A DNA stretch of 64,000 bases from Piper betle (lineage: Eukaryota > Streptophyta > Magnoliopsida > Piperales > Piperaceae). The notes beneath the pieces were generated by a model. The model had not been told where the DNA came from and made no database searches. It worked only from the letters and a program-made list of their open reading frames with translations. The stretch's first letter is position 1. Each line of letters starts with the position of its first letter. The position numbers and the translations under genes were made by a program. Location of the stretch: assembly GCA_033002965.1 (NCBI GenBank), contig JAURVB010013123.1:124001-188000 (forward strand), in the 5' to 3' direction. Below, in pieces: positions 1-64,000 of this stretch.

Positions 1-955
1 AAGTGTATAAACCCATGACTTGAGTCGTGTTTTACGTTACCGAACCAGTTGTTTCGAGTTGAGTCAGTTTCAGGATCACGCGTACCGAGCCGAGGCCAGC
101 CGCGTGTTATGAGCGATGAGGGTCATGCGTACCCGAAGTATATGATGATAACGTCATGAATGCATCAGAACAGAATGAGTTATCAGATATATGAGAGTAT
201 GCCAGTCATTTTTTATTATTTTTATATATGTGGATCGTAGAATTAGTTTTAGGCCGAATAACGCGTTAGGACGCGTTAGATCATATTTGGGTGGGTTGAT
301 TAGTTATAGAGCATGTCATTATGGATGTTGTTGTGTTTGTTTTATTTTATGGGATTTTTCCATATTTTTCTAAATTTTTTTAGAATTTATTACGAACTTA
401 GTTATTATATTTGACTCGAGTAGGAATCGAGTCAATACTTATTTACGAGTTTGCCACTCAGCGGTATTCTTCTCCTCCCGACCCTTCCTCTCCCCACCCC
501 CAAACCCTCGTGCCGCGCCGCCCCTGTTCGCATGCCACCGCCGCCGCTGCCGACGCCGCACCGGCCGCCGATCGACGCCGCCCCGCTCGCCGCGCCGTCG
601 CCGTGCCGCCACGACCAGACCCCGGCCACCGATCGCGCCGCCGCGACGCCGGAATCGCCCCGCAAGCCGCCTCGGTCGTCGCCACTCTGACCGATTCGCC
701 GCCGTCCAGGCCGTCGCCGCCGCTCGTGACCACCGACGTCTCACCACCCTCGACCTCGTCGACATTTCCCCACCATCCCGACCGCCGTCGAGGCCGGCCG
801 TAGCCCCGATCGGAGCACGCCGTCGCCGCCGCCCGTTTTCGACGCCGCTGTCCGACGAGCCATCGCCGCCTCGGCTACCCTGTTTGACACCACCATTGGA
901 CCAAGCTCGTCGAGCTGGTGCCGATAGACCCCCTGATTGCCCCGTCCCGAATCAT

Positions 956-1030
956 CGCCGGAAAACCGCCGGAATCCGCCGGAAAACCGCCGACACTCGC
1001 CGGAAAACCGCCGGAACTGCCGGAAAATTG
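956..1030 (+). repeat. GC-rich minisatellite in family 1 LTR
   Basis: Several imperfect copies of a roughly 21-bp unit built on CGCCGGAAAACCGCCGGAA lie in the GC-rich part of the LTR. Copy 2 of the LTR has a shorter version (about 14382-14430), so unit number varies between copies. Confidence 0.7.
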
Positions 1031-1794
1031 GATTCGTGGGAAATTCGCCGGATCATCCGCCGAACGCACCCGGTCGAATCCGATCGGACTTCGGACGCCG
1101 CTAGGTGCCGAATTCGAGTTTCGAGCCACGCAACGGAAACCCTAGCCGTCGCCGATTTTCGACGACGCGAGGTATAATTTACTCCGACTTGAATTATTTG
1201 AAATTGATTGTAATTATTAGAATAGCATGCTAGGATTGATAATTATCATGATTAATGTTATGACATGAATATAGTATAGATGTATGATGTGATTTAGGAT
1301 AAAAATTATGAAATTGGTTGATTGAGTGAGTGTTAAAATTGAAGGTAAGGAATTAATTAGGTGTAACTAGAGTAATGATCATGATCTAATGTAGACTAAA
1401 TTAAGTAGACTTGCTAGAATTGATATAGGTTGATATGTGATGATTGATGCGTGATTGTGTTGATTGTGTGTGCATGCTATAGGATGTGTGATTCATCATG
1501 CGGGCGTTAGTTTTTAGCTTGATTGTGTAGGTACGGTGTAGGAGCTCGCCGCCTAGGCGCGATGGACCCGTTTGGAGCTTCTACCAGGTCCGTTTAGGAC
1601 TCGTTCTCTGTTTTACGCTATTCTATTGTGTATTTGATTTATTATGTGCAGGACGGGTTAAGTGGCGTTTTATCGGATCCCACTTAACTCGGGCCATTTA
1701 GCCGAACAATTTTCCGGATTAATAACCCTCGAGGATGAGATCCCTCGAGGTTGTTTTCGAAAATCAAGATCCACCACAAGTTGCCTTCGGGCCT

Positions 1795-1806
1795 ATTATA
1801 TAAATC
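1795..1806 (+). promoter_or_regulatory. Putative LTR TATA box
   Basis: ATTATATAAATC lies downstream of paired CCTCGAGG palindromes (about 1728-1751). The same context recurs near 15185 in copy 2 and, reversed, near 34821-34832 in copy 3. Conservation across copies and position in the LTR suggest the U3 promoter; transcription has not been shown. Confidence 0.5.
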
Positions 1807-2290
1807 CCTACCCAGGCCTATATATATATATGTAGTTTTCGCGTTTTCAGTGAGACGAGAGATGAGAGAAATCGACTGCACGTACCATGCAGAGGATGCC
1901 GTGACAGTCAAAGCGGGCTCTGGATTAGTGCCAGCGGACTGTTCCATTCCCGAGGGATCCTGACAACTCCGCGTTTGAGTTCCTCACACCCGGAGAACGT
2001 GGAGGTTTACGGGTACTGTTTAGTACAGCGCATGTCCGGACTTGTGGTTCAAAGGGTACTAAAGGCGACTGCCTGAGAGTACTCGGCCTTCGTGCTCAAG
2101 GCCAGGAGAAATATGGAGGTAAGGAGAGGGCTTAGGATAAAGTTTCATCGAGAAGTACTGAAAAAGAAGTGCCGAGAGCAGCACAGTACGCAGCAACAGT
2201 AAGTTCGGGATGCTGTCGAGTCTGCAGCCCAGACGGCTCCTCAGTAGTGCCCTTCATGAGTGTTCTTGAGGAAGTATATGGTTTTGCTTT

Positions 2291-2364
2291 CACATGAGAG
2301 TTTGCTCTCATGTGCCAGTTTGTTATAGTTAGTTTATTTTCCGGACCAGTAACACTCGTTACTG
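2291..2364 (+). other. Two stem-loops in family 1 LTR, copy 1
   Basis: Stem-loop 1 (2291-2314) is a perfect 10-bp stem, CACATGAGAG with its complement, and loop TTTG. Stem-loop 2 (2347-2364) is a perfect 7-bp stem, CAGTAAC/GTTACTG, with loop ACTC. Both lie downstream of the TATA-like box, so they would be in the transcribed R/U5 part. Equivalent stems in the other LTR copies differ by paired changes (see findings). Confidence 0.7.
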
Positions 2365-2989
2365 ACGTTTTTCTATATATATGTAGGTGAGAAATGCGAG
2401 TGGATGAAAGCTGTCGGGACTGCGAAGGAGCAGCACGGAATCGCGCACACATGTACCTGCCGTGTGTAAATGTATAATGATGGTGTGTTATTATTGTGTG
2501 AATGATAATTATGGATGTGTTTGCTTGAATGAATTGCTTGATTATGAAACGAACTGATAATTGATGAATGAGTAGGGAAGCCTATGGAGTTCAGACTCGA
2601 GCTCAGAATGAAAATGAATGAGATAATGATTGAATGTCAGTGTGATTGTTATGTTTTATCGTATTTTGATAAAATATTTATATACCCTTGTTGTGGACAG
2701 GGTTGGCCCCTAATTGCACTTTTAGGGGAGATTCTGTCCGTTTTCTGTAATATCATGAATTTTTATTAGATTTTTCGTTAATTGTATTGGTTTGTGTTTT
2801 GCTTGTACATCATAGTCATTCATGTAGGACCACGTTAGAACCCACATGATCTCATCCATGCATTTCACGTTTGCATCTCCATCTTGAGACGCCGAGATTG
2901 GATCCGGATGGTTAGGTTCGGGTTAGCGACCGGCCGGTGCCGGTAACATGCCGGTCGGTTCACGAGTGTGAGCGGATTTGGGGTGTTCA

Positions 2990-5027
2990 AATGTATTGCA
3001 TATACACATGTTGACAGGGAATCAAGAAGAAGCTTAACAAAGTCCGCAATGTGTATTTCTTGATATGGAGTGATGAGTATGGTTACCGGATATGATTTCG
3101 AGAACAACAGGTGTTTCGAAGTCGGGATGTTGTATTCAATGAAGAGTGCATGTACAAAGACATGAAGAAGAAAAGATGAGGGTCAAAGAAAAGAATATAT
3201 GGAGCTTGATGAGACAGATGAAAGATGCCAAGTGCTAAAATCAACGATTTGTTCAAGTGATGAGGAACAATTATCTTTGAAGAGACCGAACAGAAGGTGA
3301 GACAGGCTATCAACCAAATGATGATGAATCAGATTTGAATATTTGATGCCAAGTTAAATTGATGACTCAGAGCCACCACAAGAGATAGTTGTTGCTCCTG
3401 AACCAAGGAGAGCACAAGGGTTAGAACCTACTCAAAATTAAATTTAATTGTACAACATGTTTTGTATACTGATGCAGGAGAACCGGAGTCCTATGATGAA
3501 GCCATGAGTGACAAAGCTCATCTTAAGTGGGAGTTGGCCATGAAAGATGAGATGTCATCGTTGGAGAAGAATCATACATGGGAGTTGGTGAAGTTGCCGC
3601 CAAAAAGGAGGGTTCTATAAAACAAGTGGATCTATTGGGTCAAGTCTGAAGCCGGTGGTGTACAAAGGTATAAGGCAAGACTTGTAGTGAAAGGTTTTGG
3701 TCAAAAAGAAGGGATTGATTTTCATGATATATTTGCACCTGTTGTAAAAATGACTTCTATTAGAATTATTTTGAGTATTGTGGCTGTAAAGGGGTTGTAT
3801 TTAGAGCAGCTTGATGTAAATACAGCTTTCCTTCATGGTGATTTGGAGGAGGAGATCTATATGGAACAACCAAAAGGATTTGAAGTCAAAGGTAAAGAAA
3901 ATATGGTGTGCAAATTGAAGAGGAGTCTATATGGACTCAAACAAGCACCAAGACAGTGGTATTTAAAATTTGACAAGTTTATGTTGGATAATGGATTTGC
4001 TAGGAGCAATTCGGACCACTGTGTATATCTACAAAAGTTTAATGATGGGGATTACATTATTTTAACTTTGTATGTAGATGACATGCTTGTTGCAGGGACT
4101 TGTATGGAGAAAATTATTAGTCTCAAGATGAGGTTAGCCAAGAGTTTTTCCATGAAGGATTTGGGTGAAGCAAAACAACTTCTTGGGATGCAAATTACCC
4201 GAGACAAGAAGAACAAGAAGTTGTGGTTATCTCAAGAAGGGTATGTGAAGAAAGTTCTTGAGAGATTCAACATGAATGAATCCAAGCCGGTGACTACTAC
4301 TTTGGGTAGTTTCCAATTGTCCAAAGAACAAGGTGCTAAGAGTGAGGAGGATAAAGCTCACATGAAAAAGGTGCCTTATGCTTCAGCTATTGGAAGTCTT
4401 ATGTATGCTATGGTGAGTACAAGACCAGATATTGCACATGCAGTGGGAGTAGTGAGCAGATTCATGATGAACCCAGGAAAAGAACACTGGGAGGCAGTAA
4501 AATGGATTTTCAGGTACTTGAAAGGAACTTCTAATTACTGTTTGTGTTTTGAGGGTGATAATATTGATGTGCAAGGTTATGTGGACTCGGACCATGCTGG
4601 AAATAGAGACAATGGCAGGAGTACATCCGGATACATCTTTACAGTTGGTGGAACCGCGGTGAGTTGGGTTTCCAAATTGCAAAAGATAGTTGCTCTGTCT
4701 TCAACTGAGGCTGAATATGTGGCTGCTACAGAAGCTAGCAAGGAATATATTTGGATTAAAACTTTAATGAATGAGTTAGGTTTTAATGGGGTTGATTGCA
4801 GGTTGTACAGTGATAGTCAAAGTGCAATCCATTTAGCCAAGAACTCGGCATTTCATTCTAGGACCAAACATATTCGGTTAAGGTATCATTTTATCAGATC
4901 TTTGTTAGAAGAACGTAAATTGAAGTTGGAGAAGATAGATGGAAAAAATAATCCGGTGGATATGTTGACTAAACCGGTGGATGGAAAAAAGTTGAGTTTT
5001 TGCTCAACTTTGGTGAACTTGCACTAA
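2990..5027 (+). pseudogene. Copia-1 polyprotein remnant (IN tail, RT, RNase H)
   Basis: This is the 3' half of a Ty1/copia polyprotein. About 3040-3190 carries a decayed integrase C-terminal stretch (YGYRIW, then RSRDVVFNEECMYKDM) with frameshifts. From about 3480 the reverse transcriptase frame is open except for one TAA at 3618-3620. The long open stretch (3687-5027) holds QLDVNTAFLHGDLEEEIYM, SLYGLKQAPRQWY and the catalytic YVDD of RT, followed by Copia RNase H (SSTEAEYVA, the DSQSAIHLAKN block and TKHI). The true start lies upstream, beyond the window, since the family 1 LTR replaces the gag/protease/integrase side. One stop plus the frameshifts in the integrase part make it non-functional, though RT and RNase H are well preserved, suggesting a fairly young insertion. 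Confidence 0.93.
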
Positions 5028-5095
5028 CATGCAGGTGGACTCATGCAACGAACAAGTGGAGGAAGAGTTTGGACTGGTGTGTTCCAATCGGACTC

Positions 5096-5106
5096 CAAGT
5101 GGGAGA
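5096..5106 (+). other. Copia-1 polypurine tract
   Basis: AAGTGGGAGA lies immediately before the TGTT start of the LTR, the normal place for the plus-strand primer of a Copia element. Confidence 0.75.
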
Positions 5107-5107
5107 T

Positions 5108-5700
5108 TGTTAATATGTGTAATTGTATTAATGATATGTAGCCCATTGTCACACTCGGAATACTAAAGAAATCTCGGAATATTAACAGAGGTGGCTGTTA
5201 GTTCCATGGAGATTGAAGGTCTCAAAGCTTCGAATATTAACAGAGGTGACTGTTAGTTGTTCCATGGAGATTGAAGGGTCTCAAAGCTTCTCTATAAATT
5301 GAGCTTCATTTGTCTCATTCTAAGAAGGAAAGACAAGCAGAAGAAAAGACAAGAAAAGAGAGATAGGGAGAGATATAGAGATAAAAGAAGAGGGAAAAAT
5401 ATTCATGAGTTTATCTTATACGGAGTATTGAGAGAGAGTGAAATCTTGTAATCTCAATAGTATAGGGTGTGTGAGTAATCTTCTTGTACATCTCTATATA
5501 TATTTGATGACTGTAATCTTTGGTTGAAGTAGTGAATTGTTCGTTGTTGCCCGTAGTTTTTGACTCTCGATTGAAGGAGGGTTTTCCACGTTAAATCTCT
5601 GCTCTTTTGTGGTTTTGTTTTATCTTATTTCTCAGGTCTTATTTTCCCATTACTTTTGTTCGCTGTGGTTGATCTCCAATTTTGGGAATTTTTCTCAACA
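5108..5700 (+). mobile_element. Copia-1 3' LTR
   Basis: The LTR begins TGTTAATATGTG right after the polypurine tract and ends TTTCTCAACA, so the ends form a short TGTT...AACA inverted repeat. It is about 593 bp. It contains a near-duplicate of about 58 bp (around 5170-5290, recurring AATATTAACAGAGGTG) and a TATA-like CTCTATAAATTG near 5290. The matching 5' LTR is not in the window. The base after it starts an intron of the ASHR3-like gene, so this element appears to sit inside that gene. Confidence 0.8.
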
Positions 5701-5913
5701 AATCTTATGAAGTTAACTATAGTTGTTGATTCCACAATTTTGTACTTATACATATTGGACTTATTTTTCTATTTTGATTCTTATCCATATCTATGGAAGC
5801 AACATGTTTTTTATGCTATTTTCCATTTGTTAGTCCATCAAAGATCAATTTGAAATAGGGGTTATGTTGACTTGGTCTAAATGTTTGAATTTAACATATA
5901 CTATATCTTTCAG

Positions 5914-8001
5914 GGTTCAGTCTATCAGTTGCGCGAAAGCCTGCAATTGCTCTGATACATGCACTAATAGACCATTCCGCAGAGAAAAGAAATTAAGAGT
6001 TGTGAAGGTAATACTTTTTTGAATCTTATTCCAATGATACATCCTATACGAGTTTTTACGAAGCAAGTTATTGTCTGTTATGGATGATTAAAATTTGGGA
6101 TAATTGGCTTGCTAATTTTAAGAAGCTTTAGCTATAATATGGAAACTACAGTCATTTTTTTCAAGAGATTATCGAGATCTCTTTGGATAATTTCTCTTTG
6201 AACCTTGCAGTGTCTGTTATTGTTATTGTAATCGACAGGGCACACTGAATGTAAACAAATATTTTCAGGCAGGCAGTAGATTTTGTTTTTTTGGGTATAA
6301 TCTATAGTTAAAAATTGGATTACGATTTTAAACAATGTGAATAATTTTTTACACTTCTTTTTAAATACAACAATTGGCACAGCTGTTTTTTTAACTCTTC
6401 AATGGCATAATCACGAGTAGATGTCTTGCATCAATTTGTCACTGGCTTTATTTTGAATATTTTGACGTGCAAAACAATGTAAGCTTTTCTTGTAATTTTA
6501 TTATGTAGACAAAATTTTGCGGATGGGGAGTGGAGGCGGCCGAAACAATAAATAAAGGGGACTTTGTGATTGAATATATAGGGGAAGGTATGGTTACAAC
6601 GTGTAATATTTGTAGTTGATATTAGTTATATTCTTTGTATGTCTTAACATGAGTTTCAGTACTCCCCTGATCAGATTGATACTGTGGCTAATTTTTCAAT
6701 TGCAAGTTAATGTCATTTGCTTAGTTTTTCTTTCTGTTTTTCGGGTTTCCCCAGTTATTGACGATGCTTTATGTGAGAAAAGGCTTTGGGACATGAAATA
6801 TCGAGGTGCCAGAAATTTCTACATGTGCGACATCAGAAAAGATTTCACCATAGATGCCACTTTTGAGGGAAACGCATCTTGATTTCTAAACCATAGTTGT
6901 GATCCAAATTGCCAATTAGAAAAGTGGTTTGTAAATTTTTACGGCCATAAAAATTCGTTTGTTTTCTTAGTGAATAGCTATCTAAATTCAATATTATTTC
7001 GTAGTGCTTTAGTCAGCTAAATCATGACTGTTTGTCGATAATCTTATTTACAGGCAAGTAGATGGGGAAACACGTGTCGGTGTGTTTGCTTCGCAGTTCG
7101 TAAATTTCGGAGAAACTTTAACATATGACTACAGGTTAAATTAACATTTACCTCAAGTATTTTTGCTTATATTTGTATGCCAATATTACTTTGGCAGTCA
7201 GGAGGAGGGGGAGGGGGAATTTTAGTCATGCCCACCTAATCTGCACTAAGGTATTTCTGGCGTAGTAAGTGGGTAATTTTTAGCCATGACTAACCCACTC
7301 AAGAAGTCTGGTAACCCACCTTCTAAGCCCGTAATACCCTGAGCGAAGCAAGGTGCGCGTCGCTAAAAGTTTCCCATGAGGGACTATTCCTGTTTTTAAC
7401 TTTTCCAGAAAAGCACATGGTGATGACAGTGGGTAACAATTTCTTAGTACCCCATCATCGTTGGTATTAGGATTAAGATGAAGGGTAAATACTTCCTACT
7501 TGAATCGCGGTGGTGAGAGAGAGATGGGGAGGTGGTGCCTTGGTAAAGTACTAAATTGTATTCATTCGTCAGTTCACTGCAATTTCTAAATTGATGTTTA
7601 CGATAACAAAAATTAACTGGTATAGATAAGGATCCATGCACAAGCGAGGGTGGAAGTGTGTTGGCATATATCTAATTCATTTGTTTTCATTCAAATTGCT
7701 GCAATTCCATACACCCGCTAAAAACTTTTGCTGGAAAGCTGAAACAGCTAGTATGTCTGATTATATCCTTTTCTTCCCGTTCAGATTTGTGCAGTTTGGA
7801 TCAACGGTTGCTTGTCGGTGTGGAGCTAAAAACTGCCAAGGCTTCCTGGGTGCTAAGAAAAAGGTTGATAGAGTAGACTTAACGAGCAGGGGTAGAAAAC
7901 TAAAGCGATCTGGGACAATCATTGATCCACTGCCTAATCCAAGCGACATTACGTGCATTCATATTCCCAATTCAAGACACAGGGTGGGATTACTACCTTG
8001 A
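5914..8001 (+). pseudogene. ASHR3-like SET-domain histone methyltransferase, 3' part, with in-frame stop
   Basis: Five exons with GT-AG junctions and matching phases can be read: 5914-6007, 6509-6587, 6755-6926, 7054-7134 and 7785-8001. In order they encode an AWS zinc-binding stretch (CNCSDTCTNRPFR), the start of SET (CGWGVEAAETINKGDFVIEY), the SET core with NHSCDPNC, GETRVGVFA and LTYDYRF, and a post-SET cysteine cluster (CRCGAKNCQGFLG). This is the layout of plant ASH1-related proteins, closest from memory to ASHR3/SDG4, which act on nucleosomal histone H3. The N-terminal exons (a PHD finger is expected in ASHR3) are missing; the Copia-1 LTR ends 213 bp upstream of the first visible exon. 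TGA at 6880-6882 replaces the arginine codon expected just before FLNHSC. A CGA to TGA change would explain it. Truncation plus stop suggest a pseudogene, but the splice sites are intact, so loss is probably recent. Confidence 0.85.
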
Positions 8002-8409
8002 TAGTCTTCATGATTTTTTCTGACTAAATGAGCAGACATTAATTTAAGAAAATTTATATTGTTCAATTTGATGAATGTACATTTAAAATTCCACATTTGT
8101 AGCAATTCTTTTAGCCACATTTTGGCATCTAAGTGTAAGCTTTATAGGTAAAAGCTTCACAACTTGTACATTGTCCATGTCCCTGTAACGATCATGTATT
8201 CTAGCATATTGAACTGTAGTACCCCTTCAGAGTAAATCTAGGGGAAAATAATCCTTTGTTATAGATAGGTATTAGATAGTACAGGAAAATAGGAACACAG
8301 AGGAGGCAAAGCATCAAGTTCAACTACATTTTACTATACAACTATCATGCAACAAGCTACAGCAATTTGTGTACCTCTTTCAATGGAAGCTGCATCGTGC
8401 ACAGGAGTA

Positions 8410-10509
8410 TCAGAGTCTCCGGTGAAGTCTGACAAAATTGGTTGTTATAAGTGACACAGCACTTGTACAGGCGTATGCACCAGAGATCAACAACGCTGAC
8501 GAACCCAAAAGAATGAGCTGCCATTGTCTTACGGTAGCCAAAACGGCAGCTGCAGCCGAAAGAATTGCCAGGATGTAGAGCATATTCCGCCATGCTTGGA
8601 AAGCTTTGACGACTTGCCTACAACCTTTGCAGTGAACCACATGGCGAAAGTATCGGTTGGCGGGATTGGGAGCGTGCAAGCTCCCTATACCACCCTTAGC
8701 CGGCAGAGAGGCTGAGATACCGGCCACTGGTCCAGCCGGAGCATGTTCCACCACCGCCGGCTCCACTGGCGGGGAAATGGTGCTGTGCCCAAAATAGTAT
8801 GGCATCCCTGGACCTGCCTTGTCCATCCATTTCCTGTATTCCAGAACCCAAGTGTCTGAAGACTTGAGATTGAGGTACAACTCCTTGGTGGGCACCTTTT
8901 CCTTGATCAACAGTTGATTCTGGGATGACAAGAACCCCATGTCTTGCTCAAAGACCTTGCTAGCATTATGGTGAAGATACCACTGCGGCACAGCACTTGC
9001 AATAGGGGATCGTAAGCTAGTACCAAACCTGACTATGAGCATCGACTTGCCTTGCCCAGCAGGCCGGCAGAGGAAAAGAGCCGAGAACACCTGCTTTACT
9101 CCCTTCTTGTCCACAATCTCTCGGTTGTTTTGGAGAACACAAGGTGACTCAAATTTGAGGAAACTTTGCAATTCGGGGTCTGCCTCCTTGCCCCAGTAGC
9201 CGGCGAAGCCTCGGTCTGTGCGGTGAGTTACTTTGAATTTGAGAGCTCCAGCGTCTTCCCTTTTGGCGCTCCAGTCGGTGCGGTCGTGGGAGATGGGGAC
9301 ATGGGCAGGGTCCATGAGATTCTCAAGCAGGATGGAGTGATCGTATGGAAGCTCATGAATTGTCGACAAGTCTTGGAAGCCTGGCATGCTGTAGTGTTGA
9401 AACCATGGGAGTTTGAGTTCGTTGGGCTTTTTCTTATCTGACATCCACACCCACACCACCCCCTGCGAATCCCTCACTTCGTATGTCTTCGCACAAGCTG
9501 CTCGAGGGATCTTTGCTCCTGCTGGAAGCTACTTCAAAACAAGATCATGAAGAGCAGGTCAAGCTATAGTTAATTTGATTAATACTTTTTTTCCTTCTTG
9601 TGAAGAGTTGGTTACGGCACCTGAGGTATCTTGACGCATTTGCCGTCTCCCTCGAATTGCCAGCCGTGGTACAAGCACTCCAATCTCCCATCCACCAGCT
9701 GACCCTCAGACAGTTTCGCCAACCTGTTGAATTCACTTACCAATCACTAGTAGCAAAGAATTGCGGTTGCCACTGTGTATCCTAAGCGGATTATCGACAC
9801 ATCATGATCACGTAGTCCCGATTGGGAGGATAGATTATAGGTACTCTTATCATAACTTGAAAACGACATAAAACCCAAATGTTAAAGAAAATAAAAACAA
9901 CATAATACCCATCCAAGCAAAGAGTCAAGTTTTCACAACTAGAACTCAAGATGGCCTCTTTGTTAATGCTTCATCACTATAATAGTTTTGATTAGACAAA
10001 GATGGAAATGATCAAGCACTAATAATAATCAGATCACGAAAACAGGACTGGGTTTGTGCCTGAATATCCTTTTTATATTACCTGTGAGGGCAGCGATCTT
10101 CATAGCACCTAAGCACACCACCACGGTCACGGTACAAGACGAGGTGCTTGTCGAAGACGGTGAGGCCCAAAGGTGCATCTTCGGGAACTTGTTGAGTCAA
10201 ATACAAGGGATACCACTCCTCCCTCCAATCGTACTTGCTCGCCACCCGCTCTTGCTCCGTCTCCTCATCGACCGGGAGCAACACCTCGTCTTCACCTTCA
10301 CTGGATTTCTTCTCCCTCACTACTGCCACTCCACCATGGATCTCTGCAGTCGCGGTGCAGTGGAAGAGCGTCGACCACTTGCTGGGTCTCTTCAGATTTC
10401 CAACATGCGTGAAGATGGAGAGTGGCTTGAGGGCGTGGGAAGGGGAGAAGACTCGCGTGTTTCTTCTGAGGGAGAGTTCGGGCAGGAAGGGGGCGTGTGA
10501 AAGCGCCAT
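8410..10509 (-). CDS. PTC52/ACD1-like Rieske oxygenase, chloroplast
   Basis: Three exons on the minus strand (10509-10082, 9723-9621, 9528-8410) join in frame to 549 codons. Residues 1 to about 50 look like a chloroplast transit peptide. The Rieske signature is C140-P-H142 and C159-L-Y-H162, split by intron 1. The mononuclear iron site reads [13 protein letters not shown], preceded by the family block [14 protein letters not shown]-terminal CKGC thioredoxin-type motif and two hydrophobic helices (ending near the C terminus) would anchor it in a plastid membrane. Relatives are PTC52, TIC55 and pheophorbide a oxygenase (PAO/ACD1). The text around the iron site and the length fit PTC52 best; that protein is linked to protochlorophyllide a oxygenation and import. 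Start chosen at the first ATG giving a transit peptide. The gene has no visible defect and is the healthiest in the window. It is tail-to-tail with the ASHR3-like gene, 408 bp apart. Confidence 0.92.
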
Positions 10510-13444
10510 GAAAAGAGCTATGTTAACCGGACCGAGCAGGGGCGGAGTTGGTCATGGAAAGTTGGATGGTGGGAGATATTTGTGGAGGGGCTGGGAAAGA
10601 CTGCGCGCCACACGCTGTTACTCCCCTGACCGCTCACATTTCTTCAATAATTCAGCTTCTACAAACAATTTACATAGATCAAGGGGCAAGAGAAGCTTGC
10701 ACAATACTTAGGGGAAAAAAGGAGAAACTTGCCATTTACAAGTGGAGAAATAGTTTGTTCATAATTAAAAAAATTATTTGATTGGGACAAAAATAACGTA
10801 AATAATATGAAAATTTAAAATTTTTAACCTTAAAAAAGTAATTATAATTAATATAATTTATGTAAAAAATACTTTTAGAGTTATTTTATGTAACAATGAA
10901 ATATGATTATATTTAAGAAAGATTACAAAATTATCATGATTACTTCAAAATGGGGTCACTTTCTTAATCTATCATCGCAACTATTTTTTTTGTCTTCTAA
11001 AATAAAAAAAGTTGAAATTTTTTTACACATGGTAGAATTAATTAATTTTAATTATGATAAATTTGAACGTAATACATATTAAATATGTATGTATTTTTTA
11101 TATAATACTTAAGAGATTATTTTTAGTATGATTGTCTAGTTTAATATTTTCATATTATTTATATTATTTTCATGTTAACCAATCCTAGTCTAATGATTTG
11201 ATTAGTTTAATAAAATTATGTTGTAAGTACATTTATGGTCGCTTCTTGAATAAACCGATCAACAAATATATTTATTTTTTGTAACGATCAAATTTTTTAT
11301 TGTTACAGAGTGATAAAAATTAGTAACCCACATGTAGCTCGCTGTTCCAAGTTTGTCTCAAAGTTAGACAGTTAGGTTTCGGAGTCAGGCTTGGATGAGC
11401 AGCTCCCCAGCCTACCGTTTCTTACTTGGACAAAACGAACAGGGGTAGAAGGTTGAGTTTTTGTTTTTTTGAATGATAGAAATTGAATCATATTATATAA
11501 TATATACAGACAATTATTTGCGGCCAGGGAGTCAAATTTACTATTTACATATAGGAAGTACAAATTTAATATATTACATGTAAAAGGAAAAACTTATTAT
11601 ACTTAATTTGCCCGCATAAATCATTTTACCTAAGGGAAGGAGGGGTTGGTTAAGACTGGTTCCGAGTTACTTTGATTTAAAGGAAAAAAAGACAGCAATA
11701 GGTCGGCGGGGTCGGCGGCTTGCCGCCGACAATAACAAGTCTGGTGGTGGTAGCGGGTGCGAACTCCTCCTTGCAAGTAATTGTCTCTAATATTTACCTT
11801 GGAGCAGAATTTGTTTGAAGGGCAATGATATCCATGCATTACGTCAAAGTCTTAGTCACTAGGAGAGTTTGTATTCGCAACTTATCTCTGCCCTCTTGAA
11901 CATCAAATATTAAACGTGATGTACCTTATACCTGATATAGAGAGCACGATTTGCTTTATCAGGTTATGTCCTGGACCTTCAAAAACCATATAAACCCGGT
12001 ACATATCGAACTTGAACGCACCGGGCCTATAAAATAAAAGAATCACATTTATCAATATTATTGAATAAAATAACAATTTAAATTTAATTTTTTTGTCAAA
12101 ATATCAGTAAGTATCTAATTCAAATTTCATAAAATTAATGAATTTGAGGAATCGTCAATATATCTAATAATAAATGATGTTGACTTCTTATATGTCAAAC
12201 ATATAAAGAACAAAGAAAATTAACAATTATAGGCATAACAAATATACGACTTATAGAGCACCAAATGTAGAAATTAATTCATGAATAAACAAAATGAAAC
12301 TGAATTAAATATTTCCTTTATGCACTTATACATGTGTAGAGTACAACAACTTTTATTTTACCCAATCTTGGGTAATTTCCTCGAGTATGGTGGTCATATA
12401 ATCTTTTTTGATGACATCAACCTTGTAAACTAGGTGATATTTGTGATGTGTTTTATGAAGGAGAAAGGTCCATGCAAAACCCTAGGGTTTTAATGCAAAC
12501 TGTTTTACTAGTTTGGTTTGTTTAAGTCAACTGGGTAATTGTTCTTCGATGTGTCATGACTAATGTTGGGTTTATCCTACGTCAGCTATAGATAGTGTTA
12601 GTAACTTATATATAAGCTAATGGAAAAACCTTATTCCTTAAGCTGGCTTTGGATTAAGAGAAGCATATAACATCTATTGTTCCAGGTGTTTTAGAGGTGT
12701 CATCAAAGATCACAAGCCAATTATGTCCGACTGTTTTTAGTTCATGACTGTTTAACTACTTACAATTGAGCTTTTTGACCGTGTTGATGTCCGGTTCTGT
12801 CCAATGACCGACATATGTTCAACTGCTCATTACAATTCTGTTTAGAGGGTATGTGCTTATCCACTTAGATATATTAACTCCCACAATTGAAATCGGTTGA
12901 TTAAGCAATCTTGAACCAACTCAAATTCGATTTTATTAAAAAATAAACTTAATTTTTTAAAGTCAAATTAATACTAATTTGATTTTTTAGAGTGAGGCCA
13001 TTTTAGATTAATTTTAATTAGCATTAAGTTTTTTAATGACCTTTAAAGGGGTGGTCAATTTTTAATATTTGTGGGCTAAAGTTTATTTAATTTAATTGAT
13101 TTTGCATGTTAGACCTATTATGGTCAATGGAAGCTAAAGATTAGAGATTATTAAGCTAATCTCATCTTAGCTAATAGTTGCATAAATTTTGTTTCAATAA
13201 ATATTGTTGATTATGTGCGTTAAGTATTGTGTATGCAAACTTCGCTCAATATTTGATACGCACCACATAAATAATTTTGTATTATCCTAATAGTTAATGT
13301 AATGCAATAATTCTAGTGTTAGTGATAATTACATTCTTAACATTCTCTATAAGCTCACAGTAGGTTGAATAAAACAAATTATTTTTGTAATTCCAATAAG
13401 AACAGAAATTATAGAGTGATAATTTTGAAATTGGTCACATGTTC
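10510..13444. other. Intergenic, PTC52-like upstream region
   Basis: The first 200 bp or so next to the start codon should hold the promoter and 5' UTR of the PTC52-like gene, but no clear TATA box was recognised. The rest is strongly AT-rich with no coding frame I can support. A short GC-rich palindromic stretch, GTCGGCGGCTTGCCGCCGAC, lies near 11711-11730. Confidence 0.5.
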
Positions 13445-16298
13445 TGTAAAACCCGTGACTCGAGCCAGAGTTTTACGGGAGTGAACCAGTCGGTTCAACC
13501 GTCGGTTCGAATCGAGTCAGCTTCATGGACCGCGAGCTGAGTTGAGGCCAGCTGTGAGTTATGAGCGATGAGAGTCATGTATGCTCAAGTGTACGATGAT
13601 AACGCCTGAAAGATGATGAGAAATGGGTTATCAAGTATATGGAGGTATACAGTATTGATTGTTATTTTTATTTGATCGTAGAAATAGTTTTAGGCCGAAT
13701 AACGCGTTAGGACGCGTTGGATTATATTCGGGTGGGTTATTAGTTATAGAGCATGTCATTTGGATGTTGTTGTGTTTGTTTTATTTTATGGAATTTTTTC
13801 CATATTTTTCTAGATTTTTTTTAGAATTTATTACGAACTAGTTATTATTTTGACTCGAGTAGGAATCGAGTCAATAGTTATTTACGAAACTGCCACTACA
13901 ACACTTCTTCTTCCTCCCGACACTTACCCTTCCAAACCCTAGCCGCGCCACCCACGGTCGTCGCCGCCGCCGCCGCTGCCGACGCCGCACTGCCGCCGAT
14001 CAACGCCGCCCCGCCCCGCCGTGCAGTCGCCGTGCCGCCACGACCCACCCCGGCCACCATCTCGCCGCCAGGACGTCGGAATCACCCCACGAAACCGCCT
14101 CGGCCGTCGCCACTCCAAGCCGGATTCCGCCGCCGTTCGGTCGCCGCCGCCGCCGCTGTGACCCCGACGACCACCCCCTCGCCGTCGCCGACGTTTCCCC
14201 ACCATCCCGACCGCCGTCGAGGCCGGCTGCAGCCTCGATCGGAGCACGCCGCCACCGCCGCCCATTTTTGACGCCGCCGTCGACGGCCATCGCCGCCTCG
14301 GCTACCTTGTTTGACACCGCCATCGGACCAAGCTCGTCGAGCTGGTGCCGATAGACCCCCTGATTGCTCCGTCCCGAATCGCCGCCGGAAAACCGCCGAC
14401 ACTCGCCGGAAAACCGCCGGAACCGCCGGAAAATTGGATTCGTGGGAAATTCGCCGGATCATCCGCCGAACGCACCTGGTCCAATCTGATCGGACTTCGG
14501 ACGCCGCTAGGTGCCGAATTCGAGTTTCGAGCCACGAAACGGAAACCCTAACCGTCGCCGATTTTCGACGACGCGAGGTATAATTTATTTTAACTTAATT
14601 ATTTGAAAGTATTGCTTATTAGAATTGCATGCTAGGATTGGTGAATTGTGTGTTATAATAATATATATAAATGTAGATTTGATTAAGGATAAAATATGAA
14701 ATTTGTTTGATTGAGTGGTGTTAAAAAATGGAGACTAAGAAACTAATTAGGGTAACTAGGTAATGATCATGATCTAATGCAAACTAGCCTAAGTAGACTT
14801 GCTAGAATTGATATAGGTTGAATGTGTGTTGGTTGATGCGTGATTGTGTTGATTGTGTGTGCATGCTATAGGATGTGTGATTCATCATGCGGGCGTTAGT
14901 TTTTAGCCTGATTGTGTAGGTACGGTGTAGGAGCTCGCCGCCTAGGCGCGTGGACCCGTTTGGAGCTTCTACCAGGTCCGTTTAGGACTCGTTCTCTGTT
15001 TTACGCTACTCTATTGTATGTTTGATTTATCGTGTGCAGGACGAGTTAAGTGGCGTTTTATCGGATCCCACTTAACTCGGGCCATTTAGCCAACAGTTTT
15101 ATTTCGGATTAATAACCCTCGAGGATGAGATCCCTCGAGTTTGTTTTCGAACTTCAGATCCAGCTCACGTTGCCTTCGGGCCTATTGTATAAATCCCAAC
15201 CCAGGCCTATATATATATAGTTTTCGCGTTTTCGGTGAGAGATGGAATGAGGGTTACTTGCGGCCATGTCTTCAGATAGGGCGTGTGCCCGGAAGAGCGG
15301 GCTCTGGAGCTGGGGAGAACCCACTTCGTTCCCGAAGGATCCGGACAACTCCACCTTTGAGTTCCTCAAACCCGGAGAAGTGTGGAGGTTTACGGGTACT
15401 GCAATGCAGCGCATGTCTAGACTTGTGGTTCAAAGGGTACTGAAGGCGACTGCCTGAGAGTGCTCGGCCTTTGTGCTCAAGGCCAGGAGTAATATGGAAG
15501 GTGCAGAGGGCGGTAAGGAATGAAATTTGATGTGAGAAGCGATAGAGAAATGGCCAAGGTATGAGGATGAGAAAGAAAGGGGGACGCTGTCGACCCGAGG
15601 GCGACGGCCCGATGGCGACGGCTCCCGTATGTGCCCTGATGAGAGTTCTTGAGGAAGTATATGGTTTTGATTCAACAGGAGAGTTTGCTCTCCTGTGCCA
15701 GATTGATATTAGTTATTTTCCGGGCCGGTAACACTCGTTACTGACGGTTTTTCTATATATATGTAGGTGAGGAATGCGAGCGATGAAAGCTGTCGGGACT
15801 GCGGAGGAGCAGCACGGAACCGCGCACACATGTACCTGCCGCGTGTAACGTATGTATAATGATGGTGTGTTATTGTTATGTAAATGATAATTTTGATGTG
15901 TTTGCGTGAATGAATTACTTGTTATGAAACGAACTGATAAATATGAATGAGTAGGGAGCCTTGGAGTTCAGACTCGGCTCAGGTAAAAACGAATGAGATA
16001 ATGATTGAATGTCATGGTAGATTATTATGTGTTACCGTATTTTCATAAAATAGTATATATTTTCTTTTGGTTTTTCATTTGTTGTTTTGTCTTATTTTGC
16101 TTGTACATCATAGCATGCATGTAGGACTCCATTAGAACCCAATCGTTCCCATTCATGCATTTCATATTTGCATCTCCATCTTGAGACGCCGAGAGTAGAT
16201 CCGGGTCGGCTTAACCGAATCTAGTAGATTAACGAACGGTTCGGTCGCCGGTGACATTTCCGGGTCGGTTCACGGGTGAGCCGAAACGGGGTGTTACA
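13445..16298 (+). mobile_element. Solo LTR, family 1 copy 2
   Basis: The unit begins TGTAAAACCCGTGACTCGAG and ends GGGGTGTTACA, 2854 bp, with TG...CA ends. It is flanked by TGTTC (13440-13444) and TATTC (16299-16303), a 5-bp duplication with one mismatch. It is collinear with copies 1 and 3: palindrome near 13855, GC-rich block 13920-14580, TATA-like box near 15185, stem-loops at 15675-15696 and 15726-15743. There is no internal region, so it is best read as a solo LTR left by recombination. Long open frames in the GC-rich block differ from copy to copy and are not genes. Confidence 0.85.
15675..15743 (+). other. Two stem-loops in family 1 LTR, copy 2
   Basis: Stem-loop 1 is ACAGGAGAG/CTCTCCTGT around loop TTTG (9 bp). 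Stem-loop 2 is CGGTAAC/GTTACTG around loop ACTC, with one G-T pair. Relative to copy 1, stem-loop 1 has changed on both sides (AT pair to GC pair). Confidence 0.7.
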
Positions 16299-16303
16299 TA
16301 TTC

Positions 16304-17050
16304 AGTTGATCCTTAAGGAGGTAATTACAAAGGAGATTATTTTCCATGCAATAAGTTCTCTAATCCTTCCTAGTATTTTGGTGTAGTACCAAAGGGACTA
16401 GAAATGACTATAACATTTCGAAACATTAAAGGACCATCAGTCCAATTAAATTGTTGAGTACAATATGATTTACTTTAAGAGATTTGAGCAAAACAACATT
16501 GCCTATTCTTTGAGGTTAGCACTCAATGATAAATTTGCCGGTATTTTAGTTACTAAATTTAGGCAATTGATATTTATGAGAAGTAGTTTTTAGCTGAATT
16601 TTGGGAAATATCGATTTTAATCATGAAATTTTAGGAGTTTGGACATGTTTTTTCTAATGAACAAGTCCAAATTGTTTTTTGCTCATTAAAAGTAAATTGA
16701 CTAATAAAAGAAAACATAATAACTTTAAATGATTTTACATATCATTTAGAGTTGGAGGATAAGCACTTAGAGACTTCTAAATCCTCAAGAGATGTTTCTT
16801 ACGATGAAACTTCTAGAATTGTGGTTTTGTACTCCAAGCAATCTAGAAGAGTGTGCTTATATGAAAGGGTCGAAGTCCTAAGTAAAACCTAATCAAGTTA
16901 AGATTGATTAAGGTAAGTTGTATTCTAGGAAGTGAACCAAGAAGGAAAAGTTTACAGTAATGTGTTATAATTGTAATAAGTATGGACACTATGCATGTCT
17001 CTTCATATTGAACCTAAAAGTTTTTTCCATTTATTTAAATGTTTCTCTTT
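16304..17050 (+). pseudogene. Decayed Copia gag-like remnant
   Basis: Around 16400-17000 several frames together resemble a Copia gag: a stretch like TLNDFTYHLELEDKHLE near 16715-16775, and a damaged zinc knuckle MCYNCNKYGHYAC at 16960-16998. Multiple stops and frame changes interrupt it. The call rests on these two short motifs only. Confidence 0.35.
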
Positions 17051-18915
17051 TTGGTGCTAGATGTTTATGTTGATCAATTATCATATTTTTGGGATAATTG
17101 ATTATAGAACATGAAAACAATAATTAAAGATCAATAAGCATATGTGGAGCTTTTGTCCCACTTCACAAGGGACATAATGGTGTATGTTGGGATTTGCATA
17201 TTATTGATGAGAAGTGGCCATATATAGATGCTGCATTTGGTCCATTATGTATTTAGTATGGAAAAATCTAGTGTCTGTAAGAGTATTTTCTGAGATAGAA
17301 TTTTTCCTATATTTTGTTGGCCGAACATTAACTATTCATTTTATTTTAAGAATTATTAATTGGTTAAATATGAAGAGTATTTAGTATTTCGAGTAGCAAT
17401 TCTAGGTTGATGCTATGATTTGAAGAAATCGTTAAGCACCAGAGGGCTAGATAGAACCTCTTTCACATATTAGTTTGTTAATACGTGAGTATTGCTTGTA
17501 AATTAATGCTATTATTAATTTCTTTTTTAACCAGAGCTTAAATTCCATTATTATGTATTCATTCTAACATGAATTTCCCTTTTAGATGCGGGCAAAAAAG
17601 ATATTAAAATGTATCATCATTTTCGTTGGTGATTTCACACATTTTGATATTATATACCTAATTTTGACATAGGTATGAGGCTTTACTTTACTTCCAGAAT
17701 TTTTGACATACAATTAAAAATAAACTAAATGCCAAAAATCAAGACCATGTATATTAATCGAGGTAGAAAATATCTCTTTGATTAGTTTAAAGAGTAGTGT
17801 GAACAAAAGGAACTTTAAAAGTAGATTTATTCTCTTTTACATACTATTGCATAGTGATGTTGCAGAGAAGAGAAATAAAATATTTTTTATAAGAAAAGGT
17901 TAAGTCTGTATTTAAATCTCAATTTTTCTTTGAGATGTTACTTAATTGATTGTGCCTATATACTTAAGTGAGTGCCTTGTTAGTTTCTTCTGTGTAGAAA
18001 TGAGTAAAGGATGAGGTTAAAAACCTGGTCTTTCTCATTTGAGCCCTCGGGTTATATGATTATGTTCAGGATCCTTGAAGCAATTTTGGCAAGTTGGATC
18101 CATAGAAGTATCTTTACTAGATACAATAAACACTTTAAGGGGATGCGTTTATAGGTGAACAAGCTTATGGAAAAAAAAGATATCAATTTTTTTCTAAAAG
18201 ATGATTTTCCATGATGAGATAATGTTAATTTAGATCTTAATCTTTTTGGAGATTGAATAAAATCTTGATACTAGCAATGCTCTAGTTTAGCTTAGTTTTG
18301 TAAGTTAAAATCACGGAGAATTTCATCCTAGTGGGAGTAAAAAGAATTTTTAGCATAATCATTTGAATAGATTGTTATCTTTGTCATAAGAATCTCATAC
18401 TAAAAAGCATCTTAAACAATTCAAATGATGTTATTAAACCTAAAGATACAACAGTAGCAAAAGGTAAACATTTGACTATTTAGAATATGACTCAAAATAG
18501 GAAATAATAAATAACAAGAATTGTCATTTTTTTTGGTAATTGACAGTGTTATGTAGGTCAAGATTTGCACTCAGACCCTAAAGAGCCTAAGTGGGACATG
18601 TGAGCTGATATCATTAAATCCTCTACACAAGTCATGATCATTGAGCTAGTATTATTTATTGACTAGGTAGAAATTAATATGTATCATTTGATGAACAATG
18701 AAAGCAAAATTTTAGCTTATGCTAGAGTTGTGCAATAAAATATTTGGTTATGATGAATTTTGTATTATTTGGGGATAGTCATTCCAGTTTTAGGGTCTAT
18801 GACTTTTTATTGCTACAATGAAGTTGTGATAATTTACATTGATTTACCCTAAATATAATAGAAAACCAAACATGTTGATATCTAATTTAATTTTGTTATA
18901 GACAAACGAGCCAAG
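17051..18915. other. AT-rich intergenic sequence
   Basis: No coding frame, RNA gene or terminal repeat could be supported here. The sequence reads like decayed retroelement DNA. Confidence 0.5.
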
Positions 18916-20808
18916 TGTTACTATATAAAAATTACGTGTTTCATAAATTAATTTTTTATTAATTTTTAACATTTCAAATAAACTCATGACGTAAAATTAT
19001 TTTTAAATCGTACAAATTAATTTCATACTCAAGGGAATTAGTAAAAGTTCAAATTTTAAGTCGTGCCATGAAATAAAATATAATATAAGCTCAGAAAAAT
19101 CTAAGACCCATGAAACGAACTAAAATCCCACTGCCATGCAAACAACCTCTAAGTATAACAATATATAAGAAAAAATTAATAGTCTAATAACAGTGTCTTC
19201 TAATTGTCCGACTTTACCCATCCTTCCATAATGCTAACACCTGCGAAGGCAATTCCACGTTAGTGGTAAAAATACAAAGTCATATAATTATAAGAAACAT
19301 CTAAATTTGAGTCTTTTAATGATTATGAGCTTATATCAAGTTCTTATTATGTCGAGATGGGTGGTCGCCCCATCCAGCTACAATCTCATATATGCATACA
19401 CATGCTACGTGGCCTATGGTTTGTAGTTACCGATATTTGTCAGTGAGTCACCCTCTTGGGATCACAAATGCATAATGAGTCGTCTTACTCCATTGTGCAC
19501 TGTCACTCTTTTTGGCATAAGGACAGGTATTTTATCTTTCAAGAAATTTTAAAGGAATATATAATATTTCAAGTAATTATACAGACCTAAAAATTTAGAC
19601 AAAGGTACCATAATCGCAATGAGAATCCTAATCTGGGAGTCACAAATAGTTTATACGTTGTTAACATGTGTAATTCCTTACTCTAATGCAAGAAATGATA
19701 TGATATGTAGCACTTAACTAAGTACATAAAAAAATAACAATAAAATATATCTCACAACAATTAGTTAATCATTTGGTTAATTACTTATAAGTGAACAATG
19801 ACAATTTAATATTTAATTAATTTACACAAGCTAATTTATATGGTCACACCAAATCATTAATCATTATTAGGAAAAATCAAAACATGCTAGCAACTACTTG
19901 ACCTTGTAACGACATCAATATTTATCAACCCATAAATTAATAATTAATTATATATAATAACGGACAAAATATTAAAACGGGTAAACCAATGATAATTCCT
20001 CAAATGATTAAAATATATCAACTTTAATTAATTAATAACTCAGAATAATAATAATAAGAATAATAATAATTAATATTTAACTGATAATGATTATATATAT
20101 GCATACTACTCCTTCATTAATGAAAGATATTATCTTTAAATAATTTAATTTAGCTATAAACAGGCAAAAATACGATTTACTAATTAATTAATCATAATAA
20201 TTAACATACACATATAGATCATGATTAACTCTAATATTTGATATCATACAATAACATAATAAATTAACAATAATACTAATTAATGTTATTTGTAATAAAT
20301 TATCAAGAATGGCTAAAGCAAAGAAATAAAACAATTGGCGCACAAAATCGTATAGCAAAACACACGATGTTGTACAAAGACAAACCTCCTCTCTAAACCT
20401 ATCTTAAAAGAAATCATGCTTTTTCTTTAATTAATCAACCAATAGATAAAACAATTTTACCACATCTCAAACAACCATTACAATTCATAGGAAAATTTTT
20501 GGAACACCTATATATATGCTATATGTATGCATGTGACTTTATTTGAATCTAGGGAAAAAGAAGAATGAAGCAAGAAGAGGTATCTTGTAAAGAGAAAACA
20601 ATACCAATATGAAGGGATGGGATTGGGGTGACAGTGACTACGGTGGTAGACGGGAGCAACATATTTATAAGCGTATTTTTATATGAGTAGCGTCAACCCC
20701 CAACACTAAAAATCTCCACAAAATCTTCCAATTGCCCAACCTTCCTATCCATATCCAAGATACATGCATGATTATCTTAACTAACTATCCTTATACTTCC
20801 TTATCTCT

Positions 20809-20872
<64 letters not shown>

Positions 20873-20917
20873 TTTAAACTTTAGATAAAATAACCTAGAA
20901 ATTTTCGGGGCTTTACA
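18916..20917 (-). mobile_element. Possible decayed solo LTR
   Basis: Read on the minus strand the unit starts TGTAAAGCCCCGAAAATTT, a common start for plant Ty3/gypsy LTRs, and a plausible matching end TAGTAACA lies at 18916, giving about 2.0 kb. CAAGTG occurs at both borders (18912-18917 and 20916-20921), which overlaps the ends and is not a clean 5-bp duplication. No second copy is present for comparison. Confidence 0.35.
20812..20872. repeat. (TA)n-(TG)n microsatellite
   Basis: About 15 TA units, interrupted once by GTATATATATA, pass directly into about 9 TG units. Confidence 0.95.
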
Positions 20918-22794
20918 AGTGATTAGACTAAGATCTGTATGATGTTAATTATAGAGAAATGCTCTTTATGAGTAATACTCATGTGATTCATAGTGCATGT
21001 GTTTTTTCAACCATGAGGATAATCGAAGAATGATCCCTACTTTACCCTTAAAATGATATTTGTTTCTTTGTACCTTTAACTTTCAGCTATATTTGAATGA
21101 TAAAATTATGTAACTTTCGTTAGCTTACTATTTTTAACTATGAGTGATTTGGTGACAAAGGGCTTGTTTGAAAAAGTCATTGTCTTAGTCATCAAAAAAT
21201 ATACGTGTAAAAGGAAGACTATTTGATCATATCCATATTTAGATCATTATTACACCAATGATAGGTTGTATAATGTGGATAATGTGAGTGAGTGGAGTAA
21301 TTTTTAATATATTAGGGATATTAAAACTTCGCTAATAGTCTAATAACAAACCTAAAATTAGCGAAATCATGTCCATGTATGGTCATCTTCATCCTTGTTT
21401 CAACATCACAAGCATGTGTACTGCATGTTTGCTAGGAAGATACAATTACTGAACAAGTTCTCGACGTGAGATTTATTTGAACTGTACTACTAGAATCTAG
21501 AATAATCATACATCTTCATGACAACATCACAAATGCACCAAAAGTCATGTGAGACTATTTTAATTGACGCCCAACAGAAGCCGACCAAAGAGGTCGTCAT
21601 TGGGACGTTAGCTATGTGTTAATCATATTTCTTTATCATATTTGCCCACTTTATGGTGCTTTATCATTTGCTTCGTTATCGAAATGAGGAATTTCATTTA
21701 TTAATCACATTGCCCATCGTTGTAAACAGCTTGAGATGAGAGGAGGAATTTTTGTCTTCGTACTTCACTTATGCATTTTTATCCTTTTTTTACACATAAT
21801 TTTTCTGACAGCCAAACTTACAAGTGGTTTCTACATGACACTGGATTTTTTCATAATCAAGAGGAGGAAATCCATTTGCTATTCTCCCTGGCCCTCGTTC
21901 AATGCGGCTTTTGAGCTTGTGGTAGTATGTGACAAGGAATCTTTGTATGCGGTGTTGAGCAATTCTTCTTAAAAAGTTGACCTTTGGGTCCTAATTTGAC
22001 TTTTGGGGATTTGAACTCAACCGTGGCATATGCCAGAAAATGGAGTAAACTCAGTAATTGATAATATTTTTTTCATCAAATAAATAACATATTATTTGAA
22101 ATTAGTATGTATTATTTTCTTGACACTTCAAATAAATAAATTAATACATTATTTAAATTACTTTTGAATATTGATATAGCTAAATTGGAAGATGAAAAAT
22201 AATTTTCAATAGCTTTTGTTATTAGATTTTGGAAGTGAATTATGAAATTTGTTTGCACGAAATCATTTGAAATCATTCATGGAGTTTACCTGAAGAAGCT
22301 TTAAAGTGAAGTTGGCTTGGAACTTTTTAGAATTTAAAAAAAAAATGCTCCATGCAAGGTAGGTCGGCACCAAACCAACCATTTATATTCTTATTGTGAT
22401 ATTTTCAAGTTATTTCATGAAGTAAGGTTCGGTATATTAGCGGGGACAATTTAGAAATCTTCAACTTTGGTTAATTATATTAAAAGGATGACTTAGGCCT
22501 ATTAGTTTATACTTAGGTTAGACTGTTATAAATATTTGTATTCTTAGCAAAAATATGTGCTTCTACTTAGAACTTATACTTCCTATGCCAAACCAAATCA
22601 TTCGATTATAGCCTATAAACTGAAGATACAATCTTTTTGTTTTTCTTTCTGCCTATTCACTTTCATGTTGTTAACAAACTCACAAGTATCATTCTTGGCA
22701 CCCAACCCATTAAGTTATAAACTTCACATAGGAGCACAACCCTTAAATAGTGAAATGCCAGAAATCAGAATTCTCTCCCGTGAAGGCACGACAC
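20918..22794. other. AT-rich intergenic sequence
   Basis: No gene, RNA or repeat could be supported. A 78-codon open frame at 21736-21972 has no recognisable motif and is treated as chance. Confidence 0.45.
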
Positions 22795-22987
22795 ATAATA
22801 TGGGAGAGAACTAACTACAAACGCTCAGGATAAATATTTATATCTGTACAAATTGTCTTCGTCCAAATTTGTCACCGCACCCCTCGGCTCAATCATGACG
22901 GTTAACCCAGCCAGTCGTGGTTGAACCCGTGGTTATGCCTAATTTAATAGAAATAAGATACGTGAGATTTATTCGGAAGGAGGGAAA

Positions 22988-23076
22988 GGGGTGGAAGCCG
23001 GAACACCAAGCACCAAGGGGTGGAAGCCGGAACACCAAGCACCAAGGGGTGGAAGCCGGAACACCAAGCACCAAGG
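22988..23076 (+). repeat. 29-bp tandem repeat, three units
   Basis: Three near-perfect copies of a 29-bp unit beginning GGGGTGGAAGCCGGAACACC, upstream of the LTR TATA-like box. The 3' LTR has the same three units (about 26720-26808) with one C to T change in the middle one. Confidence 0.95.
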
Positions 23077-23112
23077 GGTGCATGTGTTGGCGTGCAGCAC
23101 TTCAGCCGGGTG

Positions 23113-23123
23113 TCTATATAAGG
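23113..23123 (+). promoter_or_regulatory. Putative LTR TATA box
   Basis: TCTATATAAGG is identical in the 3' LTR (near 26845) and sits downstream of the 29-bp repeats, the expected U3/R position. Confidence 0.6.
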
Positions 23124-23584
23124 AGATGTTATCCTTGTGTAGAGGGGGAGAAAAACAAAATCAGATCAAAAGTGATCAAGTGTGGGTGAGTGCCTCCCTG
23201 CGTGGAGATGTGAGGTAGTGTCGGGTAAGGGGGATTGCCGGTGTGTGGCTGCAACCAGCCTTGGTCGGGGCCAAGTGCTGGGCACACCCGGTAAGCTGTC
23301 GGTGCAGCGTTGTCCACCTGTGACCGAACCATCCAGTTCTATTCCAGCAGCCTCGAGCCTGCGTGCCGAGTGCTGGGGAAGTCCTGTCGAGTGTGTGTGT
23401 CGAAATGGCCATCCCACCGAGTGCATAAGAATTGTCTAAGTGTTATTGGATACTTGTGACTCTTTAGTCTCATCCCGCTGTCTCTTTGCGCGGCAAGGGC
23501 GCCTCGGTCCCACCGAACCCTTCCAACCCGACGCGGGAACACTCTAACCCGCACCAGCGGACGAACCCGCGCCCGAACATAAAT

Positions 23585-23602
23585 TGGCGACTCCACTGGG
23601 GA
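23585..23602 (+). other. Primer binding site of the GAG-PB1 element
   Basis: TGGCGACTCCACTGGGGA lies 5 bases after the 5' LTR end. It begins TGG as expected for pairing with a tRNA CCA end. Similar sites in Tat/Ogre elements are, from memory, assigned to tRNA-Arg; this was not checked. Confidence 0.8.
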
Positions 23603-23753
23603 CCGTCAAGAGGTAGCAGTGCGGTTTGAAGAGATAGTGTGGATAAAAGAAAATGGCGCCGGAAACAAGGAATGCGACACGCCAAAGGAACGCGCTAATG
23701 AAGATGACCCATCCACATCAACTCAAGGAAGGCAAAGAGAATTGGAAGTAAAC

Positions 23754-25445
23754 ATGGAAGCAAGCCAGCACATTGCGGGAAATGTGCGAGAAAGAATTCA
23801 ACAGCTGGAAGCAGTGTTGAATGAAGGAAATGAAGGAGGAACTACTCCAAGTAGAAGCATGATGAGACGGGAAGAAAATAGCCAAAGTCCAAAAAGCAAT
23901 GAGGAGATGAACCAAGCATCACAAGTCGGACAAATACTTTTGACGCAATCAAATCAGCTAAGTGGAGGACAAGTGCAAAATGAAGCAATTGAAGAGAGAT
24001 TCCGCCGAAGTGAAGAGCGGATGCAACGGATTGAGGATATGATGCAACAAGTGCTCGCCCAAATGCAAAGGGCTAGTGCTGCAACCGGGAGCTCGTCGAA
24101 AAGAGAAGACGACCTTCCCACCCAATGTCCAACAATGGACCAACCCCTGGAGGCTAGAAAGATGTTTTCAACCTCCACAAACCCAATTGGATCAACCTCA
24201 TTCCCAGCTACCGAAACAACTACTACTACATTGAGGGATCAAGCCAACATCCCTCATGAAATTAAAAATTTTTCTTTGATTTCAAGTACTGAGTCCATCC
24301 ACCAAACATCTACTTCATTGTCCAAACCAAGTTGGATGAAAGACTATCCAACTATGCAACCAAGTCGGACCGAGCATAGTTTGCTTCCCCACTCAGCATG
24401 GTTTCCACAACCACCATACTACCAGCCAACATACCCGTATCGGTGGTATGACCCTGCATTCTCTCAACAACCACCTTCCATGGTGTTCTCACCATCAATT
24501 GCAACCACAATGCCCATCCCAGCAATGCCAACAAGTCAAATACCAACCATACCAGTAGCACCAATGTCAGATATTTATTATGAAGAATTGAAAGCTGAAA
24601 TGGATGCACAAGCCGCACTTATAAGTGCATTGATTGGGAAGAAAGACAAAGAACCTAGTAAAGTTGTAAAGCGTCTTCGTCCTTTAGCCGATGAAGTTTA
24701 CACGGAAATTTTGCCGGAAAAATACAAGCGCCCAACTTTTACGAAGTTCGATGGAGACGGCAATCCGGGAGATCATGTCACAATTTTTGAAATTGAGTGT
24801 GGAACAATTGTGGCAAATGAAAAATTAAAGTTACAACAATTCCCGGCATCACTTAGCGGTAATGCCTTGAGATGGTTCAATAACCGCCCCTCTGGATCAA
24901 TCAATTCATGGGATGAATTTGTTGAGCAGTTTACAGAACACTTTCAATCCATGGAAATTCCAGTGACAATTGAGCACTTAAGACAGTGTCGAAGGGAATC
25001 GGGTGAAGAATTTGCTACATATGTGAAAAGATTTAGAAGTCTGTCATCTCAAATGAAAGAGACCCCTGACATTAAGGAGCTTGTGAAGATTTGTGCAATG
25101 AACGCCGGATCAGCTGCATGGTTCTTAAGTGGTGCACAATGCAACACTTTTGAACAATTGTTTGAAAGGATGTTGATTTTTGAAGAACTTGGAAGGGTTT
25201 CTGCTTCTCTGAAAAATGCTAAGGCATCAACCAATGCTGTCACTGAACTTGGAGAATCAAGTCGGGAAAAACAATTGGAAGGGCCAAGGAATAACAATGA
25301 AGATAGAAAGGCTGCGCCCCGACAACGGCGTGAATGGAGAAATATGGAAGATTACACCTTCAACACTAGAGATACTGAGAGATGGTTCGACGTGTTGACA
25401 GAGCAAAGGAAAAATCACTCCCTGGATACCGAAGAATCCACCTAA
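23754..25445 (+). CDS. GAG of the non-autonomous element
   Basis: An open frame of about 563 codons from ATG 23754; the frame is open upstream to about 23600, but only GTG is available there. An N-terminal glutamine- and glutamate-rich helical part is followed by a Pro/Thr/Ser-rich linker (about 24180-24560). A retrotransposon gag core follows (about 24740-25180): KFDGDGNPGDH, ALRWFNNRP, INSWDEFVEQFTEHF and SGEEFATYVKRF. It would form the particle shell that packages element RNA. The frame ends at 25445, but the natural continuation (FCRFHQMLGHPT, a zinc-binding-like C/H motif typical after Tat gag) is in another frame, so a single-base frameshift lies near 25405-25420. Whether that is mutation, programmed shift or sequence error cannot be told here. 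Confidence 0.88.
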   Translation: MEASQHIAGNVRERIQQLEAVLNEGNEGGTTPSRSMMRREENSQSPKSNEEMNQASQVGQILLTQSNQLSGGQVQNEAIEERFRRSEERMQRIEDMMQQVLAQMQRASAATGSSSKREDDLPTQCPTMDQPLEARKMFSTSTNPIGSTSFPATETTTTTLRDQANIPHEIKNFSLISSTESIHQTSTSLSKPSWMKDYPTMQPSRTEHSLLPHSAWFPQPPYYQPTYPYRWYDPAFSQQPPSMVFSPSIATTMPIPAMPTSQIPTIPVAPMSDIYYEELKAEMDAQAALISALIGKKDKEPSKVVKRLRPLADEVYTEILPEKYKRPTFTKFDGDGNPGDHVTIFEIECGTIVANEKLKLQQFPASLSGNALRWFNNRPSGSINSWDEFVEQFTEHFQSMEIPVTIEHLRQCRRESGEEFATYVKRFRSLSSQMKETPDIKELVKICAMNAGSAAWFLSGAQCNTFEQLFERMLIFEELGRVSASLKNAKASTNAVTELGESSREKQLEGPRNNNEDRKAAPRQRREWRNMEDYTFNTRDTERWFDVLTEQRKNHSLDTEEST

Positions 25446-25488
25446 ACCGGAAGATGAAAAGAAAGAGAATTTTTGCCGGTTTCATCAA

Positions 25489-26496
25489 ATGCTTGGCCAT
25501 CCAACGGTGATATGTCGAGATGTGATGGAAAAGATCCAAGAGTTGCTGGACAAAGGAGATATAAAGTATAAAGCTGCTAATGCTAATGTGATGACAGTAA
25601 GCCACTTATCCTTACCAATGAAGTCTCATAAAGGAAAAGAGAAACAAGGAGAGGAAATGGATGTCCCGATGGCTAATGTTGAAGACACAAAGGTGTCGCC
25701 TGCTTCCACTATAGAAGATAAAGGATGTTCTACACCTCTATCAATCCAAAAGTTTGAAGTCCAAGCTAATCAAGGAAAAAGACTTTTCGAAAAAGATGAG
25801 CTTGATAAAGAAAAGATGGAAGATCAGCTTGCTGTCAGAACAACTTCAACACAAAAGGAAGTCAAGTCAAAGATCTCAAAAACAAGACTTCGCTTGATGT
25901 GCAGCTTTGGCGGAAAGATAGTAATCCAGGGAAGGAAGCAACACTACTTTGGAGGAGACACACGACTGGTTGTACTGGAGCATGATTGTTCTTATTCAAG
26001 TCTTGTCGCCCAAATCAGGGGTACATGTTCTACCAGCATCCCTTTGGTGATTAAGTGTCAGCTACCCGGTGAAAGCTTCAATTACCTTATCACAATCGCC
26101 AATGATGAAGACTTGGTAAATGTAATCAAAGAACAAGAGGAGTTCAACACAAGTCATGAATCAACATCTCGTCTCCACTTCTTCGTGTCACCAAAGATGT
26201 CAAGATCGCAATCCAACCAGACATGGGACAAGAAGTTGGGGGCTCCAATCAAAATCACTGCTGCTAGAAGGTTTAAAAGAGAAGCAGCCAACAACTCAAC
26301 AAATAGTAGGAGGCATCATAAAAGATCAAGGTCACCTCCATACTATGGGCAGAAGAAGTTTGATGCCCTAAGGAAAAATCCACAAAAAGAAATTTGGATT
26401 TGGAGGCCACGAGTGTCGAGTGAGAGAGTCACTCCTCAAGATCAAAATGATGGTCAATGGCCACACTATAACCCACGAGGAGTCACCTTAGGCTAA
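25489..26496 (+). CDS. Second frame of the element, with PB1-like domain
   Basis: A 335-codon frame (first ATG 25489; open from about 25420). Residues 1-30 continue a Tat-type gag tail (HQMLGHPT with Cys before and after). A charged linker follows. Residues about 132-236 (25882-26197) read as a plant PB1 domain: RLRLMCSFGGKI at the first strand with a basic residue cluster, YFGGDTRLVVL, SSLVAQI, then the acidic OPCA-like part QLPGESFNYLITIANDEDL. PB1 domains mediate protein-protein binding in plant kinases, ARF/IAA and NLP factors; the GGKI...GGDTR...LPGE...DEDL pattern matches the plant PB1 kinase type. The C-terminal tail is basic (RRHHKRSRSPP). PB1 is not part of known Tat polyproteins I recall, so capture from a host transcript is inferred. 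Confidence 0.82.
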   Translation: MLGHPTVICRDVMEKIQELLDKGDIKYKAANANVMTVSHLSLPMKSHKGKEKQGEEMDVPMANVEDTKVSPASTIEDKGCSTPLSIQKFEVQANQGKRLFEKDELDKEKMEDQLAVRTTSTQKEVKSKISKTRLRLMCSFGGKIVIQGRKQHYFGGDTRLVVLEHDCSYSSLVAQIRGTCSTSIPLVIKCQLPGESFNYLITIANDEDLVNVIKEQEEFNTSHESTSRLHFFVSPKMSRSQSNQTWDKKLGAPIKITAARRFKREAANNSTNSRRHHKRSRSPPYYGQKKFDALRKNPQKEIWIWRPRVSSERVTPQDQNDGQWPHYNPRGVTLG

Positions 26497-26538
26497 ATTA
26501 TGAAAAAAAAAAAAGAATGAAAAATGAATAAAAATGTT

Positions 26539-26586
26539 TTGCCGATTCTTCTTTCTCAGATTGCGAAAAATCGGCAAGGGGGCTGA
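26539..26586 (+). other. 3' leader and polypurine tract of the GAG-PB1 element
   Basis: GCAAGGGGGCTGA directly precedes the TGTTCG start of the 3' LTR. The preceding 40 bases form an 8-bp inverted repeat (TTGCCGAT/ATCGGCAA, 26539-26577) and align closely with 63857-63902 of the Tat element. Confidence 0.85.
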
Positions 26587-27308
26587 TGTTCGTCCAAATT
26601 TTTCACCGCACCCCTCGGCTCAATCATGATGGTTAACCCAGCCAGTCGTGGTTGAACCCGTGGTTATGCCTAATTTAATAGAAATAAGATACGTGAGATT
26701 TATTCGGAAGGAGGGAAAGGGGTGGAAGCCGGAACACCAAGCACCAAGGGGTGGAAGCTGGAACACCAAGCACCAAGGGGTGGAAGCCGGAACACCAAGC
26801 ACCAAGGGGTGCATGTGTTGGCGTGCAGCACTTCAGCCGGGTGTCTATATAAGGAGATGTTATCCTTGTGTAGAGGGAGAAAAACAAAATCAGATCAAAA
26901 GTGATCAAGTGTGGGTGAGTGCCTCCCTGCGTGGAGATGTGAGGTAGTGTCGGGTAAGGGGGATTGCCGGTGTGTGGCTGCAACCAGCCTTGGTCGGGGC
27001 CAAGTGCTGGGCACACCCGGTAAGCTGTCGGTGCAGCGTTGTCCACCTGTGACCGAACCATCCAGTTCTATTCCAGCAGCCTCGAGCCTGCGTGCCGAGT
27101 GCTGGGGAAGTCCTGTCGAGTGTGTGTGTCGAAATGGCCATCCCACCGAGTGCATAAGAATTGTCTAAGTGTTATTGGATACTTGTGACTCTTTAGTCTC
27201 ATCCCGCTGTCTCTTTGCGCGGCAAGGGCGCCTCGGTCCCACCGAACCCTTCCAACCCGACGCGGGAACACTCTAACCCGCACCAGCGGATGAACCCGCG
27301 CCCGAACA
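26587..27308 (+). repeat. 3' LTR of the GAG-PB1 element
   Basis: 722 bp, TGTTCGTCC to CCCGAACA, nearly identical to the 5' LTR and with the same 29-bp repeats and TATA-like box. Confidence 0.92.
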
Positions 27309-27700
27309 ACAATCCTTAAGAGCCTATAGATAGCAAGAATGGACAAAAGTACATGCAGACACGATTTAAGCATAAGTTTATGATAAGCAAGTAAACACCA
27401 ATAAAGTAAGCAAAGAAAATAGACAATAAGAACTCAAATAATTGTGTGTGTGTGTGTGTGTGAGAGAGGCATAACATGTTTTATTTCAAATTGCTTCTTG
27501 TTTTGGTGAACAAATTAAATGATGCAAGTAGTGAAATTGCTTGAAACTTGATAGTACTTTAACTCCCAATAGCGATCAAGTCAAGAATAAAAGAGTTAAG
27601 CAAGTTTATAAACAAGTGAATATAAATAGAAACACAAGAACACTAGAAAGGAGAGGGGAGAAAATACAAACAAGTATTTGAAGAGGTTCCCGACTGGTAT

Positions 27701-27826
27701 GCACTTTTGTGAGAAAGAAAAGAAAACCCAAGTTATCTTAAGTAATCATTTAGAATCACAAAAATGTATTGTTTCCCACTTAGGGTTTTAGTTTGCATAG
27801 GACCAACTAAATCTGTGGAGTAATTC
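27701..27826 (-). pseudogene. Copia-2 integrase core fragment
   Basis: Read on the minus strand this gives DLVGPMQTKTLSG followed by KQYIFVILNDYLR, the start of a Copia integrase core with its first catalytic Asp region; a stop follows at once. It continues upstream at 33678-33512 across the family 2 insertion. Confidence 0.8.
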
Positions 27827-28110
27827 TGTAACATCCCAATTTTGGTTCACTTAAGAACCAAATCAAAAATGTTACGATCGAGTCGAGTCATGTTTAAAGT
27901 TATTGGTCGGTACGACTCGATCAATGAAATAGATCGAACAACCTTCTAGGTGTCATAAGAATAGAAGACGTTGTTAAATATCCATCAAACACATCAAATA
28001 TAAATAAAAATAATAAAGTAAATAACTGCGTTGAGCTCAAATGTGTGTAGCGTTTATCTGTCCTCCCGCCAAAGTCGACTCGGGATTTGCAAAATTATAT
28101 GAAAAACGTC

Positions 28111-28176
28111 AATAACGAATGTTATTAGTCCGAAAAATAACTAATACAATCTGCCAAATGGGTATTCCTTTACCCA
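28111..28176 (-). other. Two stem-loops in family 2 LTR, copy A
   Basis: On the minus strand: TGGGTA/TACCCA stem (28159-28176) then AATAAC/GTTATT stem with loop ATTC (28111-28126). The second stem differs from copy B (AGTAAC/GTTACT) by a change on both strands of the stem. Confidence 0.65.
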
Positions 28177-28637
28177 CGAAAACTTATGAAACTTCAAGAT
28201 TGCCTCACACTGGGTAGTAAGCAAATATACTTAAGCAATTATCGGCTCGCATGCACGGCTCATAATCATATTCATACATACATACAACACTTATGCCCTC
28301 ACACCTTCCATATCACCCGCCAAGGTACTCGAGTGGCAAAATGAACAATTAAGTTAGTACTACAATTTTCAAAAATGCGCTGCATTACGCAGTACCATCA
28401 TACACCGCACTACCTCATGGTTTGAAAGAGTATTAGTGTGATTCATATGTATCTCCATATTGCTCACTCTATTATTCGTGAAATCTATAAAAATGTGCGT
28501 ACTCATATAATAGGCTTAGGAAAGAGGCTTGTATCATATATTTCTGGAGCTTCAATTCAAAAACCAATAAAGGATCTCATCGTTATAGTTAGAATAAACA
28601 TGCTTAAAAGCACAACTAAATGGCCCGACATCGGAGG

Positions 28638-29028
28638 GATGCAATAAAATGCCACTGATGCTGTCCTATGTATAAAACATGATTAAACTCGACATGCAAT
28701 GAGTTGAGCAGAGAGGAGAGTCCTACGGACCTGTGGTCCAAGCTCTAAGCATATCTGCACATCTATAGTGAACTCGGACTCTGGAACCTACATCGGAACC
28801 CATTACTAAGTAAAATACTAACATTCCAATATGATGCAATAAAATGCCACTGATGCTTTCCTATGTATAAAACAGGATTAAACTCGACATGCAATGAGTT
28901 GAGCAGAGAGGGAGAGTCCTACGGACCTGTGGTCCAAGCTCTAAGCATATCTGCACATCTATAGTAAACTCGGACTCTGGAACCTACATCGGAACCCATT
29001 ACTAAATAAAATACTAACATTCCAATAT
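28638..29028. repeat. 195-bp tandem duplication
   Basis: Two copies of a unit starting GATGCAATAAAATGCC, at 28638-28832 and 28833-29028, differ by only a few bases. Family 2 copy B has one unit (about 39108-39300). Confidence 0.95.
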
Positions 29029-29295
29029 GATGCATATTCGTGGTGTGTGCTCATATCATCAATACATCATAATAAAGAAAATAGTGCTAACAAAGCTACA
29101 ACTAAATACTTGGCACATAAATCGAGACATAATAATAATAAATAAATAATAAATAAAAAAGGAATCCACTCATAGATATTTAGATAAATAATAAATGCAT
29201 GAGCATAAATAATACTCTAATAATAAAAATTAAAAATATACTATATAAATACACAATTAAACACAAGTAAATATCATATATACTTAGGTTAGTAA

Positions 29296-29302
<7 letters not shown>

Positions 29303-29328
<26 letters not shown>
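29303..29328. repeat. (TA)n tract at fold-back insertion site
   Basis: A run of TA units directly abuts the left end of the fold-back element; a shorter TATATATATAT run abuts the right end (31732-31741). Confidence 0.9.
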
Positions 29329-29340
29329 CAAAAATACTAC

Positions 29341-29418
29341 CATACGCTGCATCAAAATGCAGCGTATGGGCAGCTTTTGGATTTGGACCGTTGGATCAAA
29401 ATCCAACGGTCCAAATCC
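29341..29418. repeat. Nested perfect hairpins, left end of fold-back element
   Basis: Hairpin 1: CATACGCTGCAT, loop CAAA, perfect complement (12 bp). Hairpin 2: GGATTTGGACCGTTGGAT, loop CAAA, perfect complement (18 bp, 29379-29418). Confidence 0.95.
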
Positions 29419-31647
29419 ATCGTTCGTTTTTTCCCCCCTCCCCCGTTTTCTCCTGCCCAGGGCGCTGCCCCCTTGCCGGATTCTGCCGCCCCGCCCGCCA
29501 CCGCCGCCCCGTCTGCCACCGCGACCCCCGCCCACAGCCCTGCCCCCACCCCGCGCCCCGTCCGCCGCCGCGTCCCCCCGCCCGCAACCTTCCCCCCTGT
29601 TTCCACTGCCCCCTCCGCCGCCTTGCCCCCGCCCACCCCTGCCCGCAGCCGTCCCCCCCACCGCCCCTGTTTCCCCTGCCCCCTCCACCGCCTCGCCCCC
29701 ACCCGCCCCTACCCGGTTCCCCGCCCCCCGCCGCCTGTTTCGCCCCGCCCCCGCCGCGGCCCGGCCCGCCCCTGCCCTGTTTTCGCCACCCTCCCCGGCC
29801 GCCCGTTTCGCCCGCACCCCGGCCGCCGCCCCACCCGTCGACCAAGCTCCTCCCCACCGTCTGCTGCACTGGCCACCTCCACGCCGGCGTCACCTGCTTC
29901 ACCGCCGGCGGTGGCGCGACAAAACACCGGGAAAGAAGGAGCAATGGCATTTTCGTAATAAAAATTTGACTCGCTCCTTGACTCGAGTCAAATTTACGAA
30001 ATAAATTTTAAAAATAAAATATAATAAAATAAAAACTTGACTTGCTCCTGACTCAAGTTAATTTTATAAAATAAAATTTTAAAATAAAATAATATAAAAT
30101 AAAATTTTGATTCGCTCCCCGCTGACGCCGCTGCTTGCCGACCACCTCCCTGCCGCCACCCACACCCTGCCCCCGCTCCCTCGCGTCGTCTCCCCGATCT
30201 CAACTGAAGTCAAATTAAAAAATATTATTTTATATTTTTAATTTATTTCATAATAATTTTTAATTTTTTTAAAAAATACAAAACTATAAAATAAAATATT
30301 ATAAAATAAAAACTTGACTCGATCCCGATCTTGACTAGAGTCAAATTAATATTATTGAATAATTTTTTTTAAAAATAATTTCGTAATAAAAACTTAACTC
30401 GAGTCGGGATAAAGTCAATAATATGAAATAAATTTAAAAAATATAAGATAATTTTGTAATAAAAACCTGACTCGATCATGTGCGGGACCGAGTCAAGTTT
30501 TTATTACAAAATAACTTTATTACTGAATAAATTTTTATTACAAAATAAATTTTAAAAAAATAAAATAATTCCGTAATAAATTATTTTAACTCGAGTCCGA
30601 TTAAGTAAAATTTTTATTACCAAAATACTCTCCCCTATTTCTTCCTCATTTTTTTGGCGTGCCACCCCTGCCGGCGACCTTGCGGCCGGCAGCCCGCTGG
30701 CCAACAATGTCACCGCCTAGGGGCTGGATGGGCCTGGTGGGAAATGTACGGCGCCGGTCTCGTGTGGGACGGAATAAAGTTTTTATTACAAAATTATTTT
30801 ATTTTTTTAAATTTATTTCGTAATATTGAATCGATCTCGTGCGAGATCGAATCAAGTATTTATTATAAAAAAATTTATTTTTTTAATTTATTTCGTAATA
30901 TTAACTCGAGTCAGGGAGGCGATCGGCAAGCGGCGACGTCGGCGGGGAGCGGTTCAAATTTTTATTTTATGTTATTTTATTTTAAAATTTTATTTCGTAA
31001 AATTGACTCGAGTAAGGAGCGAGTCAATTTTTTTTATTATATTTTATTTTTAAAATTTATTTTGTAAATTTGACTCGAGTCGGGAACGAGTCAAATTTTT
31101 ATTACGAAATTGCCATCGCTCCTCCGTTCCCCGTCGCGCCACCGCCGGCGGTGATGCAGTGACGCCGGCGTGGAGGTGGCCAGGGCAGCAGACGGCGGGG
31201 AGGAGCTCGGTCGACGGGCGGGGCGGCGGCGGGGGTGGGGGCCAAACGGGCGGCCGGGGAGGGTGGCGGAAACAGGGCAGGGGCGAGCGGGGCCGCGGCG
31301 GGGGTGGGGCGAAACAGGCGGCGGGGGGCGGGGAACCGGGCAGGGGTGGGGGAACACGGGGCAGGTGGGGGGAGGGCTGCGGGCAGGGGTCGGGCGGGGG
31401 CGAGGCGGAGGAAGGGGCGGCGGCGGAGGGGGCAGGGGGAAACAAGGGAGGTCGGGGGGAAGGATGCGGGCGGGTGGCGCGGCGGCGGACGGGGCGGGGG
31501 GAACCAGGGCAGGTGGGGGGGAGGGCTGCGGGCGGAGGCGGGACGGGGCCAGGGGCCGGGGCCGGCGGCGGGCGGGGCGGCGCGGCGCGGCGCCGACGTG
31601 CTACAGTGAACAGGGGAGGAGGAGAGTGTAAAAAATATATTATATCC

Positions 31648-31720
31648 GGGCCGTTGGATTTTCATCCAACGGCCCAGATTTGTTACGCTGCAGTGCGCTG
31701 CATTTTCATGCAGCGCACTG
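31648..31720. repeat. Nested perfect hairpins, right end of fold-back element
   Basis: Hairpin 2 equivalent: GGGCCGTTGGAT, loop TTTC, perfect complement (31648-31675). Hairpin 1 equivalent: CAGTGCGCTGCAT, loop TTTC, perfect complement (31691-31720). The stems differ from the left end but remain perfectly paired. Confidence 0.95.
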
Positions 31721-33511
31721 TAGCACGCCTCTATATATATATTCAATAAATAAATAAATAAACAAATAGTTAATACTTAATAATAATGAATATTAATAAT
31801 ATCATAGTCATACAACACAAGATTACATAATTAAATACAAATAAATAATAACATATACATAACGAATAAATAAATAAATAAATTTATGCACTTTAGTAAT
31901 ATAAAAAGACTAACATTAATAAACAAATATAATATTAGTACTAACAAATAATTATGTACACATACATCACATACGATAAACATATAAATAAAAATAAATA
32001 AATAATAACGAATAAATAAATAACTAAATAATTAAATAAAATAATAAATAAAAAAATCATTATAACATAAATCATACTAAATCATGTGAATATACATCGA
32101 AACTAATATAGAAGTTCTCGACTTACCGAAAACAGTGCAATGACGGACAAAAACGAGCTAAAACTGAGCTGAACCAAACCGAATCAAGCTCAACCAAACC
32201 AAATACTACCTGAACCAACTTGGTCTGGGTTAAGTGGAAAACTAGACTAGGTTACTAGGCGGACATGAAGTGGATTGGTGGACTTGACATGGCCAAGTGG
32301 ATGCGGTCGCGGGAAGGTGGACATGGGCACTACTAGGCGGGTGAACGGGCCAAACAAAGACGGCGGTGCCCGTCGTTGGAATATGGCCATGGTGGGGTGG
32401 CGGAGGCTGCCGTCAGTCACAAGCAAAAGAGGGGAGGACGGGGAATGTGATGGTGGTGACGGTCGGAGGAGTTCAGCCGCTGGTTGGCCAGAAAACGGCA
32501 AGAAAGGGGGCAGATCTCCGTCGAATGCGGTGATGCCAGCGGCACCGATCTCAGCCAGGGAGATGGTCGTGGGTGGCCTCAAAATGTGGATCTTGGGCAG
32601 GGGAAGCCATCTGGGTGGTCGGCTTCCCCAAAGGACACTCACCGGAGCCGGAAAATGGCCCGAAAGGGCGGTGGCGGCGGCAAAAAATGAGTCTGAAAAC
32701 ATAGTCGCCGGCGGCTACTGCGGTGGCTCCGGTGGTGATGATGGGTACAGATTGGTAGCCGACCATGAGATGGTCATGGCTGTACCGTTGCGGTGGTCGG
32801 AGGAGGGTAGGGGTCACGCCGGCGGCAAGCTGAAGTAATGGTGGCGTAATAGTGGAAAAATTCAAAATCGTGGAAACTGTGGAAATCAATGGGTGAAGAT
32901 AAAGCTGAGTGGACAGCTCAGATCTTGCCACGTGGCATGATCGGGACATCTGACAACTCGTGGCCTAGAGGGGCCCACCTATGGGTGCATGCACTATACA
33001 TATTGATGAAAAGTTCAGATCGAGACCGTCCAAACTCGAAACTGACTCGAGTCCTGAAATTGACTCTTTAGGCGGAAATTGAGGCAAGAAGGGTAAATGG
33101 GCATTGAAACCCTAAATGCAATCGAGCTGGGCCCATGAGGCCCAATCTAATTGCCCGAAATCCCTATGATGCATGCAAATGAAATATTTAGAAAATCCCA
33201 AAAGGATGCTAAATGTTGTAACGGCCTAAATCTAGGCCTAAAATCCTAGCTAACTCATAAAAATCATATATATACCTCATGTATACACAGACCACTCATG
33301 CTCTATTGTATCATAACTGAAACTATCATATGCATATCGGGCATACTTAGGCTCCATAACATGCTCAGATGGCCATCTGGGCCCATACTCATATTCTAAA
33401 AATTAGTCTAGCTTGAGCTGGCTTGAGTTAGCTCGAACTGACTCAATACTAACCCGAGCAGGGAAAAACTAAAATTGGGTAAAACCCTAACCCAAAAATG
33501 GGGTTTTACAA

Positions 33512-33678
33512 ATTCTAGACACATTGATGTGCTCACTTGATTCTTCACTTTGTAGGATACATAAGTTTACTATCCTTGTAGGCATAGTCCACATGATGAA
33601 GGGTCCTTGGTAGAGGAAAGCTTGGGAAGTTCCTCCACAAGTTGGTGACCTTCAAGATGTTTGAGTAGCTTTTGGTAT
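33512..33678 (-). pseudogene. Copia-2 pre-integrase fragment
   Basis: On the minus strand the stretch reads like KLLKHLEGHQLVEELPKL followed by CGLCLQG, the GAG-pre-integrase and zinc-binding part of Copia polyproteins. It lies between family 2 copy A and family 1 copy 3. Confidence 0.6.
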
Positions 33679-36627
33679 TGTAACACCCCAAATCCGGTTC
33701 ACACTCGTGAACCAAACCGGCATGTTACAGGCCCCGGTTAGGTCGGCTAACCCAAACCTAACTCGTGCGGATCCAATCTCGGCGTCTTAAGATGAAGATA
33801 CAACTCGTAATGCATGGATGAATACACAAACCTAACATGGTACTACATGAATGACATGCAAGTCAGAGTACACACCAAACAATCTCGATAAAAATTAATA
33901 AAAGTTTTAAAATATAACGGACGGAATTTCCCCTAAAAATGTAATTAGGGGCCACCCTGTCAAATATACATATAAAAATATATGTAACCAACTATCAAAC
34001 AATTTCATTCACACAGAATCTAATCTACTATACACTCATTCTGAAGCTTGGGTTTCAACCCATCATACTTTTGCTGCGCTACTCTGATCATTTCATTTCA
34101 TCTCATTGTCATGCCTCAAACATTTACTCATAGCATGTTTATAAAATAATATCATAAAAAACATTAAACATTCAATCACCCAATGTGTGTGTGCAGAAGA
34201 CCTTATTGCTCCTCCGTCCTGGCCGGCCCATCCATCTCGTGCTTATCACCTACATATATATAGGAAAAACGTCGGTAACAAGCGTTACTGGTCCGAAAAG
34301 AAAATAACTATAACAAACTGGCTATGAGAGCAAACTCTCATATGAACGAAATCATCGTATACTCCACGTGAACACTCTGAAGGGCACTACTGAGGAGCCA
34401 CTGGGCTGCAGACCCGGTAGCATCCCGAACTTACTGCTGCTGGTACTGTGCTACTCTCAGCACTTCTTTTCAGTACTTCTCGTGAAACTTTATCCTAAGC
34501 CCTCTCCTTACCTCCATATTTCTCCTGGCCTTGAGCACGAAGGCCGAGTACTCTCAGGCAGTCGCCTTTAGTACTCTTTGAACCACAAGTCCGGACATGC
34601 GCTGTACTAAACAGTACCCGTAAACCTCCACGTTCTCCGGGTGTGAGGAACTCAAACGCGGAGTTGTCAGGATCCCTCGGGAATGGAACAGTCCGCTGGC
34701 ACTAATCCAGAGCCCGCTTTGACTGTCACGGCATCCTCTGCATGGTACGTGCAGTCGATTTCTCCATCTCTCGTCTCACTGAAAACGCGAAAACTACATA
34801 TATATAGGGCTGGGTAGGGATTTATATAATAGGCCCGAAGGCAACTTGTGGTGGATCTTGTTTTCGAAATCAACCTCGAGGGATCTCATCCTCGAGGGGT
34901 TATTAATCCGGAAAATGTTCGGTTAAATGGCCCGAGTTAAGTGGGATCCGATAAAACGCCACTTAACCCGTCCTGCAGGCAATAAATTAAACATACAATA
35001 GAAAGAGTAAATCAGAGACGAGTCCTAAACGGACCTGGTAGAAGCTCCAAGCGTGTCATCGCGCCTAAGCGGCGAGCTCCTACTTCGTACCTACACATCA
35101 AAACTAAATACTAACGCCCGCTAACTAAATGATGCATCAAACTCAATAACATCACAATCACAATACCATCATCATCCATCACAATGACCAATCAAATAAT
35201 CATAAAAGTAAATAATCCTAACTCGTTCTATTCATACCAATTTTACTGTGTTTTTCTAAGTTACATGATCACTTATCATGCTCGACTTGATCTACCTCAT
35301 TAGATCACTTACTGTTCATTCGCAATTAATCATCATCATGCAATCATCACTTCATTGCATAGTCTAACATTCATCATGACAACTAGTTAATTCTAGCATG
35401 CTATGCTAACAATCATATTCAATTTTAAATAACTCAATCGGAGGTAATTATACCTCACGTCGTCGGCAATCGGCGACGGCTAGGGTTCCGTCGCGCGTCT
35501 CGGAGCTCGAATTCGGCGCTCCTCGGCGTCCGACGTTCGATCGGGCTCCACTGGGTGAGCCCCGCGGAAGATCCGGTGAATTCACGGCGAATCCCAGAAA
35601 TTCCGATTTCGCGGTTTCCGAGCGGTTTTCCGGCGACTTCCGGTGGTTTTCCGGCGACAATCGCCGGCGGCATCTACTGGTCGGAAAGGGTCGTGTTGGG
35701 TACCCTCGGAACCGGCTCGGCAAGCCCGACTCATCTATGGCATCAGCGTGGCCAATGGAGGTGGCGGCTCGCCGGAAAACGGCAAAACAGAGCCGGCGGC
35801 GATGGGTCGCTAGATCCGGCCGGCCACGGTGGCGACGGCCTCCGTTCCAGTCGAGGAGGGTCGCTGGGTGGTCGGTGGTGCTGAGGCGACCACTGGATGA
35901 CGGCTGCGACGGTCGCCGGCGGCAGATCGGCGACGCGACCAAACGCAGCCGCGGCGCTAGGCGTGGCGATTCCGGCGTCGCGGCGGCCCGATGGTGGCCG
36001 GGCCTGGTCGGGGCGGCAGGGCGACGTCGTCGCCGAGCTGGGCGGCGTCGGTCGACGGCCGGGCGGCGCCGACAGCGGCGGCGGTGGCGCGCGAACAGGG
36101 GCGGCGTGGCACGAGGGTTTGGGCGTGGGGAGAAAAGGTCGTGGCGGAGAAGAAAGGTTGGGTGGCAAACTTGTAATTAAGACTTGACTCGTCTCCGGCT
36201 CGAGTCAAGTATAATAACTAGGTCGTATTAAATCCTTAAAAAATTCATAAAAATCGGAAAAATCCCGTAAAATCAAACAACATCAAAAAAATCATAATGA
36301 TATGCTCTAGAACTATCAACCCACCCAAAATGCCTGTAACGCGTCCTAACGCGGTAAACGGCTTAAAACTAATTCTACGATCCATTATATATCATAATAA
36401 AAAATAAAAATGAACTGGCATACTCTCATATATCTGATAACTCATTCTGTTCTGCTGTGTTCATGACGTTATCATCATATACTTGGGTACGCATGACCCT
36501 CATAGCTCATACACGCGACTGGCATCGGCTCGGTACACGTGTTCTGAAACTGACTCAACTCAAAAAATTAACGGTCGACCCGACCGGTTCTGAATATAAA
36601 ACCCTAACTCGAATCGTGGGTTTTACA
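33679..36627 (-). mobile_element. Solo LTR, family 1 copy 3
   Basis: 2949 bp, starting TGTAACACCCC and ending GGGTTTTACA, flanked by a perfect GGTAT duplication (33674-33678 and 36628-36632). It is the reverse complement of copies 1 and 2 along its whole length: stem-loops at 34273-34290 and 34323-34342, TATA-like box at 34821-34832, GC-rich block 35450-36170, palindrome near 36185. It splits Copia-2 between pre-integrase and the protease linker. The long open frames on both strands of the GC-rich block are not conserved in the other copies. Confidence 0.92.
34273..34342 (-). other. Two stem-loops in family 1 LTR, copy 3
   Basis: Stem TATGAGAG/CTCTCATA (34323-34342) and stem CGGTAAC/GTTACTG with one G-T pair (34273-34290), in the same order and spacing as in copies 1 and 2 when read on the minus strand. 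Confidence 0.7.
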
Positions 36628-36632
36628 GGTAT

Positions 36633-37460
36633 AGATGTCTATCTCTCCTATGCTACAAACTTGTTGGATCATCAATTGCAGATAAGCAAGCTACCTAGGA
36701 ATCATCAAAATCATTAGTAGAGACAGCATACACATTATTTCTCCTATTTTCACAAAATAAAACTTCCTTACTTTCACCATCCTTATTAAGTATGTAGACG
36801 ATTCACAAAGCACTCTCTTATTTGCATCACACAATTGACTAATCTAAGTAGATTTTGTTTTAAACATTCAACAAGATACACATTTTCAATAGAGGGAAAG
36901 GTTTTACCAACACAACCCTTGTTCAAAATTTTACCCTTACCATTGTCTCCAAAAGTTACAACACCTCCTTGTGCTACAAAGCTAGAGAAGATGGAGGGAT
37001 CATCTGTCTAGAGCAACCGATATCAAGATATCACAATAAGTGTTCTCTTGGAGTGTTAGAGGATGTCATCAAGCAAAGTATCTTGGGAAACCATTTGATT
37101 GCACCTTGTATAACTTCCTTCATGATTCCACAAGAGAATACAAGATGACCATTCTTTCTAGATGAATATCATGTTGGAGATGTCTGTGTGAAAGCATTTG
37201 TAGAGGCTTCCTTGATGGATGGGGGCACCTTGAGTTTATCCTCTTCCTTTGCCGTGCACTAAATTTCCCTTTGGAGTGAGGCCATCTTGATTTCCTTTGA
37301 GCATAATTTCTTGCTCTAGGGCCTCCTCCAAAGTCACCTTCTTTAGTAATTTTGTAATCTCTTTGTTTCTTTTGGCAATCTTGAGAGATTCCTCAAACTA
37401 TGCATCAAAAGCCTCTTGGAGTTCTCTTGTAAATCTTGAATGTGTGGTGTCCATCTTGTC
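36633..37460 (-). pseudogene. Copia-2 gag tail and protease-to-integrase linker
   Basis: On the minus strand a start-like ATG near 37455 opens a coiled-coil, lysine- and glutamate-rich stretch (ITKLLKKVTLEEALEQE) homologous to the gag tail of Copia-3 near 46870. Further on, around 36650-37000, short stretches read VTFGDNGKGKI, then SIENVYLVECL and SQLCDANKRV, the linker between Copia protease and integrase. Frames change several times. The N-terminal gag and the protease active site were not found. Confidence 0.65.
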
Positions 37461-37672
37461 CTAACCGAAGCTAATAGAAATTGAAAGCGCAACACCTAAT
37501 GTAGGAGAGAGGTAATTACAAACGCTTAGCAAAAATAGTTAGATCTCCACAATCCTTAGAGGCCTTATATAGATTGCAAGAATGAACAAAAATGCGGAAA
37601 CAATTTAAAAACAAGTATATGTTAAGCAAGTAAACACCAATGAAGTAAGAAAGGCAAATAGACAATAAGAAC

Positions 37673-37701
37673 TAGTAGTAGTAGTAGTAGTAGTAGTAGT
37701 A

Positions 37702-37741
<40 letters not shown>
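37673..37741. repeat. (TAG)n microsatellite
   Basis: About 22 TAG units with one interruption (AGTATAG), inside the Copia-2 5' LTR. The left LTR has a (TG)n run at the matching place (27444-27462). Confidence 0.97.
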
Positions 37742-37742
<1 letters not shown>

Positions 37743-38292
37743 TGAGTGCGCGTGTGTGTGAGGCACAACAAGTTCTAATCCAAATTACTACTTGTGTTGG
37801 TGAACAAGTTAAACTATACAAGTAGTGAAATGACCTAAAACTTAATAGTACTTAACTCCCATTAGTAATTAAGTTAAACATAAGAAAGTTAAGTAAGTGT
37901 ACAAATAAGTATATATAAATAAAAGCACAAATACATTAGTAAGGAGAGGGAGAGAACACAAACAAGTTTTTTAAAAGTTTCTAGACTGGTGCATCCTCTC
38001 TTATATCTAGTCCTTTGGTGAGTAGGTCTTCGTAACCCCACTAGGCAAACCAACTTGTAACTTTACAAGCAACCAAGCTAGCTTGATGATGATGATAAAC
38101 TATAAATCTAAAATATTATGGAAGTACTTAAATTATAAAAATTAATGGAAATATATTAGTTGCCTTTGGATCATCACCAAACATATATAAAAAGATACAT
38201 AGGAAAAAAAATCACAATTTAAAACAATATGTGGCAAAAATAAGATAATTTTAATAGGGAAATCACTAAACAATAAATATAATGAAAGTCAC

Positions 38293-41200
38293 TGTAACAT
38301 TCCTGTAACCGATTTCAGTTCACCTGAGAACTGAATCAGAATGTTACGATCGAGTCGACTCATGTTTAAAGTTGTTAGTCAGTAAGACTCGATCAATAAA
38401 ATAGATCAAAACAACCTTCTTAATGTTATGAGAATGGAAGACATTGTTAAATATGCTTCAAAACACATCGAATATAAATAAAAGTGAGAAAAGAAATAAA
38501 TGTGCTCAACTGTAGCATTTATCTGTCCTCCCACCAAAGTCGACTTAGGATTTTAAGACCTACATATATAATATAAAAAGCGCCAGTAACGAATGTTACT
38601 GGTCATAAAAATAACTAGTACAAACTAGCAAATGGGTATTCCACTACCCACAAAAACTTACGAAACGTCAGAATTGCCTCACACTGGGCGGTAAGCAAAC
38701 AAACTTAAATAAGTCTCTGCTCGCATGCACGGCTCATAATCATATTCATACATACAACTTTTACGCCCTCACATCCTTCATATTACACCCGCCACATTAG
38801 TTGAGTGGCAAAAGGAACAGTTAAGTTAGTGCCACAAATTCCAAAAATGTGTTTGTTACACAGTATCCTCATACACTGTACTACCTCAAGGTTTGAAGGA
38901 GTAGTTGTACGGTTCATACATATTTACGTACCACTCATTCTCTTATGAAATCCGTAAAAATGCTCGTACTTATATAATAGGCTTATGGAAGATGCTTATA
39001 TCATATATTTCTGGAGTTTCAGTTCTAAAACCAACAAGGGATTTCATCTTTGTAGTTTTATTAAACATGTGTATAAACACGACTAAATGACCCGACATCG
39101 GAGGGATTCGATAAAACACCGGCAATGCCGTCCTATGTCTAAAACATGATTAAACTTTACACGCAAGGAGTCAAACAGAGAGGGAGAGTGTTACAGACTA
39201 GTGGTCCAAGCTCTAAGCGTATCTGCACATCTACGGCGAGCTCGGACTCCAAAGCCTACATCGAAACCCACTACTAAATAAAATATTAACATCTCTATAT
39301 GATACATGTTCGTGGTGTGAGTTCATATCATCAATACATCCTAATAAAGAAAATAGTGCTAACAAACATATAACTAAACATGTGGCACAAAAATTGAGAT
39401 ATAATAATAATGAATAATTAATAAATAAATAAACAAGAAAATGCACTTATAGATAATTAGATAAATAATAAATACATGAACATAAATAATACTCTAATCA
39501 TAAAATAATAATATAATTATACTATATAAATACATAGGCAAACACAAGTAAATATCATATATACTCGTGTTAGTAAACATATAAATAATTAAATAATAAT
39601 TCAATAAATAGATAAATAAATAGTTAATATTCATTAATCATGAATAATAATAATACCATAGTTATATAATACAAGAATGCATAATTAAATACAAATAAAT
39701 AATAACATACATGCGAACATACAAATAGATAAATAAATAAATAAATAAATATACAATTTAATAAACATAATAAGACTAATATTAATAAGTAAATATAATA
39801 ATAATAATAACAAATAATCATGTAAAGCATTCATCATATACGATAAACATATAAATATAAAAATAATAATAATAATGAATAAATAAATAATCATAATTTC
39901 TAAACATGCTAAATCATGTGAATATGCATCTAAACTAATATAAATGTTCTCGAATTACCAAAAATGGTGTAAGAACAGATGAAAATAGTCCGAAAATAAG
40001 CTGAATCGAACCAAATCTACTGAACCGAACTGAGTTGGGCCAAGTCAACTTAGTATGGGTTAAATAAACTGTTGGGTTGGTTAGGCTGATGGACATGGAC
40101 ACAGTCTCAGACTGTCAGGCTTGGGCACTACTAGGCAGACACGACCGTGGGTAGCCGGACGCGAACATATGCGTGATGTGGGCAAACTGGTCTCATGGTG
40201 GGCAGCCAGAGCTAGTCTCCGGAAGATGGCGACGACGGCGTGGCGAAGGCTGTCGTCAGTGGGGGTTGATGGAGGGGAGGACGGGGAACATCATGGTGGT
40301 GGCGACCGGCAAGGTCCGGCGGTTGGTTGGCCGAAAAATGGCCTGGAAGCAACGGTATGGCCATCGAGTGTGGCGATGTTGCCGGCGGCGGCAATCGTGG
40401 CCACAACAAAGCATGTGGGTGGCCTCAAAATATTGGCATCAACAAGATGTACCTATCTGGGCTAACAATCGGTGGTGTCCAGCCGGTGGCTGGCTAAAAA
40501 ACGGTCAAAAACAACCAAAAATGCCATCGTGCAAGTACAAGTTGCCGGCGGCGATTGTGGCCATGGCAAAGGTCGGTGTTGGTCCCAAACCGTAGACCTC
40601 GGCTAGGGTTAGCTGTCAAGGTGGTCGGCTTGGACAGAGGACACTCGCCGGCACCAGAAAATAGCCCGAATGAGTGGCGGCGGCGGCAAAGACTGACAGT
40701 AAAAAGTTGTCGCGGGTGGCACAGGTGGCGATCATAGATACAGACTGATAGTTGGCCATGAGGTGGTCACGGTCGTACCGATACGGTGGCCGAGGGCGAG
40801 GCGGAATCTCTCTGGCAGCGAGTTGAAGTGGTGGCGGTGCTAAAGGGTGTAACTTTGAAAGTCAATGTAAATGTTTGAAATATAAATGGGAGAAAACTAG
40901 GGTTGATGTGGACGGCTCAGATCTTGCCATGTGGCACGATCTAAACGTCCGACAACCCGTGGTCTAGTGGTACCCACGTATGGGTATATGTGATATACAT
41001 ATGGACAGAAAGCTCGGATCGAAATTGTCCGAAGTCAAAACTAACTCGAGTCCTAAAAGTAACTCTATCGGCAAGAATTGAAACAAGAAGGTAAAGTGGG
41101 CCTCGAACCCTGAACTTAATTAAGCTGGGCCCATGGGGGCACAATCTGATGGTCCGAAATCCCTATGATGCATGCAATGAGATATCCTAAAAATCACAAA

Positions 41201-41459
41201 CAAATACTAAAATCTAAAATGACCTAAATGTAGGCCTAAAATCCTGGCTAACTTATAAAAATCATATGTATATCTCGTGTATACATTGATAACTCATGTT
41301 CTACTATATCGTAATTGAATATACTCATACGGCCATCTGGGCTTATACTTATAGTCTGAAAACTAGTTTGGCTCGAGCTCGTTTGAACTAACTCGATACT
41401 AACCTGAACCGAAAAAACTACAATCGGGTAAAACCTTAACCTGAAGTTGGGGTTTTATA
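38293..41459 (-). mobile_element. Solo LTR, family 2 copy B
   Basis: 3167 bp, starting TGTAACATTCC and ending GGGGTTTTATA (last CA mutated to TA), flanked by a perfect GTCAC duplication (38288-38292 and 41460-41464). Collinear with copy A but without the fold-back insert and with a single copy of the 195-bp unit. Stem-loops at 38583-38602 and 38633-38650; GC-rich block 40110-40840. It interrupts the right LTR of Copia-2. Confidence 0.9.
38583..38650 (-). other. Two stem-loops in family 2 LTR, copy B
   Basis: CCAGTAAC/GTTACTGG, perfect 8-bp stem with loop ATTC on the minus strand (38583-38602), and TGGGTA/TACCCA (38633-38650). Confidence 0.7.
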
Positions 41460-41464
41460 GTCAC

Positions 41465-44100
41465 AAAGTGCCCAACACAAAACATCAAGAATCATACTTG
41501 TTTCATTAACATCCAACCGATAATTAATGGTTAATTATTTTCTAAATATGTATTTATTCTTCAAGTTTTTTCCTATGTTCAAGTTCATTATATATATGTG
41601 TGTGTGTGTGATATATATATATATATAATAAACCATAATTCATCATAAGTTCACTATCTTTGTACATCATCAAATTTTTTAAAAAATAAAAGAGGTAAAA
41701 TATCACAACTCAAAGCCATATGTAGAAAAATACAACAATTTTAGTAAGGAAAAATTATTAATAAATAAATGTAAAGAACAACATAAAGTGCCCAAGGTAA
41801 AAAGTAAACATGTTTTTGGAAAAACAACTAAAATAAAATTTCGGAGTGAAAGTAATAAAAAAAGGAGAAATCCAAAAATAAAAATAAAATTGAGGTGTAA
41901 ATAATAAATGATAAAATAATGATAAAGGTGAATAGTGTTGACTCGAAGTGTTAATTATTCTCACCTAAAACTCTCTAAGTCACTATTTGAACTATTATAA
42001 GCTAAAAGATAATCTTTATTTCTATGCAAGCTATATGGTTATGGCATGTCTTCTGACATATCTTGGTTACCGTTTGAATTTATGTCAACTCCTCACTTTC
42101 ATAGGATAATACTCTCAACTGTTTTTTTTTGGTTATGAAACTTCGTAGAAGTACAGAAGACATTAACAGACATTAACAGCTTTTCAATATTACAATAATC
42201 ACTCAAATTGAAATTCTTTACAAGAAGTCACAACATTTCAAAGTTTGAAATAACTTTGGCATCCCTTGGGCATAACAATCAGCAACGAAATGTACTTTGG
42301 CAAAGGTAAGAGAAAAGTTGTACTTCAACAAGAGATCAATAGACAATTGACTAGTGATCAGAAGATCAATTAGCTGCATATTATTTTCTAAGCAAAAAAA
42401 TACAACGATATCACAATTTCCTAAAATCATATCAAGGTTTTTTATGTCGAATATCAATATTGTGTCATATAATGAGGAAGACGACATATAATAGATATGT
42501 GGGAGATATATGGGAGATATCCAGAATTTTTCTCATAGGACTTTAATTATTTTTTTCATTACAAAATTAATAGTAAAAAATGAAGTAAAATAACAAGAAG
42601 AATTTAAATTAAAACAAAGATAATAATATAGATAACATATATTAAATTACATATGTATTATTCAAAGTACAAAGCTAATGGGAAAGTATTGTAAGAAAAG
42701 TTTGTTGGCTTGTAAAGTGTACAAGTTGTGTCATAGTGAAGCAAACATAAACCTACCTTTCGATAAGATATGGAAGGGATAAAAAATAAAGTAGGAGTTT
42801 CGAATTATTATGAAAATACTTGTGTATCATTTACCATGTCCCTTCTCTTTTTTCTTAATTATTTACTTGTGCTATACTCACTCAATGTTCTTGTGTTTAA
42901 GTGATCACTAGAGAGTATTGAGTAGGGGTGAGCATGGTTTAGTCAACCTACTAAACTGGCCAAACCAAATTAGTGAATCAGTGTTCAGTCTCCAAATATT
43001 GTAACCGAAACCAAATTGAAATTTAGACTTAACCGAACCAAATCGAACTGGAAAAATTTGGTTTGGGCAGTTCGGTAACCGGAAAACTGAAATTAATAAA
43101 TCAGAATTAAAGCAACAATTTTCAGAGTTCATTTATAATTGTAGGCCACTGTAAGTAATTATATTAATCATTGAAAATTGAAGCCTATTCATAAGAACAA
43201 AGACTAATCAATACTTACAGGGGAAAAAAAGAAGAAACATTATAATTTCAAGAAGCTGTCATTCACATTCAAAAACCAGTGTAGCCCGTCTGAAAATTCC
43301 TTCAACGTCATCAAAGACTCATCCAAAATTTGGTAAATAAAACTAACAACCTTATAAATTCTATAACTTACCACTAACACTCTTAGAGATGTATAAAAAT
43401 TAAGCATTTGAAAAACTTTCACCCATCCAATGTCATGTCTAGGACACCAGCGTGGTAATTGGCAAGTACTCAATAGTCATCCAATATTTCTAGGTAAAAT
43501 AAAATCAGCAACCTTATAAATTATAACCTAAAATTGACATTCATCAGCCTATATAAGAAAAACATAGCATTTAAAAATTGTAACTTGTCCAGGATACCAA
43601 ATACTCATTCAATATTTAGGTATAAGAAGAAGCCAACAACCCATAACCTGCCAGTGACAGTAACCTTTGAAAAAGAACACAGCATCTAAAAGGAGGGACG
43701 ATAGGTGTACAACTACATAGAGAAGAAATGAGATGATGGTGGAAGTGTGGACTTGTATGGGGTGGGTTTAGAGGGGAGGGTGAAGGAAGGAGAGAAGGAA
43801 TAGAGCGGACTAGGGAGACGGAGGAGTGGAGAGGGGAAGGAGACTGGATCAAGTGGAGAGGGGAGAGTTGGGTGAAGGCCGAAGGGGAAGAAGATCGGTG
43901 GTGGACGAAGAGGAGGAGGGTGCTCTCACTCTTATTGATCAATCAAAAAGTACTAGTTCTAAATAAAGAGATGACTTAACTCTCATACTCCTCTTACATT
44001 AGTGCACACTCCCCCTAGACCTAAGCCCAACACAAGTTCTAGTCTTAAAAGATGACTTAATTCTCATACTCCCCATGCATTCGTGCACACTCCCCCTCAA
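41465..44100. other. AT-rich repeat-derived sequence
   Basis: About 41640-41810 resembles 38165-38300, including an AAAGTGCCCA match to the bases just right of copy B, so it looks like a diverged tandem duplicate of Copia-2 flank. A TG/TA microsatellite lies at 41595-41632. 42920-43090 is GGGGTGAGCA-led sequence rich in AACCGAACC-like words (see 56128). 43240-43680 holds two or three diverged copies of a unit with AACCTTATAAATT. 43735-43925 is a purine-rich tract. No gene was recognised. Confidence 0.5.
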
Positions 44101-44230
44101 CATAAGCCCAATGCAACACATTACTCTCCCCCTTTGTCATATCACAAAGACAATCAAGTACATAGGAAAAGGTATATAGTAAGGTCTAAGTCTCACCATC
44201 ATCTTCCTCCGAAGGGTCTCGTGAAGCGGA

Positions 44231-45640
44231 TCAGAATGGTGATGGATAGTAGAAGGTATAGCCATTGAGTGGGAACCCAAAGTGTGTGTTCATGTCTTGA
44301 AATAGCACCTTATGTTCCTGCCTCATCTCCTCTTGGACTTGATGCATCTTCTTCATTCCAAGAGACATGTTATCCACTCGAGTTGAGGGGTTATCCAATG
44401 TATTCCATATCCTCCTTGATGGTGGCAGTGGGGGTTGAGTCTCCTCTTGTGGTGGTGCCAGGGCCTTTTCCTCATCATCATTGACTTCCAAGTTCTCAAG
44501 CTAATCAAAGTCATCCTCGGCTTGAGTGGGCTCCTCTCTTAAAGTGGATGCACAACCAGTCTTCATCTTCTTGTTCTCCTTCAAGTTCAAGTTGTGATAA
44601 ATGGAGTTGTAATTTTTGGCCTTGAAGGGAGGGCTCCTTTGCTCCATGCTCAAACTTGCCTGGAAGGATAGAGCCGTTAGGAGTCATCCATGGGGCAAGC
44701 AAACTCTCTTTTAGTTCTGGTGTTTGAGGATGAGGGATGACAAATTAATCCTTTTTCCAAAGAGCATCATCCATAAAGTGTAGGTGGCATACGAAGAAAA
44801 CTCACTATGATGGCCAATATGTAGAAGAATGTTGGTTCCAATTATTTGCCAAAACATAAGCACTATCTTGGTGAGGTCTCAAGCTTTCAAGGGTTTGTGA
44901 AAATTGTTCCCATGGTGACCATAGTGCCATCAAGTTCTTCTCGGCTCACAAACTCAGTCAAACTATGCTCCAATTGCACATTGTTGAAGAAGATTTTGCA
45001 CCATCATCCGACACTCCCAAGAGTTGTATAATGTGCTCTAGAGTCAAGTGGAAGTCTTGCCTATACACTTTTGCCTTTAGTATCCCTCATTCTCTTCACC
45101 AATGTGTAATAGAATTACCTAATTTGAGAGAGAACAACCTTCTTCTCTAGAGAGGACATCAAGGATATCTCCCAACTTTGAATTTACACTAGACCTTGGA
45201 ATCCACCGAAGTGATTGTCGAGGTTCTCTACGTCCACTTGATTCTCATAGATAGTCACTCTTTTTGTCAAAGTCTTCTTTCATCATCTCCTTTTGCTTGA
45301 AGGAGTGTTGAGCAGTTGGCTCTCTTGGGTTCTCCATGCCTCTCTTCGACCTTTGGGAAGGTCCCTCTCCAAAACTCTCAACCATAAGGACCAAGAGTGG
45401 GATCACTAGCCTAGAAAAAGTTATTTGTATAGGCACAAAAATCAGCCACAAATAAGATGTTCGATTACCAATCGTTCAACGAAACGTGCAACCGATCGTG
45501 CAAGAATACATGAACAGTAATGGTGGTCCAAAAAGAATAGGCGGCAGCTTCCTTGTGGCTTGTGAAGGTTAAAGAGAACCTGAAGAGCTTCGACGACGAT
45601 GGCACTGGAGGTCGTTGTGCTTGCATAGCGGCAGATCAAG
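44231..45640 (-). other. Minus-strand coding-like fragments, unidentified
   Basis: Several short minus-strand open stretches (44231-44491, 44511-44702, 45245-45451) have protein-like composition but no motif I recognise. They may belong to the transposon-related protein families common next to plant LTR elements. No start, end or function can be given. Confidence 0.25.
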
Positions 45641-46269
45641 TTGAAAATATCTAACTTTTGTGTTTAGTTGGCAAGGCTAGTTCAGCTTGTCGTCGGAGAC
45701 TCGAGACATTGCCAGCAAGGGATCAAACATTAGAGGATCCTGGCTGCTTGGTGATGACCATGGTTGAGCAAGTAGGGGTGAGTCGACATCATTAGCATTT
45801 AGTTGTGGCGGTAACATCAGTTAGGCTTAGGGATTTAGCCAATTCAATTTTTTTCAATTCATTTGGTCACCGAATGATTAACTAATTGTCAACCAAACTC
45901 CTTCTTTCTTTAAAATGAATGTTTTATCCACAAGTTCGGTTAGCTGAACACGTAATTGATTACCAACTGAACATGGGTAGTCTTTACTGATTGTAACTTG
46001 TCTCAAACATGATAAAAAATATTCTAAAATATTCTCCCAATTTACATATGTATATACAAAAATTTTAAAACTATTCATACTTGTTGCTATATAGTTAAAA
46101 CTTCCAACAAGTGAGGGTTATAAAATCATCTTGAAAACTAATTGAACCATTGTAGACCTTTATTATCTCTTTTTGAAAGTAATTTTAAAAACACTTGAAA
46201 ACAATACTTATGCACAAATAAATTAAGCGGATCAAAGAATGAAAAAGGAGTCTATACCTCTCTTTGGCC

Positions 46270-47953
46270 TTGTCTTCAATGAAATCCACTTGGCCTTCCC
46301 CTTTAGGACAAGGGTCTTTCACATGCACCTGCACCTCCATAAGATGTGTCCTACTTTGTCACAAAAATGACAAGTTGGTGGTCTCCTTGGAGCATGGGAG
46401 GTGGTAACATGTTGGTGTAGCTTCTTCCCTTTCGTTGGGGTATGTCTAAGCTTTTCTTCTCTCCTTGGAGCATGGGGAGATTAGTTTCCCTTGCTTGGAA
46501 CGTATAGAGGCTTCTTTCCTTTAATGGAGTAATCCTTCTTTGAAATGCTAGTCTCTTGTTTGATGTCCTTCCTAAGAGGAATCGAAGTTTTGACATTGTT
46601 GAAGGACTTGTTGAATTCTCCTTCATGGTTGTGTCCCATCAACCCTAATTTGCATAGAGGGCTATTTTATTGTAGAAGCATATTGGTAAGCTTGTGAGAC
46701 CCTCCAAACATCTTGTTGATGTCATTCTCTTTAGTAGCAAATTATTGTTGAAGTTCATCTACTTTGGCCTTTGCTTGCCCAAACACCTCATCCTTGCTTT
46801 TCCAAACTCCTTATCCTTGCTTTTTAGCTCTTGTTGAAGGACATTCTTTTCTAGTGTGATTTCCTCAATTTTCTCTCTACGCTCATTGTTCTTCTTGGCC
46901 ATGTGAATTGTTTCTACATAGAGCTCCTCAAAGACTCTTTTAAAATCTTCCATTTTTTTCGCAATGACTATGAAGTAAGACTCATTTAGGCAATCTTCAC
47001 TTCCTTAATCATCTGAATTTATGGTAGCTTGAAGAACATTCTTCCCCTCAAGATCTTGATCCCTATCTTTCATTGGACATTCATGCATAACATGTCCAAA
47101 ACTTTTGCATTTGTAGCACTAAATCTTATTCTTTGTGTTTTCCTTCTTTTCCTTGATCCTGAGATCACTTTTGACCTCATTTCCTCTTATCTTCTTGATG
47201 TGATGGCTTCAACATATTTCTTGAGGAACCTTTTGAAGTTCCTAGTAATGAGTGTCTTCACCTCATTAGTATCTTCATCTTCTTGTTGCATAAAGATCTT
47301 GAGAGTCAAGTCATTCTTTTTGTTGGTCTCCATCTCCTCCTTGTCCATTTGCAATTTGTGTACATCGATGATGAGATATCCAATAAGCTCCTTCATGGAC
47401 ATGGTGGCAAAGCCTTCAACTTCTTCAATAGTCATCACCTTGGGTTGCCATTCCTTGAGGAGACAGATGAAGTTTGTGGTTGACCTCCGCTTTTCCAATA
47501 GTTTTTTCCCAAGCCCTTTGAGTCCTATAACAATATAATTAAATCTATTACATATTGCATTGATGGTCTCATTATCCTTCATTTTAAATATATCATATAT
47601 ATGAGTGAGGAGGCTAGTCTTGGATTCTTTGACTTGAGATGCCCCCTCATGAGTTACCTCAAAAAGTCCCATATTAAGGGAGATCTTATTGAATTCGGTT
47701 TCATTTAATGCATCATACAAGAGATTCATACCCTTTGCAGTAAAAGTATGAGCTAGTCATTCTTCCTCATTACAAGTATCCCTATTATTAATGAGATCTT
47801 GATGACCACAGAAAATAATCTGCCAAACTTCAAAATTATATTAGAAGATAGAAAAATTCTCATTTTAGTCTTCCAATAGTTATACTTGGATCCATTAAAG
47901 TAGGGTGGTTTTGTTGTGGAGAGCCTTTCCCTTTGCCTTGCCTTGTTGTCCAT
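46270..47953 (-). pseudogene. Copia-3 gag remnant
   Basis: On the minus strand an ATG at 47953 starts a Copia gag: PPYFNGSKYNYWKTKMRIFL near the N terminus, then after a frame change the UBN2/gag core (47729-47187; SLLTHIYDIFKMKDNETI, GLGKKLLEKRRSTTNF, ATMSMKELIGYL). A coiled-coil region (46953-46759) and a zinc knuckle CHFCDKVGHI near 46345-46380 follow. Stops and frameshifts separate these parts, so it is dead. The protein would package element RNA. The 5' LTR and primer binding site lie immediately upstream. Protease, integrase and RT of this copy were not found to the left, so it is truncated near 46250. Confidence 0.85.
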
Positions 47954-47969
47954 TTTGTTCCAAAGAAAA

Positions 47970-47982
47970 GCTCTAATACCAA
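47970..47982 (-). other. Copia-3 primer binding site
   Basis: TTGGTATTAGAGC on the minus strand differs by one base from the usual Copia site TGGTATCAGAGC, which pairs with initiator-Met tRNA. It lies between the 5' LTR end and the gag ATG. Confidence 0.85.
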
Positions 47983-47989
47983 TTAAAGG

Positions 47990-49560
47990 TATCTACATAG
48001 GAGGGAGCTAACTACACACTCAATAAAAAGTTAGATCCTCACGACACTTATACCTTATAATGATCACAAGTGAATAATAAAGTGGAAATGATTTGAACAC
48101 AATATAATATAACAATTAAGTGCAAGAAACAATAGTGCAAGGCAATAAACAAATCAAATGATCATAATCAAATAGGTGGTGTGTGAGGTAGCAAATGATT
48201 AAGGTTACAAAGCCACTTGCTTTGACGAATGGATCAAACCATGCAAGTTACTAAATACCTTTGAACTTAATTCACTTAACTTTCTCGAGTGATCAAGTCA
48301 AACACAAGAGAATTAAGTGAAGTGTGCTAAAACAAGTGCAAACAATTAAAATCAAGCGCACAAAAAGAAGAAGATAAAAGACAAACAATTTTTAAAGATG
48401 TTCCTAGCTAGAACTCATCTCTTCTATCCTACAAAGTCCTTTGGCTGGGTAGGTTCTCGTAGCTTCACTGTGATAGACTACTTGTAAAACTTACAAGCAA
48501 CAAGCTAAGCCTCCTTTACAAGTGCAAAGGAAGGTTTCACTCCTAACACCCTAGGAGCCTTAGCAAGTCTTCCATCTCCAATCCCAAGTGCCAAGAATCC
48601 TTAGCCAATCAGCTTCAAACACCCTTCGAACTCCACCACCTTGAAGCTATCTTCCTTTAGAAGCTCACACCTTGAACCAAAGAGTATCCAAGTCAAGCAC
48701 CTTCTTCTCCAAGTAAGATGCTCTCACGCTCTCCCACACTTAAGGAGATTACAACTAGCTCAAAAAGATTTGAGCTAACCTCACAGATAAAGAACTCTCC
48801 TTCATACACAATCAGGCACATGAGAACACAAGCTAATAGGTAAAACTACTCCTAACACAAGCTTGTCCTTTCAATTTTAATTGAAGAGAGTCTAAGGTTT
48901 AGAATGATAACAAGAGATGTTTAAAACACACTCCCTAATGCCTTACTTATAGGCTTCACAAATGTCTTCTAAAAATAGTAGCCATTGGGCTTTAAACCAT
49001 TCCTTTTTATATTTTTCAATGGCTAGTTTTTTCAACTTTTCTATAACAATCAGTTGTTGAATGATTAATAGAACTTTCATTTAAAACTAGCTACATCAGT
49101 TTTGGCTGTCGAACCAGTGGCCGAAGCTTAGTAGAAGTTTTCTCAACATCTGATTTCTTGCACCATGTCAGCTCTAAGTTCCCAAACTCTAATATGGCTA
49201 CCGAATCATTGATCAAAACTTAGCTGAAGTCCTCCTTTGCTCATTGCCATGTCATCTTTGGATTCCTCTATTTGCTTTGGTTGCCAAACTTTCAATCAAA
49301 AGTATGCCAAACTTTGACACTTCACAACTTCTTTACCAAGTCATAGAGGTCTTCGATTGCTGAACCCTTTACTGAAGGTCAACTAAAAGTTAAACTTCTT
49401 TCTTCCTTAGCCTGCACGTTATATCTTCATTGGCAAAGTCCTGACCGAAGTCTTCACCACTTCAACACTTCATTTATTTCTCTAATCTTGAAATATTAAA
49501 ATAGTAGTTTGGTTTTCAACTCTTGTACTTAGAAAGTTTTAAGATATTATTACATCAAAA
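47990..49560 (-). mobile_element. Copia-3 5' LTR
   Basis: The same LTR type as in Copia-2 and at 57620. The plus-strand border TATCTACATAGG matches TGTCTATATGG at 57620. The other border is uncertain, about 49560. Shared landmarks include the block around AGTCCTTTGG...GTAGGTT (48440) also seen at 38010 and 58048. Confidence 0.65.
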
Positions 49561-50860
49561 CAAGGTTCTACATGATTTGCTTGGACATTAATAAAATTGG
49601 TCTAAAAATAATCTTAAAATTTTTTGGCAATGAGGATTAGTGTTTGCTAGTTAGCAAGGAGATGGGGCACAAAAATGATAATTACTATTCACGGACGTCC
49701 CTGTGGCCTCGTATTGCACTTTCACGTAGGCGATGCCATCCAAGTACGCCCTCATCAGTGATGTTAAGTATAATTAATTTAATACACACATTATTTTTTA
49801 AAATTTAATGAATATGCTATTTAAGACACAACTATAATATAGCTGCCATGGTTTTGGACTAGAGCCAAAAGGGCTCACCGCTCAGACAGGCCCACAAGAT
49901 TTGTGGTTTTCGTTCTCTTTTGGGTATTTTATATTTTTTATTTAAAAGATGAAAAGAAGACACTATGCAAGACCCAACACAAGCACTACTACACTTCGTT
50001 GAAAAAACAACAAATATGAATAATTAAGAAATAAGTGAATAAGCAATTATAAATAATAAATAAATAATTGAGAAATAGTATAAATGACTTAGAGTGGGCA
50101 TAGGGTTGAGTCAATTATATTTCATGGGGAATTAAGTCTAAGTTTCGAGTTTTTAAATTATAATTTGCCTAACGGGTTATATTATTAATAGTCGTCTATT
50201 AGGTTATAATTTTTTTATTACTGAAAATTTTATTTGGCTATCATGTATTTAAATCTAATTGAAAAGGAGGTCACCACAAAATGTTCTCTTTAATCCCACT
50301 CTAATCTTAATTAGTTTTTAAAAGAGAAACCATACGTCACATGTATTCTACTAGATCCTCTACAGTCATTAAAAATTTTACACTATATTAAAATGTTCGC
50401 ATTATATATATATATATATATATTTAAATTATAGTAGTTATTTTTATTAAAAATTAAATATATATATATTATTTTATTTAAAAATAATAAGTAAAACTGT
50501 TTTATTTTATAAATAATTTTATATATTAGTAATAAATTTTGAACGGAACGGGTGGCACGAGTTCCCCAAAAAAAAGACGGTGTCCTCGTTAAAAAGGACA
50601 TTAGTTTTTGTCTTGTTTTTTGGTTTGTCACGAAAGACATTATTGGAGGCGGCGAACGGCGGTGCAAAGTTGCGAACCAGGGTGGGAGGTGGCTAACGGC
50701 GGTGCAAAGTTGCGAACCAGGGTAGAAGGGAAGAATTTTTTTAATTCAGAGTGGACTTAACCACAGTTAAAAGGGCAGTGGTAGGTGGCTTGACTAACAC
50801 GGGGGTTGGTAGGGGTTAGTTGGACCCCCGCCGTATCCCACACATTCAAAAGCATGAAGC

Positions 50861-50891
<31 letters not shown>

Positions 50892-51040
50892 AATGAATCA
50901 AATAAAGCACATCCCCGTGTACAAATATAGAAATGAGGTATCTATCTATATATATACAACTTGTTACTATTCATACACAAGTGCCCGATCGATCTTTATT
51001 TCTCTTGCCATTTCAGTTGTAGAGCCAACCTCTTAGTACC
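49561..51040. other. Intergenic region upstream of the P450 reductase
   Basis: AT-rich, with TA runs at 50404-50421 and 50862-50886. A 40-bp tandem duplication lies at 50647-50726. TATA-like candidates near 50886 (TATTTATATAAATG) and near 50944 (CTATATATATAC) could serve the reductase gene; neither is proven. No gene was recognised. Confidence 0.5.
50647..50726. repeat. 40-bp tandem duplication upstream of CPR
   Basis: Two copies containing AACGGCGGTGCAAAGTTGCG, 40 bp apart, about 350 bp upstream of the reductase start. Confidence 0.95.
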
Positions 51041-51071
51041 ACCAACTCCTTGTCTAGCCGGATCGTCGACC

Positions 51072-54000
51072 ATGGAGTCGAGCTCTTCCATCGACCTCTC
51101 CCCCTCGACCTCGTGGCCGCCATCCTCCAAGGCAAGGCCGACGCCTCCTCCCTTCTCTCCCTTACCCGATCCACTGTCTCCGACGGTAACGGGGACCTCC
51201 TCGTCCTCCTCGCCATCTCCGCCGCCCTCCTCGTCGGCCTCGTCGCCGCCCTCGTGTGGCGCCGCTCCGCCGCCGCCCGGACGGTGGAGCCGCCCAAGCC
51301 TTTGCTGGCGGAGAAGGAGGCGGAGCCGGAGGTGGAGGACGGGAAGAGGAAGGTCACCGTCTTCTTCGGTACTCAGACCGGCACAGCCGAGGGGTTTGCC
51401 AAGGTCGGTCGGCTTTTTATGACGTCTTTTCCATTTTTGTTTGTCATTTTGAGGAAGCTAAGTTTGATTTTTTTCTTTCGTTTGCAGGCGTTCGCGGAGG
51501 AGGCCAGAGCTCGGTACGAGAAAGCGGCTTTTAGAATCCTTGATCTGGTAATATGTCTGTTCTTGGCCTGTTTGCGACCATGTGAATTCTGCGAGTTTTG
51601 AGATCGTTTGGGATTTTTGTGGTGCTTTTTAGGATGATTATGCGGCCGACGATGATGAGTACGAAGAGAAGATGAAGAAGGAGACTTTGGCCTTCTTCTT
51701 CCTAGCGACGTAAATTAGTTAGAATTTTTATTTTCCTACGTTTTTCACCCTTTTTAGGACAATCTACTTTGCCTTGGTCTTATTGGATGGTGGTGGATCT
51801 AATAGGTATGGGGATGGTGAGCCCACCGATAATGCTGCGAGGTTTTACAAGTGGTTTGCGGAGGGGAAAGACAGAGGGAACCTCTTTGAAAACATGCAGT
51901 ATGGAGTATTTGGGCTTGGTAACAGGCAGTACGAGCATTTCAACAAGGTCCGACGGCTAACGATGTTATAGATTCATCACTGAATACTTCTAGTTTTTTT
52001 AGATTGTATACTGATATCTTCTGTTCTGTTTGTTTTTCTTCTTTGCCCGACAGATTGCTAAGGTGGTGGATGAGCTATTAGCCGAGCAGGGTATGCTTGT
52101 ACAGCTCTCCTTTCCTTGTCTGTGTGCGGTTTTTTTTTTAGTTTATTGACTGTGTGGACTAATGATGTGTGTGACTCTGTTTTAACTTAATTATTGTATT
52201 GTGAATGTGCTGATTGATTCACTTACAGCTTTATACTCAGTAGTTCAAAACTTGGAGTGTGGTACTCAAATTATCAGTGTCATATTTTTGATGGAAATAT
52301 TTGTGACTTGGAGCTTGTTGAGCCACTGCGGTCATTATATTTTGATCATTGAACACTGAGCATGATATATTTTAGATTATGGATGACTGCTTGACATTGT
52401 TTTTCCATCTATGGCAACTCATGCAACTAGCTCACAAGGGATCATGCTGCAGTGATTCTTATGTTGTGTGTTTGTGTGTGTGTGTGTGTATACACACACA
52501 CGCACACACACTTTATTAAGGGAAGAAGGTGAATATCCTTAGTTTGAGGTCAACGAACCGTGAGAGTGCAGTTGTTTTTGTATCAAAATTTGTGTTTTCT
52601 TGTTGCAAAATTTCTGTATGTCACAGTGAATCTATTAGACTTGATATTCTGCTTTGGCATTCATCTGAATTATGTTGTGTGTTATTAACTAGTTGATTAT
52701 AAGGATGAGCTTGGATAGTTAAATTCTAACCTGGACAGAGGAAGTTTTGCTGTATTATGTGCCTGTATTTTACTCAAGATGTGTAACTTTTAAAATTAAT
52801 ATAGGGCTATTTAATCCTAAAGGAATGGATAATAGCTGAAAAATGTAAGGCCGCTGAGGGCCATGGAGGCTTTGTACTGTAGTGTTTACTCCAACTTTGT
52901 AGTCCTCCACATAGGAGTGCCATAGCCTTGGTCAAATTTTCTTATCTTTGCTTGGCCATGCTACAGGTGCAAAACGTCTTGTACCTCTTGGACTTGGTGA
53001 TGATGATCAATGCATTGAGGATGACTTTACTGCATGGTACTATAATCTCCATCTCTCTTATACATGCAAAGGAGTATAAATGCTTTAGTAATATTCATAT
53101 TGTGTGCATTTTCTTTCTTAGGCGAGAGTTGATTTGGCCCGAGTTGGATCAATTGCTTTGCAATGAAGATGATGTATCTGGTGCTTCTGCTACGTACACA
53201 GCAGCTATACCAGAATATAGAGTTGTATTTTATGATCATAAAGACTCATGTATTCAAGAAAAGAGGAATGCCAATGGTCATGCTTTGTATGAAATACAGC
53301 ATCCCTGCCTGTATGTTTCTGTGATTTTGTAGTTCTCCATGCTGTCTTCTCATCAGTGCACTCATTGGGTAATGTTTGTGCATTTAGAGCAAATGTTGCT
53401 GTACGGAGGGAGCTTCACACTCCAGCATCAGACAGATCTTGCACTCATCTTGAATTTGATATTTCTGGAATGGGACTTCAGTAAGTTCTGTTTTAAATGT
53501 GTTCAAGTCATTGTATCGATTGCATGACAGAAATATTAATTGTTAACTATTCTCGTTCTCATTATGATGTGATTACTTTTTTTCCTACAGTTATGAAACT
53601 GGAGACCATGTTGGTGTTTATGCTGAAAATTGTATTGAAACTGTGGAGAAGGCTGAATGCCTATTGGGCTTATCACCAGCCACTATCTTCTCCCTCCACA
53701 CGGATCAGGAGGATGGTACACCTCTTAGTGGAAGTTTCTTGCCTCCTCCTTTCCCCTCTCCCTGCAGTTTAAGAACTGCCCTTGCCAAATATGCAGATCT
53801 TCTAAGCTCCCCAAAGAAGGTAAATATGCTTCAGGCCGAACTCTGTGTCAAATGTTTGATTCCTTATGTTTTGTATGCTTTGTTTGTGAAGGCTGCATTG
53901 GTTGCATTAGCATCTTATGCTTCTGAACCTAGCGAGGCCAAGAGATTGCAGGTTCCTTGCATCGCCTTCTGGAAAGGTACTAACATACTTCCAATATATG

Positions 54001-55494
54001 ATTTTGGAATTCAAAAAACATGTGTATAATAATACTATCACATGGAGTGCAGGATGACTATTCTCAATGGATAGTTGCTAATCAGAGAAGCTTATTTGAA
54101 GTCATGGCCGAATTTCCTTCAGCAAAGCCTCCCCTTGGTGTTTTCTTTGGGGCAATTGCTCCTCGTTTGCAACCAAGATATTATTCAATATCCTCTTCTC
54201 CGAAGTAAGATTACTGCAATTTTATTTTACTTGTTTTATTAGTATTTAACCTTTTTATTTTGAATTTCAAAATTTGTTCTTTACAGGATTGCTCCAAATA
54301 GGATTCATGTCACATGTGCGTTAGTTTATGAACCCACACCAACAGGAAGAATTCACAAAGGTGTTTGCTCTACTTGGATGAAGGTAATTTTGCATTTTAT
54401 CTTGTGGAAGGCCAAGACAGCCATTAGATCAATTTTTCTGAACTAATTGTCAGCAAATTCAGATGGGACACAAGTGATACTTCTTTTCTAATACAATACC
54501 CTGATGCAGAATGCAGTACCTCAAGAAGAAAGCTCCAACTGTAGTTCAGCTCCTATATCCATTCGACAATCTAATTTCAAGCTGCCTATGGATACTTCTT
54601 TGCCTGTTATCATGATTGGCCCGGGTACTGGTTTGGCACCTTTCCGGGGGTTTTTTACAGGTCAGCATGCTCTCTTTTTTGGCTTATTCACTTTTACCTC
54701 TCTGTCCACCTTTTCCTCCAATTTTCTATGTAAGTTTGTTTTGCAAAAAGGTCAGTTCACACGAAGTTATTTATTTGTTGAGAACTTCAGGAACGCTTAG
54801 CTTTAAAAGACGCTGGCTTTAGCCTTGGTCCAGCTGTTCTCTTCTTTGGATGCAGAAACCGGAAAATGGTAGACATTTCTTGCCCTTTTCAGTACTTAGC
54901 TAATTGCTGAATGAGTTGTGGAAGAATGTTCCAAATCTGGTTCTATATATGCAGGATTTCATTTATGAAAATGAGCTTAATGAATTTGTTGAGGCGGGAG
55001 TGCTTTCTGATTTGATTGTTGCCTTCTCGCGAGAGGGCCCTACCAAAGAGTATGTTCAACACAAGATGGCAGAGAAGGTGAATTCATGGCATTCAATTTT
55101 TTACTGTAGTTTCTCTTCCATAGGAGAGACTCTTAAGAGGAAAACATATTTTGATGATGGCAGGCCGTGGACATATGGAATATGATCTCTCAAGGGGGCT
55201 ACGTCTATGTATGTGGTGATGCCAAAGGCATGGCCAGGGATGTTCATCGGGCTCTGCACACAATTTTCCAAGAACAGGTTTTTACATACAAAGCTTAAGA
55301 TTTTTTAATTAGCCCTGTTTGACATTTCTTTGCATTATCCGGCTTGGTCTGTCGCGTTATATCTCAAAGTTCTCGTCACCTTATAGTTTGTTGATTTGGA
55401 CTTCTTTTCACAGGGTTCAATGGACAGTTCAAAGGTTGAAAGTTACGTGAAGAATCTCCAAATGGAGGGCAGATACTTGCGCGATGTCTGGTGA
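51072..55494 (+). CDS. NADPH-cytochrome P450 reductase (CPR), with three 1-bp frameshifts
   Basis: The gene transfers electrons from NADPH through FAD and FMN to cytochrome P450s on the ER. Seventeen exons with GT-AG sites: 51072-51403, 51488-51547, 51633-51709, 51806-51947, 52054-52090, 52967-53036, 53122-53310, 53388-53480, 53591-53819, 53892-53976, 54053-54204, 54287-54383, 54510-54660, 54791-54868, 54955-55077, 55164-55277, 55414-55494. About 702 codons once indels are allowed for. Seen in order: a membrane anchor in exon 1; FMN part ([31 protein letters not shown]); FAD part (RYYSISSSP); NADPH part ([22 protein letters not shown]); C-terminal RYLRDVW. Frame breaks: one C too few in the C run at 51101-51105, one G too many at 51951-2 kb equivalent position 53951-53952, one T too many in the T run at 54651-54656. 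Start: the ATG at 51072; a non-ATG frame from 51050 is only the shifted reading. All other exon phases agree exactly. Confidence 0.93.
52464..52512. repeat. (TG)n-(CA)n palindromic microsatellite in CPR intron 5
   Basis: A TG run passes through TATA into a CA run (TGTGTATACACA at the centre), so the tract can fold on itself. Confidence 0.95.
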
Positions 55495-56127
55495 AGGGTG
55501 CCTAGTTACATGAAAGGCCACACTGGACTACAACCATATTTGCCGGCGAGGCATTTTTTGCTGCTGCTGCCGACACCCGTCAGCGTAATCAGAAACAATT
55601 TTATTTAGATAACCTTATTCTTTGACCCCGTGATGAAGGGTCTTCTTTGTGTATTATATAATATATGCCCTATTTATATAGGAAGTTTTGGGAACATTCA
55701 CTTTGCTTAAAAGGCTGTATGCAAACTTTAATTTGATAATTGCGAGTGCACACGAACTTTGTGATGGCATCTAGCGAGGGATAAGAATTTTGATGACGTG
55801 TTTCAGTGGGCTTATTGTGTTGGCATGATGATATAGTTGTTATTCTTATTATTACTATTGAACGAAACAAGGTCAGGCAAGAGCCACCCTGACAAAGCAC
55901 ACTAGTTTGGTACGTAGCTGGGGAATATGGATAATTCTCTTCGCTTTTGATCTAAGCTACAGATATGTTCAGATGTTTTATTGGTGTTATGTTTCTCTTT
56001 TTTGAAGCAAACCAGAACATATTAAGTTAAACCAGAGAACAAACTGCAAGCTTGCATAGAACAATCTGTGCATGGAACGATCATATCGTTTGCCTATGAC
56101 TTATTTTCCCCCATCTCAATCTCATTG
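55495..56127 (+). other. CPR 3' flank
   Basis: Probable 3' UTR to about 55700 (candidate polyadenylation region around 55650), then unassigned sequence. No other gene seen. Confidence 0.4.
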
Positions 56128-56625
56128 CCGGGTGAGCACCGAACCCAAACCGAATTAATCTAACTCCACTTGGTCTCTGGATTTTGCCACTGAGCCCGAG
56201 CCAAATTATTTTGGTTAATTCAGTTCAGTAGCTGAATAACCAAATTGCACTATATAAATTATAAAAAATGATTAATTATTTAATTAATTTTATATTATTA
56301 TTTTAGTGAACATAACCATTTAATAAGTAATTTTATTTATATATAATTATATATCATATTAAATAAACAAAATTTAATCATATAAATATCATAATTTCAC
56401 GTTAATTAGGAAAAAAATATAAATTTTTGATTTTTTTAACTTTTGTCTAATTTAGTTATTTTGGTTTAGTTCGGCTTTGACAAGAAATATCAAAATATAC
56501 TCCGGTTGTCATTCGGCCCAATCGAAAACCAAACCGAATTATTTCATAACCAAACCACATTATTAATTTTGGGTTTGGTTCGATTCAGTTTTTAGATTTT
56601 ACCAAATTATGTTCACCCCTAGTCT
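56128..56625. mobile_element. Possible small terminal-inverted-repeat element
   Basis: Left border GGGTGAGCACCGAACC, right border TGTTCACCCC, roughly inverted copies; the interior is AT-rich with AACCGAA-type words near both ends. The same GGGGTGAGCA start occurs at 42926. No clear target duplication. The hAT-like label is only a guess. Confidence 0.4.
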
Positions 56626-57600
56626 CGTAGCAAAATAAACTTAAATTTCTTACAACAAATAATAAGCATTCTATCTAAAAAGAGGTAAAAAGGAGTAGTT
56701 GACTAAGAATTTTCTTAGATTACTTGCAAGGCTATCTAACAAAAATGGATAAAATAGGCGAAATTTGGCGCTATAGGATTTGCCGGCCATTGTTAATCTA
56801 TTTTTAAGAATGAACTCAATTTTTCATTCGTTTGTTAATTGATATGACATGTTACATTATTTTCTTATGGACTTTAGTTAAAGTCTAATTAACTTGTGAC
56901 AACACTAATTTTTCATGAGCACTAATAACATGTCACCAAGGCCGCCACTTTTGTATCTCTAACATGCATGCAAACGCAAAGAGAAAATAAATAACAAGAG
57001 CCGATTATCCATTTAATTACTATATCTATTACCAATCATACGTCCATACATCAATAAAAATATATCCATCTTAGTACCATCTTACCACAAAGTATAAAAC
57101 TCTTATCCTAAATGCAAATATAGCAAAATAAGTAACAAGCCCCTAATCGTTGAGTATCTTCATCCTTTCGCTCTTAGAGTCTTTTTATACCTGTGTACAA
57201 AGATAACTTTTTCTACTCAGTACCCATAGTTAAGTGTTGAGTTCCTCTACTTGCATATGTAATAAACAATAGTAAGCAAAATAAAATTAAATTGCGTGTC
57301 AATTTGACTCGAAGGAAAATCGATTCGATAAATCATCATTGATAAGCTTGTACATGAACTGAACTGAAACATAGCTTTAAACATAGCATTAATTATAACA
57401 TTAAACATAACTACTCACATGACATCTATGAAAAGCTGATTAACTTCTACCCATGAGACTTAACTGATGAGTTGTGATAGGTTAACCTAAAATCTGATAA
57501 AAACATGAAAATCCCATCTTACTATCTTGTTAACTTGATTTACTATGGCTAACTTGAACTGGCATGAATTATTTGAAAACACGAAAGAAGACTGAGTTAA
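56626..57600. other. Unassigned AT-rich sequence
   Basis: No coding frame, RNA or repeat could be supported. Confidence 0.45.
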
Positions 57601-58109
57601 CTACCACCCATGTTGAAGGTGTCTATATGGTAGAGAGCAAACTACAAATCACTTAGCAAATAAGTTAGATCCCATAATACGTAAACCCTTATAAAGATCA
57701 CAAGTAGGCAATTAGCAAAAACAATTTAAGCCCAATAAAAGACAACCAATAAGCAAAAGAGATAAACAAGGCAATAAAATAAACATAAATAAGTGTGGTG
57801 TGTGAGGCAACCCAAGTTCAAACTCAAAAAGTTACTTGTTTTGGCGAATTAATCAAATTATTTAAGTTATTAAGTACCTTTGATCTTGATTCACTTAGTT
57901 CTCTAAAGCGAACAAGTCAAACACACGAGAATTAAGTAAAGTGTGTAAAGATGTGAAACTCAATTAAAATAAGACATACAAAAGAGAAGGGAAGAGAGAA
58001 TGCACAAGGATTCTTAAAGAGGTTTCCAACTAATACTCCTCTCTTCTAACCACAAGTCATTTGGTTAGGTAGGTTTTCTTAATGTCACTATGGCAACTAA
58101 CTTATACAC

Positions 58110-58685
58110 ATATATAATAATTTAACAATTCATAATATAAATATATTAAAATTAGGTATTGATGTTATTTTGATATTATTCTGTGTATTATAGTTTATGA
58201 TATTTTTAAATATTTTTTAAGATTTTTTTAAATTATTTAGAATTAATTATTATTTTTGACTCGAGTTAGACTCGAGTCAACTTTTAATTACGAGAATGCC
58301 ACCCTCCCCTCTTTACCCCCGCCGGCGGCGAGCTCGGAGTCGGGGACGCACGGCGGAGGCGGAAACGGGGCGGCGACGTGGTCGGACGGCCGTGGCGTGG
58401 TCGGACGGCCGTGGCGGAGCTGAGGGCGAAAGCGGAGCGGAGGGCGGCGACCCCGGAGTCAGGGACGCACGGCGGAGGCGGAAACGGGGCGGCGGCATGA
58501 TCGGACGGCCGTGGCGTGGTCAGACGGCCGTGGCGTGGTCGGACGGCCGTGGCGGAGCTGAGGGCGGAAGCGGAGCGGAGGGCGGCGGAGCGAGCGCGAC
58601 GGCGGAAGCGGGGAGGTTTTTAAAAGCCAAATTACCATTTTACCCATGCTTAATTAATTTAATTAAAATCAGACCTAGGGTACTT
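58110..58685. mobile_element. Insert with palindrome and GC-rich tandem repeats
   Basis: An AT-rich left part leads to GACTCGAGT...GACTCGAGTC (58258-58279), then to a GC-rich block (58300-58615) and back to AT-rich sequence. ACTTATA on the left and ACTTACA on the right may be the target duplication. The palindrome followed by TTACGA and TGCCACC is also seen in family 1 LTRs and in the fold-back element. The open frames on both strands of the GC-rich block are judged non-coding. Confidence 0.5.
58336..58587. repeat. GC-rich tandem repeat, two units of about 120-130 bp
   Basis: Two copies beginning GAGTC(G/A)GGGACGCACGGCG; each holds two or three copies of a 19-20-bp subunit GTGGTCGGACGGCCGTGGC. 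Confidence 0.9.
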
Positions 58686-59788
58686 ACAAGTAACCACAAG
58701 ACCTTTTTCATAAGAACCAAGTGCTAAAGAACCTTGTAGCTTACAAACCTTCCTTCTCAAGCACCCACCAAGTGCTAAGGAAATGCTTGTACTCCTATCC
58801 CCTTAGGAGGCCCCAACGAACCTTCCGTCACAAGTACCAACTACCAAAGAACTTTGCAAGCTATAAGTCTTTCTTCTTAAGCACATACCAAGTGCCAAAA
58901 AGTCATGCAACTAGCCCCAAACACCCTTAGAGCAACCACCACTTTAAGCTAAGCCTCCCTTCACAATCTCACACATTGAGCCAAGGGAGTCCTCTATTAA
59001 AACACACTCCTCCTCTAGGCTAAGAGGTCATACACACTCTCAACACTTTGAAAGTTTACAAATCACGCGCAAACACACTTTAGCCAAGTCTCATACAATC
59101 CTTTCTCTTGGGATTTCATAATTAAAGCCTATGAATATAAACATATAGGCAAAGTTAGTCCTAACACAAGTTTAAGCTTTCCAAATTGTCAAGAGAGATT
59201 TAGGGGTTCAATATCATCCACAATGTGTCAAAATACTCCCCGCAAAGCCCTATCTATAGATTTCCAACACTTCTCCCAAAATAGCAGCTGTTGAGATTCG
59301 AATCCCCCTCATTTATTTTTGTAAATGGCAATTTTTGGCAATCTTTTCATATCGATCTACTGCCAAATAATTGACCAAAGGTCTCCTGATCACTTACTTA
59401 AACTAGGCACGACTTCTTCGGTTGCTGATCCTAAGACCAAAGGTCTACCTAAGTTTCCTCAACTTCAATTCTCCTTTTGTCGCGTTAGCCCTAGGGCTTC
59501 CACATCCTCTTCAGTTGCTGAACCCTTGACGGAAGGTCTGCGGAAGTCTGACTTTGCAAAGCTTCTCATCTAGCCGTAGGTCTTTGATAGCCAAACCATT
59601 GACTGAAGGTCATCATAAGGTTAAATCTTCTTGTTCCTTGGTATGCCCTCCATGCCTTCGGTTGTCGAAATCATGACTGAAGTGTAACCGAAGTCCTCCA
59701 TACTTTAATACTTCCTTTGATCTTTAAACTTTGATATCTTCAAATAGTTGCTTGATCATCTATGCTTGCACTTATAGAGCTTGAAGTG

Positions 59789-59884
59789 TGTTTGCACAGA
59801 TTTATGCTTATTCTGTCACGTGGATAACTTTCGGGATTTGTACTTATCTAGTTACGTGGATGACTTCTGTGCCTCAGATAAAAA
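59789..59884 (+). repeat. Truncated 5' LTR of the Tat element
   Basis: TGTTTGCACAGATTTATGC and the next 90 bases match the 3' LTR start at 63903. A roughly 40-bp unit ending GTGGATAACTT is repeated twice within it. The match stops near 59884, where RT sequence begins abruptly, so LTR remainder, gag, protease and the RT active site are deleted. Confidence 0.85.
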
Positions 59885-60993
59885 GTCTGGGTGGTTACAA
59901 GTTGAATCCACAAAAATGTGCTTTTGGTTTTTCATCAGGACAAGTTCTCGAATTTTTGGTACACGAGCGAGGAATCCAAGTTGACCTTGCCAAAATTCAA
60001 GCTATTAGGGATATAAGTCCACCTACATCTTTGCGTCAATTGCAAAGCTTCTTGGGAAAGGTTAATTATATTCGGAGGTTTATCCCAAACTTGTCATCAA
60101 AAATTTTATCACTCACTCAATTGTTGAAGAAAGGTAACAAGTTTGAGTGGGGGAAGCATGTGAGCGAGCCTTTGAGGAGATAAAAGACAGGATTGCTAAG
60201 GCTTCCAACTTTACTTGCTCCATTGCTACATAGATCACTCATCTTATATATTTCTCATACAGAAGCAACACTCACAGCTATCTTGGCCTAGGTTGACGAC
60301 CTTGGGAGAGAACAACCTATGTATTACTTAAGCGGAGCTATGATTTCAATTGAACAAAGGTACACAAAGATAGAGAAGCATGTTTAGCCTTGGTGTTTGC
60401 TTTGCAAAAATTGCGATATTACTTGCTCACACATGAAGTACATTTGGTGGTACACAACAATCCTGTTTGATACCTACTCCAACAACCAGCCTTGTCTGGA
60501 AGAGCAGCAAGATGGCTTTGGAAGTTAATGGAGTTTGATATCAAGTGTGTCACACAAAAAGCAGTGAAAGGTCAAGCAATTACCGAGCTACTCGCCAACC
60601 ATTCAGCTCTATCACAAGAAAAAAAAGAAGTCTAGTTCAACATGGATAAAGAACTACTAAAATGGACTTTGTATTTTGATGGAGCAGCTATGGGAATGCA
60701 CGGAGGAGTAGGACCCATTAGAGGAGCCCGAGTGGTCTTAGTAGAGCCTTTAGGAAAGATGCATTTACATGCTTACAATTTAGCATATTTTTGCACCAAC
60801 AACAATGCAGAATATGAAGCAATGTTGCTTGGACTGTTGCTTGCAAAGGATTTGAAAGTGGAATACTTGCTAGTTTTAGGTGACTCATTATTGGTAGTCC
60901 AACAAGCCGAAGGGAATTTTGAAGTTAAGGAAGCACATTTGGTAGTGTACAAGGCACGTTTGATGCAATTATTGAAGAATTTCAAAGAAGTGA
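59885..60993 (+). pseudogene. Tat-lineage pol remnant: RT tail, RNase H, second RNase H
   Basis: 59885-60180 encodes the RT connection (LNPQKCAFGF, SLRQLQSFLGKVNYIRRF). A decayed gypsy RNase H follows (PMYYLSGAMISIEQRYT near 60315). 60642-60993 encodes a second, archaeal-type RNase H (WTLYFDGAAM, NNAEYEAMLLGL, GDSLLVVQQ). Two RNase H domains mark the Tat lineage of Ty3/gypsy. Several stops lie between the parts. The frame ends where the solo LTR inserted. Confidence 0.88.
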
Positions 60994-61076
60994 TGTCTAA
61001 AACCCCGATTTTCTCCTTATCCTATTATATTTTCGAAGACGAAAATTCCCACGTTGAGCAGATTGTAAAACTTTGA

Positions 61077-61077
61077 A

Positions 61078-61110
<33 letters not shown>

Positions 61111-61111
61111 T
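61077..61111. repeat. (AAT)n microsatellite
   Basis: About 11 AAT units. Confidence 0.97.
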
Positions 61112-61882
61112 AGACTATTTTATTTAGGGTTTTGTAAATCTTAAGAACGAACCATAAATAATATTTAACTAAATTAATTCTTAAGAATCAATGTTGACCT
61201 TTATCATATTGGTACAATAATATTTATGAATGATTTTAAATAAATTTTGTTTATTGAATTTTTGGGATTAGGAGTTGTGAGTGCGATTTAACATTCATTC
61301 ACATTAAGTCAATAATAAGTTTTTGACTTTTCATTATGAAACTAATTGTTGATATTTAATATAATTATTTGTGATTACGTTCTTTTCTATAAAATTTAAT
61401 GCAATACCTTCTTGAATTCCACACATATTAATAAAATTTAATGTAGTGGCTTCTTGAATTCTACACATATTCTTTTATATAAAGGAGAGTTTTGTTGATG
61501 TTAAATGAAACATCCTCTAGATAGTTTGTGAGCACATTTGACTCACAAAGGGAATGCTTTAAGATCATCTGTCATAGTTGTGGGTTTCTTATCACAATAC
61601 CAGGTCCATATAATTACTTGAAATATTGTATATTTTGATTTGGGAGTCTTGATCGGCTTGAGCCCACATTCAATCACCATGCGCCGAGTGCAATTGGGGT
61701 CAAAGAATTGGCTTAGTCTAACAAAGGGCAACACCCTTAAAATTCTTGAAAGATTAAATATTTGCCCCCATGCCGAAAGGGGTGACAGGGCGCAGTGGCG
61801 CAAGACGGCTCATATGCATTTGTGATTCCGAGAGGGTGAGTCAATGGAAAATATCGGTAACTACAGGCCAAGGGCCACATAG

Positions 61883-61929
61883 CAAGTGTGCGCATACATG
61901 AGATTGTAGTTGGATGGGTGACCACCCTC
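61883..61929 (+). other. 5S rRNA-like stretch inside solo LTR
   Basis: CAAGTGTGC, a spacer, then GTAGTTGGATGGGTGACCACC parallel the plant 5S rRNA internal control region (AAGCGTGC, GTAGTACTAGGATGGGTGACC). It is too short and altered to be a 5S gene. Similar 5S-derived pieces are known in Cassandra LTR elements. Confidence 0.5.
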
Positions 61930-62320
61930 CTAGTATATTAAGAGCTCAGCATAGGTTCATAATCACTAAAAGACGTAATTCAGATGTTGTGGAATAGATT
62001 AATTATTTCTTGTAATTATATGACTTAGTGTTTTATCACTAACGCAGAATTGCCTCCGCAGGTATGAGCATGGAAGGATGGGTAGAGTTGGGATAGTTGG
62101 AGGACTCTGTTATTGTAGTATTATTTTTTTCTAGATTGCTTGCATGAGAGTGGGATTTTGGTTTGGTTCATGGGGCTTAGATTATTCCTAGCATTTGTAT
62201 ATTAAATTTATTGCTATGGATTTATTTAAAATTTTGTAATTAATAAAAAATTAATTTATGAGACGTTTAGTTTCATATACTAACACTTGGCTCATGGCTC
62301 AGAACAGGCGGGTCGTTACA

Positions 62321-63794
62321 TGATGTTTGAACATATCCCTCGCTATACAAATTGTATGGTGGATGCACTCACCATATTGGGATCAAGATTCATTGCTAAA
62401 GAAGAAGTCATAGAGCTAATTATTTGGTTTGCTCGTCATGATGCGCCTGCTGGTGTAGTCTTATCGTCAAGTGTTGTAGTTGAATGCTTTGCACTAGATG
62501 AGTTTGAGGATTGGTATGGAGATATCATCAACTTTTTGGCAGGCAACCAACTACCCAGTGATCGATACAAGGCTTGTGAAGTGCGACGAATTGTTGCACG
62601 TCATTTAATTGAAGGGGAATTATTGTATCACCAAGGATTTGATGGAGTCTTACTACGGTGTTTGACCAAGGAGGAATGTTTGAAGGCTATGAGAGACGTG
62701 CACGACGGGATTTGTGGAGAGCACCAAGGTGGAAGAAGGTTGTATCACCTTTTGCTCGCATCGGATACTTTTGGCCAACAATGTATAAGGATTGTATGGA
62801 TTTTACTCAATCATGTGAGAAGTGTTAGTTGCATGCACCTTTAAGGCATATGCCACCAGAATCATTCCACGCGATTGGCGCTTATTGGCCATTTCAAATT
62901 TGGGCGCTTGATTTTATCAGTCCCATGCATCCATTATCATCAAAGGGTCACAAGTTCATCTTAGGATTTTATTAAGTAGGGTGAAGCAATACCAGCAAGG
63001 AAACAGCAAGGAAACAGACAGGAGAGTGTGTTGCTCAATACATCAAAGAAAATATCATCTGTCGGTTTGGAGTTCCCTAGAAGCTTATTACGGATAATGC
63101 ACGCCATTCATGGGATGGCAAGTGGCAGAGTTAGCCGAACATAGATTTGAAATGGTACAATCATCACCATACAACCCCCAATCTAATGGACAAGTGGAAT
63201 CTTTCAACAATATTTTAAAACAAATATCATGAAAGATGGTGGTAGATAATCAACGAGATTGGCATGAAAGGTTATCTGAAGCATTATGGTCATATCATAC
63301 TTCCGCACTTGTGAGTAACGGAGTTACACCTTTTTTGTTAGTGTATGGGATGGAAACTATCTTGCCTTTAGAAGTAGAGTTACCTGGCACTAAGGATGGC
63401 CACCACTTCACATTTATCACCAAAGCAGGCGGAGTATGTAGCAAGTAAAATTGTGTCACTCGAAGCAATTGATGAGCATCATCATGCTGCAGGGGAAAAG
63501 TTGAAAAGGTATCATGAAACAATGACAAGGAAGTACAACCAAGACATTGAACTCCTCAAGTTCAACCTTGAAATGTTAGTATTATGCAACACCCGTGAAG
63601 TTACGGCTGGGTTGCCAATGTTCAAATTTTCCCCATCATGGGAAGGGCCCTATGTTGTGAAGCGAGATATTGGTAAAGGTTGCTATGAATTGTCAGCAAT
63701 TGATAGAGATTCCTTGTTCCAAGTTAATGTGAGATACTTAAAATTTTGGCAAGACCCTGTGACAAGAGGTCACACCTCATCGAATAAAGCCTAA
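62321..63794 (+). pseudogene. Tat-lineage integrase remnant
   Basis: The frame continues from the second RNase H (HIPRYTNCMVDAL) into the integrase zinc-binding part (CLTKEECLKAMRDVHDG, GEHQGG), the core (WALDFISPMHP near 62910, ITDNA near 63090) and the C-terminal part (63396-63794; WEGPYVVKRDIGKGCYELS). Stops and frameshifts break it at about 62825, 62970 and 63075-63230, so it is inactive. Integrase inserts cDNA into chromosomes. Confidence 0.88.
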
Positions 63795-63856
63795 ATAGTG
63801 CATAGATGGATTGATGTACAATGTACATAGCAAAAAACAAATGCAAATTATATTTT

Positions 63857-63902
63857 TGCAGATTCTTCTTTCTGAGTTGGCAAAAAATTGGCAAGGGGGC
63901 TA
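63857..63902 (+). other. Tat 3' leader and polypurine tract
   Basis: GGCAAGGGGGCTAA immediately precedes the LTR start at 63903. About 46 bases here align with the same region of the GAG-PB1 element (26541-26586). Confidence 0.85.
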
Positions 63903-64000
63903 ATGTTTGCACAAATTTATGCTTATCTGGTTACGTGGATAACTTCCGAGATTTGCACTTATCCAGTTATGTGGATAACTTCTGTGCCTCGGAGAAAAAC
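63903..64000 (+). repeat. Tat 3' LTR, start only
   Basis: TGTTTGCACAAATTTATGC onward, cut by the window end; matches 59789-59884. Confidence 0.9.

What the first reader, a model, noticed from the sequence alone, without database searches (positions are those of the whole stretch)
25882..26197. PB1-like domain carried by a gag-only LTR element
Seen: between gag and polypurine tract, residues 132-236 of the second frame show the plant PB1 pattern (GGKI, GGDTR, LPGE, DEDL). Known: PB1 domains form head-to-tail complexes in plant kinases and transcription factors; TR-GAG elements usually carry only gag. Inferred: a host transcript piece was captured and kept, perhaps letting the particle protein dimerise or bind a host factor. 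LTRs are nearly identical, so the element moved recently with this cargo.
Basis: partly seen in the sequence, partly recalled or inferred. Interest (0 to 1): 0.88.

Follow-up and report, generated by a model that had tools for sequence, protein, structure and literature searches.

The report
Jumping gene carrying a signalling domain
A recently inserted plant jumping gene that makes only a particle-shell protein also carries, joined to that protein's tail region, a protein-binding domain that looks taken from plant signalling proteins and has since lost two key binding residues.

The parts
22848..22853 (.). 5' flank ACAAAT, one base longer than the 3' flanking ACAAT; likely degenerate target-site duplication
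   Evidence: sequence; the related unoccupied site reads ACAAT once
22854..23579 (+). 5' LTR (TG...CA)
   Evidence: 722 aligned columns with the 3' LTR, 4 mismatches, one 2-bp gap
23585..23604 (+). primer-binding-site-like stretch TGGCGACTCCACTGGGGACC
   Evidence: sequence; likeness to a tRNA-Arg 3' end is recalled, not computed
23619..25445 (+). ORF1: gag N-terminal part and capsid (608 aa)
24840..25061 (+). Retrotrans_gag match (E 8e-14)
   Evidence: residues 408-481 of ORF1
25399..25442 (+). overlap of the two open gag frames (offset +1); gag is split here in this copy
   Evidence: stop-free intervals
25489..26496 (+). ORF2 from its first ATG (335 aa; frame open from 25399): linker, PB1 and basic tail; the knuckle straddles its start
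25471..25512 (+). CHHC zinc-knuckle-like motif C-x2-H-x4-H-x4-C
   Evidence: sequence in the ORF2 frame; what the motif stands for is recalled
25885..26193 (+). PB1 domain (model residues 8-110; Pfam core 25936-26184)
26074..26082 (+). S-x-N at the two OPCA core acid positions (residues 71 and 73 of the modelled stretch)
   Evidence: acid in 59/61 and 61/61 other proteins; S and R in P0025
26302..26337 (+). conserved part of the basic tail (NSRRHHKRSRSP)
   Evidence: shared with P0025
26576..26586 (+). polypurine tract AAGGGGGCTGA
   Evidence: sequence
26537..26601 (+). PPT region and 3' LTR start, 84.6% identical to 63854-63918 of the Tat-type fragment
26587..27308 (+). 3' LTR
27309..27313 (.). 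ACAAT, 3' target-site copy
37482..37673 (+). related unoccupied site: joined flanks match continuously across the junction, 78.1% over 201 columns
59789..64000 (+). degraded Tat-type element (RVT_3 match within 60642-61073; LTR starts at 59789 and 63904); possible relative of the helper lineage
   Evidence: RVT_3 E 2.6e-10; LTR starts

Best explanation
A Tat-related, gag-only LTR element acquired the PB1 domain of a plant Kinase-derived-type PB1 gene and fused it in frame behind the zinc knuckle of its Gag, where an autonomous element would continue into protease. The fusion (PB1 plus a basic tail) was then kept as a protein while its acidic binding face was altered. Likely working: Gag-PB1 forms or joins particles, enzymes come in trans from autonomous Tat relatives that share the end signals, and PB1 serves as a protein-contact module on Gag through an altered, non-canonical surface. 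Shown: PB1 profile and modelled fold, one frame holding knuckle, PB1 and tail, a young insertion, kinship to one PB1 subgroup, loss of the OPCA core in two sequences. Inferred: capture from a host gene, trans-mobilisation, and any role in the particle.
For: PB1 by profile and fold. Gag by Pfam; knuckle, PB1 and tail in one 365-codon open frame. ORF1 and ORF2 fill the interior, leaving no room for pol. Near-identical LTRs and a related unoccupied site. PPT and LTR-start identity of 84.6% over 65 bp with a Tat-type element, E 1.9e-15 for that pair, and that element's RVT_3 match. Window and P0025 form a 100/100 clade inside an 8-row set (95/99) of the 61-row tree. The alpha1-beta3 span is 17 residues in exactly those 8 of 63 rows. 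P0025: 51.7% over 147 residues; next by E-value P0008 35.2% over 108, and P0010 40.9% over 110; only the P0025 match was seen to carry on into the tail with the shared motif. Drift to that divergence without constraint left 28 of 2000 simulations free of stops, mean 3.9 stops.
Against: This copy's gag is frame-split, so it would make Gag without PB1 unless recoded. No second gag-PB1 copy was seen; P0025's contig was not readable, so its link to gag is unknown and it could be a host gene. The database holds predicted proteins, which favours stop-free relatives. The tree has few columns (101), its bootstrap had not settled, the window is among its long end branches and the stem of the window/P0025 clade is 1.17. 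A clade with P0004 and the RAF-like P0007 is not rejected (p-AU 0.41). The model's alignment was made of PB1 proteins, so it is not independent of the profile hit. Tat kinship rests on one short match and recalled motifs. The target-site duplication is imperfect.
Confidence: 0.7

Rival explanations
1. Passive hitchhiker: the PB1 is a transduced fragment with no role, as in many LTR-captured gene pieces; the element would move as well without it.
For: Captured fragments are common in plant LTR elements (passages of PMC3726574; of PMC13317346). The gag frame is split in this copy.
Against: P0025 keeps PB1 and tail at 52% identity without a stop (28 of 2000 drift simulations). The OPCA and hairpin changes shared with P0025 show a long common history apart from the other proteins, though not necessarily in an element.
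Confidence: 0.2
2. P0025 is a host gene, and the element captured PB1 plus basic tail as one already remodelled unit from a relative of it; the changes predate capture.
For: P0025 was seen only as a 157-aa ORF on a 1121-bp unnamed contig, with no gag seen. The search admitted only proteins of about 55-184 aa, so longer host genes with this tail could not appear.
Against: None of the 61 other aligned proteins lacks both core acids; the stem is long (1.17), as expected of an element-borne protein. P0025 stands for one sequence on one contig and has no annotated source.
Confidence: 0.25
3. PB1 works canonically: the Gag-borne domain makes head-to-tail chains or binds host PB1 proteins through OPCA and lysine, helping particle assembly.
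For: The modelled fold is kept; the first E and the later DED are kept in the window.
Against: Both core OPCA acids (acid in 59/61 and 61/61 others) are S and N here, S and R in P0025; this PB1 class is reported to lack the beta1 lysine (PMC7051960 section 12), a position I did not map on the model.
Confidence: 0.1
4. The stretch is an ordinary part of Tat Gag-Pol (protease or an extra ORF) that merely resembles PB1.
For: It lies where protease would follow; elements of this superclade often carry extra ORFs (PMC6317226 passages).
Against: Pfam PB1 above cutoff and no protease match; PB1 fold; nearest kin found are PB1 proteins.
Confidence: 0.03

Closest known systems
[quoted passage not shown]
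   Same: LTRs, PBS-like site, PPT, gag, no pol
   Different: carries a host-type PB1 domain in frame with gag's C-terminal part
Bs1 of maize (LTR element with transduced host gene segments)
   Same: host coding sequence inside an LTR element (PMC13317346 passages)
   Different: Bs1 took segments of a proton ATPase, a xylan endohydrolase and a beta-1,3-glucanase gene; here one complete interaction domain follows Gag's knuckle
MUSTANG-B (MUGB) genes
   Same: plant transposon-derived protein that gained a PB1 domain, probably by transduplication (PMC3435246 passages; PMC8616336 passages)
   Different: domesticated DNA-transposon gene with the PB1 in a 5' exon; here a retroelement Gag with the PB1 near its C-terminus
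Plant Kinase-derived PB1 proteins
   Same: QLP before OPCA, C-S-x-G-G-K-I start, loop length of one subgroup
   Different: the 61 other aligned proteins keep at least one of the two OPCA core acids and 59 keep both; the element has S-x-N
[quoted passage not shown]
   Same: extra coding capacity in the same superclade, some with recognisable domains (PMC6317226 passages)
   Different: those eORFs lie outside the polyprotein, and the domains named in the passage seen (plant mobile domain, Transposase_28, Athila ORF-1) do not include PB1; the supplementary list was not readable

Membership tests
PB1 domain (PF00564) | profile score above the curated cutoff | tested here: met
   37.5 bits, cutoff 23.6
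PB1 domain (PF00564) | ubiquitin-like beta-grasp PB1 fold | tested here: met
Type-1 (OPCA-bearing) PB1 | OPCA core D-x-D/E | tested here: not met
   S-x-N, and S-x-R in P0025; others acid 59/61 and 61/61. Speaks against a type-1 PB1, not against the fold
Type-2 (lysine-bearing) PB1 | conserved lysine in beta1 | tested here: inconclusive
   R at residue 10 (K or R in 58/58 others) and M at residue 12 (L or M in 61/61); which is the canonical position was not mapped
Kinase/Kinase-derived plant PB1 | QLP just before OPCA | tested here: met
   QLP at 26059-26067; definition from PMC7051960 section 12
Kinase/Kinase-derived plant PB1 | groups with such proteins in a tree | tested here: inconclusive
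   95/99 set of 8 rows and a shared 17-residue span, but a grouping with P0004/P0007 is not rejected (p-AU 0.41) and the six proteins were not assigned to the published families by name
TR-GAG | LTR pair, gag, no pol domains | tested here: met
   definition recalled (Chaparro 2015 not held), name seen in passages of PMC10552921
TR-GAG | only a gag domain | tested here: not met
   PB1 also present
TR-GAG | multi-copy, mobilised in trans | not tested
   The genome search did not complete
Tat clade of Ty3/gypsy | additional (archaeal-type) RNase H in the polyprotein | not testable with these tools
   the element has no pol; the neighbour at 59789-64000 has RVT_3
Tat clade of Ty3/gypsy | end signals shared with a Tat element (my own criterion, not a published definition) | tested here: met
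   84.6% over 65 bp at the PPT/LTR start; suggestive only

The most novel reading that the evidence does not exclude
There is a lineage of plant LTR elements whose Gag ends in a PB1 domain taken from the plant Kinase-derived PB1 family and remodelled by losing the OPCA core. In it PB1 has become a particle-specific contact domain, for example one that holds the helper's Gag-Pol or a host factor by a new surface: a signalling domain turned into a part of a retroelement shell.
Probability: 0.33. Interest if true: 0.7.

Novelty: new variant of a known kind. Interest (0 to 1): 0.52.

Why it matters
Non-autonomous gag-only elements must get enzymes from others, and how their Gag finds helper proteins is an open question (recalled). 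A Gag that has taken up and kept a dedicated protein-interaction domain would give a testable handle. It would also be the LTR-retroelement counterpart of the PB1 acquisition known from MUGB transposon genes. The loss of the canonical face in both sequences points to a changed function rather than a frozen host copy.

Tried and rejected
First protein search with ORF2: 561 candidates, none at E<=0.001; region 128-240: 11 candidates, none at E<=0.01. Only the third search, with a two-row alignment, worked (124 hits of 137 candidates, 120 listed). Viral contigs with ORF2: 14 pattern matches, no relative. With the gag capsid part: 1 of 85 pattern matches, L001, whose ORFs look like a bacterial prophage; rejected as chance. 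The two-row PB1-tail alignment A2: no relative in genome contigs (35 pattern matches) or viral contigs (18). PDB sequence searches with the window protein: no PB1. Rfam (gathering threshold) and ARAGORN on the window: nothing. Considered and rejected: PB1 as a misread protease or standard Tat stretch. A programmed frameshift at 25399-25442 was considered and could not be tested.

Rows dropped: alignment A3 holds the window and 62 of the 120 listed hits, picked by eye mainly for coverage, with two near-duplicates (P0016, P0033) left out. Of its 63 rows, 61 entered the tree (at least 80 residues in the core). The acid counts use the 61 rows of A3 other than window and P0025.

Literature: six searches paired PB1, octicosapeptide or Bem1p with retroelement terms. 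Their listings (2, 13, 1, 15, 12 and 15 papers; the last three are the top of 5719, 1162 and 898 papers that held only some of the terms) show no paper that I recognised as describing PB1 in a retroelement Gag. Of these I opened passages of PMC8616336, PMC9848658, PMC3435246, PMC6421318 and PMC3726574. Four further searches were on TR-GAG, gene capture, Tat elements and PB1 evolution. Supplements were not readable and most subscription papers are not held.

Full report
What is there. The window is plant nuclear DNA (it holds spliced genes that look like a cytochrome P450 reductase and a PTC52/PAO-type oxygenase; names recalled, not searched). At 22854-27308 lies an LTR element. Its LTRs align over 722 columns with 4 mismatches and one 2-bp gap, about 0.0056 substitutions per site; a further 2-bp difference lies at their very start. 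Joined flanks match a related, unoccupied stretch at 37482-37673 continuously across the junction, 78.1% over 201 columns. The 3' flank begins ACAAT and the 5' flank ends ACAAAT, so the target duplication is imperfect.

Coding part. ORF1 (23619-25445) has a Retrotrans_gag match, E 8e-14. The second frame is open from 25399 to the stop at 26494, overlaps ORF1's frame at 25399-25442 and is offset by +1. Its first part holds C-x2-H-x4-H-x4-C, a knuckle-like motif that normally belongs to the C-terminal end of Gag (recalled). Knuckle, linker, PB1 and a basic tail therefore form one frame, and gag is split in this copy. Whether by mutation or recoding cannot be told. Between ORF2's stop and the polypurine tract about 80 bases remain, so there is no protease, RT, RNase H or integrase. 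No second copy of either ORF lies in the window (tblastn).

Where it comes from. In a tree of 61 rows the window and P0025 form a clade (100/100) on a long stem of 1.17, inside an 8-row set (95/99) with P0010 (Prunus), P0044, P0050 (Sesamum), P0052 (Pistacia), P0053 and P0068. The program warned of few columns (101), an unsettled bootstrap and a long end branch for the window. The span from helix 1 to strand 3 is 17 residues in exactly these 8 of 63 rows; gap length is not used by the tree, so this is a separate character from the same sequences. A clade with P0004 and the RAF-like P0007 instead is not rejected (p-AU 0.41), so the subgroup is likely, not proven. QLP before the OPCA motif marks the Kinase and Kinase-derived plant PB1 class (PMC7051960, section 12).

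A relative that shares the tail. P0025 (157 aa on a 1121-bp unnamed contig) is 51.7% identical over 147 residues; the next by E-value is P0008, 35.2% over 108, and the closest of the P0010 subgroup is P0010 itself, 40.9% over 110. The P0025 match continues beyond PB1 into GA-x-IKITA ... REA ... NSRRHHKR-x-RSP. P0025 itself scores as PB1, E 5.9e-9. Both have a hairpin two residues shorter than in 60 of 63 rows; P0035 shares that length. Both have lost the two OPCA core acids: residue 71 is acidic in 59 of 61 and residue 73 in 61 of 61 other proteins; the window has S and N, P0025 S and R. The first E and the later DED remain in the window (DEN in P0025). Unconstrained drift to this divergence left 28 of 2000 simulated sequences without a stop, so coding constraint is likely; a database of predicted proteins biases this. 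P0025's contig could not be read, so it may be another element or a host gene.

Helper lineage. At 59789-64000 lies a degraded element with an RVT_3 match (E 2.6e-10), which I take for the additional RNase H that marks the Tat clade (PMC6317226 passages). Its polypurine tract and LTR start match the element's at 84.6% over 65 bp, E 1.9e-15 for that pair; no other match between the two stretches was better than E 0.25. This suggests, but does not prove, that the gag-PB1 element uses Tat-type enzymes in trans.

How it most likely works. Gag-PB1 would be made from intact copies (none seen), assemble with or beside an autonomous Tat Gag, and be copied by its enzymes. PB1 stands where protease would start and adds a folded contact module. 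With the OPCA core gone, and the beta1 lysine reported absent from this PB1 class, ordinary head-to-tail pairing is unlikely; a non-canonical surface, of which PAL OF QUIRKY is a plant precedent (PMC7051960 passages), is the better guess. This step is inference.

Known or new. PB1 gained by a plant transposon protein is known from MUGB (passages), host segments in LTR elements from Bs1 and from genome surveys (passages), and gag-only elements as TR-GAG (passages). A survey of plant PB1 proteins names eight families, none a retroelement, and 'transpos' occurs 0 times in its main text (PMC7051960: section 10 and word counts). A survey of plant LTR elements names eight polyprotein domains and has no 'PB1' in its main text. 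Six literature searches that paired PB1 names with retroelement terms listed no paper that I recognised as describing Gag-PB1. I call it a new variant of a known kind.

Limits.

Noticed in passing
59789-64000: Degraded Tat-type Ty3/gypsy element with RVT_3 and an LTR start at each end; by eye, unrelated sequence seems to interrupt its pol region at about 61077-62290.
   Followed up: partly
3480-5027: Ty1/copia-like reverse transcriptase/RNase H ORF (446 aa, 3687-5027), apparently truncated; identity recalled, not searched.
   Followed up: no
27310-27700 and 37482-37990: The element sits in a repeat with a 78-81% relative at 37.5-38 kb and weaker ones near 57.8 and 48.2 kb.
   Followed up: partly
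29680-29893 / 31159-31372: Large inverted repeat, 214-nt arms, 89% complementary, GC-rich; may be a foldback element.
   Followed up: no
22986-23080: Short tandem repeat with a 29-bp period inside both LTRs.
   Followed up: no
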